From the NCBI RefSeq assembly GCF_017798165.1, contig NZ_CP059068.1, positions 4,712,001-4,776,000 of the forward strand: DNA of 64,000 nucleotides, in the 5' to 3' direction. This stretch comes from Rhodoferax sp. AJA081-3 (GTDB lineage: Bacteria > Pseudomonadota > Gammaproteobacteria > Burkholderiales > Burkholderiaceae_C). Positions 1 to 64,000 of the stretch are shown piece after piece. Below the pieces are notes generated by a model that worked only from the letters and a program-made list of their open reading frames with translations, was not told the origin of the DNA and did not search any database. Each line of letters starts with the position of its first letter. The stretch's first letter is position 1. The position numbers and the translations under genes are program-made.

Positions 1-750
<750 letters not shown>

Positions 751-805
751 TCAATGCGAACCCGATTGTAAGAAGTGCCGGCGCGAATGTCCCGGAGCCG
801 ATTTG

Positions 806-1480
806 ATGACAATGCTGAGTAACCTGGATTTGATCCGCAGGGTCTCCCTGTTCTCCACTTTGACGCCTGAACAGGCCGAGGCCCTGGCGGCCACCGTTTC
901 CAAAAAACGCTTCAAACGCGGCGAGATTCTGGTTGAACAGGGCAAAAAGACCGACGCTCTCTTTATTGTGTTGACCGGACGCACCCGCGTGCTGATGACT
1001 GACAGCAAGGGCCGCGAAGTGATTTTGGCAACACTGGCATCCGGTGACTACGTGGGCGAGATGAGCTTGATCGACAACGCACCCCATTCAGCAACCGTGG
1101 TCGCGGACCAGCAAGTGGATGTTCTGGTGCTGGGTCGCGACAGTTTTTTGCGCTGCCTGGGCGAAAACATGGAAATGTCCCATGCGGTCATGCGGGTGCT
1201 GGTGCAGCGTTTGCGCAAGGCCAGTGAAAACATCAGCTCCCTGGCGTTGGTGGGTGTTTATGGCCGCGTGGCCAAAGTGTTGCTGGAATCGTCGGTGCCA
1301 GACGCCAATGGCGACCTGCTCATCCGTGACAAGGTGTCGCGCCAGGACATTGCCAAAATGGTGGGTGCCTCGCGCGAAATGGTCAGCCGGGTCATGAAAG
1401 ACTTTGAAGAGCAGGGGTTCATCCAACTGCTGGACACCGGCGCAGTGCGTGTCATAGAGCGGCGCTCCCAACCGCGCTAG
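806..1480 (+). CDS. Crp/Fnr family transcriptional regulator
   Basis: 224-residue regulator with an N-terminal cyclic-nucleotide-binding-fold beta barrel (about residues 8-120) and a C-terminal winged helix (about 150-215) with the recognition-helix pattern SREMVSR. The phosphate-binding cassette region reads GEMSLIDNAPHSATV: the Arg that contacts the cyclic nucleotide phosphate in CRP is His here, so cAMP binding is doubtful. I chose ATG 806 because GGAG at 794-797 is well spaced and the protein then starts MTMLSNLDL. An open frame continues upstream to a GTG at 722 and contains several Cys codons, but it lies in the trxB/crp intergenic region and is probably untranslated. The effector is unknown. 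Confidence 0.9.
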   Translation: MTMLSNLDLIRRVSLFSTLTPEQAEALAATVSKKRFKRGEILVEQGKKTDALFIVLTGRTRVLMTDSKGREVILATLASGDYVGEMSLIDNAPHSATVVADQQVDVLVLGRDSFLRCLGENMEMSHAVMRVLVQRLRKASENISSLALVGVYGRVAKVLLESSVPDANGDLLIRDKVSRQDIAKMVGASREMVSRVMKDFEEQGFIQLLDTGAVRVIERRSQPR

Positions 1481-1540
1481 GCGCCTGCGCCTGGACGCTG
1501 GCGTGCGTTAAGCTAGCCCCGACTGCCCGCTTTTTTTTAC

Positions 1541-3853
1541 ATGACCTATTCTCTCCATACCCTCCATTCCCCTGCACCCCAGCGCGCGCCAGCACCCACC
1601 GGCATGGGCCGCTTCGCCAATGAAATTGCGTTGATCGGTGGTTTTGTTTTTCTGGTCCTGTGGCTCACGGCATTGCTGACGTATTCCCCGCAAGACGCGG
1701 CCTGGTCCACATCGGGCACCGGTCTGCCGATTGCCAACAAGGTTGGGCGCCTGGGTGCCTGGCTGGCCGATGCCAGTTATTTCCTGCTGGGTTATTCTGC
1801 CTGGTGGTGTGTGGCGGTGGGCATTCGCCTGTGGCTGGCCTTGCTGGCCAACCGCCTGCGGGGTGATGTGGCCAGCCCTGCAGTCCCCCGGCGCTTTGTG
1901 TTCTGGATGGGCCTGGCGCTGCTGCTGTACGCCAGCACCTCGCTGGAATGGGCCCGTTTGTACAGCCTGGAGTCCCGTTTGCCAGACCATGCGGGTGGCG
2001 CCTTGGGCTACCTGCTGGGCCCTCTAAGTGTTAAGTGGCTGGGTTTCTCCGGTTCGGGCCTTGTTTCCATCGCTTTGGGCGTGATTGGATCTGCTCTGGT
2101 GTTTGGATTTTCGTGGATGCACGTCGCCGAGCGCATCGGTGCCCGGCTCGATGGCCTGGTCCAGTCCCGCAAACAGTCGCGCGAACGGGCCGAGGACCGT
2201 GTGCTGGGCCAACAAGCCATGCGTGAGCGCGAAGAGATTTTGATGGAAGAGCGTGAAGAAACGGTGGTGCACCACCCGCAGCCCATGGTCATCATGGAGC
2301 CCATCATCATCGACCCGCCACGCAGTGAGCGTGTCGCCAAAGAGCGCCAGAAACCCCTGTTTACTGAAATGCCGGACAGCAAGCTGCCGCAGGTGGATCT
2401 GCTCGATGGCGCACAACTGCGCCAGGAGACCGTAGCGCCCGAGACGCTTGAAATGACCAGCCGCATGATCGAGAAAAAGCTGAAGGACTTCGGCGTGGAA
2501 GTGCGCGTGGTGCTGGCCCAACCCGGCCCGGTGATCACCCGTTACGAGATCGAACCCGCCACCGGCGTCAAGGGCTCGCAGATCGTGGGGCTGGCCAAGG
2601 ACCTGGCGCGCAGCCTGAGCCTGATCTCCATCCGCGTGGTCGAGACGATTCCCGGCAAGAACTACATGGCGCTGGAATTGCCCAACGCCAAGCGCCAGTC
2701 GATTCGCCTGTCGGAAATTTTGGGCTCGCAGGTCTACAACGACAGCAAATCCATGCTGACGATGGGCCTGGGCAAAGACATTGTGGGCAACCCCATCGTC
2801 GCCGACCTGGCCAAGATGCCCCACGTGCTGGTGGCCGGTACCACGGGCTCGGGAAAGTCGGTGGGTATCAACGCGATGATTTTGAGCCTGCTGTACAAGG
2901 CCGAGGCACGCGATGTGCGCCTGCTGATGATCGACCCCAAGATGCTGGAAATGTCGGTCTACGAAGGTATTCCGCACCTGCTCGCCCCCGTGGTGACCGA
3001 CATGAAACAGGCCGCCCATGGCCTGACCTGGTGCGTGGCCGAGATGGAGCGCCGCTACAAGTTGCTGAGCAAAATGGGCGTGCGGAACCTGGCCGGTTAC
3101 AACAACAAGATGGATGAGGCCAAGGCGCGTGGTGAATTCATCTACAACCCGTTCAGCCTGACGCCCGAGTCCCCCGAGCCGCTGGAGCGCCTGCCGCACA
3201 TCGTGGTGGTTATCGACGAGCTGGCCGATCTGATGATGGTGGTCGGCAAGAAGATTGAAGAGCTGATCGCCCGCCTGGCGCAAAAGGCGCGTGCCGCCGG
3301 CATCCATTTGATCTTGGCCACGCAGCGCCCCAGCGTGGACGTGATTACCGGCCTGATCAAGGCCAATATCCCGACCCGTATAGCCTTCTCGGTCGGCTCC
3401 AAGATCGACAGCCGCACCATCCTGGACCAGATGGGCGCCGAAGCCCTGCTGGGCATGGGCGACATGTTGTACATGGCCAGCGGCACGGGCTTTCCTATCC
3501 GTGTGCACGGCGCCTTTGTCAGCGACGAAGAGGTGCACCGCGTGGTTAGCTACCTCAAGAGCCAGGGTGAACCAAACTACATCGAAGGTGTGCTGGAAGG
3601 CGGCACCGTGGATGGTGAAGGCGAACCCGGTGCAGACGGTGGCCCCAGCGGCGAGAAAGACCCCATGTACGACCAGGCCGTGGAAGTGGTGCTGAAGAAC
3701 CGCAAGGCCAGCATCTCGCTGGTGCAACGCCACCTGAAAATTGGCTACAACCGCGCGGCCCGGCTGGTGGAAGACATGGAAAAGGCCGGCCTGGTCAGCT
3801 CCATGAGTACCAACGGCCAGCGGGATATTTTGGTCCCCGCGCGAACCGAATGA
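1541..3853 (+). CDS. ftsK: DNA translocase FtsK
   Basis: Septum-located ATP-driven DNA pump that clears chromosome termini and activates XerCD at dif. The 770 residues comprise four N-terminal membrane segments (about 28-190), a short linker, an alpha/beta motor domain with Walker [11 protein letters not shown] (about 430-440) and Walker B-type [12 protein letters not shown], and a C-terminal gamma winged helix (about 705-755, starting [11 protein letters not shown]) that reads KOPS sites. The linker is short compared with E. coli FtsK (about 1,330 residues), which is usual in betaproteobacteria. ATG 1541 is taken as start; ATG 1604 ([10 protein letters not shown]) is an alternative that keeps all membrane segments. 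lolA follows after 60 bp. Confidence 0.97.
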
Positions 3854-3913
3854 GTTTTTGTGGATCACACACCGGTGCAGAGCCCATGCGTGCTGCCGAC
3901 AACTGAGTAAACC

Positions 3914-4543
3914 ATGAAACAAATTGCTACGTTTTTTATAGCTGCTTATGTAGCATCCGCGGGGGCTACAGGCCTAGATGGCTTGGAAGCCTTCGTCAAG
4001 ACGGTGAAGACAGCTCGCACCGACTTCACCCAGGTGGTGACGGTACCCGCCAAAGAGGGCCAGGCCGCACGCACCAAGACCTCCAGCGGTGTTTTCGAGT
4101 TCTCCCGCCCCGGGCGTTTCCGTTTTGTCTACAAAAAGCCGTTTGAACAAACCATAGTGGCCGACGGCCAGACCCTGTGGCTGTATGACGTGGACCTGAA
4201 CCAGGTGACGTCGCGCCCGCAAGCCCAGGCACTGGGCTCAACACCCGCCGCACTCATCGCTTCGGCCGCTGATCTAAAAGCCTTGCAGGCCGACTTTGCG
4301 CTCAAGGCCGATGCCGATAGCGAAGGCCTGGAGTGGGTGCTGGCCACGCCCAAAGTCAAGGACAGCGCCTTGCAGACCGTGCGTGTGGGCTTCAAGGCCG
4401 GTGAGCTGGCCGTGCTGGAAATCGTCGACAGTTTTGGCCAGAAGTCCAGCCTGCGCTTTAGCGCCTTCAAGGCCAATGTGGCGCTGGAGCCCGCAGCTTT
4501 TGCGTTCAAGCCACCAGCGGGAGCGGACGTGATTCGCCAGTAG
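3914..4543 (+). CDS. lolA: Outer-membrane lipoprotein carrier protein LolA
   Basis: Periplasmic chaperone that takes lipoproteins from LolCDE to LolB. 209 residues: an N-terminal signal peptide (about 1-20, Ala-rich, ending SAGA-TG) and then a LolA half-barrel starting GLEAFVKTVKTARTDFTQV. The motif RPGRFRFVYKKPFEQ and the following VADGQTLWLYDVDLNQV are typical of the family. Most of the signal peptide (residues 3-20) is encoded by a copy of the interspersed repeat family A in antisense orientation (3921-3974). No other in-frame start is available, because a TAA lies just upstream. The 3' end overlaps the convergent kinase gene by 38 bp. Located after ftsK, as in other Burkholderiales. Confidence 0.95.
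   Translation: MKQIATFFIAAYVASAGATGLDGLEAFVKTVKTARTDFTQVVTVPAKEGQAARTKTSSGVFEFSRPGRFRFVYKKPFEQTIVADGQTLWLYDVDLNQVTSRPQAQALGSTPAALIASAADLKALQADFALKADADSEGLEWVLATPKVKDSALQTVRVGFKAGELAVLEIVDSFGQKSSLRFSAFKANVALEPAAFAFKPPAGADVIRQ
3921..3974 (-). repeat. Repeat family A, copy 1 (inside lolA signal peptide)
   Basis: Read on the minus strand it begins GGCCTGTAGCCCCCG, continues through GCTACATAAGCAGCTAT and ends CGTAGCAA, matching the other family A copies. It lies wholly in coding sequence and encodes LolA residues 3-20. Confidence 0.8.
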
Positions 4544-6776
4544 CCGACTGTGGCGCACACCGTGGCAAGTGCACGGTGATCAGTGTGCCCGCATCAGGGC
4601 TGGACGCAATCTCAATGCTGCCACCTAGCACATCGTGCACGATGTTGTAGACGATGTTCATGCCCAGACCCGATCCACCTTGCCCCAGCTTGGTGGTGAA
4701 AAAGGGGTCGAACACCCGGTTGCGTGTGTCCTCCGTCATGCCTATGCCATCGTCGCTGAACTGCAGCGTCACCCGGTCGGCGCCAGACGCCACCGCGCGC
4801 ACATGCATCTGCCCGCGCTCGCGTCCCTCAAAACCATGCTGCAGCGCGTTGCTGACAAAGTTGGTAACCAGTTGCCCCAGCGCACCGGGAAAGCTGTCCA
4901 TCTCCACCCGATCCGGCAGTGCCAAGGTCAGTGTGAAGGGGGTGTTCTTGTACATGGGCTCCAGCGTCAGGCACACCTCGCGCAGTGTGGTTTGCAGGTC
5001 GAAGACGCGGCGCTGGTCGCTGGACTGGTCGACCGCCACCCGTTTGAAGCTGCGGATCAGTTCGCTGGCGCGGGTCAGGGCCCGCATCAGGATATCGGTG
5101 CCGCGCTGGGCGTTTTCCAGAAAATACTGCAGCGTGGATCTGCGTAGCTCACCTTTCTCGAACGCCTGGGCCAGGTCAGCCACTTGGTACTGCAAGGTGC
5201 TGCCCACGGTCACGCTGTTGCCAATGGGGGTGTTGAGCTCGTGGGCCACACCGGCCACCAAAGAGCCCAGTGCGGCCAGTTTTTCGGAGCGAACCAACTC
5301 GGTCTGCATGGCCCGCACCGAGGCCAGCGCCACGCTGAGCTCGTTGTTCGCTATTTCCAGCTTTTCGGTGCGTGCCTGCACCCGCAGCTCCAGCTCCAGG
5401 TTCATACTGCGGATTTCACGTTCGACCTCGCGCTGGCGGGTGACGTCGACCACGGTAAACAGAACCAGTTTTTCGCTACCCGCCAGGAAGCTGCGGCCCG
5501 ACATCTGGCATGTGATGGTGTGGCCATCGCGGTGCCGGTGTTCCACTTCAAACCGGTCCACCGTACCGTTGGGCACCAGGGCCGCCACCAGTTTTTCGCG
5601 TTGCTCCGGGTTGACCCAGATGCCCAGTTCGCGTGCGCTGCGCCCTATGACGTCTTGCAACTGGTAGCCGTACTGGGCCAGCCAGGCATCGTTGGCCTCG
5701 ACAAACTGCCCGTCCAGGTTACGCACCAGGGTGTGTGGCACCGGCGACTGGCGGAACAGGCCAAAAAACTTGGCCTCGCTCTCGCGCAGCGAAACCTGGG
5801 TGTGTTGCAGGCGTTTGATGTACACGCGCAGCGTGTAGGTCAGCGCTGCGACCAGTGCAATGCTGAACAAGGCCAGCAGCAGGCGCTCGTAGGTGCGGTT
5901 CTCCCAGGAGGCGAGCACGTTTTCATAGTCCCGCGCATACACCATGGTCACGGGAAAGCCGGCCAGCCTGCGGTAGGTGTACAGCTTGGGGCCGTCATCG
6001 TCATCCAGAAACGTTTCGTCGTTGAACGACCCCTCCAGCGCAGCGGAGCGCAGGGTATCCAGCAGGGGGGAATCGGTGACATCGCGGTCCACATACCGGG
6101 CCTCAAAGGGTGAACGTGCAAGGATGAAGCCCTGGTTGGATAGCAGGGTCACGCTGGCCTTGTTTTCCTTGGCCACTCGGGAGTACAGCGTGCCGAAGTA
6201 GGCCAGCCGTATGTCCACACTGACCACCCCCGCCGGCAGGCCGCGCTGGTCGTACAGGGTGCGGGCCACGGGTATGACCCATTGGCTGTCGTAGGCGCTG
6301 GCATAGGGGTGGCCCACCACGGGTTCGTCGTCGGCGGCGTTCTTGAGCAGGTACTGGATGTGGCTGCGCTGCGAAGCCTCGGTCTGGTGTGTGGGGTAGT
6401 CGGGTGAGCTGATCCAGCTCAGGCCCTGGGGCGTGACGTATTGCAGGGCTTTGAGGTGGCGGCTGTGCCCGATGTCGTGGCTGGCCACGATGCCGCGGAT
6501 CAAACCGGGCGATTCGTACTGGTCACTGGCGCGCACGGCACGGGCCACCCGGTCCAGGGTGTGCACGGCGTCTTGCAGGGTCTGGCTGGCGTGTTCCTCT
6601 AGCAGGCGCACCGCCACCAGGCCGTTGTTGGTTTCCGAGGCCAGGGTTTGTTGTTTGTCCTGCGCAATGGCCCACCAGGTCTGGCCAGCAATCGTGAGCG
6701 TGGTGGCCAGCGCAAACAGCAGCAGCGCCAGGTGGGTGCGCGCCAGCGTGCGCTCAGAGAGGTTTTGCCGTGTCAT
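4506..6776 (-). CDS. Membrane sensor histidine kinase (Cache-PAS-HisKA-HATPase)
   Basis: 756 residues. A membrane segment at about 14-34, a periplasmic dCache-like sensor region to about 290, a second membrane segment near 298-316, a PAS domain (about 335-455) and a coiled coil lead into the phosphoacceptor motif AHELNTPIGN with His512. The ATPase domain shows N box NFVSNALQHG, G1 DDGIGM and G2 GGSGLGM. It therefore autophosphorylates in response to a periplasmic or membrane signal. It is the second gene of a pair: its ATG overlaps the stop of the upstream GlpV-like binding protein (ATGA at 6773-6776). No response regulator is encoded nearby, so its partner is elsewhere or unknown. It converges with and overlaps lolA. 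Confidence 0.92.
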   Translation of the reverse strand: MTRQNLSERTLARTHLALLLFALATTLTIAGQTWWAIAQDKQQTLASETNNGLVAVRLLEEHASQTLQDAVHTLDRVARAVRASDQYESPGLIRGIVASHDIGHSRHLKALQYVTPQGLSWISSPDYPTHQTEASQRSHIQYLLKNAADDEPVVGHPYASAYDSQWVIPVARTLYDQRGLPAGVVSVDIRLAYFGTLYSRVAKENKASVTLLSNQGFILARSPFEARYVDRDVTDSPLLDTLRSAALEGSFNDETFLDDDDGPKLYTYRRLAGFPVTMVYARDYENVLASWENRTYERLLLALFSIALVAALTYTLRVYIKRLQHTQVSLRESEAKFFGLFRQSPVPHTLVRNLDGQFVEANDAWLAQYGYQLQDVIGRSARELGIWVNPEQREKLVAALVPNGTVDRFEVEHRHRDGHTITCQMSGRSFLAGSEKLVLFTVVDVTRQREVEREIRSMNLELELRVQARTEKLEIANNELSVALASVRAMQTELVRSEKLAALGSLVAGVAHELNTPIGNSVTVGSTLQYQVADLAQAFEKGELRRSTLQYFLENAQRGTDILMRALTRASELIRSFKRVAVDQSSDQRRVFDLQTTLREVCLTLEPMYKNTPFTLTLALPDRVEMDSFPGALGQLVTNFVSNALQHGFEGRERGQMHVRAVASGADRVTLQFSDDGIGMTEDTRNRVFDPFFTTKLGQGGSGLGMNIVYNIVHDVLGGSIEIASSPDAGTLITVHLPRCAPQSATGESRPLPLVA

Positions 6777-8503
6777 TGCACGCGGCCCTCTTTCCAGGCC
6801 TGCAGCAGGCGTTCATAGGCAATGGTCTCGCCCTTGGGTTTTTCGTCGGCCAGCTTTTGCCAGGGCGCGCCTTTGTTGGACAACCGCTTCGATATATCCC
6901 GTTTGGCATTGAGCTTGGGCGTGCAATGCTGCATGCCTGTGTTTTGCAGATCGGCCAGCACCTGGTCCATGGCCATGGCCAGGCTGTCCATGGCGGCTTG
7001 AGGGGTCTTCTCTCCACTGATGGCGGTGGCCACATTGGCCCACCACAGGCGGGCGATGCGGGGGTAGTCGGGCACATTGGTGCCGGTGGGTGTCCAGGCC
7101 ACACGGGCGGGGCTGCGGTAGAACTCCACCAGGCCACCGTAGCGGCTGGCGTTGCGGGTGAAGTAGTCGTGTTTGATGTCGGACTCGCGGATAAAGGTCA
7201 GCCCGACGATGGACTTGCGCAGCGACACGGTTTTGGAGGTCACAAACTGCGCATACAGCCAGGCCGCGGTCATCTGTGGGACCGGTGTGGATTTCAAAAA
7301 CGTCCACGCCCCCACGTCCTGGTAGCCGTTTTGCATGCCGGTCTTCCAGTAGGGGCCATGCGGTGAAGGTGCCATGCGCCACTTGGGGCTGCCATCTTTG
7401 TTGACGGCGGCCGAACCGGCTTGCGTGGCCGATGCGGTGAATGCCGTGTACCAAAAAATTTGCTGCGCAATCTGCCCCTGCGCGGGCACGGGCCCGGCGT
7501 CGGTAAACGTCATGTTGACGGCCTCGGGCGGCGCGTATTGTTTGAGCCACTGCACATACTTGGTCAGGGCAAAAACGGCGGCGGGGGAGTTGGTGGCGCC
7601 ACCGCGCTCTACCGATGCGCCCACTGGCGTGCACTGGTCGGTAGCCACCCGTATGCCCCATTCGTCCACCGGCAGGCCGTTGGGGATGCCCTTGTCGGCC
7701 GCACCGGCCATGGACAGCCAGGCATCGGTAAAACGCCAGCCCAGGGATGGGTCGCGTTTGCCATAGTCCATGTGGCCAAACACCTTTTTGCCATCCAGCT
7801 CCTTGACATCGTTGCTGAAGAAGTTGGCAATGTCTTCGTAGGCGGACCAGTTCAGCGGCACACCCAGCTCGTAGCCGTATTTGGTGCGGAAGCGGTCCTT
7901 CAGGTCGCTGCGCGCAAACCAGTCCGCGCGAAACCAGTACAGGTTGGCAAACTGCTGGTCGGGCAACTGGTAGATCTTGCCGTCGGGCGCGGTGGTGAAC
8001 GACCTGCCGATAAAGTCCGCCAGGTCCAGACCCGGGTTGGTGTATTCCTTGCCCGCGCCCAGCATGAAGTCCGACAGTGGCACCACCGAGCCATACCGGT
8101 AGTGGGTGCCAATCAGGTCGGAGTCGGAAATCCAGCCGTCGTAGTCTGACTTGCCGCTTTTGATGGCCGCGTACAGCTTGTCCACCAGGTCCCCTTCGGG
8201 AATGATGTCGTGTTGCACGGTGATGCCGGTGATCTCTCCGAAGGCCTTGGCCAGCGTGCGCGATTCGTATTCGTGGGTGTCGATCTTTTCAGACACCACA
8301 CGTATGGTCTTGATGCCCTGGCGTTTGAGCTGGGCGGACGCCTGGATGAACCACTGCAGCTCTTGCTCTTGCTGCTCGCGTGTCAGGGTGGAGGGCTTGA
8401 ACTCATCGTCCAGCCAGCGTGTGGCGGCACCGGTGTCGGCCCAACACACCAATGGCGCCAGCAGCGTCAGGTAAGCTAGTCCCATAGAGATGCGCATGTG
8501 CAA
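6773..8503 (-). CDS. GlpV-like ABC-type solute-binding protein
   Basis: 576-residue periplasmic protein with a signal peptide (about 1-22, ending VCWA-DT). Stretches such as THEYESRTLAKAF, NDVKELDGKKVFGHMDYG, RDPSLGWRFTDAWLSMAG and FYRSPARVAWTPTGTNVPDY closely resemble my memory of GlpV, the large glycerol-binding protein of rhizobial-type ABC transporters, and the length fits. The usual glpSTPQ permease and ATPase genes are absent. Instead the gene is translationally coupled (4-bp overlap) to a histidine kinase. Either it feeds a transporter encoded elsewhere or it presents ligand to the kinase. ATG 8503 is used; an internal ATG at codon 6 is equally possible. Glycerol or a related polyol is the inferred ligand. 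Confidence 0.88.
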   Translation of the reverse strand: MHMRISMGLAYLTLLAPLVCWADTGAATRWLDDEFKPSTLTREQQEQELQWFIQASAQLKRQGIKTIRVVSEKIDTHEYESRTLAKAFGEITGITVQHDIIPEGDLVDKLYAAIKSGKSDYDGWISDSDLIGTHYRYGSVVPLSDFMLGAGKEYTNPGLDLADFIGRSFTTAPDGKIYQLPDQQFANLYWFRADWFARSDLKDRFRTKYGYELGVPLNWSAYEDIANFFSNDVKELDGKKVFGHMDYGKRDPSLGWRFTDAWLSMAGAADKGIPNGLPVDEWGIRVATDQCTPVGASVERGGATNSPAAVFALTKYVQWLKQYAPPEAVNMTFTDAGPVPAQGQIAQQIFWYTAFTASATQAGSAAVNKDGSPKWRMAPSPHGPYWKTGMQNGYQDVGAWTFLKSTPVPQMTAAWLYAQFVTSKTVSLRKSIVGLTFIRESDIKHDYFTRNASRYGGLVEFYRSPARVAWTPTGTNVPDYPRIARLWWANVATAISGEKTPQAAMDSLAMAMDQVLADLQNTGMQHCTPKLNAKRDISKRLSNKGAPWQKLADEKPKGETIAYERLLQAWKEGRVQ

Positions 8504-8597
8504 TACCTTTGAGGTTCAGCCTGCGTGGATTCGGGGATCGCCGCCCCACACTGCGATAGACCCAAGTTTGCACCAAAATCAAGCGAGACAACGCACC

Positions 8598-9257
8598 ATG
8601 CACGGTCATTTTTCGGAGACCACGGGCCACCAGCGCCTGGTTTATGGGGCTTTGGTGGGCGCCGGGGTGGCCTTGCTGCCCCTGCCCACCGCCTGGTCCA
8701 CCCAGGTATTGCTGGCCTGGTGCGCGGGCAGTGGCACGTTTTTGGCCCTGTCCTGGTGGCTGGCCGTGCGGTTCGATGCCCAGCGCACCCGTGCCCGGGC
8801 GCTGGCACAAGACCAATCCCATCGGATCCTGTCGGGCCTGTTGCTGCTGTCGGTTTTTATCAGTGCTGGCGCCATCGCGTTGATGCTGCAGCATGTCAAA
8901 GACCTGGCCACTGCGCAACGCGCGGCGCACCTGGCGTTGTCCATGTTGGCCCTGGCCGCGTCGTGGTTGCTGATGCAGACCGTTTTTGCCTTCCACTATG
9001 CCCACCTGTACTACCAATGTGAGTCGCGCGGCCATGCTGCCGGGGCGGGGCTGCAATTCCCCGGCAAACAGGCGCCGGATTATTTTGACTTTTTGTACTT
9101 CGCCCACGTGGTGGGCATGACGTCCCAGGTGTCGGACGTGGTGGTCACTGCACGCCACATGCGCCGCCTGACGCTGTTGCACAGCCTGGCCGCCTTTGCG
9201 TTCAACATGCTGGTGCTGGCGCTGAGCATCAATGTGGTGGCGGGTGCCCTGCAGTAA
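8598..9257 (+). CDS. DUF1345 family membrane protein
   Basis: 219-residue integral membrane protein with about five hydrophobic segments. Features of the DUF1345 family are the central AFHYAHLYYQ motif and the later DYFDFLYFAHVVGMTSQVSDV. ATG 8598 was chosen; the frame is open back to 8490, but that part overlaps the start of the divergent binding-protein gene and is not hydrophobic or conserved-looking. Function is unknown. Its stop lies one base from the end of the convergent EamA gene. Confidence 0.82.
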   Translation: MHGHFSETTGHQRLVYGALVGAGVALLPLPTAWSTQVLLAWCAGSGTFLALSWWLAVRFDAQRTRARALAQDQSHRILSGLLLLSVFISAGAIALMLQHVKDLATAQRAAHLALSMLALAASWLLMQTVFAFHYAHLYYQCESRGHAAGAGLQFPGKQAPDYFDFLYFAHVVGMTSQVSDVVVTARHMRRLTLLHSLAAFAFNMLVLALSINVVAGALQ

Positions 9258-9258
9258 A

Positions 9259-10170
9259 TTATTTGCGACTAAAGCGCACCAGCCCGGTCGACAAGCTGGT
9301 GCCAATGACGATGACCACACCGCAGACCAGCATCCACGACGTGACCTCTTCGCCCAGCAGCACCACGCCATACAGCAGCGCAAACACCGGGATGCCAAAG
9401 GTGACGGACAACGCCCGTGCCGGCCCGGCCCGCTCGATCAGGCGAAAGTACAGGATGTAGGCCACACCGGTGCACAAGACCCCCAGTGCCACCACGGCCA
9501 GCCAGGCGTTCAATGACACAGCCTGTGTGGGCCAGTACCACCAGGCCAGCGGCACCAGACCAATGGCGGCACCCAACTGGCTGCCGGTGGCCGACACCAG
9601 CGAGGGCAGGCCCGACATATACCGCTTGGTAAAACTGGCCGCAATGCCGTAACACAGCGTGGCCAGCAGGCAGGCCAGCACGGCCCAGCCCGTGGCGTTG
9701 CCGCTGGCATCGGGCTTGAAGCTGGCCTTGTCCCAGGCCAGCAGGGCCACACCGGCAAAACCAATCAGCAGACCCACGGCACGGGAGCCGGTGGGCCGGT
9801 CCTTGAGCCACAGCCAGGCGATGACGGCGCCAAACAGCGGCGTGGTCGCGTTCAGGATGGACGATAGGCCCGTGGTGATGGACAGCAGCGCAAAGCTGAA
9901 GCAGGCAAAGGGAATGGCCGAGTTCAGAATGCCCACGGCAAAACTCAGTTTCCAGTGCTGGCGTAGGCTGGCCCCGTGGCCGCGCAAAAACACAATGGGC
10001 AGCAAGAAGAGTGCGGCAATCGCCACCCGCAGGCCGGCCGTGGCGAACACGCCCAGCTCTTTGGCACCCATGCGAATGAAGAGGAACGACGCACCCCAGA
10101 TGGCTGCCAGCAACACAAAATCGAGCAGCCAGGCTTTCTTGGCAGGAGTGGCGGATGCAACGGTGCTCAC
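9259..10170 (-). CDS. EamA/DMT superfamily transporter
   Basis: 303 residues with about ten hydrophobic helices arranged as two EamA repeats (about 14-150 and 165-295). The N-terminus shows LLAAIWGASFLFIRMGAKEL, the signature of drug/metabolite exporters of the RhaT/YdcZ type. Substrate cannot be told from sequence. The start ATG overlaps the ogt stop by 4 bp, so it is translated with ogt, downstream of the Ada-AlkA gene. Confidence 0.9.
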   Translation of the reverse strand: MSTVASATPAKKAWLLDFVLLAAIWGASFLFIRMGAKELGVFATAGLRVAIAALFLLPIVFLRGHGASLRQHWKLSFAVGILNSAIPFACFSFALLSITTGLSSILNATTPLFGAVIAWLWLKDRPTGSRAVGLLIGFAGVALLAWDKASFKPDASGNATGWAVLACLLATLCYGIAASFTKRYMSGLPSLVSATGSQLGAAIGLVPLAWWYWPTQAVSLNAWLAVVALGVLCTGVAYILYFRLIERAGPARALSVTFGIPVFALLYGVVLLGEEVTSWMLVCGVVIVIGTSLSTGLVRFSRK

Positions 10171-10661
10171 AGGCGGCTTTCCAGTTGCAGCAGCGCCACT
10201 TTGCGCGGCAGGCCACCGGCATAACCGGTCATAGCCCCGTTGGCGCCCACCACACGGTGGCAGGGCACGATGATGCTGATGGGGTTGCGCCCCACGGCGC
10301 CACCCACGGCCCGTACGGCATTCGGGTTGCCAATCGATTGGCTGATGGCGCCATAACTGGTGGTCGCACCAGGTTCAATACCTTGCAAGGCGGTCCACAC
10401 ACGTTGCTGGAACGGTGTGCCGCGGCCCAGGTCCACCGGCACATCAAACTGGCTGCGTTCACCCGCAAAGTACTGCTGCAGCTCGTCGGCTGCCATACGC
10501 AACACCGGGTGGGTGGTAGATACAGTCCACTTGCTGGTGTCAGGCGCGTGTTTCTGGCCATCAAAGCCGACCCAGACCAGGGCATCCTCATGGGCGACCA
10601 GGGTCATGGCGCCCCAGGGGCTGGTCAGTGCACAGCGAACGGTTGTACGGAGTTGTTTCAT
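10167..10661 (-). CDS. ogt: Methylated-DNA-protein cysteine methyltransferase
   Basis: 164-residue suicide repair protein that removes O6-alkyl groups from guanine. The acceptor motif PCHRVV is intact with Cys134, preceded by the helix-turn-helix segment GTPFQQRVWTALQGIEPG and the Asn-hinge-like SIGNPNAVRAVGGAVGRNP. It lies between the Ada-AlkA fusion (upstream, 60 bp) and the overlapping EamA gene. Its leader is made of repeat A copy 2, and no strong ribosome-binding site is visible. Confidence 0.95.
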   Translation of the reverse strand: MKQLRTTVRCALTSPWGAMTLVAHEDALVWVGFDGQKHAPDTSKWTVSTTHPVLRMAADELQQYFAGERSQFDVPVDLGRGTPFQQRVWTALQGIEPGATTSYGAISQSIGNPNAVRAVGGAVGRNPISIIVPCHRVVGANGAMTGYAGGLPRKVALLQLESRL

Positions 10662-10670
10662 GAAAAAATG

Positions 10671-10723
10671 GGCCTCTAGCTCGCGTGAAATATGGTTATA
10701 AAGCTATCAAATATATAGCAATC
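10671..10723 (+). repeat. Repeat family A, copy 2
   Basis: GGCCTCTAGCTCGCGTGAAA with later AAGCTATC and ATATATAGCAATC, between ogt and the Ada-AlkA gene. It reaches the stop codon of the latter. The CCCC core is altered to TCG in this copy. Confidence 0.85.
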
Positions 10724-12302
10724 AGGTGGTGGTGATGGCCTCAGGCGGCTTGGCCAGACTGGCCCAGGCGCGCACCACCGCGTAACTGCGCCAGGGTTTC
10801 CAGCGCTGCGAAGCTGCCTCGGCTGCCTGCTGCGGGTTGGACGCGTTGCGCACGCCCAAGGCGCTTTGCAGCGCCACGTCGCCGGCCACAAAGGCATCGG
10901 GCCAGCGCAGCGCCCGCATGGCAATGTAGTTGGCCGTCCAGGGCCCAATGCCGGGTAGGGCCTGCAGCGCGGCCAGGGTGGCGGGAATGTCCACCCCCGG
11001 TTGCAACACCACATGCCCATTGATGACCGCCTGTGCCAGCGCCTGGATGGCAGCCTGGCGTTGGCGGACTATGCCCATCTGCCCCAGCGCCTCGCCCGAG
11101 GCCTGTACTAGTACCTGGGGTGTGGGGAACAAACGGTTGACACCTGGCGGTCCCTTGGGCAGCTCGCCACCCCAGCGCTCCACCAGGCGCGCGCCCAGTG
11201 TGCGGGCAGCCTGCACCGTGATCTGCTGGCCCAGGATGGCGCGTACGCCCAGCTCAAAACCATCCAGACAGCCCGGCACGCGCAGGCCCTCAGCACCGGC
11301 AAAGGCATCCGCCATGCAGGCATTGATGGCAGCGGGCTCGGCGTCCAGGTCTAGCAGAGCACGCAGCCGTGCCAGCACCTGGGGCAGGGCGTCACCCAGG
11401 CTGTTGCAGATGTCAAACACCACCGTGCACCGCTCGGGCTCAAAACGCGCCTGCACCCAGCCAATGTAAGTCTGCTTGCCCACGGTCAGTGACAGGGTGC
11501 GCGCCAGTGTCAGCCGCTGCACGTCAACCTGCTCCATGCCGGCAATCTGGCGCGTGGCAAAAAAGCCCAGCATGGCAGCCACGTCGTAGGGTGGGCGGTA
11601 CGCGCTTTTGAGCACAAAGCCGCTGGTGTTGGGCGCGGTGGCGCCGTCCTCCGGTTCGCGGTCCTTGCGCAGCTGGCGGGGTTGCAGGCGGTAGTGTTCG
11701 ACAAAACTCGCGTTGAAGCGGCGCAGGCTGCCAAAACCGCTGAGGGTTGCGACCTGTGTCACCGGCAGTTGGGTATCGGTCAACAGCCGCTTGGCCATCA
11801 GCAGGCGGCGGGTCTGCAGGTACTGCAAGGGTGACACGCCCCAATGCGTTTCAAAAATGCGGCGCACATGGCGTTCACTCACGCCCAGGCGGGTGGCCAG
11901 ATCGGCCATGCTGGGTGTGCCATCGCTCCACAGCGCGGGCTCGTCCAGCAGGCGCGCGGCCTGCTGCGCCAGGATGGCGGATGCGTCTTGGGTGGACCAG
12001 TTTTGCAGGCTGCCCAGCGCCGCACCATTGAGCGGCGTGGCTCCCGGGGCCAGCTCGGGCCGGCAGCGCAGACAAGGGCGGTAACCTGCCGATTCGGCCT
12101 GGGCCGCCAGGGCAAAGAAGCGGCAGTTCTCCCGCTTGGGCGTGCGCACCCGGCACACCGGGCGGCAGTAAACGCCGGTGGAGCTGACCGCCGTAAAGAA
12201 GCGGCCATCAAACCGCGCATCCCGCGCCTTCAGCGCCAGGTAACAGGCGTCTGCATCGTCCATGGAGACGGGGCTGTTGGGGGATGGGCTGGTGGCTTGC
12301 AT
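10722..12302 (-). CDS. alkA: Ada regulatory domain-AlkA glycosylase fusion
   Basis: 526 residues in four parts. An Ada zinc domain (about 16-95) carries Cys46, Cys50, Cys77 and Cys80 with exactly the spacing of Ada C38/C42/C69/C72, so it should accept methyl groups from phosphotriesters. An AraC-type helix-turn-helix follows (about 115-195). Then come an AlkA N-terminal domain and an HhH-GPD glycosylase with hairpin LPGIGPWTANYIAMRA and catalytic Asp475 in FVAGDVAL. The protein combines sensing, regulation and removal of alkylated bases. The start is ATG 12302 (MQATSPSP), possibly ATG 12263 (MDDADACYLA); the open frame upstream is not Ada-like. The alkyltransferase domain usually fused to Ada is here the separate downstream ogt. 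Confidence 0.93.
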   Translation of the reverse strand: MQATSPSPNSPVSMDDADACYLALKARDARFDGRFFTAVSSTGVYCRPVCRVRTPKRENCRFFALAAQAESAGYRPCLRCRPELAPGATPLNGAALGSLQNWSTQDASAILAQQAARLLDEPALWSDGTPSMADLATRLGVSERHVRRIFETHWGVSPLQYLQTRRLLMAKRLLTDTQLPVTQVATLSGFGSLRRFNASFVEHYRLQPRQLRKDREPEDGATAPNTSGFVLKSAYRPPYDVAAMLGFFATRQIAGMEQVDVQRLTLARTLSLTVGKQTYIGWVQARFEPERCTVVFDICNSLGDALPQVLARLRALLDLDAEPAAINACMADAFAGAEGLRVPGCLDGFELGVRAILGQQITVQAARTLGARLVERWGGELPKGPPGVNRLFPTPQVLVQASGEALGQMGIVRQRQAAIQALAQAVINGHVVLQPGVDIPATLAALQALPGIGPWTANYIAMRALRWPDAFVAGDVALQSALGVRNASNPQQAAEAASQRWKPWRSYAVVRAWASLAKPPEAITTT

Positions 12303-12417
12303 GCTGGGAATGATACGCAGCAGGGCGCTGCAGAGTAGCCATTTTCGGACACGTGGCTGGAAGGGGGTTGTGTGGGCTATATTGCGGGCCACGTTCCAAC
12401 CTTGGCCACCCCACAGC

Positions 12418-12864
12418 ATGCAACTCCGCGCCCTCGTCATCAAATCAGTCACCACGGGCAGTTTTGCCGCGCTGGCCATGGTGCCGTTTGGTTTTGCCTT
12501 TCGCGTGACCGGCATGCGTGTGGGCCACTACGGGCCCAAGTTTGCCGAGCTGTACAGCACCAACCCCGGGCCCGCGCTGCTGTTTGCCCAGCACATGGTT
12601 TTGGGGTGGATATCGGCCGTGCCGCTGGTCTGGGCGCTGGCCGGTGTTCGCAGTTATGCAGTGGCGCTGTTGATGGGCGCAGCCTACGGTGTGGCGTACT
12701 ACGTCGTGATCAACGCGCTGGCCTTGCCCATCTATTTTGCTGATATGTTGCCCTGGAATCTGGGGTTGCCCACCGTCGTGCCCAGCCTGGTGGTCCATGC
12801 CGTGTTTGGCCTTGCCGTGGCGTATGCCGAGCGTGGAGGTTTTTGGGGCCGGCGCGTTGACTAG
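12418..12864 (+). CDS. Small four-helix membrane protein, unknown function
   Basis: 148 residues with four hydrophobic segments (about 10-30, 55-78, 80-105, 118-140). The polar Lys/Arg residues are mainly at the N-terminus and the very C-terminus (RGGFWGRRVD). ATG 12418 gives MQLRALVIKSVTTG; upstream in-frame codons overlap the start of the divergent alkA gene and look non-coding. I do not recognise the family. Its 115-bp separation from alkA leaves room for divergent promoters. Confidence 0.7.
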   Translation: MQLRALVIKSVTTGSFAALAMVPFGFAFRVTGMRVGHYGPKFAELYSTNPGPALLFAQHMVLGWISAVPLVWALAGVRSYAVALLMGAAYGVAYYVVINALALPIYFADMLPWNLGLPTVVPSLVVHAVFGLAVAYAERGGFWGRRVD

Positions 12865-12898
12865 ACGTTGATTCCGTCACGGGAGCATTGATCCTCAC

Positions 12899-13489
12899 AT
12901 GCATCTCTCAGAAGCAGAGTTCATCGAAGTTGCGAAGCGCTTTTTGGCCATCAACGTTCAGGCTGCGCAGGCCTACAACCAGGCGCAGGCCGCGTTGCAG
13001 CTCGACGTTGTGCTTTCCCAGGACAGGTTGTGCACCGCAGCCGGAACACAGATGTCTCTGCAGACATTGGAGCAGCTGTCCGCGTTGACGAAGGCACACA
13101 AAGCGACCTTCCAGCAGGTCGTTTTGGGGGCCACCTCTGCGCTGGTGGAGACGATGTCCGGGATGCCGGAAGCGTTGCAACAGGAACACCGATCCAGCCT
13201 GGTCACCACGGTCAACTTGCATCTTTCTGCCCAAAGTGATTTTTATGCCGGTCGCGAACGCTGGATCCAAGCCGCCAACGCCATCTGTCACCTGGTCGAA
13301 GCACGCCGTGCGACATCGCACTTTGGGGAACACGGCATCGTTTTCGCCGATGACCGCGACGCGGACACGTTGGACGCGCATTTGCAGGTCATAGAAGAGG
13401 TCCACCAACAGGAAGTTGTGCGCATGAATGAACGGCTGAGCCGCATGGCCCAATCGGCCGCAATTCTGGGGATTCGCCCTCTGGGGTGA
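12899..13489 (+). CDS. Hypothetical soluble helical protein
   Basis: 196 residues, no signal peptide or membrane segment, predominantly helix-forming with many Ala, Gln, Glu and Leu. The centre (LVTTVNLHLSAQSDFYAGRE) and C-terminus (RMNERLSRMAQSAAILG) are amphipathic. I recognise no family. Codon use is like that of neighbouring genes and it follows the membrane protein gene by 34 bp, so the two may be co-transcribed. Alternative: a phasin-like helical protein, but no phasin motif is clear. Confidence 0.6.
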   Translation: MHLSEAEFIEVAKRFLAINVQAAQAYNQAQAALQLDVVLSQDRLCTAAGTQMSLQTLEQLSALTKAHKATFQQVVLGATSALVETMSGMPEALQQEHRSSLVTTVNLHLSAQSDFYAGRERWIQAANAICHLVEARRATSHFGEHGIVFADDRDADTLDAHLQVIEEVHQQEVVRMNERLSRMAQSAAILGIRPLG

Positions 13490-13528
13490 GGGTGCCGGGG
13501 CGGTGGCGGAATCATTGCCATTGATTTT

Positions 13529-13580
13529 GGCCTCTAGCCCCCGTGAAATATGATTGGTTAGCTATTGTTTATATAGCAAA
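13529..13580 (+). repeat. Repeat family A, copy 3
   Basis: GGCCTCTAGCCCCCGTGAAA, then TTAGCTATTG and TATATAGCAA. One of the best-preserved copies; it lies in the 212-bp gap before the phosphomannomutase gene, which otherwise holds no gene. Confidence 0.88.
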
Positions 13581-13701
13581 GTCGGAGCACTGCACTTTGC
13601 GGGGTTTCGTAGCGTCCGCACACCTACAATCCCCCGCTCAGGCAAGGCGCTAGCATTCCTCCCTTGCCAAAGACCACTCGCACAGGGAAAAGAACCGCAC
13701 C

Positions 13702-15084
13702 ATGAACCTCGCACCCAGCATCTTCAAAGCCTATGACATCCGCGGCATTGTGCCGACCACCATCAACGAAGACATCGCCCGCGGCCTGGGCCGGGCCTTT
13801 GGCACGGTGGCACTGGCTGAAGGGCAGACCACGGTGGCGGTGGGGCGTGATGGCCGTTTGAGCGGCCCTGGTTTGGCAAATGCGTTGATGGCCGGCCTGC
13901 AGGATGCCGGCATCACCGTCATCGACGTGGGCATGGTCACCACGCCCATGCTGTACTTCGCGGCCAGCACGCTGTGTGCCAGCGGCATCCAGGTCACCGG
14001 CAGCCACAACCCCAAGGACTACAACGGTTTCAAGATGGTGCTGGCAGGCCGCGCCATCTATGGCGACGACATCCAAAACCTGCGCAAGCTGATGGAGACC
14101 GAGACCTGGGTGCTCAAGGCCGGCGGTGCGCGGCAGACGGCTGATGTGCTGGAGGCCTATAGCAGCCGCATCGTCGGCGACATCAAGCTGGCCCGACCGA
14201 TCAAGATCGTCGTCGACTGTGGCAATGGCGTGGCCGGTGCTTCCGCCCCAGCCATCCTGCGCGCGATTGGCTGCGAGGTGACCGAGCTGTTCAGCGAGGT
14301 CGATGGCACTTTCCCCAACCACCACCCGGACCCCAGCAAACCCGAAAATCTGAAAGACCTGATCGCCGCGCTCCAGGCGGGCGACGCCGAACTCGGTCTG
14401 GCCTTTGACGGTGATGGCGACCGCCTGGGCATCGTCACCAAGGACGGCACCAATATCTTCCCCGACCGCCAGATGATGCTGTTCGCCCGCGACGTGCTGA
14501 GCCGCGTGCCCGGCGGCAACATCGTCTACGACGTGAAGTGTTCGCAGCGCCTGGCGCCGGCCATCACCGCTGCGGGTGGCAAGCCGCTGATGTTCAAGAC
14601 CGGCCATTCGCTGATCAAGGCCAAGATGCGCGAGATCGATTCGCCGCTGGGTGGCGAGATGAGCGGCCACATCTTCTTCAAGGAACGCTGGTACGGTTTT
14701 GACGACGGCACCTACGCCGGCGCCCGTCTGCTGGAGATTGTCAGCCGCGTGGCCGATGCGGGTGTGATGCTCAATGACCTGCCCACCAGCTTTTCGACGC
14801 CTGAACTCAACGTGCAGTGCAAAGAAGGCGAGCCCCACGCGCTGGTGAATCAACTGGTGGCGAAGGCATCGTTTGCTGCGCCGGCAACCATCAACACCAT
14901 TGATGGCGTACGGGTGGACTGGCCCGATGGTTTTGGCCTGATCCGCGCGTCCAACACCACGCCGGTACTGGTGTTGCGCTTTGAGGGCCACACGCCCGAA
15001 GCACTGCACCGCATTCAGGACGACATGCTGCAACTGCTGCGCTCGGTCAAGCCCGACGCCAGTTTTGCCGAGGCCGCGCATTGA
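13702..15084 (+). CDS. Phosphomannomutase/phosphoglucomutase
   Basis: 460-residue cytoplasmic alpha-D-phosphohexomutase that interconverts the 6- and 1-phosphates of mannose or glucose, supplying nucleotide sugars for LPS and exopolysaccharide. The start MNLAPSIFKAYDIRG, the phosphoserine loop TGSHNPKDYNGFK with Ser101, the metal loop DGDGDR (about 236-241), the sugar-specificity loop GGEMSGH and the C-terminal phosphate loop RASNTTPVLVLRFE are all present. It matches AlgC/ManB-type enzymes in length. It overlaps waaC (TTG inside its stop region), so the three genes pgm-waaC-waaA form an LPS-core operon. Confidence 0.95.
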   Translation: MNLAPSIFKAYDIRGIVPTTINEDIARGLGRAFGTVALAEGQTTVAVGRDGRLSGPGLANALMAGLQDAGITVIDVGMVTTPMLYFAASTLCASGIQVTGSHNPKDYNGFKMVLAGRAIYGDDIQNLRKLMETETWVLKAGGARQTADVLEAYSSRIVGDIKLARPIKIVVDCGNGVAGASAPAILRAIGCEVTELFSEVDGTFPNHHPDPSKPENLKDLIAALQAGDAELGLAFDGDGDRLGIVTKDGTNIFPDRQMMLFARDVLSRVPGGNIVYDVKCSQRLAPAITAAGGKPLMFKTGHSLIKAKMREIDSPLGGEMSGHIFFKERWYGFDDGTYAGARLLEIVSRVADAGVMLNDLPTSFSTPELNVQCKEGEPHALVNQLVAKASFAAPATINTIDGVRVDWPDGFGLIRASNTTPVLVLRFEGHTPEALHRIQDDMLQLLRSVKPDASFAEAAH

Positions 15085-16184
15085 CCGAACGCCGGGCGCC
15101 CGCGCAAGCTCTTCCACTGGGTGTCGACCCGCAGGGAGCGGGGGAGCCTGGGGGAAAGATACTTGTGGTCAAGTTGTCCTCGCTGGGCGACGTGGTGCAT
15201 GCCATGCCGGCGGTACAGGACATGCGGCGTGCTTTCCCCAACGCGGAAATCGACTGGGTGGTGGAGCGGGCCTTTGCGCCCCTGGTGACGCGCTGTGAGG
15301 GTGTGCAAAAAGTCATACCCTGCGAACTGCGCAAATGGCGCAAGACACCCTTTGCGCAAAAGACACGGGCCGAATGGCGGGCTTTTAAACACCGCCTGCA
15401 GGCCGAACGCTACGACGCCGTGATTGACCTGCAGGGGCTGAGCAAATCCGCACTGGTGGCCTGGCTGGCACGCACCACACCAGACGGTCGGCGCATCGCC
15501 ATGGCCAACCAGACCGAGGGCTCGGGTTACGAGGCGCCGACCCGCTGGGTGGCCGATGTGGCCATTCGCCTGGAGCCGCATGTGCATGCGGTAGATCGCG
15601 CGCGCCTGCTGTGTGCACAGGCGCTGGGCTATACGGTGGAAGGCCCGGCGCACTTTGGTTTGAAGCCGGGTGAACACGTGGCCCTGCCGTGGGACCCGAC
15701 TGGCGGCCCCGGTAATTCTTTTGTGCCACGCAAGGCCTGTGTGGCCCTGGTGCATGGCACGTCGCGCGCGGACAAACAATGGCCCGTAGCCTCCTGGGTT
15801 GAACTGGGCCAGCGCCTGAACCACAGCGGTTTTGCCGTCGCCCTGCCGCATGGCAATGCCGTCGAAAAAGCCACCAGCGACGCAATTGCTGCCGAGCTAG
15901 ACGACGCCTGGGTCTGGCCGACCCTGGGGCTGGACGCATTGACCGACACCATGGCGCAATGTGCCGGTGTCATCGGCGTAGACAGTGGCCTGAGCCATAT
16001 CGCCGTGGCGCTGGGTCTGCCCCATGTGCAGATCTACAACTTTGACACCGCCTGGCGCACCGGCCCCCCCGCTGCCGAGCCCAAGGCCTCGCCCCAGGTC
16101 AGCGTCTACGCCAGTCCCTGCCCCGATGTAGGCGCCGTCTGGCAGGCCTGGGACAGCCTGGACACGCCCGTGTTGTGCCGCTAG
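15081..16184 (+). CDS. waaC: Lipopolysaccharide heptosyltransferase I
   Basis: Peripheral inner-membrane glycosyltransferase (GT9) that adds the first L-glycero-D-manno-heptose to Kdo2-lipid A. 367 residues; the first domain starts ILVVKLSSLGDVVHAMPAVQ, the strongest family signature, and the second contains VALVHGTSRADKQWPV and IGVDSGLSHIAVALGLP for ADP-heptose binding. The only plausible start is TTG 15081, which overlaps the pgm stop by 4 bp; no ATG or GTG lies before the conserved N-terminus. This gives a leader of about 26 residues that is longer than in most WaaC. waaA follows immediately. Confidence 0.92.
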   Translation: MTERRAPAQALPLGVDPQGAGEPGGKILVVKLSSLGDVVHAMPAVQDMRRAFPNAEIDWVVERAFAPLVTRCEGVQKVIPCELRKWRKTPFAQKTRAEWRAFKHRLQAERYDAVIDLQGLSKSALVAWLARTTPDGRRIAMANQTEGSGYEAPTRWVADVAIRLEPHVHAVDRARLLCAQALGYTVEGPAHFGLKPGEHVALPWDPTGGPGNSFVPRKACVALVHGTSRADKQWPVASWVELGQRLNHSGFAVALPHGNAVEKATSDAIAAELDDAWVWPTLGLDALTDTMAQCAGVIGVDSGLSHIAVALGLPHVQIYNFDTAWRTGPPAAEPKASPQVSVYASPCPDVGAVWQAWDSLDTPVLCR

Positions 16185-16186
16185 TG

Positions 16187-17500
16187 ATGCTGGTGCGTGC
16201 CCTGTACTCCCTGTTGATGTGGCTGCTGCAACCGGTCGTGCGCGCCAAGCTGCGCCGCCGCGCGGTGCAGGAGCCTGCGTATGGCCAGCACGTCGAAGAG
16301 CGTTTTGGTGTGTACCCGGCACTGGTAACCCCGCTGGCTGAGGGGCAGTATTTTGTGTGGGTGCACGCCGTGTCGCTGGGTGAAACCCGGGCCGCTGCAG
16401 AGCTGATCACCGCGCTGCGTACGGCCTTGCCCGGCATGCGCCTGCTGTTGACCCACGGCACGTCCACGGGCCGTGTGCAGGGGCAGACGCTGCTGCAGGC
16501 GGGCGATGTGCAGGTCTGGCAGCCGTGGGACACCCCAGCAGCCGCCAAACGCTTTCTGGACCATTTCAAGCCCCTTGTGGGCCTGTTGGTAGAGACCGAG
16601 GTCTGGCCGAATATGGTGGCCGCCTGCCAGGCACGCCATGTGCCGTTGTGCCTGGTCAATGCCCGCATGAGTGAGAAGTCACTCAAACAGTCCTTGCGCC
16701 TGGCCTGGTTGGCGCGCCCCGCCTACGCCGGCCTGCGCGCCGTATGGGCGCAGGCCGCGCCCGACGCCGCACGGCTGGCCGCGCTGGGTGCGCCGGTGCA
16801 GGGTGTGCTGGGCAATTTCAAGTTTGACGCCGTGCCCGACGCCGCGCAGTTGGCCCAAGGCCAGGCCTGGCGCCGTGCGCAGGTCCAGCCGGTGCTGGTG
16901 TTTGCCAATACGCGGGATGGTGAAGAGAGCCTTTTTCTCCAAGTCCTTAAGAGAAATCGGCCTGTAGCCCCCGTCGTTAATGATAGTGTTGCTACTAAAC
17001 ATATAGCAAATCAGAAAGTGCAGTGGATGCTGGTTCCCCGCCATCCGCAGCGTTTTGACGCCATTGCGGCTTTGTGTGAGGCCGAGGGGTTCACCGTGTC
17101 GCGCCGCAGCCAGTGGACCGATGGGCCAGAGCCCGCCGACATCTGGCTGGGCGACTCCATGGGTGAAATGGCGCTGTACTACGCGTTATCGGATGTCGCC
17201 CTGCTGGGCGGCAGCTTTGCGCCACTGGGCGGGCACAACCTGATTGAGGCTACGGCCTGTGGCTGCCCGGTGGTCATGGGGCCACACACCTTCAACTTTG
17301 CACAGGCGGCCGAGCTGGCGGTGGAGGCAGGTGCGGCGTTTGCCAGGCCCGATATGGCCCGCGCAGTAGCCAAGGCACTGGCCTTGGTGCAATCCACACC
17401 CGATTTGCACCAAGCCCAGGCCGCCGGCCGCGCGCTGGGCCAGGAACACGGTGGCGCCGCACAGCGCACCGCGCTGGCCGTGCAGCAGTTATTGGGCTAA
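16187..17500 (+). CDS. waaA: 3-deoxy-D-manno-octulosonic acid transferase
   Basis: Inner-membrane GT30 enzyme that transfers Kdo to lipid IVA. 437 residues with an N-terminal membrane anchor (MLVRALYSLLMWLLQPVV), the family motifs WVHAVSLGETRAA and GGSFAPLGGHNLIEA, and VVPRHPQRF-like LVPRHPQRFD. The start is ATG 16187 (GTG 16175 or 16184 are possible). It abuts the waaC stop. Residues about 258-275 (NRPVAPVV...HIANQ) are encoded by repeat A copy 4 and have no counterpart I know in WaaA; they lie between the second-domain strand ending FANTRDGEES and LVPRHPQRF. The frame is kept, so the enzyme is probably functional. Confidence 0.94.
   Translation: MLVRALYSLLMWLLQPVVRAKLRRRAVQEPAYGQHVEERFGVYPALVTPLAEGQYFVWVHAVSLGETRAAAELITALRTALPGMRLLLTHGTSTGRVQGQTLLQAGDVQVWQPWDTPAAAKRFLDHFKPLVGLLVETEVWPNMVAACQARHVPLCLVNARMSEKSLKQSLRLAWLARPAYAGLRAVWAQAAPDAARLAALGAPVQGVLGNFKFDAVPDAAQLAQGQAWRRAQVQPVLVFANTRDGEESLFLQVLKRNRPVAPVVNDSVATKHIANQKVQWMLVPRHPQRFDAIAALCEAEGFTVSRRSQWTDGPEPADIWLGDSMGEMALYYALSDVALLGGSFAPLGGHNLIEATACGCPVVMGPHTFNFAQAAELAVEAGAAFARPDMARAVAKALALVQSTPDLHQAQAAGRALGQEHGGAAQRTALAVQQLLG
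16959..17010 (+). repeat. Repeat family A, copy 4 (inside waaA)
   Basis: CGGCCTGTAGCCCCCGTCG, then TTGCTACTAAAC and ATATAGCAA. Entirely inside the waaA reading frame, sense orientation. Confidence 0.85.
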
Positions 17501-17509
17501 GCCGCAGCG

Positions 17510-17580
17510 CCGGGCCGCCCCAGGCAAGGCTTCACCCCCTCGGGGGGCAGCGCAGTACGCGTAGCGACAAGCGTGGGGGC
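17510..17580 (-). repeat. Repeat family B, copy 1
   Basis: GC-rich element between the convergent waaA and tolC-type genes. Read on the minus strand: TAGCCCCCACG, a variable part, CTGCCCCCCGAGGGGG and GGGGCGGCCCGGCG. The first TAG is the stop codon of the outer membrane protein gene. The G/C-run palindromes could form hairpins; there is no U-run, so a terminator role is uncertain. Confidence 0.75.
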
Positions 17581-18914
17581 TATTGGGCCAATTGGTTATT
17601 GATGGCTTGCAGGTCGTCGGCCGTCAGCGTGCCACTGGCCTGGCGCAGCTTGAGCCCACCCACCAGCACGTCGTAACGGGCCTTGGCCAGCTTGGCCTTG
17701 GTGTCAAACAGCTGGCTTTGGGCATTCAGCACATCGATGTTGATACGCACACCCACCTGGTAGCCCAGTTGGTTGGCTTCCAGCGCGCTTTGGCTGGAGG
17801 CTTCGGCGGCCTGCAGAGCCTGCACCTGGGCCTGGCCGGACAACATGCCGAAGTAAGCCGTGCGTGTGGCTTGGGCCACGCTGCGTTTGGCGTTGTCCAG
17901 GTCGGCACGGGCTTTTTCTTCTAGCGCCAGGGTTTCCTTGATGCGGTTTTGTGTCGAGAAGCCGGCAAACAGGGGCAGATTGAAGTTGAGCCCCACGGTG
18001 GCGACGTTGACGCGGCTGTCGGCAGGCGATCCGGACGAGCCATTGTTGTTGACGGCCGTATAGCTGCCCACCAGGTCGAGGGTCGGCTTGTGGCCGGCCT
18101 GGGCCTTCTGGGTTTCCAGGCGGGCCACTTCCAGGCCCACATCGGCGAGCTGGATGGCGGGGTGTTTGGCTTGTGACTGGTCCACCCACTGGTTGACATC
18201 TGCCGGCACCACGGGGGCCAGCACCACGGGGGCCTTCAGCGGTTTGGGTTGGGCGTTTTGCTGGCCCACCAGCTGTTTCAGAGCCAGGGACTTGACCAGC
18301 AAGTCGTTTTCGGCAGCCAGCTCCTGTGCCGTCACCAGGTCAAAACGCGCCTGGGCTTCACGGGAGTCGGTGATGGTGGAGGTACCCACTTCAAAATTGC
18401 GTTTGGCAGAAGCCAGTTGTTCACCGACCGCAGTTTTCTGACTTTTGACAAAGGCGAGGTTGTCGGTGGATGCCAGCACATCAAAATAGGCCTGGCTGAC
18501 CCGCACGATCAGGTCCTGGTCGGCCTGTTCCCACTGGGCTTTGGCCTGGTCTAAAGACTTTTTGCCCTGGGCGTAGGTTGCCCAATTGGCGGGGCGGTAC
18601 AGCGGCTGGGACGCACTGACGGTAGCCGTCTGGGTGGCGTAGTTGCGTGCCGGGGTGGGTTGCACTTCCTGGTTGGTGCTCGTGCCCGATATGGCCAGAC
18701 CGGCTGCGGGCAGGATGGCGGCTTTGGCCTGCTCTGCCTTGGCCTGGGTCGCGTCCAATTGCGACTTGGCGGCCTGGTAGGTCGCGTCATACCCCTTTGC
18801 GGCGTTGTACAGGTCCACCAGGCTCTGAGCTTGTGCGCTCAGTGGCAGGGCGCTGCCCAGGGCCAGCATCAAAGGGATCAGGCGAAATTTGGGTGCGAAA
18901 ACGGATAGGGACAT
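17580..18914 (-). CDS. TolC family outer membrane channel protein
   Basis: 444 residues. Signal peptide about 1-29 ending SAQAQ; the mature part starts SLVDLYNAAKGYDATYQAAKSQLDA, the hallmark of TolC type I secretion/efflux channels, and has two repeats of coiled-coil helices. Expected to be a trimeric outer-membrane and periplasmic duct working with an inner-membrane pump that is not encoded here. It is the last gene of tetR-pcm-rhodanese-tolC on the minus strand; the stop codon TAG lies at the edge of a family B repeat. Confidence 0.93.
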   Translation of the reverse strand: MSLSVFAPKFRLIPLMLALGSALPLSAQAQSLVDLYNAAKGYDATYQAAKSQLDATQAKAEQAKAAILPAAGLAISGTSTNQEVQPTPARNYATQTATVSASQPLYRPANWATYAQGKKSLDQAKAQWEQADQDLIVRVSQAYFDVLASTDNLAFVKSQKTAVGEQLASAKRNFEVGTSTITDSREAQARFDLVTAQELAAENDLLVKSLALKQLVGQQNAQPKPLKAPVVLAPVVPADVNQWVDQSQAKHPAIQLADVGLEVARLETQKAQAGHKPTLDLVGSYTAVNNNGSSGSPADSRVNVATVGLNFNLPLFAGFSTQNRIKETLALEEKARADLDNAKRSVAQATRTAYFGMLSGQAQVQALQAAEASSQSALEANQLGYQVGVRINIDVLNAQSQLFDTKAKLAKARYDVLVGGLKLRQASGTLTADDLQAINNQLAQ

Positions 18915-18941
18915 AGTGGTGGTTCTCAGGCTCTCAAAAAA

Positions 18942-19283
18942 TCAATAGCGGGCAATGCTGGGGTCGAGCTCGTCAGACCAGGCATGTATGCCCCCTGCGA
19001 TATTGACCACATGCTCAAACCCATGGCTGTGCAAAAAGTTGGCCACCTGCTGGCTGCGCGCACCGTGGTGGCACAGGCAGGCGATGGGCTGTTGCGGGTC
19101 CAGCTCGGCCAGCCGCGGCGGGATGGTTCCCATGGGAATGGCCCGCAGCGTGAATCCGTCCGCCGTGACGCTGGCGGTTTGCAGCTCATGGGGCTCGCGC
19201 ACGTCCAGCACCATGGGTTCGCCATGGGCGCGTGCATCGCGCAGCCACTGGGCCAGATCTTTGGGGCGGACTTGCGCAATCAT
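18942..19283 (-). CDS. Single-domain rhodanese-like protein
   Basis: 113 residues, cytoplasmic, one rhodanese domain: VLDVREPHEL near the N-terminus and the active loop CHHGARSQ with the persulfide Cys, then HVVNIAGGIHAWSDELDP. Likely a GlpE-like sulfurtransferase. Start ATG 19283 (MIAQVRPKDLAQWL) fits the domain; the longer open frame upstream overlaps the pcm gene. It sits 19 bp after pcm and 27 bp before the TolC-type gene, an order often seen in Burkholderiales, though the functional link is unclear. Confidence 0.9.
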   Translation of the reverse strand: MIAQVRPKDLAQWLRDARAHGEPMVLDVREPHELQTASVTADGFTLRAIPMGTIPPRLAELDPQQPIACLCHHGARSQQVANFLHSHGFEHVVNIAGGIHAWSDELDPSIARY

Positions 19284-19302
19284 GTGGTGAGGGCCTTGGG
19301 GC

Positions 19303-19980
19303 TTAGAGCTTGAAACGCGAGGGCTCGGGGAAATTGAGCAAACGGGGGGCCAACGTGTCCCATCCCGTGACGGTGCTGAAGGTGGAGTCGCCGGTGCGGG
19401 TGACAACGGTAGCGCGCATGATGGGCTCTTCACCCACGATGGCGCCCAGGCGGCCGCCCACCTTGAGCAGGCCAAGCAGGTTGTGGGGCACCTCGGTCAC
19501 CGAACCGCTCATCACGATCACGTCAAAGCTGCCATCCACGGCGCCCATTTTTGCGCCATCGGCCTGGCGCACTTCCACGTTTTGAATGCCGGCGTTGCGC
19601 AGATTGGTGCGCGCCAGCGCGGCCAGATCGGCATTGATTTCAACGGAGATGACACGCTGGGCCATGCTGGCCAGCAAGGCCGCCATGTAACCAGAGCCAG
19701 CGCCGATTTCGAGCACGGTGTCGGTGGGGCGTACCGCCAAGTCTTGCAGCATCCGGGCGTCCAGGCGGGGGGGCAGCATGCACTGGCCTTTTGCCAGGGC
19801 TTCTTCGCCCGATCCCATCAGTGGGATTTCCAGATCGGCAAAGGCCAGGCCCTTGTGTGCGGCGGGTACAAAATCTTCACGCTTGACGGTGGACAGCAGC
19901 CCCAGCACGGCCGAATTTGACACATGCCAGGGGCGAATCTGCTGCTCGATCATGTTGAAGCGGGCTTGTTCGATGTTCAT
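19303..19980 (-). CDS. Protein-L-isoaspartate O-methyltransferase family protein
   Basis: 225-residue SAM-dependent methyltransferase. Start MNIEQARFNMIEQQIRPW; motif I VLEIGAGSGYMAALLA binds SAM, followed by RVISVEINADLAALA and VRQADGAKM. The fold and N-terminus are those of Pcm, which repairs isoaspartyl residues, but these TolC-linked versions are somewhat divergent, so the substrate is inferred. Probably co-transcribed with the rhodanese and TolC-type genes downstream. Confidence 0.87.
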   Translation of the reverse strand: MNIEQARFNMIEQQIRPWHVSNSAVLGLLSTVKREDFVPAAHKGLAFADLEIPLMGSGEEALAKGQCMLPPRLDARMLQDLAVRPTDTVLEIGAGSGYMAALLASMAQRVISVEINADLAALARTNLRNAGIQNVEVRQADGAKMGAVDGSFDVIVMSGSVTEVPHNLLGLLKVGGRLGAIVGEEPIMRATVVTRTGDSTFSTVTGWDTLAPRLLNFPEPSRFKL

Positions 19981-20022
19981 GTTGTGGTTCTCCAGGGCGT
20001 AGGTTGGCGGGTTGCGGCAATT

Positions 20023-20730
20023 TTACTTGGCGCAAGCCGCTGCCTGGACGGGCGGCGCATCGGCCGCGGTGCGGGTGCTGAGGCCGTAGAGGATGGTTTC
20101 AACCTGCACGGCCATGTACTGTTCGGGATCAATCTGCATACCCGCTTCATGGCAGGCACCCCAACAGTTTTTCCAGGTGGCTAGGAACAGCATGGGGGCC
20201 AGCACGGTGTACACACCGTACTTCTCGTCGATGGCGCGGAACTCGCCCCGGTCCACACCCCGCTGCAATATCCGTTGCAACAGTTCGTGGCCGGGTTGTA
20301 TGACCTCGGCGTTGTAAAAGGCGGCCAGTTCCGGGAAGTTGCCGGCCTCGCTCATCATCAGTTTGATGATGCCCGCGGCCTTGGTGGCACCAATGTGTTC
20401 CCACCAGGCCTTGACGCAGTAACGCAGCATGTCGGCACTGCTGCCCTGGTAGTTGTTGAACTCTTCGTTCCATACGCCAAAGCGCCCGGAGATGTTCTCG
20501 CGCACCACGGCCTTGAACAATTCTTCTTTGCTGGAGAAATACAGGAACAGCGTGCCCTTGGATACCCCTGCACGCTTGGCCACTTCTTCTGCACGGGTGC
20601 CGACAAAACCCTTCTCCACAAACAGGTCCAGCGCCGCGGCCAGCAGTTCGCCCGGGCGCGCGTCCTTGCGCCGCTCGCGCTTGGCGCGTACGGTGGCAAC
20701 GATCTGTTCAATGGGGCAGGATGAAGACAT
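20023..20730 (-). CDS. TetR/AcrR family transcriptional regulator
   Basis: 235 residues. The N-terminal helix-turn-helix (about 22-68) reads [39 protein letters not shown] in overlapping parts and is textbook TetR; the C-terminal domain is ligand-binding and dimerising. ATG 20730 ([10 protein letters not shown]) was chosen because upstream codons are not conserved-looking. First gene of a minus-strand run with pcm, rhodanese and a TolC-type channel, so it may regulate that run in response to a small toxic compound. The sequence just upstream of the start (about 20735-20760) has AT-rich repeated CTGA/ATTA words that could be its operator. Confidence 0.9.
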
Positions 20731-20933
20731 GGAGTTACTGACTGATTGGTTATTAGTGTACCGTAAGGCCCACGGCGGGTCAAGGCCGAGGCGACAGACG
20801 ACAAGATGCGTGCGATGAAAGCACGAAAACGCGTGACAGACGAAAATACAGCACACATGATGCCAAAAATAATCTGCACTGACCCGCCAAGCCCGCTGAT
20901 GATGTCCCTGCTGTTCATACCGGGCTGACCGCG

Positions 20934-21551
20934 ATGTACCACGGCGAACGATTCAACAGCATCAGCCACCTGGTGGGTGCCAGCCTGGCCGTGGCGGGCG
21001 CCGCCCTGCTGGTCACCATGGCGGCCCAGCAGGGCGACCCCTGGAAGATCATCAGTTTCAGCATCTACGGCACCATGCTGGTGACCCTGTACGTGTTCAG
21101 CACCCTGTACCACAGCGTGCGCGGGCGCGCCAAGGCGGTGCTGCAAAAGTGTGACCACTGCTCCATCTATTTGTTAATTGCAGGCAGCTACACGCCGTTT
21201 GCGCTGGTGTCGCTGCGCGGGGTCTTGGGCTGGTCCCTGCTGGGTGGCATTTGGGCGTTGGCCCTGGTGGGTATCGTCCAGGAAATCTGGTTTGCCAAGG
21301 GTGCGCGGGTGTTGTCGCTGGTCATCTATTTGTTAATGGGTTGGCTGGCCCTGGTGGCCGTGGTGCCGCTGTGGACGGCGCTGACACCCAGCGGTTTTAT
21401 GTGGCTGGCCGCGGGCGGTGTGTTCTACACCGCGGGCATTTACTTCTATGTGGCCGACAGCCGCATACGCCACGGGCATGGCCTATGGCACCTGTTTGTG
21501 CTGGGTGGCAGCATCTGTCACTTCTATACCGTGCTGGCCTACGTGGCTTGA
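20934..21551 (+). CDS. Hemolysin III family (PAQR-like) membrane protein
   Basis: 205 residues with seven hydrophobic helices. Conserved metal-binding-type residues of the family are visible: [14 protein letters not shown] at the N-terminus, STLYHSVRG after helix 2, and [18 protein letters not shown] at the C-terminus. Related to YqfA/TrhA of E. coli, linked to membrane fluidity; true haemolysis is not implied. The 203 bp between this gene and the divergent tetR gene hold only promoters. Confidence 0.9.
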
Positions 21552-21567
21552 AGCCCCGTACAGCGGT

Positions 21568-23304
21568 TTATCGGCCGTCGCCCTCGCGCAGGCGCTGTTC
21601 AGACAGCAGGTGTAAATACACTTCCAGATTGGTATAACCCGGCATGCCCAGCAAGGGCATGGCAAGCTGCGTGCCGTTGTGGTCCTGCACCTGGGGGTTC
21701 AGGCCGTTGGCGGTCTCCCAGGTGTCGGGCATGCCGTCGCCATCGCTGTCCAGCGGCACTGCGGGGGGCTGGGCACCGTTGGCCCAGGGCAGGGCACTGC
21801 CATCACCCGCGGGGTTCACGCTGCGCGATGCCAACGTAATCTCGCGCCGCTCCACAGCCTGCATCAGGCGTTTGTCCATGGGGTCGCGGGGAAATGCCCC
21901 CGCTGTCAACACACCCAGGGCCGGCAAATCGGCCGCACGGGCATAACCCATGCCAGGGAAGTCGTGCCGCTGTGCCACGGCGTAGACCGGTGCTGTGTTG
22001 CTGCGGGGCGTGTCGGGGTAGTCGTTGCAGCAGTACATCAAGCCGTAGTCGCTGTACTGGGGATACAGGTTCATCTGGTTGCCGCTGAACCAGGTGGTGG
22101 TGCGGGGCTGCGCGCCCTGCGGAGTGGCCAGGTGCACCATGCCAAAACGCATGGGCTCAGGCTGCGCAGCGTTGCGGCCAAAAGCGTAGTTGTGTGCAAA
22201 GTTCAAGCGGTAATAAATGGGCTGGCCGCTGTCGGAGGCCGATACCGTGGTGTTGTTGATGTCCACAAAGTAGCCCATGTCCCAGTACAGGTTGTTGGAT
22301 AACTCCACGTCCATCACCGTATTGGCCGCGGCGGCGCTCTCGCGAGAGAACTCGGGGTAGCGACCCAAAATGCGGTTGAACACATTGTTGTGAAGGGCCA
22401 GACGCGTCAACTCATAACCCTGTGCGGGATTGCTGTAGTTGATCAGCACGCCCCCACGGTCTGCATGGTCGCCAACAGTCTCGGCAATGATGGTGTTTTG
22501 CACCGTGATGTCCTGGGCATAGGAAATCTCCACGGCTTCGTCGGTTGCACCACCAATGGAGACATGGTCGACGATGGCGCGGCGTGTGTAGCGCAGGCGC
22601 AGGCCGTCATCGTGCCGCGCGTCGGGCCGCAAGCGCACATGCCGCAGTATCCAGTTGTCGGCCTTGCGGGAGGTGGCGGCACAATCAATCTGCTGGTCGC
22701 AGAACGGCTCCTCGGTGGTGTGCAATTGCCGCAGGGTGATGCCACCGGGTGAGGTTTGCCCCGCAATGGTGACATCGCCGCGCGTCAGGTGGACGGCCGC
22801 ATCAATCAGGCCGCTGACGGCAAACACCACGGTGCGCGGGCCTACCTCGTCCAGCGCGGCCTGTAACGAGCCGGGGCCATTGGCATTGAGGTTGGTCACG
22901 GTGATGACCCGCCCGCCACGTCCACCCGTGGCCTGCGCCCCAAAGCTGGCCGCACCCGGAAACGCGACGGTCGCGGCCTCGTAACTGGCGCCTGCGCCCA
23001 GCACATCAAACTGCAGCCCTTCCACACGCACCCCGGAATAGGCCCGGCCCTGGTACACCACATTGGGCAGGTGCAGCACGGCCGTGGCTTCGTCAAAATT
23101 GAAGGTGTTGGCCCGCGCATCGCCCAGCAAAACCACGGGCATGGCTCGCACGTTGATGCGTACATCGCGGTAGCGCACCGTCTTGCCCACCAATCCAATG
23201 TCGGTGATGAACAATTCGCCATTGCTCGCGTTGTACGACGCACTACCCGCAATCAACGGGGTGGTGCACAGGGCGGCGGTGGCCAATGCAAGTAGACGCA
23301 GCAT
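21568..23304 (-). CDS. Secreted pectate-lyase-like beta-helix protein
   Basis: 578 residues with a signal peptide (about 1-19) and an N-terminal beta-sandwich-like part (about 20-120). A right-handed parallel beta-helix follows, seen in GGRGGRVITVTNLNANGPGS, VTIAGQTSPGGITLRQ and IVDHVSIGGATDEAVEIS. These match family-1-type pectate lyases and the PelB-like proteins of polysaccharide utilisers. Near the C-terminus DSDGDGMPDTWE is a thrombospondin type 3 calcium loop. Predicted extracellular and calcium-binding, probably cutting or binding an acidic polysaccharide; no neighbouring pectin-use genes support a definite substrate. Catalytic residues cannot be assigned with confidence. Confidence 0.82.
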   Translation of the reverse strand: MLRLLALATAALCTTPLIAGSASYNASNGELFITDIGLVGKTVRYRDVRINVRAMPVVLLGDARANTFNFDEATAVLHLPNVVYQGRAYSGVRVEGLQFDVLGAGASYEAATVAFPGAASFGAQATGGRGGRVITVTNLNANGPGSLQAALDEVGPRTVVFAVSGLIDAAVHLTRGDVTIAGQTSPGGITLRQLHTTEEPFCDQQIDCAATSRKADNWILRHVRLRPDARHDDGLRLRYTRRAIVDHVSIGGATDEAVEISYAQDITVQNTIIAETVGDHADRGGVLINYSNPAQGYELTRLALHNNVFNRILGRYPEFSRESAAAANTVMDVELSNNLYWDMGYFVDINNTTVSASDSGQPIYYRLNFAHNYAFGRNAAQPEPMRFGMVHLATPQGAQPRTTTWFSGNQMNLYPQYSDYGLMYCCNDYPDTPRSNTAPVYAVAQRHDFPGMGYARAADLPALGVLTAGAFPRDPMDKRLMQAVERREITLASRSVNPAGDGSALPWANGAQPPAVPLDSDGDGMPDTWETANGLNPQVQDHNGTQLAMPLLGMPGYTNLEVYLHLLSEQRLREGDGR

Positions 23305-23397
23305 GGGAGTCTCCTGGTGGCGCCCCGGAAGACCCTGGGCGTCGCGGTCAGGATAACGCGACTATGCGCAAACGGAGCACGACGGCGTGCGGAAATC

Positions 23398-23718
23398 CTA
23401 CTTTTTAGGCGCAGCGGGTGGTCCGCTGGGCGCATCCTTGGGTCTGCAGGCCAGGGGCCGACCCTCGGGTGCAAAACAACTGCCTTTGACCGCGCCGCGG
23501 GGTGATGTAAAGCTGCATTCTTGTCCGCTCTTCAGGGCTTTGCAGGCGTCCAGCGCCTCCTGGGGTGGGCCGCGGTGTTGTGGTGGCTGTTGTTGTTGCT
23601 GCTGTCCGCTTTTTGCGGGCGGGGCGCCCGACGGCTGGGCCCATACCAGGCTGGACACAAACGCCAGCGTGCAGAACAGGCTGGTGCGTACTACGGATAG
23701 GTTTGCAAATGGATGCAA
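23398..23718 (-). CDS. Small secreted Cys-containing, Gln-rich protein
   Basis: 106 residues from a TTG start at 23718, chosen because AGGAG lies 7 bases upstream and the protein then opens with a clean signal peptide (HPFANLSVVRTSLFCTLAFV, cut after VWA-Q). The mature part has a poly-Gln tract (six Gln) in a Pro-rich linker, then a small domain with four Cys: ALDACKALKSGQECSFTSP and later GSCFAPEGRPLACRP, probably two disulfides. I recall similar small periplasmic proteins in Burkholderiales, without known function. An upstream in-frame ATG would add about 24 residues and spoil the signal peptide. Confidence 0.75.
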   Translation of the reverse strand: MHPFANLSVVRTSLFCTLAFVSSLVWAQPSGAPPAKSGQQQQQQPPQHRGPPQEALDACKALKSGQECSFTSPRGAVKGSCFAPEGRPLACRPKDAPSGPPAAPKK

Positions 23719-23883
23719 GGCGTGGCTCCTGGTAGGTGGCCAGCACCTGCTGACCGATGACCGCATTGTGGGCTGCAAATGTGGAGAAATCATGGATGCC
23801 CCGTGAGCACTATTTTGCAGCGCACTGCGCGGTGCTGTCACCTGTGTTGTGACTGGCTTGCACGCCCCATACACAATGGCGCC

Positions 23884-25191
23884 ATGGACTTTGCACACTC
23901 TCCTCGCGCGCAAGACCTGCGCCTCCGGCTGGAAACCTTTATGCAGCGTTTTGTGCTGCCCTACAACGCGGCCTGGCACCGCAGTGTGCAAGAGGGTGTC
24001 TACCCCCCGCCTTTTCTGGAGGACCTCAAGGCTTTGGCGCGTGACGAAGGATTGTGGAACCTCTTCCTGCCCACACTGGCCGACGACGAACCTGGCACGC
24101 GGCTGTCCAATCTGGACTACGCGCCGCTGGCCGAAGTGATGGGGCGTTTGCACTGGGCGGCCGAGGTCTTCAATTGCAGCGCGCCCGACACCGGCAACAT
24201 GGAACTGCTGCACCGTTTTGCCAACGCCGCACAACGTACGCAGTGGTTGTTGCCTTTGCTGGATGGGCGCATGCGTTCGGCCTTTGCCATGAGTGAGCCC
24301 GATGTGGCCTCTTCAGACCCCACCAATTTGCAGACCACGGTGCGCCGGGACGGGGATCAACTGGTGCTGAATGGCCGCAAATGGTTTATCACCGGTGTGG
24401 CACACCCGCAGTGCAAACTGTTGATCGTGATGTGCCGAAATGCGATGGGCGCGGGCATGGAAGCCGATGGCCAGCCCAATGCCAGCGCACACCACCAGCA
24501 CAGCATGGTGCTGGTACCGCTGGATACACCCGGTGTGCAGGTGCTGCGCAATATTTCCGTGGTGCACCACCAGTCACCCGAAGGGCACTGTGAAATTGTC
24601 CTGCGTGATGTGCACGTTCCCACCGACTACTTGCTGGGCGAATGGGGCGCCGGTTTTGCGATGGCCCAGGCGCGCCTGGGGCCTGGGCGTGTGCACCACT
24701 GCATGCGCTCGATAGGCCAGTGTGAGCTGGCGCTGGAACTGGCCACCGAACGCACGCTGGAGCGCCAGGCCTTTGGCAAGTATTTGTCGGACTACTCCAA
24801 TGTGCAGGAGTGGATTGCCGAATCACGTATCGAGATCGACCAGGCACGCCTGCTGGTGTTGCAGGCCGCGTGGATGCTGGACCAGGAAGGCGCGGATGCC
24901 GGCCGCGTGCGGGCCCAGGTGGCCGCTATCAAGGTGGTGGCGGCACGCCTGCAATCACGCGTGGTGGACCGTGCCATGCAGGTGTTTGGTGCGATGGGTC
25001 TGTCGCCCGATACGCCCTTGGCCTACTTTTGGACCTGGGGTCGCGCGCTGCACCTGATGGACGGGCCGGACGAGGTGCACCTGCGCACGGTGGCCCGGCA
25101 TGAACTCGCCCAGGGTCGGGCACGTGCTGGCAGCACCGCGGCCTACTTCACCACGCCGGAGCAGTTGCTCGCCTTGCCACGGATACGGTGA
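23884..25191 (+). CDS. Acyl-CoA dehydrogenase
   Basis: 435-residue FAD enzyme of fatty-acid or related acyl-CoA oxidation. It has an N-terminal helical domain, the middle-domain motif AFAMSEPDVASSDPTNLQ, WFITGVAHPQCKLLIVM, and the C-terminal helical domain with ERQAFGKYLSDYSNVQEWIAESRIEID and QVFGAMGLSPDTPLAYFW. Closest in type to the long ACAD10/11-like or CaiA-like group that acts on branched or unusual acyl chains. ATG 23884 (MDFAHSPRAQDLR) was chosen; the longer frame overlaps nothing conserved. No other beta-oxidation gene is adjacent. Confidence 0.92.
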   Translation: MDFAHSPRAQDLRLRLETFMQRFVLPYNAAWHRSVQEGVYPPPFLEDLKALARDEGLWNLFLPTLADDEPGTRLSNLDYAPLAEVMGRLHWAAEVFNCSAPDTGNMELLHRFANAAQRTQWLLPLLDGRMRSAFAMSEPDVASSDPTNLQTTVRRDGDQLVLNGRKWFITGVAHPQCKLLIVMCRNAMGAGMEADGQPNASAHHQHSMVLVPLDTPGVQVLRNISVVHHQSPEGHCEIVLRDVHVPTDYLLGEWGAGFAMAQARLGPGRVHHCMRSIGQCELALELATERTLERQAFGKYLSDYSNVQEWIAESRIEIDQARLLVLQAAWMLDQEGADAGRVRAQVAAIKVVAARLQSRVVDRAMQVFGAMGLSPDTPLAYFWTWGRALHLMDGPDEVHLRTVARHELAQGRARAGSTAAYFTTPEQLLALPRIR

Positions 25192-25214
25192 TGTGTGCCG
25201 GGGGGCGCAAAAGC

Positions 25215-25952
25215 CTAGCTGCAAGCACAGCCGGTAGAACCACAACCGGCATCGGCCACCTGGGGTGTTTCAAACTGGGCAAACAACACATTGTTCTCCA
25301 GGTGGATGTGGTTGATCAGGTCCTCATTGAGCTGCGCAATACCGGCGTAGAGAGCGCGCCAGGTGTTGCACGCACCAGCGGGTGGTGTGGCGTCGTGGCA
25401 GAGCTGCATCAGCTTGTCCAACTGGGCGCCATGGTCCACGTGTTCTGAACGCATCATGGCAATGGGCTGGCCCACAAAGGGACTTCCACCGGATTTGAGC
25501 GCGGGGAATAGAACGGTCTCTTCCTTCAGCATGTGGGCGTTTAATTCCTCTTCCATGTTCTCCAGGTGTTCGGCCAGGCCCACGGGGACATCCGGGTTGT
25601 CGCGGTGCACCGCCTGGACCCGGCGCGCCATGCGAATGAGTTCGGGCAACTGGTTGCGGTGCACATCGTGGTAGCGGGTCAGTATGTGGTCGATCAGCGC
25701 TGCGGGGTCGGCTACGGCAGGCAATGCCTGGGGGCGCTGCAAGCTGCGCAGTTCGGTCATCACCGCTTCAACATCCAGGCCTTTGTCCTGGGTGGCTTGT
25801 TGCAGGCTGATCTGCCCGCCGCAACAGAAGTCCAGCTTCAGGCGGCGGAAGATGGCTGTTGCGCCGGGTAGCTGGACCGCGATTTGCCCAATGGACTGGT
25901 CGGCGGTGAGTGCCAGGGTTTGGGGGGTGGTGGTTTCCAGACGTGCATTCAT
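25215..25952 (-). CDS. ric: Iron-sulfur cluster repair di-iron protein (RIC/YtfE/ScdA)
   Basis: 245 residues. N-terminal ScdA domain with LDFCCGGQISL (about residues 40-50), then a hemerythrin-like four-helix di-iron domain with ligands in HILTRYHDVHRNQL, NAHMLKEE, MRSEHVDH and NHIHLENNVLF. The C-terminus adds a Cys cluster, CGSTGCACS. RIC proteins restore Fe-S clusters damaged by nitric oxide or peroxide. It is divergent from nsrR with two NsrR-like palindromes between them, so repression by NsrR and induction by NO are expected. Confidence 0.94.
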   Translation of the reverse strand: MNARLETTTPQTLALTADQSIGQIAVQLPGATAIFRRLKLDFCCGGQISLQQATQDKGLDVEAVMTELRSLQRPQALPAVADPAALIDHILTRYHDVHRNQLPELIRMARRVQAVHRDNPDVPVGLAEHLENMEEELNAHMLKEETVLFPALKSGGSPFVGQPIAMMRSEHVDHGAQLDKLMQLCHDATPPAGACNTWRALYAGIAQLNEDLINHIHLENNVLFAQFETPQVADAGCGSTGCACS

Positions 25953-25969
25953 GGCTTGTTTCCTTTTAA

Positions 25970-25990
25970 AGATTCACATTGAATGAATCT
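25970..25990. promoter_or_regulatory. Putative NsrR operator 1
   Basis: Perfect inverted repeat AGATTCA, 7-bp spacer, TGAATCT, 17 bp upstream of the ric start codon. Resembles the NsrR consensus (AAGATGCATTT-type half sites). Confidence 0.65.
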
Positions 25991-26007
25991 ATTGTATCCA
26001 ATAACAT

Positions 26008-26020
26008 TCATTTAAAATGA
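26008..26020. promoter_or_regulatory. Putative NsrR operator 2
   Basis: TCATTTAAAATGA, palindromic except for its centre base, flanked by ACAT and TTCA. Lies 28 bp upstream of nsrR and matches the ATTTAAAAT core of known NsrR sites; suggests autoregulation. Confidence 0.65.
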
Positions 26021-26048
26021 TTCAAATCAAGAAGCCCCGGAAAACCCC

Positions 26049-26519
26049 ATGCGCCTGACCCAATGGACCGACTACACACTGCGTGTGCTGATGTACTGCG
26101 CCGCCTACCAGGAGCGCGCGCAACCGGTCACCATCACCGAGATTGCGGACAGCCACGCCATTTCCCGCAGCCACCTGACCAAGATTGTTCAGCAGCTCGG
26201 GGTCTGGGGCTTGCTGGAGACCACCCGCGGACGGGGCGGTGGCATACGCCTGCTGAAAGACGCCAAGGACATCAACATCGGCGATGTGGTGCGCCTGACC
26301 GAAACCGACTTCAACATGGTGGAGTGTTTTGATCCGCTGCAAAACCAATGTGGCCTGAGCCAGCGCTGCAAGCTCAAGGGCCTGCTGCACCAGGCCACCG
26401 CCAGTTATCTGGCCGTGCTGGACGGCATGTCACTGCAAGACCTGTTGGCGCCTATGGCGAGCGCTGTTCAGATGCCAAAGTCCCGCAAACCCATTCCCAT
26501 ACCCGGTGTGCCCGCGTGA
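26049..26519 (+). CDS. nsrR: Nitric-oxide-sensing repressor NsrR (Rrf2 family)
   Basis: 156 residues. Winged helix MRLTQWTDYTLRVLMYCA with recognition part ISRSHLTKIVQQLG and GGGIRL wing. The three Fe-S ligands Cys93, Cys101 and Cys107 sit in the C..C..C spacing (CX7CX5C) seen in NsrR rather than IscR. NO destroys the cluster and relieves repression. Divergent from ric, its typical target. The next gene starts inside its stop codon. Confidence 0.93.
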   Translation: MRLTQWTDYTLRVLMYCAAYQERAQPVTITEIADSHAISRSHLTKIVQQLGVWGLLETTRGRGGGIRLLKDAKDINIGDVVRLTETDFNMVECFDPLQNQCGLSQRCKLKGLLHQATASYLAVLDGMSLQDLLAPMASAVQMPKSRKPIPIPGVPA

Positions 26520-26725
26520 AGAAGAAATTTCCCATCCATCCCGCCAATCCCCAGCGGCTGTGCTGGGGGTGCGACAGGTTGTGTGCGGCAAACGACATGT
26601 TGTGTGGCAATGGCTCGGACCGCACCCCGCATCCGGTAGAGCTTTTTGGTGAGGATTGGATGGACTGGAAGCCTGGTAGTGTGGACAAACCACTGCCACA
26701 GGCTATCGCAGCCGCAGACGCGTAA
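26516..26725 (+). CDS. DUF3079 small Cys-rich protein
   Basis: 69 residues starting at GTG 26516, which overlaps the nsrR stop (GTGA), so the two are translationally coupled. The sequence KKKFPIHPANPQRLCWGCD followed by LCAANDMLCGNGSDRTPHP and ELFGEDWMDW is the DUF3079 signature. The CxxC plus two more Cys could bind a metal or an Fe-S cluster. Function is unknown; the coupling to nsrR suggests a role in nitrosative stress. Start choice is based on the family N-terminus. Confidence 0.85.
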   Translation: MKKKFPIHPANPQRLCWGCDRLCAANDMLCGNGSDRTPHPVELFGEDWMDWKPGSVDKPLPQAIAAADA

Positions 26726-26775
26726 GATTTGCCTCTTGTGCCCGACCAATGGGCTTTGCAAACGGAGAGACTCCC

Positions 26776-27327
26776 ATGACAGCTTCACACAGCGGCCTTC
26801 AAACCATCACCCTGGGCGGCGGCTGCTTCTGGTGCACCGAGGCGGTGTACGTACAGGTCAAGGGTGTGGTGGATGTGGAGTCCGGCTACAGCAACGGCCA
26901 TGTGCGCCAACCCAGCTACGAAGACGTGTGCACCGGCAGCACCGGCCACAATGAAGTGGTCAAGCTGGTCTACGACCCTGCGCAGATCAGCACACGTGAG
27001 GTGCTGGAGATCTTCTTTGTGATCCACGACCCCACCACGCTGAACCGCCAGGGCAATGACACGGGCACCCAATACCGCAGCGGCATTTATTTCTCCACAC
27101 CCGAACAGCAGGCCGTGGCCCTGGACGTGATTGCCGAGATGCAGGGCAGCGGCACCTACAGCCGCCCCATCGTGACCGAGGTGGTGGCGCTGGACAACTA
27201 CTGGCCCGCCGAAGACTACCACCAGGACTTCTTTGCCCGCAACCCGCACCAGGGTTACTGCATGGCGGTGGCCGCACCCAAGGTGGCCAAGTTCCGCAAG
27301 ACCTTTGCGCGCTTGCAGAAGCCCTGA
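26776..27327 (+). CDS. msrA: Peptide methionine-(S)-S-oxide reductase
   Basis: 183-residue cytoplasmic repair enzyme that reduces the S-epimer of methionine sulfoxide using thioredoxin. The catalytic motif GGCFWCTEA (nucleophile Cys17), GYSNGHVRQPSYEDVCTGSTGHNE and GNDTGTQYRSGIY are complete, and a resolving Cys is present in HQGYCMAV near the C-terminus. ATG 26776 follows GGAGA at 8 bp. Placed next to nsrR-DUF3079, enlarging a redox-stress group. Confidence 0.96.
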   Translation: MTASHSGLQTITLGGGCFWCTEAVYVQVKGVVDVESGYSNGHVRQPSYEDVCTGSTGHNEVVKLVYDPAQISTREVLEIFFVIHDPTTLNRQGNDTGTQYRSGIYFSTPEQQAVALDVIAEMQGSGTYSRPIVTEVVALDNYWPAEDYHQDFFARNPHQGYCMAVAAPKVAKFRKTFARLQKP

Positions 27328-27389
27328 GCACACAGGTAAGATGGGCCGCGTGGCCCATGCCTTGGCCATCTACGCTGCGGGAGGTTGTC

Positions 27390-29444
27390 ATGCGCCAAGT
27401 GCCCAGTTCCCTGATTCGTACGGTTGCGCTGGTTGGCCATGGGGCCGCGGGCAAGACCACGTTGGCCGAAAGCCTGTTGGCCGCCACCGGCACCATCACC
27501 AGCCGTGGCACGGTTGAGAAGGGCAGCACCACCTGCGACTTTGATCCCATGGAAAAAGAGTTCGGCCACTCCCTGCAAAGTGCAGTGGTCAGCATCCCGT
27601 GGGATGGCGCAACCATCCATTTGATCGACACCCCCGGCTTCCCGGATTTTGCGGGCCATGCGATTGCTGCGCTGGCCGGTGTGGACACGGCACTGGTCGT
27701 CATCAACGCGCAAACCGGCATCGAGCTGGCTACTGAGCGCATGTTTCATCTGGCCGGTGAACGAGGTCTGTGCCGCATGCTGGTGATCAACAAGATTGAC
27801 GCTGACAACGTGGACCTGCCGGCCCTGGTGGGCCAGATCCGGGAGCGTTTTGGCAAAGAATGCCTCTTGCTGGACCTACCCGTCCACCACGGACAGGATG
27901 TGGTTGAACTGCTGGGGCATACGGAAGGCGATAGTGATTTCGCCTCGGTAGCCGCAGCGCACCGCAGCCTCATCGACCAGATCGTCGAAGAGGACGACAC
28001 CCTGATGGCGCGTTACCTGGAGGACGGCGTGGACCCGTCCCCGCAAGAACTGCATGCACCGTTTGAGGCCGCGTTGCGCGCCGGGCACCTGATTCCCATC
28101 CTGTTTGTGTCTGCCAAAACCGGCGCCGGTGTGCCGCAACTGTTGGACGTGCTGGCCAAGCTGGCACCGAATCCGGCGGAGGGCAACCCACCCCCTTTTT
28201 ACCGCGGCGAGCCCGGTGTGCAGCCGCAAGCCTTTGCGGCGCAGCCGGACGACACGCTGCATGTGCTGGCCCATGTGTTTAAGGTGGTCATGGACCCCTT
28301 CATTGGCAAGATGGGGGTGTTTCGGGTGCACCAGGGCACCATCACCAAGGACATGCAACTGTTCGTAGGTTCCGGCAAACGCGCCTTCAAGGTGGCGCAC
28401 CTGTACCGCCTGCAAGGCAAGGACTACATCGAGGTGCCCCACCTGGTGCCCGGCGACATAGGTGCGGTGGCCAAGGTGGACGACATTGAGTTTGACTGCG
28501 TGCTGCACGATTCACACGATGAAGACCACATCCACCTGAATCCCTTGCAGTTCCCGCTGCCCATGCAGGGGCTGGCCGTGCAGCCCAAGCGCAAGAGTGA
28601 TGAACACCGCCTGTTTGAAATCCTGCACAAGCTGGAGCTGGAAGACCCCTGCTTCAAGGTGGAGCGCCACCCCACGACCAATGAGACCGTGATACGCGGC
28701 CTGGGCGAGGTGCATTTGCGCACCAAGCTGGCACGCATGCAGCAGCAGTTCAAGCTGGAGCTGGACACCAGCCCGCCACGCATTGCCTACCGCGAGACCA
28801 TCACCCAGTATGCCGAGGGGCACTGCCGCCACAAGAAACAAAGCGGTGGTGCGGGCCAGTTTGGCGAGGTGATGCTGCGCATAGAGCCTCTGGAGCGGGG
28901 CGCTGGGTTTGAGTTTGTCGACGTGGTCAAGGGCGGCGCCATCCCCGGCGTGTTTATGGCAGCGGTGGAAAAGGGCGTGCGCCAGGCTCTGACCGATGGT
29001 GTGGTAGCGGGTTTTCCGGTGCACGATTTGCGGGTGACGGTGTACGACGGTAAGACCCATGCGGTGGATGGCAAAGACATCGCTTTCACATTGGCCGGGC
29101 GCAAGGCCACGATCGAGGCCGTACGCAAGGCCAGCCCCATCGTGCTGGAGCCGCTGGTCAGCATCGAGGTGCTGGCGCCCGAGGGCGCGATTGGTGACCT
29201 GACGGGTGACCTGTCCAGCAAACGCGGCCATGTGACAGGTACCCAGCCGCGCCCGGCGGCCACGGCGGCCATCCATGGCCAGATCCCGTTGGCCGAGCTG
29301 GACGACTACCAGGGGCGGCTCAAGTCTTTGACGGCCGGCAAGGGCAGTTACAACATCGCGTTTTCGCACTACGCCCCAGTGCCCGCGCAGACCCAATCCC
29401 AGCTGATGGCGGCCCACAAAACGGTCAGTGTGGATGAGGAATAG
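27390..29444 (+). CDS. Elongation factor G-like GTPase
   Basis: 684 residues with all EF-G domains. G1 GHGAAGKTTLAE, G3 DTPGFPDF and G4 NKID are clear. Domain II (about 290-390), domain III, domain IV beginning near YRETITQYAEGHCRHKKQSGG, and a domain V follow. Switch I lacks the usual RGITI: it reads DPMEKEFGHSLQSAV, as in the EF-G2/FusA2-like paralogues. It is not near rpsL, rpsG or tuf, so it is a paralogue whose translational role is uncertain. ATG 27390 is preferred over 27357 because GGGAGG lies at the right distance. Confidence 0.9.
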   Translation: MRQVPSSLIRTVALVGHGAAGKTTLAESLLAATGTITSRGTVEKGSTTCDFDPMEKEFGHSLQSAVVSIPWDGATIHLIDTPGFPDFAGHAIAALAGVDTALVVINAQTGIELATERMFHLAGERGLCRMLVINKIDADNVDLPALVGQIRERFGKECLLLDLPVHHGQDVVELLGHTEGDSDFASVAAAHRSLIDQIVEEDDTLMARYLEDGVDPSPQELHAPFEAALRAGHLIPILFVSAKTGAGVPQLLDVLAKLAPNPAEGNPPPFYRGEPGVQPQAFAAQPDDTLHVLAHVFKVVMDPFIGKMGVFRVHQGTITKDMQLFVGSGKRAFKVAHLYRLQGKDYIEVPHLVPGDIGAVAKVDDIEFDCVLHDSHDEDHIHLNPLQFPLPMQGLAVQPKRKSDEHRLFEILHKLELEDPCFKVERHPTTNETVIRGLGEVHLRTKLARMQQQFKLELDTSPPRIAYRETITQYAEGHCRHKKQSGGAGQFGEVMLRIEPLERGAGFEFVDVVKGGAIPGVFMAAVEKGVRQALTDGVVAGFPVHDLRVTVYDGKTHAVDGKDIAFTLAGRKATIEAVRKASPIVLEPLVSIEVLAPEGAIGDLTGDLSSKRGHVTGTQPRPAATAAIHGQIPLAELDDYQGRLKSLTAGKGSYNIAFSHYAPVPAQTQSQLMAAHKTVSVDEE

Positions 29445-29516
29445 TTGGGGTTTTCGCTATTGATTTGAGAGCCCCCCACGCCCGCTGCACGGGGGCGCTG
29501 TGCGAGAATCGTCCCC

Positions 29517-31604
29517 ATGAAAGCAGTGTTCAGGCTCAAAGCTGGTGTATGTGGGGTGCTCATGCTGTGCACCGCCATGGGCAGCGCAGCCCTGACGCTG
29601 GGCCGTGCCCAGGGTGCTGTGTTTATTGGCAAACCGCTGGATTTGCGGGTCCAGGTGCAGTTTGACGCGGCCGACGAATCGCAGTCCGCCTGCATGGACG
29701 CCGAGGTCTTTTACGGCGACACCCCGCTGGAAACCGCCAAGATCAATGTTGTAGTGGAGCCGGCAGCCAGTGCCCAGGGTCCCACAGTGCGGGTCACGTC
29801 CCCGGTGCTGGTCAATGAGCCGATCGTGACCGTGAACTTTCGCGTTGGTTGCCAGCAAAAGCTGTCCAAGCGGTACACCGTATTCCCGGAAGTAGCGACC
29901 AATGTGGTGGAGCCCCCCGCACCACGGACGGCCGCCCGCAGCCCGGTGGCCCCCGTCACTTTGCCTGTGGTGCCTGCCGCTGCACCGCTTGCCGGACCTG
30001 CTACGGCTGCCGCTGCCAACCCGAGCGAGCGCAGCACAACAGCCGGAAGCCGTGCAGAGTCCACAGCCCAGCCCCGTGCCGCGGCAGAGCGGCCTGTGGC
30101 CAAGCCAGCGCGCGTGGCACCCGAGGCGGCTCCCACCCCTGCCGCAGCGCCCGTGCGTACCAAACCCGCCGCCAAGGCGAGTGGAAAATCCCGCCTCAAG
30201 CTCGACCCACTGGATCTGCTGATCGAACGCGACCCGGTGTTGCAAGCCACCACCGAACTGCTGACCCTGCCGCAAGAAAACCCCGCCGCGCGGGCTGAGG
30301 CTGCTGCCTTGTGGCGCTCGCTGAACACCAGCCCCGAAGAGTTGCTGCTGCAAGAGGCCAAGGCCAAGGCGTTTGAGAAAGACCTGAAGTCCCTGTATGC
30401 CGTCACGGCCCAGAACCAGAAGGGTTTGATGGATCTGGTCGCCAAGGTCGAGCGCGCCGAGTCCGAGCGGTATGCCAATGGCCTGGTCTACACCCTGGGT
30501 GGGCTCTTGCTCATCAGTTTGCTGGTCTTGGCCTGGGTATGGCGCCGTGCGCAGCGGGTGCGCCCCAGCCATTGGCGCGATGGGCTGGACAGCGGGGACA
30601 GCCTGATGGCCGAACTGGTCAAGGCGCCGCCGGTCAGTCGCCCGCGGGCGCCAAGTGCGCCCAGTGCGCCAGCTGCAGCTGCAGCGCGGGACGTGCCGAC
30701 GCCGTCGGCCATGTCGCCGCTGGACTTCGATTTGAGCGACATGGGCCTGGCCCCGCAACCCGCTGCACCCACCGCGCGGGTGCAAGACCCCAACCTGGAC
30801 TCCTCACCCGCGTCGCTGGATACGGTGCCGCGCCCGCTGTCAGCCGTAGCCTTGGCCCAGGCCGGTGGCCGCGACTTTTCGGTCAGCGTCTCGGGTGGGC
30901 TGCGTGCCATTGACTCGACGGAACTGCTGGATGTGCGCAAGCAGGCCAGTTTTTTCATGTCGCTGGGTGAGGTGCAACAGGCCATCGATGTGCTGGTCAA
31001 CCACATCGCGCAGGTGGGGCAGTCCAGCCCGCTGGTGTGCCTGGATTTGCTGAAGATTTACTACAAAGAGGGCCGAGAGCCCGAGTACGAGGCCCTGCGC
31101 AAGGAGTTCAACAACTGGTTCACGGGCCATGTCCCGGTCATTGACGACTTTGGTGACGAAGGCCGCTCGCTGGACAAATACCCCAATGTGCTGGACCAGA
31201 TTGTGGCCCTGTGGCCCGACCCCCGGGTGCTGGAGTACATCGAAAACTGCATGTACCACCACTCCAGCGACGAGTACGAACCCCACTTCGACCTGCTGGC
31301 CTACCGCGAGCTGCTGCTGTTGCACGGTGTTGCAAAACGAATTGTGCGCATGTCGGACGATGCCCATGACGCAGCAGCTTTGGTGCGTATCGCTGCCCGC
31401 GCCCCCTCGGGTGACAGTGCCGATGTGGGCAGTAGCGCTGATGTGGCACACCGCCTGGGTGCCCAGCACCGTGGTGCCTGGAAGCGCAACCCGGTGCCCG
31501 TGCCCCCGTCCAGGCAAAAGACTAAAGACCCGCAGGCCGATGTCGAGACCCGGGGCTCACCGCTGGACGGCACCACGGACTTCGATTTCTTCGACTTGCG
31601 CTAA
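29517..31604 (+). CDS. fimV: FimV/HubP-like membrane protein
   Basis: 695 residues. Signal peptide about 1-25 (LCTAMGSAA-L), then the FimV N-terminal domain LTLGRAQGAVFIGKPLDLRV, a long Ala/Pro-rich stretch (about 125-225), one membrane helix near 322-342, a second Pro/Ala linker, and a C-terminal TPR-like helical region (FFMSLGEVQQAIDVLVNHI). FimV/HubP proteins anchor polar complexes and are needed for type IV pilus assembly and twitching. No LysM motif is evident. The last 4 bp overlap the convergent acidic membrane protein gene. Confidence 0.85.
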   Translation: MKAVFRLKAGVCGVLMLCTAMGSAALTLGRAQGAVFIGKPLDLRVQVQFDAADESQSACMDAEVFYGDTPLETAKINVVVEPAASAQGPTVRVTSPVLVNEPIVTVNFRVGCQQKLSKRYTVFPEVATNVVEPPAPRTAARSPVAPVTLPVVPAAAPLAGPATAAAANPSERSTTAGSRAESTAQPRAAAERPVAKPARVAPEAAPTPAAAPVRTKPAAKASGKSRLKLDPLDLLIERDPVLQATTELLTLPQENPAARAEAAALWRSLNTSPEELLLQEAKAKAFEKDLKSLYAVTAQNQKGLMDLVAKVERAESERYANGLVYTLGGLLLISLLVLAWVWRRAQRVRPSHWRDGLDSGDSLMAELVKAPPVSRPRAPSAPSAPAAAAARDVPTPSAMSPLDFDLSDMGLAPQPAAPTARVQDPNLDSSPASLDTVPRPLSAVALAQAGGRDFSVSVSGGLRAIDSTELLDVRKQASFFMSLGEVQQAIDVLVNHIAQVGQSSPLVCLDLLKIYYKEGREPEYEALRKEFNNWFTGHVPVIDDFGDEGRSLDKYPNVLDQIVALWPDPRVLEYIENCMYHHSSDEYEPHFDLLAYRELLLLHGVAKRIVRMSDDAHDAAALVRIAARAPSGDSADVGSSADVAHRLGAQHRGAWKRNPVPVPPSRQKTKDPQADVETRGSPLDGTTDFDFFDLR

Positions 31605-32989
31605 CGCACGGTGCTCCAGTTGGTATCGGGCGGCGCGTCTTGTTCCAGCTGGTTGAGCCGCTCCAGCAAGGCTTGGGCCTGGGCTACCAGCGCAGCGTTG
31701 TCGGAGGCCAGCACTTCAGCGGCCAGATCACGTGCCTCGGTCCACAGCTCCAAAGCGGCAGATTCCTCGGCCAAAGCCATCGTGATGGTGTAGTCGTAGG
31801 TCTTGGCACCCGTTGCTGGCGGCTGATGCTCCACTTCCAGCACAAGCTCGGGATCGGGCTCGGGCGCGTAGGCAGGGGTGGTTTGCACCGGTGGTGCTTC
31901 TGCTACTGCTTCAATTTCTACTACGGCTTCGGGTGTGAGGTCCATGTCTAGGGCGGCGTATGGGGGTTGTAGGTCTGGCTCGGGAGCGGGTTCAGGCTGC
32001 ACGCCATAGTCTTCCAGCGCAAGAGAGAAATGGATGGCATCGCCCGGCTGCGCGTCGCCGATGCCAGGGGTGGATTCGCCGGGTTGCCGCCAAGGGTCTG
32101 GCGTCACGTCCAGATCCAGATCCAAATCCAGCGCGTCGGGCTCTGGCGCTGGTTCATGTTGGGGTTCTGGTGCGGGTTGCAGGGCCGCAGCGGGGGGGGG
32201 CACTTCGTCCAAATCCAGGTCAAGGTCCAGGTCGGGGTCCAGATCGGGGTCTACGGCGTCTTCGCGCTCCAGGAAATGGGCACGGGCTTCCCGCTTTTCG
32301 GCCAGCGACTTGCGCACCCGCATCACTTCGGAGGCGGCGGCCTCCGAATCAAAGGCCATATTGGGTTCATGGCGGGCAAAGGGGCTGGTGGACGGCTCGA
32401 AACCGTGGGTCGAAAACTCGCCCGACGCCGTGCTGGGTGCCCAGCCCTCTGTCTCGCCAAGCGGGATTTGGGATGGCTGTGCCGATGGCGGGGCCGTGGG
32501 TGCAGCGGCTGCTTGAGGCTGCGGCACCGGCATGCGGCGTGCGCCAGCGTCGATCCAGTGGGTGCGGGGGCGCTGCCACACATACCACCAGATCACCACA
32601 GCGGCCAGAACCAGTGCCGACCCCACGCCCAATACGGCGCTATCCACCGTGGAAAAGCCAGGCAGATGGGATGTGATGGCGGAGTAGGCGTCTACCGGTT
32701 TGCGCGCCTCCAGCTGCTGCAGGGATTGTTGGGTGGCCAGTGCCTGCTGCTGCACGCCTTTGAGCTCGGCCTGCATACGGTCAAACTGGCTGGCGCCCGC
32801 TGCAGGCGCGGAGGCGCCCGGCAACGGTGCGGTGGGTTCTGGCAGTGTCGTAGAGGAGGGCAATTGGGTCTCACCATGGGGGAGCGGGCTGCCCGGCGCA
32901 GACGCGGCTCCCCATGCTGCGGCGAATGATAGTGCATGCAGAGGCCAGCGCCCAAGGCAGAACCTAGAATGCAGCCTTCCTTCTGCCAT
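31601..32989 (-). CDS. Acidic single-pass membrane protein, FimV-like C-terminus
   Basis: 462 residues. Possible N-terminal signal (to about residue 30), a short coiled coil (about 68-95), a membrane helix near 125-146 (VLGVGSALVLAAVVIWWYV), then an acidic, low-complexity region. That region has runs of alternating Asp and Leu (LDLDLDLDE, ALDLDLDLDV) encoded by imperfect DNA repeats around 32100-32260. The last 70 residues (ALELWTEARDLAAEVLASDN) look like a TPR hairpin as at the end of FimV. Together with its neighbour it may act at the pole, but I know no characterised homologue. ATG 32989 lies only 8 bp from the divergent aroG start. Confidence 0.65.
   Translation of the reverse strand: MAEGRLHSRFCLGRWPLHALSFAAAWGAASAPGSPLPHGETQLPSSTTLPEPTAPLPGASAPAAGASQFDRMQAELKGVQQQALATQQSLQQLEARKPVDAYSAITSHLPGFSTVDSAVLGVGSALVLAAVVIWWYVWQRPRTHWIDAGARRMPVPQPQAAAAPTAPPSAQPSQIPLGETEGWAPSTASGEFSTHGFEPSTSPFARHEPNMAFDSEAAASEVMRVRKSLAEKREARAHFLEREDAVDPDLDPDLDLDLDLDEVPPPAAALQPAPEPQHEPAPEPDALDLDLDLDVTPDPWRQPGESTPGIGDAQPGDAIHFSLALEDYGVQPEPAPEPDLQPPYAALDMDLTPEAVVEIEAVAEAPPVQTTPAYAPEPDPELVLEVEHQPPATGAKTYDYTITMALAEESAALELWTEARDLAAEVLASDNAALVAQAQALLERLNQLEQDAPPDTNWSTVR
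32965..32970 (+). promoter_or_regulatory. Possible -10 element of aroG
   Basis: TAGAAT, 27 bp upstream of the aroG ATG, inside the 5' end of the divergent gene. The only plausible -10 nearby; no convincing -35. Confidence 0.3.
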
Positions 32990-32997
32990 CCACTGCC

Positions 32998-34062
32998 ATG
33001 CCCTCCACCGCCGACATCCGTATCCGCAGCGTGCGCCCGCTGATTTCGCCCGCCATTCTGGAAGACGAACTGCCGCTGGGCGACGCAGGTGCCGCCGCCA
33101 TCCACCAGGCCCGCCGCGATGTGGCCAAGGTCATTACGGGGCAGGACGACCGCCTGCTGGTGCTGGTGGGGCCCTGCTCGGTGCACGACCCGGCCTCGGC
33201 CATCGAATACGCGCGCAAACTGGCGTCCGTGGCTGCGGCCATGGCCGATGACCTGCTGGTGGTGATGCGGGTCTATTTTGAGAAGCCCCGCACCGTGGTT
33301 GGCTGGAAAGGCCTGATCAACGACCCCGGGCTGGACGGCAGCTTCCAGATCAACCGCGGATTGCGCCTGGCGCGCAAGCTGTTGCTGGACATCACCGATG
33401 TGGGCCTGCCGATTGCCACAGAATTTTTGGACACCACACTGGGCCAGTACTACGCCGACCTGATTTCGTGGGGCGCGATTGGCGCCCGCACCACCGAGAG
33501 CCAGATCCACCGCGAGCTGGCCTCGGGCCTGTCCATGCCGGTGGGCTTCAAGAACCGCACCGATGGTGATCTGCAGGTGGCGGTGGACGCCATCCTGTCA
33601 GCCCGCCACCCGCACTGCTTCCCGTCGCTGACACACGAGGGTGCGCCCGCCGTGCTGACCACATCTGGCAACGAACACACCCACTTGGTGCTGCGCGGCG
33701 GCAGCCGCAGTGGCCCCAACTTTGACGCGGCCCATGTGGCCGAGGCGGCAGCCCTGCTGCACAAGGCCGGCGCACCCCAGGCCATACTGGTGGACTGCAG
33801 CCACGCCAACAGCAGCAAGCGGTATGACCGCCAGCCCGAGGTGGCGCGGGATGTGGCGGGGCAGGTGGCAAACGGCCAACGCGCCATCATCGGCGTGATG
33901 CTGGAAAGCCACCTGGTGGCCGGCACCCAGCCCGTGGTGCCTGGCCAGCCGCTGACCTATGGCCAGAGCATCACCGATGCCTGCCTGGCCTTTGACGATA
34001 CGCTGCCCGTGCTGCAGGAGCTGGCCCATGCGGTGCGCAGCCGCAGAGCTAAATCACTATAA
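32998..34062 (+). CDS. aroG: 3-deoxy-7-phosphoheptulonate synthase, class I
   Basis: 354-residue cytoplasmic enzyme for the first step of the shikimate pathway: phosphoenolpyruvate plus erythrose 4-phosphate to DAHP. Diagnostic are LVLVGPCSVHDPASAIEYA, GWKGLINDP, ISWGAIGARTTESQIHRELASGL and VDCSHANSSK. Length and motifs fit AroF/G/H; the N-terminal extension gives feedback inhibition in relatives, which amino acid is unclear. The stop codon and last two residues fall in repeat A copy 5. Confidence 0.96.
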   Translation: MPSTADIRIRSVRPLISPAILEDELPLGDAGAAAIHQARRDVAKVITGQDDRLLVLVGPCSVHDPASAIEYARKLASVAAAMADDLLVVMRVYFEKPRTVVGWKGLINDPGLDGSFQINRGLRLARKLLLDITDVGLPIATEFLDTTLGQYYADLISWGAIGARTTESQIHRELASGLSMPVGFKNRTDGDLQVAVDAILSARHPHCFPSLTHEGAPAVLTTSGNEHTHLVLRGGSRSGPNFDAAHVAEAAALLHKAGAPQAILVDCSHANSSKRYDRQPEVARDVAGQVANGQRAIIGVMLESHLVAGTQPVVPGQPLTYGQSITDACLAFDDTLPVLQELAHAVRSRRAKSL

Positions 34063-34106
34063 AAATAATAGCTATATAGCTATATTTCACGGGGGCTAGA
34101 GGCCAA
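34054..34106 (-). repeat. Repeat family A, copy 5
   Basis: On the minus strand GGCCTCTAGCCCCCGTGAAA, then ATAGCTATTATTTTTATAGTG. Overlaps the last three codons and stop of aroG. Confidence 0.87.
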
Positions 34107-34150
34107 TTTGGCTTAAGGTGTTTCTGTGAAAAGCCCTCTGGTGTGCAGCG

Positions 34151-36088
34151 CTAGTCCCCCAACCGGAACACCGACACGGCTTGCGCCAGGCGCTGCGCCT
34201 GCTCCTGCAGGCTGGCGGCTGCGGCGGCAGACTCCTCCACCAGCGCGGCGTTCTGTTGTGTCATCTGGTCGAGCTGGTTGACGGCGGTGTTGACCTCGCC
34301 AATGCCGTCCGACTGCTCGCTGGCTGCCGACGTAATCTCTCCAATGATGTCGCTGACCCGCTGCACCGAGCTGACGATCTCACCCATGGTGCTGCCGGCG
34401 TTTTGCACCAGCGTAGTACCGGATGCCACCTTGTCCACCGACGCACCAATCAGCGCCTTGATCTCCTTGGCCGCCTCTGCACTGCGCCCGGCCAGGGAGC
34501 GCACCTCGCTGGCCACCACGGCAAAACCACGGCCCTGCTCACCGGCGCGGGCCGCTTCCACCGCCGCGTTAAGCGCCAGGATATTGGTCTGGAAGGCAAT
34601 GCCGTCGATGACGCTGATGATGTCGGCAATCTTGCGGGCGCTCTGGTTGATGTCTTCCATCGTGGTCACCACTTGGCCGACCACGGCGCCACCGCGTGCG
34701 GCCACCTCGGCAGCCGATGCCGCCAACTGGTTGGCCTGGCGGGCGGAGTCTGCGGACTGGCGCACGGTGGCGGTCAGCTCTTCCATGCTGGACGCGGTGC
34801 GCTGCAGGTTGCTGGCGGTTTGTTCGGTGCGCACACTCAGGTCCTGGTTGCCGCTGGCGATCTCGGCGCTGGCCGTGCCAATGCTGTCCACCGATGCGCG
34901 CACCTGCGACAGCGCCGTCTGGTAACGCATGCGCATGCCTTCGACCTCGCGCACCAGGGCGCCGATTTCGTCGTCGCGTTCGGAGCGGAAGGAATAGGTG
35001 AGATCCCCATCGGCCACCGCCTTGACCACCGTGGTCAGCTCGCCCAGTGGCTGGCTGACGGTGCGGCGCACGGCCACAAAAATGGCCACCGCCAGTGCCA
35101 CCGTGGCCAGCAGCATCAGCCCCCAGATCATGAACATATTGCGCCAGTGCCGCTGGGTGGATTCGCTGTGGGACACCTCGGCCACCACCCAGGCGCCGCC
35201 ACTCTTGGTCTTGCGCCCCAAGGCCCAGCGACCGGAGCCATTGGCCTGCAGCAGCGCGGCGGCCATGTCGACCCGGCCGTCGGTTGATGCGGTCAGTGCA
35301 TCCACAAACTCGGCGGCCTGGGGGGAGACCTCACTCAGCTTTTTGCCACTGGCCGTGGGGTGGACCAGGAACACGGCATCCGCTGGCGCACCACGCGGGT
35401 CCATCACATAGGCGCCACCGGTTTCAAAAAACTTGGCGTTGGCCACCAATTGGTTCAGCTCGGCCTGCAGAGGGGTCAGGTCCCGCGCGGCGGACAGGAT
35501 GCCGATCAGTTTGCCCTCGGCATTCTTCAGTGGCTCGTAGTGGGCCATATAGGGCTTGCCTGCCAGCACCTCGCGGCCGGTATAGGCCTGGCCCGCCAGC
35601 ACGGCTTTGTATGCGGGGTGGCTGCGCTCCAGTGGCGGGGTCAACACCCGTTCGCCATCCGCCTTTTTGAGCGAGGTGGTGATGCGTACAAAGTCATCCC
35701 CCTTCTTGGCAAACACGGTGCCCGGGTTGCCGGTGTTGCCGGTGAAGGTGTCCACGTCGCCAAAGTTGTTGTTGACCGCGGCACCGTAACTCTTGATCTC
35801 ACCGGTGGCCTCGTCCTGCGTCATCGTGGCCTCGAACGACTGCTGCAGCGTCTTGGCCGCGCGCAGCACCAGGTCGCGTTGTGTGTCGTCGGTGGCGTCC
35901 ATGGTCTTGGCGATGCCTTCTATCTTGTCGGCCACTGAGTCCTGCACCTGCTGGCGCGCCGTGCGCCCGGCCACCAGGCTGATGGCCAGCGCCAGCAACA
36001 CGAGGATGGTGGCGATGATGCCCATGGCCAGCAGCGTGAGCTTGCGGGCGACCGATTGGGGCGGCGTGGTTGTGTGGGGGTTGTTCAT
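34151..36088 (-). CDS. Methyl-accepting chemotaxis protein
   Basis: 645 residues. First membrane helix about 17-40; periplasmic Cache_3-Cache_2-type sensor (about 45-310, with [18 protein letters not shown] and [17 protein letters not shown]); second helix near 320-340; HAMP ([19 protein letters not shown]); signalling domain with the highly conserved hairpin [20 protein letters not shown] and [17 protein letters not shown]. No CheR/CheB tethering pentapeptide at the C-terminus (ends VFRLGD). It detects an unknown small molecule. ATG 36088 ([10 protein letters not shown]) is preferred. Divergent from a LivK-like binding protein gene across 223 bp that hold only regulatory sequence. Confidence 0.94.
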
Positions 36089-36311
36089 GCGCGCACTATT
36101 GCCCCTGGGGCTGGCAGCGTCAAGACGGTATAAGCCCCTCACAAGTCTGCTGGCGATGACTGTTTTCAGAAGAGAAAGTGTGGTGACCGACGGTGCAGGC
36201 GCCTAGGGAATGTACCGAGCAAATCGGGCCTCAATTGTCGTTGGAAAGACATTCTGCTGTCATTTGCGGCCTTAGCATCTGCCTCTCCATTTGTCGTTGT
36301 GCCCATCCCTT

Positions 36312-37469
36312 ATGAAAAATCACTTGGACTCCCTTCACCCCACACGCCGCCGTGTGCTGGGTGCGCTGGCCGCACTGCCGTTGGCATCTACTTTGCCAGC
36401 CCGCGCCGATGACACCGGCCCCATCAAGATTGCCCAGTCCATCGCGTTGACGGGCCCCTTGGGTGAGTTGGGCCAGGCCATGCACCAGGGGGCCAAGGTG
36501 TGTTTTGCTGCCATCAATGCCAAGGGTGGTGTGAATGGCCGACCGATTGAACTGACCGTGGCCGACGATGGCTACGACGTCAAACGCTCCCTGGCCAATG
36601 TGAATGGCTTTATGGAAGACCGCAGCAACTTTGCGCTGTTCAACTGCATGGGCACACCCATGATCGAGGCCATGCTGCCCAAGGTGATGGAGTCGGGCAT
36701 ACCGTTTTTTGCACCATTCTCCGGGGCCTTGTCGGTGCGGCCCAAAAATGCGCGCAATGTGTTCAACATCCGCGCCAGTTATGCCGACGAGGCCGAACAA
36801 CTGGTGCAGCACCTGGCCACGGTGGGCATCAAACGTATTGCCATCGTCTACCAGAACAATGCCTTTGGCAAAGAGGTGTTCACTGCCACGCAGCAGGCCA
36901 TCACCCGCTACAAGCTGGAGGCGATTGCGACATTGACCGTGGAGAACGATGCGTCCGACGCCGAGGCCGCCGCCAAGAAGATTGCCGCTGCAGCGCCCGA
37001 GGCCGTGCTGGTGGGCCTGGCGGGCAAACCCACCATCGCCTTTGTGAAAGCCGTGCGCCAGGAGCGCAAGGGCCTGCAGCTGTATGCGCTGTCCATCATG
37101 GGATCAGCGGCCACCATCGCCACGTTGGGGGGTGACGCCACCGGCATGACCATCTCGCAGATCGTGCCCTTGCCCAGCAATATGTCACGCCCCGTGGTGC
37201 GCGATTTTCAGCTGGCGTGGAAGGCGGGCAATGTGGCGTTGGAGCCGTCCCACCTGGCGCTAGAGGGCTACATCAACGCCCGTGTATTTGCCGAGACCCT
37301 GCGCCGCGCGGGCCGCAACCCCACACGCAGCAGTTTTATCGACAGCACCTGGGGCACCAAGAATTTGGACCTGGGTGGCTTTGCCGTCAACTTCAGCGAG
37401 TCTGCCGTGAACGCATCGCGTTTTGTGGAGCTGACCATGGTGTCCAACAACGGGCGGTTTATCCGCTGA
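36312..37469 (+). CDS. LivK-type periplasmic ligand-binding protein A
   Basis: 385 residues. A twin-Arg-like signal (TRRRVLGALAALPLAS) ends ARA-DD. The mature type I periplasmic-binding fold has KIAQSIALTGPLGELGQAMH and GVNGRPIELTVADDGYD, typical of branched-chain amino acid or aromatic binding proteins. No permease or ATPase genes follow. It is a clear paralogue of the protein at 40725-41885: both share HVRAGYxDExE/NIRASYADEAE, AIVYQNNAFGKEVF and the C-terminal FDLGG/LDLGG block. The ligand is unknown. ATG 36312 gives a normal signal peptide. Confidence 0.88.
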   Translation: MKNHLDSLHPTRRRVLGALAALPLASTLPARADDTGPIKIAQSIALTGPLGELGQAMHQGAKVCFAAINAKGGVNGRPIELTVADDGYDVKRSLANVNGFMEDRSNFALFNCMGTPMIEAMLPKVMESGIPFFAPFSGALSVRPKNARNVFNIRASYADEAEQLVQHLATVGIKRIAIVYQNNAFGKEVFTATQQAITRYKLEAIATLTVENDASDAEAAAKKIAAAAPEAVLVGLAGKPTIAFVKAVRQERKGLQLYALSIMGSAATIATLGGDATGMTISQIVPLPSNMSRPVVRDFQLAWKAGNVALEPSHLALEGYINARVFAETLRRAGRNPTRSSFIDSTWGTKNLDLGGFAVNFSESAVNASRFVELTMVSNNGRFIR

Positions 37470-37482
37470 CGGTGGAGCGGGT

Positions 37483-38256
37483 CTACTGGTAGCCCTGCAG
37501 GATGCGGTCGATCTCGCCAGTGGCCTTGAGCCGGTTGATCGCATCCACCACTTTTTGGGGTTTGTGGGCAGAGGATTTGTTCACGCCGCAGTAAAAGTCG
37601 GCCCGTTCTAGCGGCAGAGCCCAGTCGGCGATGGCTTCGCTGCCCGATTGGCGCTTGAACCATGCCAGCACCCGTGTATTCACCACGGCGTACGGTGTGC
37701 GGGCCCGGCCCAGCTTCATCAACACCTTTTCCTGGTCCACGGCGTCTTCACGCAGCAGGCTGTGGTCCTGGAATCGCTTGTCCAACGCAGGGTACAAAAA
37801 GCCCAGCACGGTGCCCACGGTGGCGCCCTGGGGTAGCTGGCTCAGGTCGGTGATGGTGCCCGTGCCGCTGCGGGCACCCACCAACACGTCGGAGGCGTCA
37901 AACAGCGGGTTGCTGAAGATGTATTGGCCCGGGTTTTGGGTCCACGTCGGGTTGAAGTAGCAGCGCACGTCCAGCTCGCCAGCCTGGGCCGCAGCCTCAA
38001 TGCGCTTGCGTGGCAAAACCACATAACGCACCGGCAGGTGCAGGGCAGCCCCAATGGCCTGGGTCAGGTCAAACACGATGCCACCCACCAAACGGTCTTC
38101 CCGCACGTCGGCATAGGGCATGCTCCAGCTTGTGGACGCCGAGAAGCGCAACGCGTCGGCCTGCTGGCCCCATCCCACGGCAGGTACCCACACCATGGCC
38201 AGGACTTGGAGCCCCATTCGCAACTGCATGCATGTTCTCCGGGTTGTGGCTTGCAT
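37483..38256 (-). CDS. Family 3 extracellular solute-binding protein
   Basis: 257 residues. The signal peptide is best read from Met10 (ATG 38229): MQLRMGLQVLAMVWVPAVGW-GQ. The mature part is an SBP_bac_3 domain: GIVFDLTQAIGAALHLPVRY, ELDVRCYFNPTW and the late DAINRLKATGEIDRIL, typical of amino-acid-type binding proteins and their non-transport relatives. No transporter genes are beside it. Convergent with the LivK-like gene, 13 bp apart. The 186 bp upstream, before the oligomer hydrolase, hold no gene. Confidence 0.82.
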   Translation of the reverse strand: MQATTRRTCMQLRMGLQVLAMVWVPAVGWGQQADALRFSASTSWSMPYADVREDRLVGGIVFDLTQAIGAALHLPVRYVVLPRKRIEAAAQAGELDVRCYFNPTWTQNPGQYIFSNPLFDASDVLVGARSGTGTITDLSQLPQGATVGTVLGFLYPALDKRFQDHSLLREDAVDQEKVLMKLGRARTPYAVVNTRVLAWFKRQSGSEAIADWALPLERADFYCGVNKSSAHKPQKVVDAINRLKATGEIDRILQGYQ

Positions 38257-38442
38257 GGTAGCGCAAGCGAGAGTGGCCTATTTCGATGCTGCCAACAGCT
38301 CTTCGGAGCCGCTGCAGAGACCCTAGTAGCGTAGCGTAAAACTACCCTAGGAGGAACCCGATCAAGTATTCGTACGCCTAGCGTTGCTGGGGACTTGGCT
38401 TCTATGCTCGCGCTTCTTTCAAACCGTGAACAGGAGACGTGC

Positions 38443-40644
38443 GTGACCCATTCCATCCATCCTTCCATGCTTGCTGCATCGGCCGCAACCCTGTTGCTCG
38501 CCGCCTGTGGTGGTGGCAGCAGCAGCCCCAGCGAGACCTTGAATACTTTGCCCGCTGGTTTTGTCGAGGTGGCCAAGAGCACCCATACGGCCGTCTCCCC
38601 ATCCACTGGTGCCACCACCGCAGCGCAAGACCTGCTGACCGCCGGCCTGGGCAAAACCGGCCTGGGCCTGGCCGCTGCGCCCGCCTTTGCCGACCCCTTG
38701 AACCCCACGCCCGCAGAGCTGCGCCGCAATGCCATCCATGCGAATTACCGCGCCATACTGGACCCTTCGGCCAATGGCGGATACGGCAGCTTGTACGGCC
38801 CCAACATCAACCTCAGTGGTGGTGACACACTGGGCGAAGGTCTGATCCCTGGTGTGGAGTACATTGCGCGCCTCGACGATGGAACCGGCCGCAAGAATGT
38901 TACCGTCGCGGTGCAGATTCCTGCCAGCTTTGATGCAGCCAACCCCTGTGTGGTGGCAGGGCCTTCGTCGGGTTCCCGTGGTGTGTATGGTTCGATCGGC
39001 AGTGCGTCCGAATGGGGCCTCAAGCGCGGATGTGCCGTGGCGTTGACCGATTCCGGCAAGGGCATGGGCTTGTACGACCCCATGGACGACAGCGTCAACA
39101 AGATCGACGGTGTGCGTTCCACGCGCTCGGCGGCAGGCGCGCTGTCGCACTTCGCGGCCTCGATCACGGATGCTGCACGCGCTGCTTTCAATACGGCCTT
39201 TCCCAATCGCCTGGGCCTCAAACATGCGCACTCGCAACAAAACCCCGAGAAGGACTGGGGCAACGACACACTGGCATCCGTAAAGTACGCCCTGTTCGCC
39301 TTGAACAAGGAGTACGCACCGCTGGCGCAAGACGGTGTTAGCCGTATCGCGCGTTTCAATGCCGGCAACACCTTGGTGATCGCCGGATCGGTGTCCAACG
39401 GCGGTGCTGCCGTGCTGCGCGCCGCCGAGCTGGATACATCGGGCCTGATCGATGGTGTGGTCGCTGCAGAACCCAGCGCCCAGCCCCGCACAACGGTGGG
39501 TTACGGTGTACAGCAGGGGGGTGTTGCTGCCAGCAAGTACGGGCTTTCGCTGATCGACTACTTCACTTTCGAGAACATCTACCAACCCTGTGCAGCACAG
39601 GCGCCTGCAGCTGTCATGTCGGAGAGCAGCATCTTCAACTACATGACGCTGACCAGCATGAACACCCGCGCGGCCAACCGCTGCGCTGCGTTGGCAGCCA
39701 AGGGTCTGGTCACGGGCACCACGCTGGCTGAGCAGGCCACCGACGCCATGCAGAAGTTGCGCAACTACGGTTTTATGCCCGAGCACGACCTCATGCACAA
39801 CGCACACTACGGTTTGGGCAATGGCCCGATCATCGCCATGATGTACCCGAATGCATTGGGGAGGTTCTCCATGACCGACAACCTGTGCGGTGCCAGTGCG
39901 GCGGCGGTCAACGCCACCGGTGATGTAGTGGCTGTGTCCGCGGCAGCCAAGGCCGGTTCGTTTGCATCCGGCAATGGCACGGTCAACGGCAGCCCGGCCA
40001 GTGTGGTCTACAACGATTCAGTCGGCGGTGCCAAGGCATGGCAGTTTGCCGTGTCTGCGTCCAGCGGCAAGGCAGACTTCGGCCTGGATGTGGCCCTGTG
40101 CCAACGTGCACTGGTGACCGGCACCGACGCAGCCACGGGTGCAGCCCTGACTGCAACGAGCGTGCCCACCAAGGCCCAAAGTGATGCCGTGAAGGCGGGT
40201 ATTGCCGAAGTGCAGCTGGACGGCAACTTGCGCGGCAAGCCCACGCTGATCGTGGCCGGCCGCAGTGATGCACTGGTCCCTGTCAACCACTCCGCACGTG
40301 CCTATACCGCCTACAACCGGATGACCGAGGGCAGTGCCAGCAAGCTCAGCTACGTGGAGGTAACCAACGCCCAGCACTTCGACACCTTCCTGCCGTTTTC
40401 GGGCTTTGACACACGGTATGTGCCGCTGCACTACTATTTTGTGCATGCCATGAATGCGATGTATGCCAACCTGAAGTCTGGCACAGCATTGCCACCCAGC
40501 CAGGTGGTACGCACCACACCACGCGGTGGTTTGCCTGGCGCAGCACCGGCCATCACCAAGTCCCATCTACCGCTGATGGCGACCGCACCTTCGGCGGCCA
40601 ACCAGATCGGCTTTGCCGGAACTTCGGTCAACGTGCCGGACTGA
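38443..40644 (+). CDS. D-(-)-3-hydroxybutyrate oligomer hydrolase, lipoprotein
   Basis: 733 residues from GTG 38443, which has AGGAG 8 bp upstream. The N-terminus is a lipoprotein signal (AATLLLAACGGGSSS; lipobox LAAC). The body matches 3-hydroxybutyrate oligomer hydrolases: GVEYIARLDDGTGRKNVTVA, SRGVYGSIGSASEWGLKRGC, the nucleophile elbow IAGSVSNGGAAVLRAAE (Ser318), an Asp in VAGRSDALVPVNHSARAY and a His in VTNAQHFDTF. It cleaves short oligomers released from poly-3-hydroxybutyrate; the lipobox suggests envelope location. Flanked by two orphan LivK-like proteins. Confidence 0.9.
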   Translation: MTHSIHPSMLAASAATLLLAACGGGSSSPSETLNTLPAGFVEVAKSTHTAVSPSTGATTAAQDLLTAGLGKTGLGLAAAPAFADPLNPTPAELRRNAIHANYRAILDPSANGGYGSLYGPNINLSGGDTLGEGLIPGVEYIARLDDGTGRKNVTVAVQIPASFDAANPCVVAGPSSGSRGVYGSIGSASEWGLKRGCAVALTDSGKGMGLYDPMDDSVNKIDGVRSTRSAAGALSHFAASITDAARAAFNTAFPNRLGLKHAHSQQNPEKDWGNDTLASVKYALFALNKEYAPLAQDGVSRIARFNAGNTLVIAGSVSNGGAAVLRAAELDTSGLIDGVVAAEPSAQPRTTVGYGVQQGGVAASKYGLSLIDYFTFENIYQPCAAQAPAAVMSESSIFNYMTLTSMNTRAANRCAALAAKGLVTGTTLAEQATDAMQKLRNYGFMPEHDLMHNAHYGLGNGPIIAMMYPNALGRFSMTDNLCGASAAAVNATGDVVAVSAAAKAGSFASGNGTVNGSPASVVYNDSVGGAKAWQFAVSASSGKADFGLDVALCQRALVTGTDAATGAALTATSVPTKAQSDAVKAGIAEVQLDGNLRGKPTLIVAGRSDALVPVNHSARAYTAYNRMTEGSASKLSYVEVTNAQHFDTFLPFSGFDTRYVPLHYYFVHAMNAMYANLKSGTALPPSQVVRTTPRGGLPGAAPAITKSHLPLMATAPSAANQIGFAGTSVNVPD

Positions 40645-40724
40645 TCCGGCTCCACAGTGGTCTGACCCCCGTGCCCGCTTCAGCTTTGGCTGGCGGGCAC
40701 ATTGCATGCAACTGAAAGCGCGCT

Positions 40725-41885
40725 ATGAAAACCATCGCTTCGATCCTGCCCGTCCTGCGGCGTGCCATCGCCTCGTCAGCCCTGTTGTTAGGCTTGGCTG
40801 GGCCTTTCGGGGGCAGCCAAGCGGCAGAAATCTCCATCGCCCAGGTTGCACCCTTGTCGGGCGTGCTCGCCAGCACGGGGCAACAAATGGTGCTGGGCGG
40901 GAAAATTTACTTTGCCTGGGTCAATGACAATGGAGGCATACACGGGGCCCGCATCAAACACATCGTGCACGACGATGCCTACAAGGTGGATGAGACCGTG
41001 CGGCTGACCCGTGAGGTGCTGGCCGACCCGGACGTTGTGGCCCTGTTTGGATACGCCGGAACGGCCAATGTTGCCAAGCTGCTGGCCGATGGTGTGCTGG
41101 ACGCGGGCGGTGCCCCGCTGGTTGCGCCCTATACCGGTGGTGAAGCGCTACGCACCCCATTCAATCCGCATATCTTTCATGTGCGGGCGGGCTACATGGA
41201 CGAGACCGAACACATGGTCCATCAGGTTGCAACCCTGGGCATGACCCGAATCGCCGTCATGTACCAGAACGATGCCTTTGGCAAGGCCGGACTTGCGGGT
41301 GTGGAGGCTGCCGTTGCCAAGCGCCAGATGAGGCTGGTAGAAACCGCTACCTACGAGCGCAACACGGATCAGGTCCAGGAGGCCGTGAAGAAGATCCACG
41401 CGGCCGACCCACAGGCCATCATCATGATTTCCGTCAACCGGTCTACGGCGGCATTCGCATCGCAGTACCGGACCGTGGGCGGCGGAGCGCAGTTGTACAA
41501 CATTTCGGTGGTGGACCCTGCAGAACTGGTTAAGTTGGCGGGCATCAAGGCCGTACACGGATTGGGTATCTCCCAGGTTGTGCCCTTTCCATTTGGTGCC
41601 AACAAGCCCGTGGTACGGGAGTACCAAGCCCTTTTGCGCAAATATGGCGGCGGGCAGGCACCCAGCTACACCAGCTTTGAAGAGTTTTTGGGCGCCAAGG
41701 TTCTGGTGGAGGGTCTGCGCCGCGCGGGGCCTTCGCCCACCCGGGCCAAACTGGTCAAGGGGCTGGAGAGTATGAACAACTTCGACCTGGGCGGCACCAG
41801 CATCCAGTATTCCCCAAACAACCGCATCGGCTCACGTTTTGTGGAGGTGACCGTGATTGGTGGTGCGGGGAAATTGCTGCGTTAG
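40725..41885 (+). CDS. LivK-type periplasmic ligand-binding protein B
   Basis: 386 residues. Signal peptide about 1-33 (ending SQA-AE), then EISIAQVAPLSGVLASTGQQM and the two-lobed type I binding fold. Paralogous to the protein at 36312-37469 along its whole length, ending NFDLGGTSIQYSPNNR...VTVIGGAGKLLR. No permease or ATPase genes are adjacent; the 80 bp upstream follow the oligomer hydrolase gene, so co-transcription is possible. Its last 4 bases overlap the convergent DJ-1-like gene. Confidence 0.88.
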   Translation: MKTIASILPVLRRAIASSALLLGLAGPFGGSQAAEISIAQVAPLSGVLASTGQQMVLGGKIYFAWVNDNGGIHGARIKHIVHDDAYKVDETVRLTREVLADPDVVALFGYAGTANVAKLLADGVLDAGGAPLVAPYTGGEALRTPFNPHIFHVRAGYMDETEHMVHQVATLGMTRIAVMYQNDAFGKAGLAGVEAAVAKRQMRLVETATYERNTDQVQEAVKKIHAADPQAIIMISVNRSTAAFASQYRTVGGGAQLYNISVVDPAELVKLAGIKAVHGLGISQVVPFPFGANKPVVREYQALLRKYGGGQAPSYTSFEEFLGAKVLVEGLRRAGPSPTRAKLVKGLESMNNFDLGGTSIQYSPNNRIGSRFVEVTVIGGAGKLLR

Positions 41886-42421
41886 GGGCACTTGACTGCG
41901 TCCAGGCTCCTGGCAACAGCAGCTGCAAACTTGACGCATGCCCAGGGTTGTGCCGTGATGAAACGGCCGTCTACAACGGTGTCCGCACGCTCGAACACAA
42001 TGCCTTCCCAGAAGGATTCTGTGGCTTGGACGGCCTCGGGCGTGGCATGTTCGAGCGTGTAGTTGTGCGTCGCACGAACACCTCGAAGCAGCCCCGCACT
42101 TGCAAGTACAAGATTGCCTGCACAAATCCCGGCCATAACAGAACCCCGCGCACTGGCAGCCTGGAGGCATTGTGTAGCGGTGTTTTGTGGAATGATGGAA
42201 CCAGGATCACCGCCCGGTATCAAAACGCAAGCTACTTCCAAGGATTCAAGGTCAGCGTAGCTGCCAAAAGCTTGGAGCACAGAACCATTCGACGCGAGGT
42301 GTTGCATCCCGTCAGGGGTGAAGAAGAGCACATCAAACGACTTCGCCAACAGTTCAGTCGCAAGCGCAACCTCAAAGAAGATACACCCGGGGTAGAGCAG
42401 AACGGCAACTTTGCGGCGCAT
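41882..42421 (-). CDS. DJ-1/PfpI superfamily protein
   Basis: 179 residues, class I glutamine amidotransferase-like fold. Nucleophile elbow MAGICAGN with Cys100, Glu17 in FFEVAL that would polarise it, and VCVLIPGGDPG-like VACVLIPGGD. These are the features of DJ-1/YajL-type proteins, proposed chaperones, deglycases or glyoxalases. ATG 42421 (MRRKVAVLLYPGC) is clear; the longer open frame overlaps the upstream GNAT gene. First of seven short minus-strand genes with lower GC than the surroundings. Confidence 0.88.
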   Translation of the reverse strand: MRRKVAVLLYPGCIFFEVALATELLAKSFDVLFFTPDGMQHLASNGSVLQAFGSYADLESLEVACVLIPGGDPGSIIPQNTATQCLQAASARGSVMAGICAGNLVLASAGLLRGVRATHNYTLEHATPEAVQATESFWEGIVFERADTVVDGRFITAQPWACVKFAAAVARSLDAVKCP

Positions 42422-42431
42422 AAGAGCATGA

Positions 42432-42845
42432 CTACGGTTTAAGACAGAGCTGCATACCTGGACCATCGCTGGGCCTGGAAATGAAACCATGTTGTTCATA
42501 GAAGCCGGCCTTTCCTCTGGCACTGAAAAGCTGAATGTCAGTGATGCCTGCACTATGGCAGGCGTCCAGTACAGATGACAACAACGCAGAACCAATACCG
42601 CGCTGCTGATATTCGGGGTGCACGATCATCTCGGTAATGAAGGCATGCAGATGCCCATCCGATATGGCGCGCGCAAACCCAACCAGTTGCCCGTCGGAAT
42701 AGGCAGACCGCGTGAACCACGAGCCCCTGAGTGCACCAGCGTAGTAGGTGGCGGGACGTGATGGCGGCCCCCAACCTGTCGTGTCATACAGAGACTTGAA
42801 GTCCTGCGGCGCAGGTATGACAGAGGTGAATTCAAGTTGTTGCAT
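42432..42845 (-). CDS. GNAT family N-acetyltransferase
   Basis: 137 residues, single GNAT domain. Acetyl-CoA-binding motif A is VHPEYQQRGIGSALLSSVLD, followed by FSARGKAGFYEQHGFISR. Similar in size to small GNATs that acetylate amines or polyamines; substrate unknown. Ends 10 bp before the DJ-1-like gene starts, so probably one operon. Confidence 0.88.
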   Translation of the reverse strand: MQQLEFTSVIPAPQDFKSLYDTTGWGPPSRPATYYAGALRGSWFTRSAYSDGQLVGFARAISDGHLHAFITEMIVHPEYQQRGIGSALLSSVLDACHSAGITDIQLFSARGKAGFYEQHGFISRPSDGPGMQLCLKP

Positions 42846-42869
42846 GGCGTGACCTGATGTGGGTGGTGC

Positions 42870-43280
42870 TCAGGGCTGCGCCCATAGGGCAGCACTTTGG
42901 AAACCATAGATACCCACTGTGACAAACATGGGTGCAAGCAAGAGCACTCCGACGGTGGCAGCTGTGGCGACGGCCTTGACGCCGTGCTACTTTAGTAGCA
43001 GTTGCGTTTTTGGCATGAAGTACTGAAAGGCGGCGAACAGGCCCAACAGAACCAGGAACACCTGCCAGAAGCCGGCAATGCCGAATGGAATGGCGTGGAC
43101 ATAGCCGTACACCCCGACCAGACCAACGATGAGCAAGCCATAACTGACCACCTGCTCTGCCCACATGGCAGGGGTAATCCGAGGTGACTCCGGTTTTCTG
43201 GGCTTGAAAAACATGGCGGCAGCGGCGACTACGAGGTAGATCGACATGAACCAAAAGTACGTTTGCAGGAGCATGTGCAT
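42870..43280 (-). pseudogene. Small membrane protein interrupted by an in-frame TAG
   Basis: The first 97 codons (43280-42990) encode MHMLLQTYFWFMSIYLVVAA with two to three further hydrophobic segments and end at TAG (42989-42987). The same frame continues without interruption for 38 codons to TGA at 42872-42870. It reads HGVKAVATAATVGVLLLAPM and then FVTVGIYGFQSAALWAQP, a perfect-looking last membrane helix. The TAG lies in the 16-bp palindrome TGCTACTTTAGTAGCA (42985-43000). I infer that the ancestral product had about 136 residues and four helices. The truncated 97-residue form could still be made. Family unknown. Confidence 0.6.
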
Positions 43281-43297
43281 GTGAGTTTTTCAGTTGA

Positions 43298-43828
43298 CTA
43301 AGCTTGTGCGTTGGGGCCTATGAGCACATGGTTTTCATGGTTTCCCTCACCCAGGGTGAAGTAGGTGGTGCCGACCTTCGTGTAGCCCTGATGTGCATAA
43401 AAAGCCGTGGCCCTGGTGTTCTTTGCGTTGACGGTCAGCCACAACATGGCATTCGCTTGCTGCTGCCTTGCCTCAGCTTCCGCGGCCCGAAGTAGCAGTT
43501 TTCCGACCCCATGACCGATGAAGTGTTCTTGTACATAGAGCGTTTGCAACTCGGTCGAAGCGTGTTGGTCTTCTGGACAGGCGGTGCCGAACTTGACGAC
43601 AGCGAGACCCACAAGGTTGGCACCGCTCTGCGCTACGAAGACCCGGCGTGTTGGGTCGTTCAAGGTCCGCAGGTATTTTTCTGGGGCGAGTTCCTGAAGT
43701 ACGTATCCAGCGATATCGGCCGAGATGCCATCGGTGGCATAGGTGTGCAGCCAGACTTGTGTTGCCAGGACCGCCAAATGGCTGGCGTCGTCAGATCGGC
43801 CGACGCGAATGGAGAGCTTAGGAGGCAT
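43298..43828 (-). CDS. GNAT family N-acetyltransferase
   Basis: 176 residues. N-terminal IRVGRSDDASHLAVLATQVW, acetyl-CoA motif with FIGHGVGKLLLRAAEAEAR and LTVNAKNTRATAFYAHQGY. This is the general RimI/PaiA-like layout. ATG 43828 is preceded on the minus strand by a purine-poor leader but overlaps the upstream membrane protein gene by 11 bp, indicating coupling. Substrate unknown. Confidence 0.88.
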   Translation of the reverse strand: MPPKLSIRVGRSDDASHLAVLATQVWLHTYATDGISADIAGYVLQELAPEKYLRTLNDPTRRVFVAQSGANLVGLAVVKFGTACPEDQHASTELQTLYVQEHFIGHGVGKLLLRAAEAEARQQQANAMLWLTVNAKNTRATAFYAHQGYTKVGTTYFTLGEGNHENHVLIGPNAQA

Positions 43829-44240
43829 TTTCGGCACTGAACGTGGTGGATTGCGCGGCCCGGTATGCGTGGTGGATACCCAGTAGATGGATAACAAAAC
43901 TGGCTTCCTCGGGCAGAAGCACAAGCAAGGCAACCGGTGGGTTGCCGATGACCCACAGCACGACACCAAAGAGCACCACATGCCCCAGGAGCGAAAGCTG
44001 CCAGATGTGAAGGCGCCGCCTCGGCGCGTACCTTCCGATAGTGCCCAAATAGTAAAGCTGCGCTACGTAGACACCCAGGCATGCAAGTGCAAGAACAACC
44101 CAAACGGACTGGGTTGCAAGGGTGAAGGCCAAAGCCAGAAACACGGCGAGTATGGCGACGGAGCCACCCAGAAAGCCCATGGACCACTTGGCGAGACGCT
44201 CTTCAAGCGTCGGCTTTTTCGTGGGAGTCTTGAACTGCAT
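43818..44240 (-). CDS. Small membrane protein, unknown
   Basis: 140 residues. A basic N-terminus (KTPTKKPTLEERLAKW) and about four hydrophobic segments between residues 20 and 125. No family recognised. Overlaps the GNAT gene downstream by 11 bp. Its start is preceded by a very AT-rich stretch (44241-44262), one of the lowest-GC spots in the window. Confidence 0.7.
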   Translation of the reverse strand: MQFKTPTKKPTLEERLAKWSMGFLGGSVAILAVFLALAFTLATQSVWVVLALACLGVYVAQLYYLGTIGRYAPRRRLHIWQLSLLGHVVLFGVVLWVIGNPPVALLVLLPEEASFVIHLLGIHHAYRAAQSTTFSAENAS

Positions 44241-44250
44241 TTAATTTAAT

Positions 44251-44652
44251 CTAATTTGAAAAAGGATTCGACCAAAACCAAGTCTCGTTCCTTCTTAGCC
44301 CCTCAATGTCGCCGAAAGGTACAAAGTATTGTTTGCGTCGCGAGTCCAGTACCAGGATTCCTAGTTCGGGACAAAGCTGCTCTCCGTTCTCAATCTTCGC
44401 CCGTAGATTTGTTTCGCTGAACGTGCCCGAGCGATCGGTAACGCTCACCCCTTCAAAACTGACATGATCTATTTGACCCATCAGTTCATTCTCGGACAGG
44501 CAGCTAATCCAGGCGCCCTTGCTGAATCTGACCAATAGCGGTTCGTCGATGACGATCCGCAAACGAACTTGGTACTGCACCAACATCGCCGTGCAAGCAA
44601 TCAACGCCAGCCCAGCGGTGATATAGAGGAGAAATTTTGACGTTCGATTCAT
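44251..44652 (-). CDS. Hypothetical single-pass envelope protein
   Basis: 133 residues. One N-terminal hydrophobic helix (about 8-28, FLLYITAGLALIACTAM), which may be an anchor or an uncut signal, then a soluble domain with a few Cys (WISCLSENELMG, EQLCPELGIL). No family recognised. Base composition is lower in GC than in genes outside this stretch. Confidence 0.65.
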   Translation of the reverse strand: MNRTSKFLLYITAGLALIACTAMLVQYQVRLRIVIDEPLLVRFSKGAWISCLSENELMGQIDHVSFEGVSVTDRSGTFSETNLRAKIENGEQLCPELGILVLDSRRKQYFVPFGDIEGLRRNETWFWSNPFSN

Positions 44653-44679
44653 GCGATTCGACGATTGACGCGAGGGTGG

Positions 44680-45276
44680 CTAAGGGCGCTGGGCCGTGGA
44701 CGTCCAACCTGGTTGATTCACGGGTTTGGCGTTGCATTTGCCAAACGCATTTGCCTGAATAGTGTGAACAATGTCTTGCACTCTTAAGAGTTGCTCGGTA
44801 TTGATGGTGATGGCCCTATCAGGAAACAGAGGGCCATGCCCGCTATGCGCCTCCAGCATAACAAGCAGGCGGTCGTGCGACCACCGTTCGTCGAGATGAC
44901 CCGGATGACGCTGACGCGCAAGAAAACGTGAAGCGGCTACCGACGCGCTGCATACGCAGTGCACTTCGACTGCTATGCGCGAAGGGTACGAGAGCCAATC
45001 CACTGGAGTGCCCGAGTCGGTGGTTGATGCTGGATGCTTCCACCATGAGGTGATGACCGCGGCTCCCATGGCTGACGCCTCTTCTTGAAACTGTTCGTCA
45101 GCGCGTTTGCTGAGTGCGCGGCGCCATGCTGAATTGCCTGTTCCCTCAGACAGGAATAGTGCTTCGAGGAATGAGTCTTTGTCCAGAAACGGCAGTTGCA
45201 GGCTCGCTGCCAAGGAGGCGGCAAGTGTTGTCTTCCCACTTGCAGGCAAACCAGAAACCACCACGAGTCCGTGCAT
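44680..45276 (-). CDS. P-loop kinase-like ATP-binding protein
   Basis: 198 residues. N-terminal Walker A GLPASGKTTLAASLA preceded by a hydrophobic strand, then DKDSFLEALF, and a later RFLARQRHPGHLDERWSHD region resembling the lid of small-molecule kinases of the AAA_33/zeta-toxin/chloramphenicol-phosphotransferase type. Likely phosphorylates a small metabolite or antibiotic; no antitoxin-like gene is adjacent. The C-terminus (PVNQPGWTSTAQRP) looks unstructured. First gene of the minus-strand run; the 275 bp between it and yaaA contain no gene, only promoter sequence. Confidence 0.75.
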   Translation of the reverse strand: MHGLVVVSGLPASGKTTLAASLAASLQLPFLDKDSFLEALFLSEGTGNSAWRRALSKRADEQFQEEASAMGAAVITSWWKHPASTTDSGTPVDWLSYPSRIAVEVHCVCSASVAASRFLARQRHPGHLDERWSHDRLLVMLEAHSGHGPLFPDRAITINTEQLLRVQDIVHTIQANAFGKCNAKPVNQPGWTSTAQRP

Positions 45277-45551
45277 TGCGAAGCTCAGGAAAATGCGCAG
45301 AACAAAGTCTGCTCAATTCGTCGAGCCTTGCGTTTTAAGTTGGACATCAAATTTTCCCGAGAAATGGCGTTTGCACGCGGATTGCTGGGTCTTGGCAAAT
45401 TTCATACGCCCATGCAAAAAAAAGAACAGCACCAAGCCCACACAGGTTTTTCACCGATTCTAGGGGCCAAGCCCTTCAGGACCCGCGCCTCTCCACATTC
45501 ACGATAATGGAGCTTGTCCGTCTGGTCGTTGATATCTGAACCCCCCACCGT

Positions 45552-46331
45552 ATGCTGTTTTTGCTCTCGCCCGCCAAGTCCCTGGACTACGAAACCCCTC
45601 TGGACCCCCAGCTCCCCCACACGCCCCCGCTGTTTGTCAAACAATCCAAAGAACTGATACACCTGCTGCGCACCTATTCGCCGCTGCAGATAGGCGAGCT
45701 GATGTCGCTCAGCGATGCGCTGTCTGCGCTGAACGTCGCGCGTTACCAGGCGTGGTCGTCCCGCGCTACGCCCAAGAATGCGCGCCAGGCGGTGTTGGCG
45801 TTTGATGGTGACGTGTATGGTGGCCTGGATGCGCGCAGCCTGGGCAGTGAAGACTTGGCCTGGGCGCAGGACCATGTCTGCATCCTCAGCGGGCTGTATG
45901 GTGTGCTGCGCCCTTTGGACCTGATGCAGCCCTACCGGCTGGAGATGGGCACGCGTCTGGCCAATGCGAGGGGGCGAGACCTGTACCACTTCTGGGGCAC
46001 GCAGATTGCGGATTACCTCAATACCCGTTTGCGTTCCGATATCAGCCCCGTGGTCATCAACCTGGCGTCGCAGGAGTATTTCAAGGCGGTGGACACCAAG
46101 GCGCTGAAGGCGCGTGTGGTGGAGTGTGTGTTTGAAGACTACAAGAACGGCCAGTACAAGATCATCAGCTTCTTTGCCAAGCGTGCACGCGGGCTGATGG
46201 CGCGGTATGCCGTCACCCACCAATTGGTCAAGCCCGAGCAACTGCGTGCGTTCGATGTGGACGGATATGCCTGGAGCGCCGCCCAGTCCACACCTGAGCG
46301 CATGGTGTTCCGCCGTAAAGTATCAAGCTAA
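45552..46331 (+). CDS. yaaA: Peroxide stress protein YaaA
   Basis: 259 residues, full-length DUF328/UPF0246 family. Start MLFLLSPAKSLDYETP, then VLAFDGDVYGGLDA, LSGLYGVLRPLDLMQPYRLEMGT in overlapping form, and VINLASQEYFKAVD. YaaA binds DNA and limits iron-dependent damage during peroxide stress in E. coli. Cytoplasmic. Followed by repeat A copy 6. Confidence 0.95.
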   Translation: MLFLLSPAKSLDYETPLDPQLPHTPPLFVKQSKELIHLLRTYSPLQIGELMSLSDALSALNVARYQAWSSRATPKNARQAVLAFDGDVYGGLDARSLGSEDLAWAQDHVCILSGLYGVLRPLDLMQPYRLEMGTRLANARGRDLYHFWGTQIADYLNTRLRSDISPVVINLASQEYFKAVDTKALKARVVECVFEDYKNGQYKIISFFAKRARGLMARYAVTHQLVKPEQLRAFDVDGYAWSAAQSTPERMVFRRKVSS

Positions 46332-46334
46332 ATG

Positions 46335-46378
46335 GGCCTCTAGCCCCCGTCCATACTCATTCATACGCTATGAAAATC
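46335..46378 (+). repeat. Repeat family A, copy 6
   Basis: GGCCTCTAGCCCCCGTCCAT, then ACGCTATGAAAATC. The ATG inside GCTATG is the start codon of the following hydrolase gene; the AT-rich tail is short or has become coding. Confidence 0.75.
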
Positions 46379-47314
46379 AAAGCAAACGGCATCGACATCG
46401 AAGTCGAAGACACCGCCGAGATCAACCCCCAGGACCTGGATGCCTACACCCGCCCAGCCGTGCTGCTGATCATGGGCCTGGGCATGCAACTGGTAGCCTG
46501 GCCACCACAGATGATCGAAGCACTGGTGGACGCGGGCTTTCGCGTCATCCGTATGGACAACCGCGACATCGGACTGAGCCAGCACTTCGACCACCTGGGT
46601 AAACCCAACATCCTCTGGGCAGGGCTCAAGTACAAGCTGGGTCTGAAAGTGGTTGCGCCTTACACGCTGGAAGATATGGCGCAAGACGCCTTGGGTGTGC
46701 TGGACGTGTTGGGTGTGGAGCGTGCACACGTGGTGGGTGTCAGCATGGGCGGCATGGTGGCGCAGCGCGTGGCCATCGCGGCGCCACAGCGCGTGCTGAG
46801 CCTCACCAGCATCATGAGCAGCAGTGGCGCCAAGGGCCTGCCACAGGCCAAGCCCGAAGTCACCCGCGTGTTGCTGAAGCGCCCGGAAAGTGATGCGCCC
46901 GAGGCCGTGGTGGACCATTACGTGCGCCTGTTCAAGGCCATCGGTAGCCCCGGCTACCCCGTGCCCGAGGACGACATGCGTGAACGCATTCTGCGCGGTG
47001 TGGAGCGCAGCTTCCACCCCGAAGGCACGTTGCGCCAGATGTTGGCCATCGTGGCCGACACCAAGCGTGCATCGCAGCTCGCCCACGTCACCAGCCCGAC
47101 CCTGGTGTTGCACGGCCGCGCAGATCCGCTGGTGCCGTTTGCCAATGGTGAAGACACGGCCGCTCGTATCCCCGGTGCGCGCTTGGTGGGCTTTGATGGC
47201 ATGGGGCACGACCTGCCGCCCGAGCCGGTGGCACTGATGCTGGACGAGTTGATCCCCCACCTGCAGGCCGCGGAACCGCCCGCACCCTACCTGGCGACGA
47301 AGGTCGTAGCATGA
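46370..47314 (+). CDS. Alpha/beta hydrolase
   Basis: 314 residues, cytoplasmic. Oxyanion-hole region [18 protein letters not shown], nucleophile elbow GVSMGGM (Ser125), acid in [15 protein letters not shown] and catalytic His in [11 protein letters not shown]. Resembles the esterase/epoxide-hydrolase-like group often annotated as PHB-depolymerase- or aclacinomycin-esterase-like; substrate unknown. The start codon lies in repeat A copy 6 and has no clear ribosome-binding site. The gene overlaps queF by 4 bp. Confidence 0.9.
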
Positions 47315-48168
47315 ACACACCCGAACAATCGCAGCTGGGCAAAAGCGCGGCCTACATCGACCAGTACGACGCGTCGCTGCTGTTTCCCATTCCCCGGGCC
47401 GGCAAACGTGCCGAGATCGGCATCACCAGCGCGCCGCCGTTCTTCGGTGCCGATATGTGGACCGCATTCGAGCTGAGTTGGCTCAACCTGCGCGGCAAGC
47501 CGCAGGTGGCGTTGGTGCACTTCACGATCCCCTGCGAATCGCTGAACATTGTGGAGAGCAAGTCGTTCAAGCTCTACCTCAACAGCTTCAACAACACACG
47601 CTTCGCGGATGCGGATGCCGTCAAGGCGCGCCTGCGGGCCGACATCACCGAGGCCGTGTGGCGAACGGAGGGTGCGCCGCTGGCGGCGCCCACGACAATT
47701 GGTGTGACGCTGGTCGGTGCCGACAACTTTGACCGCGAGCCGGTGCACGAACTCGATGGCCTGAACCTGGATCGGCTGGACATCGAATGCACGCAGTACA
47801 CGCCAGCGCCCGAGCTGCTGACCGTAACACCCGACGAACAACCAGTGTCCGAAGTATTAGTCAGCAATCTGCTCAAGAGCAACTGCCTGGTGACCGGCCA
47901 ACCCGACTGGGGCAGCGTGCAGATACGCTACAGCGGGGACCAGATCGAGCAGGGCGGTCTGTTGCAGTACATCGTGAGTTACCGCAACCACAACGAGTTC
48001 CACGAGCAGTGTGTGGAGCGCATCTTCATGGACATCTGGACGCGCTGCAAGCCGACCACGCTGACCGTGTATGCACGCTACACGCGCCGCGGCGGGCTGG
48101 ACATCAACCCCTTTCGCACCAGCCATCCGCAGGCGCTGCCGCGCAATGTGCGAACGGCTCGGCAGTAA
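47311..48168 (+). CDS. queF: NADPH-dependent 7-cyano-7-deazaguanine reductase
   Basis: 285-residue bimodular (E. coli-type) QueF, which reduces preQ0 to preQ1 in queuosine synthesis. The N-terminal module carries the NADPH motif [13 protein letters not shown]. The C-terminal module has [20 protein letters not shown], with the thioimide-forming Cys192 and the nearby Asp199. Starts with ATGA overlap after the hydrolase gene. No other queuosine gene is beside it. Confidence 0.96.
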
Positions 48169-48178
48169 AGTCCTGTTG

Positions 48179-48232
48179 AATTTGCTATTAATTTGGTAGC
48201 GTAATGGTCAATAAATACGGGGGCTAAGGGCC
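48179..48232 (-). repeat. Repeat family A, copy 7
   Basis: On the minus strand GGCCCTTAGCCCCCGTATTT, then ACGCTACCAAATTAATAGCAA. Lies between the convergent queF and GGDEF-EAL genes, where a terminator might be expected. Confidence 0.85.
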
Positions 48233-48238
48233 AATTTC

Positions 48239-50092
48239 TTATAAACGCTCCAGCTCCGCCGCTGGCGCTGGGCGGCCGAAAAAATAACCCTGAAAAGCAT
48301 CACAACCCAGCTCGGCCAGCATATTGCGTTGCGCGGCGGTCTCCACGCCCTCGGCAATCACGGTCAGCCCCAGGCTGTGGCCCAGTGCCACGACCGAGCG
48401 GGCCACGGTGGCATCGCCTGGCTTGGTCAGCAGGTCTTGCACAAAAGATTTGTCGATCTTCAACTGGTCCAGTGGTAGCCGCTGCAGGTGTAGCAGCGAC
48501 GAATACCCGGTACCAAAATCGTCCAGCGAAAAGCCCACGCCCAGCGCCTTGATGGCGTGCATCTTGGTGCGGGTTTCGATGCTGTCGTTCATCAACATGC
48601 TTTCGGTCAGCTCCAGTTTCAGGCGCAGCGGGTTGACTCCGGTCTTGTGCAGTGCGGTGGCGATTTGTGTGACAAAACCCTCGTCGTCAAACTGGCTGCT
48701 TCCGACATTGATCGCCAGCGTCCAGTCTGCGGTGGCTGCCTGTTGCGCCCACAACACGAGCTGGTGGCAGGCGGCATCCAGCACCCACTGGCCCAGCAAT
48801 TGGCCCACGCTGGTCTGTTCGGCCAGTGCGATGAACTGCGCCGGCGGCACCAGGCCGCGGGTGCTGTGGTTCCAGCGCAGCAGGGCCTCGGCGCCAATGG
48901 GCACGCCTTGCACATCCACCTGGAACTGGTATAGCAGCATGAACTCCTGCCGGGCCAGGCCGCGGCGCATGTCCTGCTCCAGCAGTGCATGGGCGCTGAC
49001 CGTCGCCTGCATGGCCGGGTCAAAGAAGCGTGCCGTGTTGCGCCCGGCGGCTTTGGCCTGGTACATGGCCACATCGGCCTTCTTGAGCAGGTCATCGGTG
49101 CTTTCCTGGTCGCCCTTGAAGATGACGATGCCTATGCTGGGTGTGCTCTCGTGGTGGTGCCAGCGCAGGGTGTAGGGTTGTCCCAGCGCATTGAGAATTT
49201 TGTTGGCCACAAGTTCGGCGTCGGCGGCGCTCTCGGTGGCGGACGGGCTCAGGCCTTCGAGCAGCACCACAAATTCATCGCCACCCAGGCGTGCCACGGT
49301 GTCACCCTCGCGCACGCAGGTCTTCAGGCGCGCGGCCACCTGTTTGAGCAGGGCGTCGCCCAGGTCATGGCCCAGCGTGTCATTGAGCAGCTTGAAGTGG
49401 TCCAGGTCCAGAAACATCAGTGCGCCGCGCTGGCCAGACCGGCCGGATGTCTTGAGTGCCTGCTTGAGCCGGTCCAGCAGCAGGCGGCGATTGGGTAACT
49501 GGGTCAGCGGGTCGTAAAAGGCCAGGCGCTGGATTTCTTCTTCCTGCTGGCGGCGCTGGGTGATGTCACGTATTACTCCCACAAATGTGGGCCGGCCCGG
49601 ACGGGCAATTTTGGACACCGACAGGCTGATGGGGAAAATGCTGCCGTCCTTGCGTTTACCCAATATGTCTCGCGCCTGGCCCACCAGGTAGTTGGAGCCG
49701 GTGTGTTTGAACAGCAGCATTTGCTGGTCGTGCTCGCCGCTGTAGGGCTCGGGCAGCAACATGGCCACACTGTGGCCCAGCATCTCGTCAGCACTGTAGC
49801 CAAACAGTTTGATGGCCGCTTTGTTGACGGATTCGATCTGGCCGCGTTTGTTGATGGTGAGTACACCGTCGAGCATGTTGTCCAGAATGCTCAAGGTGTG
49901 CAGGGCGGCTTCTTGCAGGGATGCCTGGTCTGCGTTGTGCAGCGGGAACGCGCCGGTGCTGGCGCAGGTGCAAGCTTTATGGATCAGCAGGCAGCGGCTC
50001 TGTGCATCTTTGGACAGACAGAAGGTCGGCAGGCCATGCACCATATCGGGCAGATGCTTCTGCCCTGGCAGCATGACCGATTTTTTTTGCAT
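48239..50092 (-). CDS. PAS-GGDEF-EAL cyclic-di-GMP protein
   Basis: 617 residues, no membrane segment. N-terminal region with several Cys (about 25-45), a PAS domain (about 60-180, NMLDGVLTINKRGQIESVNK), a GGDEF domain with intact LGGDEFVVLLEG active site (about 190-345), and an EAL domain (about 365-612). The EAL domain has GAEALLRWNH, the loop 6 motif DDFGTGYSSL and EGVET. Both synthesis and breakdown of c-di-GMP are possible. The RxxD inhibitory site is not obvious. PAS may bind a redox cofactor or small ligand. The start could also be an inner Met. Confidence 0.94.
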   Translation of the reverse strand: MQKKSVMLPGQKHLPDMVHGLPTFCLSKDAQSRCLLIHKACTCASTGAFPLHNADQASLQEAALHTLSILDNMLDGVLTINKRGQIESVNKAAIKLFGYSADEMLGHSVAMLLPEPYSGEHDQQMLLFKHTGSNYLVGQARDILGKRKDGSIFPISLSVSKIARPGRPTFVGVIRDITQRRQQEEEIQRLAFYDPLTQLPNRRLLLDRLKQALKTSGRSGQRGALMFLDLDHFKLLNDTLGHDLGDALLKQVAARLKTCVREGDTVARLGGDEFVVLLEGLSPSATESAADAELVANKILNALGQPYTLRWHHHESTPSIGIVIFKGDQESTDDLLKKADVAMYQAKAAGRNTARFFDPAMQATVSAHALLEQDMRRGLARQEFMLLYQFQVDVQGVPIGAEALLRWNHSTRGLVPPAQFIALAEQTSVGQLLGQWVLDAACHQLVLWAQQAATADWTLAINVGSSQFDDEGFVTQIATALHKTGVNPLRLKLELTESMLMNDSIETRTKMHAIKALGVGFSLDDFGTGYSSLLHLQRLPLDQLKIDKSFVQDLLTKPGDATVARSVVALGHSLGLTVIAEGVETAAQRNMLAELGCDAFQGYFFGRPAPAAELERL

Positions 50093-50206
50093 GCAAATAT
50101 CCCCCCACCGAGTTGAGCACCGGAGACCATTGCGGATGAAACCACGATTCGGGGGATTTGTACAGTTGCGGAGAGATTGGCCGCGCAGGGAGTGATTAGG
50201 TAAAAA

Positions 50207-51070
50207 CTATTGACCTACATCCACAAACCGGGTCAGCGGCTGCAGCGCCGGAAAATCACCCGCACCCTTGGTCTTCATGGCCTTGACTGACTCCATCACA
50301 TGGCGGTTGCTCCAGATGGCGCCTTGTAGCCAGCCCATTTGTTTCAGGGAGTCGTCCACGGAATGGTCGCGGGCGTAGTGGATGGCCTGTTTGGTGCCCC
50401 AGATGGCGACCGGCGGTTTGGATGCGATCTCGGTGGCGCATTGCAATGCAGCGGCCAGCATGGCTTCCTCGGTGTCAAAGATGGCGTTGACCAGGCCGTA
50501 TTGCAACGCGCGGTCGGCGCTTAGGCGGCGGCCGGTGTAGGCCAGCTCTTTCACCACGGCCAGCGGGATCAGCTTGGGCAGGCGCTGCAGTGTGCCCACA
50601 TCGGCCACCATGCCGATGTTGATTTCCTGTATGCAGAAGAAGGTTTGCGGCGTGGCGTAACGGATGCAGCAGGCGGTGACCATGTCCACCGCGCCGCCGA
50701 TACATCCACCCTGGATGGCCGCAATCACCGGTATGCGCAGCGTCTCCAGCTTGGTGAAGGTGGCCTGCATGTCGCCCAGCATGTCAAAGATGGCGGCGCG
50801 GCCTTCGGGGCTGTTGTCGTCCATCTGGATGGCGCCGACAAAGGTCTCCAGTGCCATGCCGGCGCTGAAGTGTTTGCCCGTGCTGCTGATGACCAGGGCG
50901 CGGGCGCTGCCGTCGTGGTGCAGGTGGGTCAGCACCGCATCCAGCTCGCGCCAGAAGGTCGGGTGCATGGTGTTCATCGCGTCGGGCTTGTTCAGCACCA
51001 GGTGGGCGATGTGGTTGTTGGTTGTCAGCGCAAAGCAGGACAGGGGAGGGAGTGTGGAGGTAGTAGTCAT
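50207..51070 (-). CDS. Enoyl-CoA hydratase/isomerase family protein
   Basis: 287-residue crotonase-fold enzyme. Oxyanion-hole segments are ISSTGKHFSAGMALETF and GGCIGGAVDMVTACCIRYA; the acidic residues in EINIGMVADVGTLQRLP match the delta3,5-delta2,4-dienoyl-CoA isomerase (ECH1) subgroup better than plain hydratases. The role is breakdown of unsaturated fatty acids with odd-position double bonds. ATG 51070 (MTTTSTLPPLSCF) was chosen; the longer open frame runs through repeat B copy 2 and the next gene. Confidence 0.9.
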   Translation of the reverse strand: MTTTSTLPPLSCFALTTNNHIAHLVLNKPDAMNTMHPTFWRELDAVLTHLHHDGSARALVISSTGKHFSAGMALETFVGAIQMDDNSPEGRAAIFDMLGDMQATFTKLETLRIPVIAAIQGGCIGGAVDMVTACCIRYATPQTFFCIQEINIGMVADVGTLQRLPKLIPLAVVKELAYTGRRLSADRALQYGLVNAIFDTEEAMLAAALQCATEIASKPPVAIWGTKQAIHYARDHSVDDSLKQMGWLQGAIWSNRHVMESVKAMKTKGAGDFPALQPLTRFVDVGQ

Positions 51071-51143
51071 GGGCAAACTGTAAAGCAGTTTTTTGGCCCC
51101 AACTGTCGCCTGTTTTTCCGCCGTGAGCACGTTAGGTTTCCCC

Positions 51144-51218
51144 GCTGGGCCGCCCCAAGGGGACACGCGCGCCCCTCGGGGGGCAGAGAGCCACACGCAG
51201 TGGGCGAACGTGGGGGCT
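51144..51218 (-). repeat. Repeat family B, copy 2
   Basis: On the minus strand TAGCCCCCACG (the TAG being the stop of the 94-residue gene), then CTGCCCCCCGAGGGG and CCTTGGGGCGGCCCAGCG. Fills most of the gap to the enoyl-CoA hydratase gene. Confidence 0.78.
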
Positions 51219-51501
51219 ACGTCCTGATCCAGTCGCAACGCAGCTTGTTGAGCGCATGGGCCCGGGCGCGCCAGGTGATATACAGGCTGGGTGCCAACAT
51301 GCCCAGCAGACACAGCGGACCGGCCCACCAGGCATCCAATGCATAAGTGGGCAACCAGCCCACCCAGCCCATGAACCAACAGGTGATAACCGCGTCCCAG
51401 ACCTGCATTTCCAGCGGGTGATCCTGTTCATGGTCCACATGCCATTTACGAATGCGGTGAAGCTCGGAAACGGGAACCGATGGTGCAATCCAGGTGAACA
51501 T
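51217..51501 (-). CDS. Small two-helix membrane protein
   Basis: 94 residues. ATG 51501 has AGGAG 9 bp upstream. Two hydrophobic segments (about 38-60 and 62-78, VWDAVITCWFMGWVGWLP and GPLCLLGMLAPSLYITW). The N-terminal part is charged with several His. No family recognised. The stop codon is the first TAG of a family B repeat. Confidence 0.75.
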   Translation of the reverse strand: MFTWIAPSVPVSELHRIRKWHVDHEQDHPLEMQVWDAVITCWFMGWVGWLPTYALDAWWAGPLCLLGMLAPSLYITWRARAHALNKLRCDWIRT

Positions 51502-51602
51502 TGGAAACTCCTGCCGTGGAAGTTCAATGTAAGTTCGGCGTAAGCTGGTGTCAAGAAGAAAGTGTCGAACCCTGCGGCGAGTCTTTCGCGGTGTATCCCT
51601 GG

Positions 51603-52892
51603 CTAAAACAGTTGGTCGGTCACTGGTTCAAAAGTGATAGCACTACCGTCAGGTTTTACGGGGGCTAGAGCCATATTTTCCTCAAACCCATCGCCGCTGG
51701 CACGTTTGTGCAGCGCCCCCACCCGCACACCCAGCAGGCGCAGTCGCTTCTGCAAGGGCGCACGCTTCAGGCACAGGCCCGCCACCCTGCGAATCTCCTT
51801 GGCGTCGTTGATGTGGCGCTCAATCGTGATGTCGCGCGTGACGGCGGTGAAGTCTTCAAACTTGATCTTGATGCCAATCGTCTTGCCGACATAACCCTTG
51901 CGCTGCAGGTCGCCGGCCAACTGTTCACACAGTCGCGTGAAGATGGCGCCCAGCTCGGCCTTGTCGCGCACGGCGTGCAGGTCGCGCTCGAACGACGTCT
52001 CGCGGCTGATGCTGACCGGCTCACTCTCCAGCACGATGGGCCGGTCGTCCTGGCCGTGGGATGCCGCATGCATCCACGCGCCGGTGCGCTGGCCAAAGGT
52101 GTCCATCAGCCATTGCAGATCTTTGGCGGCCAGCTGGCCAATGGTCTCAATGCCGTGGCTTTTGAGTTTTTCATCGGCCTTGGGACCAATGCCGTTGATC
52201 TTGCGGCAGGCCAGCGGCCAGATCAAGGTTTCCAGATCACTCTCGTAGACGATGGCAATACCCTTGGGCTTGTTGAACTCGCTGGCCACCTTGGCCAGCA
52301 GTTTGTTGGGTGCCACGCCGACGGAGCATGTTAGGCCGGTGGCTTCAAAAATGCTTTTCTGGATCAGGCGCGCCAGCACACGCCCACCCTCGCGTTGGCC
52401 ACCGGGTACGTCGGTGAAGTCGATATACACCTCGTCCACACCGCGGTCCTCCATCAGCGGCGCGATCTCGGTGATGATGGATTTGAACTGGCGTGAGTAC
52501 CTGCGGTATTCGTCAAAATCCACGGGCAGAAGAATGGCCTGTGGACACAGTTTGGCGGCCTTCATCAGGCCCATGGCCGAGCCTATACCGAACTTGCGCG
52601 CGGCGTAGGTGGCGGTGGTGATGACGCCGCGCCCGGTGTAGCTGTGCAGCCGGGCGAAGGCGTCTAGGGGTATACGTTTCAGCGCCGCGCGTTGGGCGGC
52701 TTCGTCCCAGGGATGCTCAGGCTCGGACGGGTCCGCATCGGCCAGGTCTTGCGCGCGCAAAACCTTCAACGCATCCTGTATGGCCTGGCGCCCGGCCGCA
52801 ATGACAACTGGCTGATCTTTCAGCTGGGGGTAGCGCAGCAGCTCCACCGACGCGTAAAACGCGTCCATGTCCAGGTGGGCAATGCGCCGCAC
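51603..52892 (-). CDS. dinB: DNA polymerase IV (DinB)
   Basis: 429-residue Y-family translesion polymerase. Catalytic DMDAFYASVE at the N-terminus and DEVYIDFTDV for the second metal site; HhH region INGIGPKADEKLKSHGIETIGQLA; little-finger domain at about 260-380. Between the first strand and the YAARKFG motif there is a longer loop (about residues 35-85) than in E. coli DinB, as in many Burkholderiales. The final 17-20 residues (ALAPVKPDGSAITFEP) come from repeat A copy 8, followed by VTDQLF, which resembles a beta-clamp-binding QLxLF end. The DHH phosphoesterase gene lies 5 bp upstream. Confidence 0.94.
   Translation of the reverse strand: MRRIAHLDMDAFYASVELLRYPQLKDQPVVIAAGRQAIQDALKVLRAQDLADADPSEPEHPWDEAAQRAALKRIPLDAFARLHSYTGRGVITTATYAARKFGIGSAMGLMKAAKLCPQAILLPVDFDEYRRYSRQFKSIITEIAPLMEDRGVDEVYIDFTDVPGGQREGGRVLARLIQKSIFEATGLTCSVGVAPNKLLAKVASEFNKPKGIAIVYESDLETLIWPLACRKINGIGPKADEKLKSHGIETIGQLAAKDLQWLMDTFGQRTGAWMHAASHGQDDRPIVLESEPVSISRETSFERDLHAVRDKAELGAIFTRLCEQLAGDLQRKGYVGKTIGIKIKFEDFTAVTRDITIERHINDAKEIRRVAGLCLKRAPLQKRLRLLGVRVGALHKRASGDGFEENMALAPVKPDGSAITFEPVTDQLF
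51627..51673 (-). repeat. Repeat family A, copy 8 (inside dinB 3' end)
   Basis: On the minus strand GGCTCTAGCCCCCGTAAAAC, then GTGCTATCACTTTTGAA. Coding for part of the DinB C-terminus, in the same frame relation as copy 4 in waaA. Confidence 0.78.
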
Positions 52893-52897
52893 CGGTG

Positions 52898-53830
52898 TCA
52901 GCCATCCGAATTGATCTGGTTGATCAGCGCGCCCAGCACGTCGTCTGCCTGTTCGTTGTCGACCTGGCAGGTGCCCGCTGCATTGTGGCCGCCACCGCCG
53001 TACTGCAGCATCAACTCACCCACATTGGTCTTGCTGCTGCGGTCCAGGATGGACTTGCCGGTGGCAAACACGGTGTTTTGTTTTTGCACGCCCCACATCA
53101 CGTGGATGGAGATATTGCACTGCGGGTACATCGCATAAATCATGAAGCGGTTGGCCGCGAAGATGGTCTCTTCATCGCGCAGGTCCAGCACCACCAGGTT
53201 CTTGTGCACGGTGGCGCAGCGTTCGATCTGTTCACGTGCGCGCGCTGCGTGGTCAAAGTACAGGTCCACCCGTTCGATCACGTCCGGCAGTTGCAGGATC
53301 TCGTCGATGCCGTGGTTGCGGCAGTACTGGATCAGGTCCATCATCAGCTGGTAGTTGCTGACGCGGAACTCGCGGAAGCGACCCAGGCCGGTGCGCGAGT
53401 CCATCAGGTAGTTCAGCAGCACCCAGTCGGTGGGCTCCAAAATTTCTTCGTGGCTGAACTGGGCCGAGTCGGCCTTGTCCACGGCCAGCATCATGTCGTT
53501 GCTGATATTGGGGAAGGCCTTGGCCCCGCCGTAGTAGTCGTACACCACCCGTGCGGCCGACGGCGCGTGTGCGGAGATGATGTGGTTGGGGCGCTCGCCG
53601 GTGTTGCGAATGGTCTCGGACTCGTGGTGGTCAAAGGCCAGGTAGGCGGCTGCCACATACGGCAGGTTGGTGGTGATGTCGCGGCTGGTGATGTCGACCT
53701 TGCCGTCCTGCATGTCCTTGGGGTGTACGAACTTGATGTCGTCTATCAGGTCCAGTTCATTGAGCAATACCGCGCAGACCAGGCCGTCAAAGTCGCTGCG
53801 GGTCACCAGACGGAATTTGTTTGCTGTCAT
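52898..53830 (-). CDS. DHH/DHHA1 family phosphoesterase
   Basis: 310 residues. DHH-type metal motifs: TRSDFDGLVCAVLL (about 10-24), AFDHHES (about 65-72), and AVDKADSA; C-terminal DHHA1 with GGGGHNAAGTCQV. This is the layout of exopolyphosphatase-like and nanoRNase/c-di-AMP phosphodiesterase families. It is cytoplasmic and probably cleaves small phosphoesters such as short oligonucleotides or pyrophosphate-like compounds; the exact substrate is not certain. Likely co-transcribed with dinB. The 110 bp upstream hold no gene. Confidence 0.85.
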   Translation of the reverse strand: MTANKFRLVTRSDFDGLVCAVLLNELDLIDDIKFVHPKDMQDGKVDITSRDITTNLPYVAAAYLAFDHHESETIRNTGERPNHIISAHAPSAARVVYDYYGGAKAFPNISNDMMLAVDKADSAQFSHEEILEPTDWVLLNYLMDSRTGLGRFREFRVSNYQLMMDLIQYCRNHGIDEILQLPDVIERVDLYFDHAARAREQIERCATVHKNLVVLDLRDEETIFAANRFMIYAMYPQCNISIHVMWGVQKQNTVFATGKSILDRSSKTNVGELMLQYGGGGHNAAGTCQVDNEQADDVLGALINQINSDG

Positions 53831-53940
53831 GGGAAGGTCCTTTGCTTGGCTGGCTGGTCAGATGGATGAAAAACGGTTCATCCTAACGCAAAATAATGAC
53901 CCAAAGTGTATTCCCCTGCGATCTGCGCGCCCCCGTTGCG

Positions 53941-55098
53941 TCAGGTGGGGTAGCTGCCCGGCAGCAGCATGCTTTTGTCCACTTGGGCAATGCTGGATTT
54001 GCCGCACAGCGCCATGCTGATGTCCATCTCCTTGCGAATAATTTCCAGCGCCTTGGTCACGCCTGCTTCGCCCATGGCGCCCAGGCCGTAGATGAAGGGC
54101 CGGCCGATGTAGACACCCTTGGCGCCTAGGGCCAGGGCCTTGAGCACGTCCTGCCCGCTGCGCACGCCGCCGTCCATGTGCACCTCGATCTGGCTGCCCA
54201 CCGCGTCCACGATGGTCGGCAGGGCCTGGATGGAGGATTCAGCACCGTCCAACTGGCGCCCGCCGTGGTTGGAGACGATCAGCGCGTCGGCGCCGCTCTC
54301 CACGGCCAAGCGCGCGTCTTCCACGTCCTGTATGCCTTTCAAGATCAACTTACCGCCCCAGCGCTCCTTGATCCAGGCCACGTCGGCCCAGTTCAGCGTG
54401 GGATCGAACTGTTTTGCCGTCCATTCGGATAACGAGCCCATGTCGTCCACGCCGGTCACGTGGCCGATGATGTTGCCAAAACCGCGGCGCTGCGTGCCCA
54501 GCATGCCCAGTGCCCACTGTGGCTTGGTCATGATGTTGGCGATGTTTCGGAGTGTGAGTTTGGGAGGGGCGGAGAGGCCGTTGCGGATGTCCTTGTGGCG
54601 CTGGCCCAGGATCTGCAGGTCCAGCGTCAACACCAGGGCCGAGCATTTGGCGGCGCGGGCCCGTTCGATCAGGCGTTCGATGAAACTGCGGTCGCGTGTG
54701 ACATACACCTGGAACCAGAAAGGGTGGTTGCCGGTGCCGGCGGCCACGTCTTCTATGGAGCAGATGCTCATGGTGGACAGCGTAAACGGCACGCCGAATT
54801 TTTTGGCCGCGTTGGCCGCCTTGATCTCGCCATCGGCACACTGCATGCCGGTCAGGCCCACCGGCGCCAGCGCCACCGGCATGGCAACGGGCTGGCCGAC
54901 CATGGTGCTGGTGGTGGTGCGGTTATCCACATTGACGGCCACGCGCTGGCGGAACTTGATCTTCTGAAAGTCCGATTCGTTGGCGCGGTAGGTGCCTTCG
55001 GTCCACGAGCCGGAATCCGCATAGTCGTAAAACATGCGGGGCACGCGTTTTTGCGCCAGCACGCGCAGGTCTTCGATATTGGTAATGGCTGTGGTCAT
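53941..55098 (-). CDS. lldD: L-lactate dehydrogenase (FMN, LldD-type)
   Basis: 385 residues of the alpha-hydroxy-acid oxidase family. N-terminal RVPRMFYDYADSGSWTEGT; FMN contacts in APVGLTGMQ and QVYVTRD; catalytic His and Arg in SNHGGRQLDGAESSI; phosphate site DGGVRSGQDVLKALALGA and IGRPFIYGL. Oxidises L-lactate (or a close 2-hydroxy acid) to pyruvate, passing electrons to quinone. No lactate permease is adjacent. The hydroxy-acid specificity is inferred. Confidence 0.92.
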   Translation of the reverse strand: MTTAITNIEDLRVLAQKRVPRMFYDYADSGSWTEGTYRANESDFQKIKFRQRVAVNVDNRTTTSTMVGQPVAMPVALAPVGLTGMQCADGEIKAANAAKKFGVPFTLSTMSICSIEDVAAGTGNHPFWFQVYVTRDRSFIERLIERARAAKCSALVLTLDLQILGQRHKDIRNGLSAPPKLTLRNIANIMTKPQWALGMLGTQRRGFGNIIGHVTGVDDMGSLSEWTAKQFDPTLNWADVAWIKERWGGKLILKGIQDVEDARLAVESGADALIVSNHGGRQLDGAESSIQALPTIVDAVGSQIEVHMDGGVRSGQDVLKALALGAKGVYIGRPFIYGLGAMGEAGVTKALEIIRKEMDISMALCGKSSIAQVDKSMLLPGSYPT

Positions 55099-55230
55099 GG
55101 GCTTGTCTCCTGGTGTGGTGAAGATGGTAGCCCGGCGTGGAAGATGGTGGCGTGAAATCCACTGCCCGGGGTTTGAAATTAATTAACAACATGGACTAGA
55201 CTGCGCCGGGCTAGGGCAACAACAACGTCA

Positions 55231-58227
55231 ATGGAGCGCAATATGGTCTTATGGGGTGCAATCTGGGGGGCCATACTGGGAATGTTTGTCGCCAGGCACG
55301 ACGAAGGCTTCGGGCTGTTTCTGGGCGCGCTGTTCGGCGCCGTGGCGGGGCTCACGCTGCGCAAGGCCGTGCACACCGTTGCGCGCAAGGCGGCGTTGGA
55401 GGTCCTGGCGGAGCACCAGCCTACCGTGCTGGTGCCGCGCACGGCGCCCTCGGTACCTGAGCCTGTTGTGCAGCCCGCGCCAGTGGCGGGTGCGGCGGCG
55501 GTGTCCCCGTCGGCAGAGCCGGTATCCGAAACCGATTGGCGGGTGGACATGCCCATCCGTGTGCCCAAGGATGCCTTTGCCGAAGTGCACAGCAGTGTGC
55601 CATCCGAATTCCACGACACCCATTCCGGCACCCTGCCGGCAGACAAAGCGCCTCAGCAGCCCGAGTTCCCCACGGTGCAGACGCCCGACTTTGTGAGCCG
55701 TGCCGTAGGCGCCGCGCGCGACTGGCTGCTGGGCGGCAACACCATTGTGCGCATGGGTGTGCTGGTGCTGTTTGTGGGCCTGGCTTTTCTGGCCAAGTAC
55801 GCAATGGACAACGCCATGCTGCCACCTGAGCTGCGCCTGGCCGCCATTGGTGCGGCCGGCATTGCGTTGTTTGTGTTCGGCTGGAGGATGGTGCCCCCAC
55901 GCTCCGCCGCTTCGCGGGTCGCTGCCCCCCCGGGGGGCGACGTCGCCTTGGGGCGGCCCGGCGGCGACTTGCTCCCACGCCAACCGGATCGCCGGGGTTA
56001 TGCGCTGACCCTGCAGGGTGCCGGGGTGGGTGTGTTGTACCTGACGGTGTTTGCAGCCTTCCGGCTGTACCAGTTTTTGCCAGCGGGTGCCGCGTTTGTG
56101 GTGCTGGCCTTGGTGTGTGCGTTCTCTACCGCGATTGCACTGTTGCAGAACGCCATGCCCATGGCCTTCATCGGGTTTGCCGGTGCCTTTGCCGCGCCCA
56201 TTTTGTTGTCCACAGGGCAGGGTGACCACGTGGGTCTGTTCAGCTACTACCTGCTGCTGGGCGGGGCCATCGCCGCGGTGGCCTGGTTAAAGGCCTGGCG
56301 GGCGCTGAACCTGCTGGGTTTTTTTGCGACCTTTGGGGTGGCCACGGCTTGGGGTGTGCTGAAGTACCGGCCGGATCAGTTGGCAACGACTGAGCCCTTC
56401 TTGATCGCTTTCTTTGTGCTCTACCTCGCTGCCAGCCTCATGTATGCCACCCGCCACGGGCTGCAGCCCAAACAGGCGGTGGATGCCACACTGATTTTTG
56501 GTCTGCCCCTGGTGGCCTTTGGTCTACAGGCGGGCCTGGTGCGCGATATCGAATACGCCACGGCCTTCTCGTCACTGGCCATGGGCGCTATCTACCTGGG
56601 CTTGGGCTGGTGGGCGTTGAAGCGTCAGGATGCGGGCGTCGGCCAGTGGCTGGCCGAATGTTTTGTGGCATTGGGCATGGGTTTTGTGACGCTGGCCGTG
56701 CCGTTGGCATTGGATGCACGCTGGACCACCGCCGTCTGGGCCGCCGAGGGAGCAGCTGTGTACTGGATGGGCAAGCGGCAAGACCGCTGGCTGGCCCGCC
56801 TGGCGGGCTTGGCCTTGCAAGGGCTGGCGGCGCTGAGCTTTTTGCAGTCGTTTGACACAGTGCAGTTGTCCACCTGGCCCATTGCCAACCCGGCCTTTAT
56901 TGGCGCCGTGTTGTTGGCCCTGTCGGCACTGGCCATCGCCCACTGGACACGCCCGCCCGATGCCGCGCCCGATGTGCCGCCGCCGACACCGTTTGTGGCG
57001 CTGGAGCATGGCCTGTCGCCGGTGCTGTTCTGGGTGGGGTTTTTGTGGTGGCAGTTCGCGCTGGGCCATGAAATAGAGCGGGGCGCTTTCAACGCCGATG
57101 GCCTGTGGACCACCGCGCTGGGCAGCACGCTGCAGTCGTATCTGGAAATGCTGGGCTGGCTGGGCAGTGCCTGGTTGGCCCACCGGTTTGCGCTGCCCAC
57201 ACGGCCCCGGCCGTGGACGGTTGCCGCCACACCGGCCTGGTTCTCGCTGCCCATCATGGGGCTGGTAGCGCTGCAGGGCGTGACCGGCTTGGGTCATGTC
57301 TTCCAGGCCTGGGGCTGGCTGGTGTGGCCGCTCGCACTGGGTTTGCATTTTGTGACGCTCAAATCGTTGGACCAGTTGGCACCCCAGCGCTGGTGGTCGT
57401 GGGTGCACAGTGGGGGTGTGTGGCTGGTGGTCTTGCTGGTGGGCAACATCGTCGTGTGGGCCGTGCAGCAGGCGCAACTGCAGGGCACGGCCTGGGCCAG
57501 CGTGATCTCTTTGGTGGCCAGTGTGGTGGTGCTGATGGTCCTGGCGCAGCCAGCCTTGTACGCACCGCAGGGGCGGCTGCGCACGGGTTGGCCGCTGGAC
57601 CGCTTTGCCTACGCCTACCTGTGGCGCGCGGCGGCGCCGCTGGCGGTGTTTGTCGCATGGGGCGCGTTGTTGGTGGCCGTGCTGTCCGACGGCAATGCCA
57701 AACCCTTGCCCTATGTGCCGCTGCTCAATCCCACCGATATCACCGTAGCCCTGGCGCTGGCCGCCTGTGCGCTGTGGCGCACGCGGGTGCGCCAGGGCGG
57801 CATTGCGGGTGTGCCCGAAAGCATCCACGGTGCCCGATGGACCCTGGTGCTGGCGGGCCTGGGGTTTGTGGCGATCAACACCGTGTGGCTGCGCGCGGTG
57901 CACCACTGGGCCGGTGTGCCCTGGGATGCAGACCAGCTGTTTGCATCCTTCCTGGTGCAGACGGGGTATTCCATTTTGTGGACACTGCTGGCCATGGCGC
58001 TGATGCTGGTGGCGCACCGCCGCCACACGCGTGCACTGTGGAGTGGGGGTGCAGCGCTGCTGGGGCTGACGGTGGCCAAACTGTTCTTGGTGGATTTGTC
58101 CAACCGCGGCGGGTCCGAGCGCATCGTCGCGTTTATTGCGGTGGGCGTGTTGATGCTGGTGGTGGGTTACTTTGCGCCCATTCCACCCATCGCGGCACCG
58201 GCCCCTGAAGACAAGGAGACAACATGA
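55231..58227 (+). CDS. DUF2339 multi-pass membrane protein
   Basis: 998 residues. Short N-terminal membrane hairpin (about 7-40), a soluble Pro-rich stretch, then more than 20 hydrophobic helices from GGNTIVRMGVLVLFVGLAFL onward. These features define DUF2339 proteins, of unknown function. Between helix region FGWRM and YALTLQGAGVGVLYL there are about 30 non-hydrophobic residues (PPRSAASRVAAPPGGDVALG and RPGGDLLP) that are encoded by repeat B copy 3 and look like an in-frame insertion. It overlaps the DUF3999 gene by 4 bp; the two domains regularly occur together. Confidence 0.9.
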   Translation: MERNMVLWGAIWGAILGMFVARHDEGFGLFLGALFGAVAGLTLRKAVHTVARKAALEVLAEHQPTVLVPRTAPSVPEPVVQPAPVAGAAAVSPSAEPVSETDWRVDMPIRVPKDAFAEVHSSVPSEFHDTHSGTLPADKAPQQPEFPTVQTPDFVSRAVGAARDWLLGGNTIVRMGVLVLFVGLAFLAKYAMDNAMLPPELRLAAIGAAGIALFVFGWRMVPPRSAASRVAAPPGGDVALGRPGGDLLPRQPDRRGYALTLQGAGVGVLYLTVFAAFRLYQFLPAGAAFVVLALVCAFSTAIALLQNAMPMAFIGFAGAFAAPILLSTGQGDHVGLFSYYLLLGGAIAAVAWLKAWRALNLLGFFATFGVATAWGVLKYRPDQLATTEPFLIAFFVLYLAASLMYATRHGLQPKQAVDATLIFGLPLVAFGLQAGLVRDIEYATAFSSLAMGAIYLGLGWWALKRQDAGVGQWLAECFVALGMGFVTLAVPLALDARWTTAVWAAEGAAVYWMGKRQDRWLARLAGLALQGLAALSFLQSFDTVQLSTWPIANPAFIGAVLLALSALAIAHWTRPPDAAPDVPPPTPFVALEHGLSPVLFWVGFLWWQFALGHEIERGAFNADGLWTTALGSTLQSYLEMLGWLGSAWLAHRFALPTRPRPWTVAATPAWFSLPIMGLVALQGVTGLGHVFQAWGWLVWPLALGLHFVTLKSLDQLAPQRWWSWVHSGGVWLVVLLVGNIVVWAVQQAQLQGTAWASVISLVASVVVLMVLAQPALYAPQGRLRTGWPLDRFAYAYLWRAAAPLAVFVAWGALLVAVLSDGNAKPLPYVPLLNPTDITVALALAACALWRTRVRQGGIAGVPESIHGARWTLVLAGLGFVAINTVWLRAVHHWAGVPWDADQLFASFLVQTGYSILWTLLAMALMLVAHRRHTRALWSGGAALLGLTVAKLFLVDLSNRGGSERIVAFIAVGVLMLVVGYFAPIPPIAAPAPEDKETT
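55891..55967 (+). repeat. Repeat family B, copy 3 (inside the DUF2339 gene)
   Basis: TGCCCCCACGCTCCGCCGC, then CTGCCCCCCCGGGGGGCGA and CCTTGGGGCGGCCCGGCGG. Wholly coding; length keeps the reading frame. Confidence 0.8.
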
Positions 58228-59678
58228 GGGTGATGAATTTATTGTGCCAACGCGCCTGGGCTGCTGCGGCCTACGGGGTGCTGCTGGCTGCAGGTGCCGG
58301 GCAGGCCCTGGCGGCAGACGCGCCACAGGCCACCGACTTCAGCTGGCGTGCCACGCTGGGCGTGCCCACTGGTGTCAGCCTGGCGCGGGTTGATGTGCCG
58401 GTGCAGGCCTTGCTGGGCATGCAGAGCGGCGGCGCCCATGATGTGCGGGTGTTCAACGCAGCCGGTGCAGTGGTGCCTTTTGCAATACTGGGTGGTGCGG
58501 ATCTGAAGCGTACGGCGCCGGTTGCGCAAACCAATAGCTACAAGGCCTACCCGTTGTTCAGCACCAGTGGTGACCGCAAACCTGCCCGCGGCGCCGTAGC
58601 GGTGCAGTTGGACACGGCGGAGTCCACTGGCAATGTATGGGTTCGCTGGGATCGGACGGACTTGCGTACCAAAGCCGCAGACGCTGCCGCATCGGCCCAG
58701 GCCTTACAGGCCGCGCTGTTTGACCTGCGTGCCGACAAACAAACCTTGTCCGCGCTGGAGCTGGTGCTGGACATGCCGCGCAACGCCCTGGTGCCCATCA
58801 CGGTGGCGACCAGTGCGGACCTGAAGGACTGGACGCCGGTGGCCACCAAGGGCCCGCTGTTCCAGTTTGACGGCACCGATGCACCGGCCAACACCACGCT
58901 GGAGCTGGTTCAGCCGTTGGCCGTGCAAGGGCGTTACCTGCGTTTGTCCTGGCCTGGTCAAAACGGCGTGGCGCTGCGGGCGTTGACCGGCACCGTGGCG
59001 GCATCCCAAACCGCTGCCGCGCCGCTGCGCGCCGCCTTGCCACCCGGCACAGCCGATGGCAGCAACGCACAAAACTGGATCCTGCCGTTTGCCACACCCA
59101 TCGCAGCCCTGCACCTGCAAGCGGTACAGAACAACAGCCTGGTGCCGGTGCGCATCCTGGGCCGGGCCGAAGCCTCACAACCCTGGCGCACACTGGCGTC
59201 CAGCGTGGTCTACCGCTTGGACGGCGTGGGCCAGGGCAGCAGCAACCCGGCCACGGCCTTGCACGGTGCGTCGCTGCACAGCCTGCGGGTGGAGGCGGGC
59301 AAGGGCATGGCCCTGCCGGACGGTGGTTTGCAGGCTACGGTGGAGTTTGCGCCGGTGCAGGTGGCCTTCCTGGCTTCCGGCGCAGGGCCTTTCACGCTGG
59401 CGGTAGGCCGGACGCAAACGGCCGCGGCGGCGGTGGATGCGTCCCTGCTGGGCTCGGTCACGCCCGCCAAATTGGTCGAGCTGCCCCTGGCCACACTCAC
59501 GGATGTGGTGGTGCAGACACCGGCCAGCAATGGCCTGGACCGTGCGGCATCGCGCTGGTTGCCGGATGGGGTGTCGCTTCGCAGCGTGTTGCTGTGGGTG
59601 GTGCTGGGTGTGGGTGTGCTGGCGCTGGGGGCGGTGGCGTATTCGCTGATGCGCCAGATGGCTGCCAAGGGGTCATAA
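58224..59678 (+). CDS. DUF3999 envelope protein
   Basis: 484 residues. Signal peptide about 1-30 (ending ALA-AD), a long periplasmic beta-rich part, and a C-terminal membrane helix (about 455-475, VLLWVVLGVGVLALGAVAY) with a short cytoplasmic tail. Starts ATGA inside the DUF2339 stop. DUF3999 partners of DUF2339 are recurrent in Proteobacteria; the pair probably forms an envelope complex of unknown role. Confidence 0.88.
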   Translation: MRVMNLLCQRAWAAAAYGVLLAAGAGQALAADAPQATDFSWRATLGVPTGVSLARVDVPVQALLGMQSGGAHDVRVFNAAGAVVPFAILGGADLKRTAPVAQTNSYKAYPLFSTSGDRKPARGAVAVQLDTAESTGNVWVRWDRTDLRTKAADAAASAQALQAALFDLRADKQTLSALELVLDMPRNALVPITVATSADLKDWTPVATKGPLFQFDGTDAPANTTLELVQPLAVQGRYLRLSWPGQNGVALRALTGTVAASQTAAAPLRAALPPGTADGSNAQNWILPFATPIAALHLQAVQNNSLVPVRILGRAEASQPWRTLASSVVYRLDGVGQGSSNPATALHGASLHSLRVEAGKGMALPDGGLQATVEFAPVQVAFLASGAGPFTLAVGRTQTAAAAVDASLLGSVTPAKLVELPLATLTDVVVQTPASNGLDRAASRWLPDGVSLRSVLLWVVLGVGVLALGAVAYSLMRQMAAKGS

Positions 59679-59709
59679 CGCCGTTGGCGGGATCGTTATG
59701 CATCAAATA

Positions 59710-59758
59710 TGCCTCTAGCCCCCGTTCAATATGACTGTCTTGCTATCAAATATATAGC
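59710..59758 (+). repeat. Repeat family A, copy 9
   Basis: GCCTCTAGCCCCCGTTCAAT, then CTTGCTATCAAATATATAGC. In the 196-bp non-coding gap after the DUF3999 gene. Confidence 0.87.
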
Positions 59759-59874
59759 TTTTTATTTCTTTGCTTGGGCGGCCGATGTGGGACCACAGCA
59801 GGGCACAAAGGCAGTTGACTTTGCAGGGCCGCTGCACAATAGTTGCAGCGTCAACCCATAGCAGAGGGGCCACC

Positions 59875-60606
59875 ATGAAAAAACTTGTGTATGCGGCAGC
59901 CTGTGTGCTCGCCGTGTGGCTCTCCCAAGCGCAGGCCGACACGGTGAAGGTTGGCTTTTACAACTACCCACCCATGATGATTGAGAAGGGGCAGTCCGGC
60001 ATCTACCAGGACATTCTGGACGAGTTGGGCAAGGCTACGGGGCACCAGTTTCAGGTCACCTACTTCCCCTATCCCCGGCTGGCCCGGCAGTTCGATATAG
60101 GCGAGATTGACCTGGAGCCTGGCGTGTTTCCAGGTTGGGTGAAGCAGCAAAAGGTTCCGGGCGTGTTTTCGGTGCCGTTTGGCAAGGTGGTGGACGTGCT
60201 GGTGTTTGCGCCCGGTAAACAATTTCCGGTGACCACACCGAGGGATCTGAGTGGCAAGACCCTGGGTTTGGTGCGTGGCTATTCCTATCCCGATCTGCGC
60301 GAGATGTTTGGCAATGGAACCCTGCACAGGGCTGATGCCTTGAACGAGACCCAGCTACTGGCCATGCTGGCCGGTGGTCGCATGGACCAGATTTTGATCA
60401 ACAAAGCGGTGGCGCAATACACCATCCGCGACGTACCCAAGTACAGCGAATTTGTCCTTGGTGATGTGCTGGGTTCCTTTGATGTGTCCATGCGTGTCCA
60501 CCCGAGCAAGAAGGCCTTGTTGCCCAAGCTGGACGAAGCCATCGTGGCCATGAAACGCTCGGGCGCCATCACCCGCATCTACGCCAAATATGGCGTGAGC
60601 CTTTGA
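59875..60606 (+). CDS. Family 3 extracellular solute-binding protein
   Basis: 243 residues. Signal peptide about 1-21 (LSQAQA-DT), then VKVGFYNYPPMMIEKGQSGI and the two-lobe SBP_bac_3 fold. The C-terminal part KLDEAIVAMKRSGAITRIYAKYG is typical of polar-amino-acid-type binding proteins. No permease or ATPase genes are present. ATG 59875 has a GAGGGG 5' sequence. Convergent with the DUF1304 gene, 1 bp apart. Confidence 0.86.
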   Translation: MKKLVYAAACVLAVWLSQAQADTVKVGFYNYPPMMIEKGQSGIYQDILDELGKATGHQFQVTYFPYPRLARQFDIGEIDLEPGVFPGWVKQQKVPGVFSVPFGKVVDVLVFAPGKQFPVTTPRDLSGKTLGLVRGYSYPDLREMFGNGTLHRADALNETQLLAMLAGGRMDQILINKAVAQYTIRDVPKYSEFVLGDVLGSFDVSMRVHPSKKALLPKLDEAIVAMKRSGAITRIYAKYGVSL

Positions 60607-60607
60607 T

Positions 60608-60967
60608 TTAGGCGAGAAATACGGCGGCCAGGGCCAATACGGCAGGAACCGTTTGCACAAACAGGATACGGATCTGCACGGTGAGTGCGCCCCAGATGCC
60701 GGCCACGGCCACACAACCCAAGCCATAAATGGTGAAGGCGGTGGCGGTGGCGGGGTTGGGTATCAGGAAACCCAGAGCCAGTGCCAAGGCCAGAAAGCCG
60801 TTGTAACAACCCTGGTTGGACATGGCGGGTTTCATGATCTCGGCCTTTTCCTGGGTCAAACCAAACACCTTGCGGCCCCGGGTGTCAAACAACACGGTTT
60901 CCAGCAGGAAGATGTAGACGTGGATAAAAAGTACGAGACCGGTGAGGATTTTGGCGGCGAGCAGCAT
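60608..60967 (-). CDS. DUF1304 membrane protein
   Basis: 119 residues with four hydrophobic helices. The conserved block FIHVYIFLLETVLFDTRGRK and the motif MSNQGCYNGFLALAL are diagnostic of DUF1304 (YqjF-like small membrane proteins). Function unknown. Divergent from a TetR-type gene with a palindrome between them, so probably its target. Confidence 0.92.
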   Translation of the reverse strand: MLLAAKILTGLVLFIHVYIFLLETVLFDTRGRKVFGLTQEKAEIMKPAMSNQGCYNGFLALALALGFLIPNPATATAFTIYGLGCVAVAGIWGALTVQIRILFVQTVPAVLALAAVFLA

Positions 60968-61028
60968 GGTGGGTAGTCCTAAGAAAGGCGGGTTAAAAGT
61001 GTGCCGTGAAGCTGAAAGTCTGTAGAAT

Positions 61029-61045
61029 ACATAATTACGTTATGT
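61029..61045. promoter_or_regulatory. Likely TetR operator
   Basis: Inverted repeat ACATAA, 5-bp spacer, TTATGT in the 91-bp gap between the divergent DUF1304 and tetR genes. Overlaps an AT-rich -10-like region, as expected for an operator. Confidence 0.6.
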
Positions 61046-61058
61046 TTTAAAGTCACCG

Positions 61059-61712
61059 ATGCGACAGAGTAACCATCATCCCCAAAAAACCGCGTCAGCG
61101 CCAGTGGCTGACGGGCGCAAGACCAACGCGGCGTCGACCCAGGCTGCCTTGCGCGCGGTGGGGCGCAGGCTGTTTGGCGAGCTAGGTTATGAGGCCACGT
61201 CGCTGGGCGCCATCTGCAGCGAGGCAGGTGTCACCACCGGCGCGCTGTACCACCACTTTGGTGACAAGAAGGGGTTATTTGCCGCGGTGGCCGAAGAGCT
61301 GGACGAAGGCCTGGTCAAGCTGACCGCCGCTGCACGTGACACGGCGCTGGCGAACGGGGCCGATGCTTGGCAGGCCTTTATGGCTGCCATTGATGTGTTT
61401 CTGCAAGCAGGGCTCAGCCCCGAGGGCCGCCGCATCGGCCTGACCGATGCCCCGGCGGTGCTGGGCACACAGGGCTGGCTGGAGATTCGCGAACGCCACG
61501 GCCTGGGCGCCATGGTGCAGACCGTGCGCACGCTGCAGGCTTTGGGCATGTTGCCTGCCGGTGATGTGTTGTTGCGTGCGCGCCTGATACTGGGCCTGCT
61601 TTACGGGGCGGTCGAAGCGCTGGCGCACCAGCCCGAGGACGCAGAGCTTGCACTGGCCCAGACGCGCGCACTGGTGCATGCCATGCTGAACGGCATGCGT
61701 AGCAGCGACTAA
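61059..61712 (+). CDS. TetR family transcriptional regulator
   Basis: 217 residues. N-terminal tail rich in polar residues, then a TetR helix-turn-helix (about 28-72) with LFGELGYEATSLGAICSEAG and TTGALYHHFGDKKGLFAAV. C-terminal ligand domain without recognisable specificity. Divergent from the DUF1304 gene, with the ACATAA/TTATGT palindrome between; probably represses both. Its stop overlaps the end of the convergent exporter gene by 4 bp. Confidence 0.9.
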   Translation: MRQSNHHPQKTASAPVADGRKTNAASTQAALRAVGRRLFGELGYEATSLGAICSEAGVTTGALYHHFGDKKGLFAAVAEELDEGLVKLTAAARDTALANGADAWQAFMAAIDVFLQAGLSPEGRRIGLTDAPAVLGTQGWLEIRERHGLGAMVQTVRTLQALGMLPAGDVLLRARLILGLLYGAVEALAHQPEDAELALAQTRALVHAMLNGMRSSD

Positions 61713-62374
61713 GCCACCAAGCCCCACAACAAGACCAAGGCCGTACCCCACATCATCAGCGCCACCAGGCCGTCCAATGCGCGCCAGATGGATGGCTTGC
61801 CCAGGCGCTGACCCAACCAGAACACGGCCAGCCCCAAGCCGCCAAACCAGATCACCGAGCCCGCCGCCGCACCCGCACCAAACGCGGCGTTGCCGGGCGT
61901 GCCCCAGGCCAGGGATGCGGAGCCGATCAGCACGGCCGTGTCCAGCCAGGCATGGGGGTTGAGCCAGGCAAAGGCCAGCGCGGCCAAGGTGGCCTGTCGG
62001 CGGCTCAGGGGTTTGGTTGCTGTGGGAGACGCAGCAACGGATGCCAACGCGTCCGTGCCTTCGGCGGGTTTGCGAAAGCGCGCAAAAGCCTGCGCACCGT
62101 AGAAGAGCAAAAACACAGCGCCCCCGGCGATCAGTGCGGCTTTGAGTGCGGGAGACAAGCCACCCAACTGGGCCACGCCAAATACACCGAGCGCAATCAG
62201 CACGATGTCGGAGGCGATGCACAGCACCACGGTCAACAGCACATGCTGGCCCTGCAGCCCCATGCGAATGACATGTGTGTTTTGTGCGCCCAGCGCCATG
62301 ATGAGGGACAGGCACAGAGCCAGGCCTGCATTGAAGGCGGGCGCCATGGGTACAAGGTTCGCGAAGCTGGACAT
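61709..62374 (-). CDS. argO: LysE/ArgO family amino-acid exporter
   Basis: 221 residues with six hydrophobic helices. The N-terminal LSLIMALGAQNTHVIRMGL is the hallmark of LysE/ArgO, which exports arginine or lysine. WLNPHAWLDTAVLIGS in the middle is also conserved. ATG 62374 (MSSFANLVPM) is preferred; an internal ATG at codon 10 is possible. Divergent from an ArgP-type regulator, the standard arrangement. Confidence 0.92.
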   Translation of the reverse strand: MSSFANLVPMAPAFNAGLALCLSLIMALGAQNTHVIRMGLQGQHVLLTVVLCIASDIVLIALGVFGVAQLGGLSPALKAALIAGGAVFLLFYGAQAFARFRKPAEGTDALASVAASPTATKPLSRRQATLAALAFAWLNPHAWLDTAVLIGSASLAWGTPGNAAFGAGAAAGSVIWFGGLGLAVFWLGQRLGKPSIWRALDGLVALMMWGTALVLLWGLVA

Positions 62375-62440
62375 GGGGTTCCAATGGTTGGGATACGGGA
62401 TGGCTTGACTGTGCACCCGGCGGGTTACTTTGGAAACACT

Positions 62441-62467
62441 TTTAAATTAAACTGATATTGATTTAAA
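62441..62467. promoter_or_regulatory. Putative ArgP/LysG binding region
   Basis: Inverted repeat TTTAAAT, 13-bp spacer, ATTTAAA in the gap between argO and argP; AT-rich as expected for a LysR-type activator site. Confidence 0.45.
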
Positions 62468-62491
62468 AAAAGTTAACTCTTTGGGGTACAC

Positions 62492-63391
62492 ATGCTGGAC
62501 GGCAAACAATTGGAGGCGCTGGCGGCTGTGCTGGAGCACGGTGGTTTTGGCCCTGCAGCCGGTGCTTTGAACCTGACCTTGGCCGCGGTGTCCTTGCGTA
62601 TCAAGAGCCTGGAGGCCACCTTGGGTCAGCGCCTGCTGGTGCGGGGCAAGGTGGTGCGGGCCACGGCCGCTGGCCAGGCCTTGCTGGCCCACATCAAACA
62701 GCTGCAGTTGATGGAAGCCGATTTACTGTCCGACAGTGCCACCGGGCGCGGCGTTGTTGCGCAATTGCAGCGCCTCAGTGTGGCTGTCAATGCCGATTCG
62801 CTATCGAGCTGGCTGCTGCCTGGCGTGGCCCCTGCACTGGCGCGCCACCATTTGCTGCTGGATGTGGTGATTGACGACCAGGAGCACACCCATGAGTTCT
62901 TAAAAAGTGGTGATGTGGTGGCGTGTGTCAGCACCCACCCTGCGCCGATGCGGGGCTGTGTGGCCGAGCCGCTGGGCGTGATGCGCTACCGCTGTGTAGG
63001 CGCACCCGCACTGGTGCGCAAATGCCAGACCAAGACCGGTGCCGTGTCACCCCACCGCCTGCTGGCCACACCGGCCGTCATCTTCAACCGCAAGGACGGC
63101 CTGCAAGACCTCTTTTTGAGCCAGCACTTTGGCTTGCAAACACCGCAGTACCCGCGTCACTTTGTACCGGCCGTGGACGCTTTTGAGAGCGCGCTTGCCA
63201 ACGGCATGGGTTGGGGCATGGTGCATGAACTGCATTTGTCCGCGCGCAGCGGCCGTTTGCCCTTGGTGGAGATGCTGCCGGGCAGTACGGTCGATGTACC
63301 GCTGTACTGGCACCACTGGGCACGGGAGCCGGCGTCGGCCCAGCGCCTCACCCAAGCGGTCAAACACGCGGCCAAGGCCTTAAGCGCGTAA
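62492..63391 (+). CDS. argP: LysR-type regulator ArgP
   Basis: 299 residues. N-terminal winged helix MLDGKQLEALAAVLEHGGFG with recognition part LTLAAVSLRIKSLEATLG; C-terminal co-inducer domain containing LLATPAVIFNRKDGLQDLF and ANGMGWGMVHE, as in ArgP/LysG (IciA). Activates the divergent exporter gene when lysine or arginine is high. Its end overlaps the convergent EamA gene by 12 bp. Confidence 0.92.
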   Translation: MLDGKQLEALAAVLEHGGFGPAAGALNLTLAAVSLRIKSLEATLGQRLLVRGKVVRATAAGQALLAHIKQLQLMEADLLSDSATGRGVVAQLQRLSVAVNADSLSSWLLPGVAPALARHHLLLDVVIDDQEHTHEFLKSGDVVACVSTHPAPMRGCVAEPLGVMRYRCVGAPALVRKCQTKTGAVSPHRLLATPAVIFNRKDGLQDLFLSQHFGLQTPQYPRHFVPAVDAFESALANGMGWGMVHELHLSARSGRLPLVEMLPGSTVDVPLYWHHWAREPASAQRLTQAVKHAAKALSA

Positions 63392-64000
63392 GGGGCCGCG
63401 CCACTGCTGCCACCAGCTGCCGCCAAAGCGGTTGACCAGCAGGCCCGCCAAAATGCAGGCCATGGCCAGCCATTTGTAGCCGGGCAGGCTTTCGCCAAAC
63501 AGCAGCACCGAGCCCAGCATGCCAAACACCGGCACAAACAGGGTCAGCGGGGCCACGGTGGAGACCGGATACTTCTTGAGCAGGCCGTTCCAGACTGCAT
63601 AACCCAGCAGCGTTGTGGGGTAGACCTGGAACAGTATGGAGAAGAGGGCCGTTCCGTCTATGCTGGCCAGCGATTGCGCCATGCGCTCTGGCCCCGCAAA
63701 CCCATACGACAACAGCAGCAAAGGCAGGGTTGCAACCAGGCTGGACCACACCATAAAACCAAACATGCTGGCAGGCTTGGCGCGTTTGACAACCAGGTTG
63801 GCCGCCGCCCAGGCCATGGCGCCCAAGATGACTAGGGTCAACCCCAGAACCGTCGCCTGGCCCTCCGCATGGGCAAACACCAATGCCACCCCGAAGAAAG
63901 CCAACAAGGTGCCCAGGACCATGGGCGCACTGACCTGTTCCCGGAAGAAAAACACGCCGCCCGCCATGGTGAAAAACACGGCCATCTGCAACACCAGGGA
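63380..64000 (-). CDS. EamA/DMT transporter, 5' end outside window
   Basis: 206 residues visible; the N-terminal part of about 80-100 residues lies beyond the right edge. Hydrophobic helices of the first EamA repeat's end (MAVFFTMAGGVFFFREQVSA) and the whole second repeat (about from NLVVKRAKPASMFGFMVW to the C-terminus LVNRFGGSWWQQW). An ATG at 63994 is internal, since DMT proteins have about 300 residues and ten helices. Substrate unknown; possibly amino acid export like its neighbour. Confidence 0.88.
   Translation of the reverse strand, partial: SLVLQMAVFFTMAGGVFFFREQVSAPMVLGTLLAFFGVALVFAHAEGQATVLGLTLVILGAMAWAAANLVVKRAKPASMFGFMVWSSLVATLPLLLLSYGFAGPERMAQSLASIDGTALFSILFQVYPTTLLGYAVWNGLLKKYPVSTVAPLTLFVPVFGMLGSVLLFGESLPGYKWLAMACILAGLLVNRFGGSWWQQWRGPLRA

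Follow-up and report, generated by a model that had tools for sequence, protein, structure and literature searches.

Introduction

REP/BIME sequences are high-copy small repeats that often lie near gene ends and are accompanied by RAYT (Y1) transposases. Rickettsia palindromic elements (RPE), reportedly described by Ogata et al. in 2000, are by analogy the closest known kind to the repeat analysed herein, designated family A. According to the available excerpt of one source, RPE are stem-loops 105-146 bp long with terminal inverted repeats (PMC2229807). In Yersinia, a RU-2/YPAL repeat is described, in excerpts of two sources, as contributing to the signal peptide predicted for YPO1552 (PMC2759123, PMC2229807). 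Repeats are also known from the Comamonadaceae; beta-proteobacterial repeat elements (BRE), as characterized in the available part of PMC3110155, measure ~90 bp, have 69% G+C in Bordetella, and are arranged in tandem in up to 29 copies, with four in Rhodoferax ferrireducens, some BRE copies (like those of family A) residing in coding sequences. In the portion available of the R. ferrireducens genome paper, the palindromic repeats named are CRISPR (PMC2755013), and the available portion of a REP/RAYT study contains no mention of the genus names looked for (PMC3733652). No description of family A was found in the open-licence literature on coding repeats, Comamonadaceae repeats, lol genes or uptake sequences.

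Family A was examined in a 64,000-nucleotide stretch of Rhodoferax sp. AJA081-3 (hereafter the window; contig NZ_CP059068.1, positions 4,712,001 to 4,776,000), the remainder of that genome and a panel of relatives. Like RPE, as far as excerpts describe them, it is a small repeat located both between genes and within conserved protein genes, which read through it in-frame, using more than one of its frames; it differs in being ~66 bp long, in having a short dyad without covariation, in belonging to the Comamonadaceae and in making predicted signal peptides. A long stem-loop with terminal inverted repeats was not found in family A, which is thus not filed as RPE, though it works like one. The RU-2/YPAL case, in the excerpts, concerns a single putative protein, conserved between Y. 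pestis and Y. pseudotuberculosis, whereas family A involves a conserved carrier protein across several genera, together with LolB, SCO1/SenC and others, and shows constraint at the DNA level. Uptake sequences (USS/DUS), in the excerpt of PMC2346458, resemble family A in having hundreds of copies, clade variants, coding as well as intergenic positions, a frame preference and a bias towards gene termini, and family A copies are also evenly spaced, as tested for a DNA uptake sequence; however, motifs there span 10-12 nt (PMC2346458), in contrast to ~66 bp here, and the family A copy in WaaA is an insert. With REP/BIME, family A shares its high copy number, small size and frequent position beside gene ends, but Y1_Tnp does not follow family A, copies of which also lie in-frame inside genes. 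Identity with BRE was set aside by description only, i.e., by length, G+C content and copy number as given in the excerpt, family A being ~66 bp, 44% G+C and present in hundreds of copies.

Results

The head of the repeat, GCCTCTAGCCCCCGT (15 nt, at most 3 mismatches), matched nine sites in the window, whereas 100 shuffles averaged 2.7 matches and never gave more than 8; one of the nine (3959-3973) is the antisense copy in lolA. Across the complete 5.17-Mb genome in which the window lies (G000), 430 head matches were obtained (at most 2 mismatches) versus 14 for a reversed control pattern. A weight matrix was built iteratively, with the lolA copy excluded, from 60 evenly spaced 20-kb stretches of this genome plus the window (1.264 Mb), and 162 copies in this sample scored above 20. 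The element is ungapped, ~66 bp long and 44% G+C, with the consensus ttTaaG..AAAT.gGCCTcTAGCCCCCGT.aAat.Tg..tat...GCTAT.aAtTt.aTAGCAa.t.

Besides the copy in lolA, the initial annotation had counted eight other places in the window, which was right: nine strong copies are present, along with three weak ones (scores 12-17). Strong copies on the forward strand lie at 10658..10723 (score 65.3), 13516..13581 (64.5), 16946..17011 (65.3; read through in-frame inside waaA [kdtA; 16175-17500; PF04413]), 46322..46387 (the end of which holds the start codon and MKIKAN of the next predicted gene) and 59697..59762 (69.3). On the reverse strand they lie at 3922..3987 (the lolA copy), 34052..34117 (79.2), 48180..48245 (68.7) and 51621..51686 (54.8), the last supplying the C-terminus of a DinB-type (impB/mucB/samB) polymerase gene at 51603-52892 (PF00817, PF11799). 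Separately, the window contains an 86-nt direct repeat (36786-36871 and 41199-41284; 77% identical, 4.4 kb apart), which perhaps reflects two related genes.

The gene lolA (3914..4543, forward strand; PF03548, E 1.8e-41) encodes the outer-membrane lipoprotein carrier, with the N-terminus MKQIATFFIAAYVASAGA-TGLDGLE, its closest named record being that of a Rhodoferax sp. MAG (88% identity). A repeat match in its signal-peptide DNA had been annotated over 54 bp; the match is real and longer, comprising 66 ungapped bases (3922-3987, reverse strand) that run from about codon 3 into the mature part. By the matrix trained without it, this copy scores 60.0, against 4.4 for the second-highest of 797,000 shuffled positions, and 45% of other copies score below it; the lolA copy is thus an average family member by score. 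Read in antisense, it encodes a hydrophobic core and an AGA site, and the annotated proposal that the repeat encodes the signal peptide is upheld. Any copy of the repeat read in the lolA frame tends by its nature to give an Ala/Ile-rich peptide bearing a GA/AxA-like site. This frame is open in 89 of 152 copies (peptide consensus.Ai..IA...y.TGArG.), and lolA ranks 12th of those 89 in core hydropathy. At 77 of 81 element-bearing lolA loci (drawn from two overlapping sources), [ATVSC]xA stands one residue before G[LMI]. Signal peptides were called by a hydropathy-and-motif rule, and export is accordingly a prediction; at the level of sequence, the putative export tag of LolA is confirmed to be written by one copy of an old genomic repeat.

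The DNA motif in lolA is conserved beyond the needs of the protein. When the signal-peptide region was recoded synonymously with the gene's own codon usage, all 2000 recodings fell short of the observed score in each of the 11 repeat-bearing lineages; in eight element-free lolA controls, 15, 15, 288, 503, 217, 936, 106 and 40 of 2000 attained it (among these controls, L086 and L134 share identical signal-peptide DNA, and L104 and L089 come from genomes without a family census). Over 66 distinct element-bearing lolA sequences, variability at third codon positions dropped with the information content of the element (rho -0.66, p 0.0008), with first and second positions giving nonsignificant values of -0.34 and -0.40, respectively; the third-position correlation in 42 element-free sequences was 0.02. 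Chance similarity is ruled out by the score of 60 versus 4.4 for shuffled positions, the recoding result and this third-codon pattern.

Of 130 lolA loci (overlapping between two sources), all save L043, which is too short, could be scored, and 81 of the 129 were positive for the element. It occupies one register of lolA in Rhodoferax, Polaromonas, Acidovorax, Comamonas granuli and Giesbergeria; in Curvibacter, the anchored alignment places it 9 nt away from that register. Counting genomes with single matches, the family itself was found in 20 of 61 relatives (20/37 within the genus, 0/24 order-level outgroups) and in 15 of 20 named genomes, one of these with a single match; copies per genome were counted among the best 85 scored candidates for relatives or the best 150 for named genomes, such that these counts are minima, and stretches of genomes other than G000 were picked around known matches. 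With the family considered present at 17 or more matches and absent at 10 or fewer (a cut chosen after the counts were known), and with the duplicates G101 (= G003) and G103 (= G034) omitted, 56 genomes could be classified: 27 have both the family and the lolA element, none has the family alone, one has the element alone and 28 have neither. The single family-free, element-positive genome (G008) bears a worn copy scoring 16.5, and the double-negative genomes include one with 10 family matches (G023) as well as four order-level outgroups, in which lolA signal peptides are present without the motif. Ordinary orthology, i.e., the same lolA DNA in family-free relatives, had been raised as a way in which the match could mislead; 28 of the 29 family-free genomes lack the motif and the remaining one retains the worn trace. 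The constant place of the lolA element across genera and its co-occurrence with the family in 27 of 27 family-bearing genomes together indicate an old event.

A quick tree built from mature LolA and the FtsK-like protein encoded upstream requires nine changes of state for the family and eight for lolA, and in no pair differing in the family does lolA change in the opposite direction; well-supported branches carry only four independent pairs, too few for significance (sign test p 0.125-0.25). In Acidovorax, A1169 (one family match) and Root219 (none) retain a signal peptide of similar sequence, KKIVTAIVIAASAQWASADG, written with different codons. The motif has clade variants; in strain TS-BS-61-7, the consensus over the genome is GGCCTCTAGCCCCCGTgGAtatTGCGCaAGCAGCTA, and the lolA copy has GGCCTCCAGCCCTCGCCGATATTGCGCAAGCAGCTA. 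Tracking by lolA of its own lineage's variant was nonetheless rejected: among matrices derived for 11 lineages, each without its own lolA copy, the lineage's own matrix fitted lolA best in only three, and lolA of Acidovorax, Comamonas, Curvibacter and Giesbergeria falls at the low end of family scores (0-4th percentile), so that a remark at clade level alone is warranted.

By a gene model based on our own ORF calls and a codon model, 116 of the 162 copies are intergenic, 43 lie inside genes (one of them, L162, a spurious gene with in-frame stops) and three fall at stretch edges. The lolA copy was not counted as genic by this model, which thus undercounts N-terminal copies. Intergenic copies lie close to gene ends, at median distances of 12-32 nt in co-directional and convergent gaps, with 30 of the 116 between convergent genes. 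Genic copies are read through in few preferred frames. The waaA site is common to several genera: all eight family-bearing genomes compared are filled there (best scores 30-79) and all four family-free ones are motif-free. Two conserved waaA motifs are 138-141 nt apart in element-bearing genomes (G000, G003, G105, G112) and 93-96 nt apart in element-free ones (G018, G032 and Ramlibacter G118), with an interval of 147 nt, lacking the motif, in Variovorax G113. The copy adds a net 14-16 residues (42-48 nt) ahead of the conserved LVPRHPQRF motif, and within this insert the protein sequence varies and the DNA motif is kept. Absence of the insert from element-free homologues was thereby found for WaaA, the one gene examined. 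As a side observation, the WaaA of Variovorax holds a motif-free remnant.

Several further exported proteins, LolB among them, likewise seem to owe their export tags to this repeat. In the AJA081-3 genome, 6 of 11 N-termini in the lolA frame were flagged as signal-peptide-like by the rule above, and a seventh (L166:7287-7757) lay outside the filters of the flagged list. Besides LolA itself and this L166 protein, those with such a predicted signal peptide in the lolA frame comprise LolB (L166:3135-3608, about 2013135-2013608 of the genome; PF03550, lipobox IAGC), a SCO1/SenC lipoprotein (L193; PF02630), a polysaccharide deacetylase (L142; PF01522), a lipoprotein without a Pfam match (L146) that has a relative in TH121 (L358), and a Metal_resist-like protein below the cut-off (L150). 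The unflagged N-termini in this frame resemble what we take to be CysN, ThiD and DUF934 proteins. Further cases are a transglycosylase (PF13406) in Curvibacter and a DsrE protein (PF02635) in Polaromonas. Of 13 family-bearing genomes tested for LolB, 11 (from Rhodoferax, Curvibacter and Polaromonas; scores 41-66) have its predicted signal peptide encoded by the element, which is missing from both Acidovorax tested and from all three family-free genomes. The predicted SCO1/SenC signal peptide is element-encoded in 4 of 5 family-bearing genomes, the element being absent in Polaromonas G107 and in family-free G018. Taken together, LolB and SCO1 scores of 41-68 compare with a maximum of 15.1 in 1500 random stretches. 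Over ten lineages, the rule flagged 11 of 26 N-termini in the lolA frame and 7 of 31 in the remaining frames, with two genes counted in both, which does not establish that the lolA frame is enriched in signal peptides.

The initial annotation had regarded the repeat as mobile or spreading, for which the copies give no support. Identity between pairs drawn from 152 copies averages 0.555 and peaks at 0.82, the latter near the 0.76 (on average) to 0.80 (at most) produced by within-column shuffling; copies share a profile and little else, leaving recent mobility unsupported. They are spaced more evenly than random over the 60 stretches (L141-L200), with a variance/mean of 0.58 (P 0.0045), or 0.66 (P 0.028) against a gap-based null, and a range of 0.58-0.84 (P 0.003-0.031) over twelve settings. 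Strand bias relative to GC skew was not significant (55 vs 39 copies at skew >0.02, p 0.12). The consensus folds at -0.15 kcal/mol and contains only the 5-bp dyad GCTAT-N7-ATAGC; no covariation was detected in 50 copies, for which an RNA structure was rejected, and the window gave no Rfam match at gathering score. Searches for a mobiliser or DNA-binding protein found none, and the candidates considered do not track the family. Most repeat-free members of the genus carry a Y1 transposase, and G031 lacks one yet has at least 85 repeats among its best-scored candidates, so that a Y1 transposase was rejected as the mobiliser. ComEC, tried as a marker of an uptake system, occurs in, and is missing from, both family-bearing and family-free genomes.

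Discussion

We consider it probable that family A is an ancient insertion family, resembling Rickettsia palindromic elements, that has been repeatedly exapted as a signal peptide and whose motif is maintained in trans. It is an old interspersed element of ~66 bp in the Comamonadaceae, present between genes and in-frame inside genes, which (with an insertion origin suggested by WaaA) would have come to lie at the 5′ ends of genes whose products are exported. One frame of its antisense strand encodes x-A-i-x-x-I-A-...-T-G-A-x-G, i.e., a hydrophobic run of Ala/Ile with an AxA-like site after it, and because that frame already possessed the run and a GA/AxA site it could serve as a signal peptide. 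Early in the history of the family, the copy at the lolA 5′ end may have become a Sec signal peptide, presumably in replacement of an older one, with other copies becoming the signal peptides, including lipoprotein ones, of LolB, the SCO1/SenC protein and further exported proteins. The motif would then be kept in every copy by a process acting in trans on the whole family, the simplest such process being a DNA-binding protein with a chromosome-wide role and selection on its sites. In a lineage losing this process, all copies, that of lolA included, would erode, following which the signal peptide would persist with other codons or drift.

For maintenance of the motif, the main rival is biased recombination as in uptake sequences. 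A long uptake or chromosome-maintenance motif could accumulate through such molecular drive as opposed to insertion, and the coding copies, signal peptides included, would be by-products tolerated near gene ends, as for USS/DUS. The even spacing under either null, the column profile as the only feature shared between copies, and the clade variants of the motif are all in keeping with this, as are the frame preference that the available excerpt reports for uptake sequences and their bias towards gene termini in Pasteurellaceae (PMC2346458). The net insert of 42-48 nt in WaaA nevertheless points to insertion, the motif greatly exceeds in length the 10-12 nt quoted for uptake motifs in that excerpt (PMC2346458), and the inconsistent occurrence of ComEC also speaks against such drive, which we thus regard as unlikely. 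A role chiefly as an RNA-level signal (a terminator, or a processing or stability hairpin), with coding copies accidental, is more doubtful still: proximity of intergenic copies to gene ends, with 30 of 116 between convergent genes, and the GCTAT-N7-ATAGC dyad would suit it, but the lack of covariation in 50 copies, a consensus fold energy of about zero and the absence of an Rfam match at gathering score in the window do not.

The direction of copying could also be reversed, with lolA or another exported gene as the source and the family derived from a piece of a signal-peptide gene. The lolA copy does lie at the base of the sampled family, Curvibacter and Polaromonas included; most copies, however, are intergenic or within cytosolic proteins, those of LolB and SCO1 are equally good family members, and the lolA copy bears no mark of ancestry, making this origin very improbable. 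Hardly credible is convergence at the protein level, whereby lolA would resemble the repeat only since both encode Ala/Ile-rich hydrophobic peptides. Though the repeat is hydrophobic by itself in the lolA frame, this explanation conflicts with the failure of all 2000 synonymous recodings in each of 11 lineages, with third-position conservation that follows the element, and with the identical, ungapped 66-bp register.

Within the favoured reading of an exapted insertion family, we tentatively entertain, at somewhat less than even expectation, the further idea that the repeat is a dispersed signal-peptide cassette, kept by a trans-acting system and recruited repeatedly in one antisense frame (LolA, LolB, SCO1/SenC, the deacetylase and lipoproteins), such that essential signal peptides would become ordinary again in any lineage from which the system is lost.

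Bacterial coding repeats have mostly been treated as tolerated inserts; here, a repeat supplies the apparent export signal of LolA in several genera, plus those of LolB and others. An apparent export signal of this kind, combined with a DNA motif conserved beyond protein need, renders exaptation into core secretion testable. The findings also point to a recognition system with hundreds of sites in the Comamonadaceae, the loss of which would be traceable by the erosion of those sites. If the cassette reading is true, a genome-wide DNA element would thus shape essential signal peptides.
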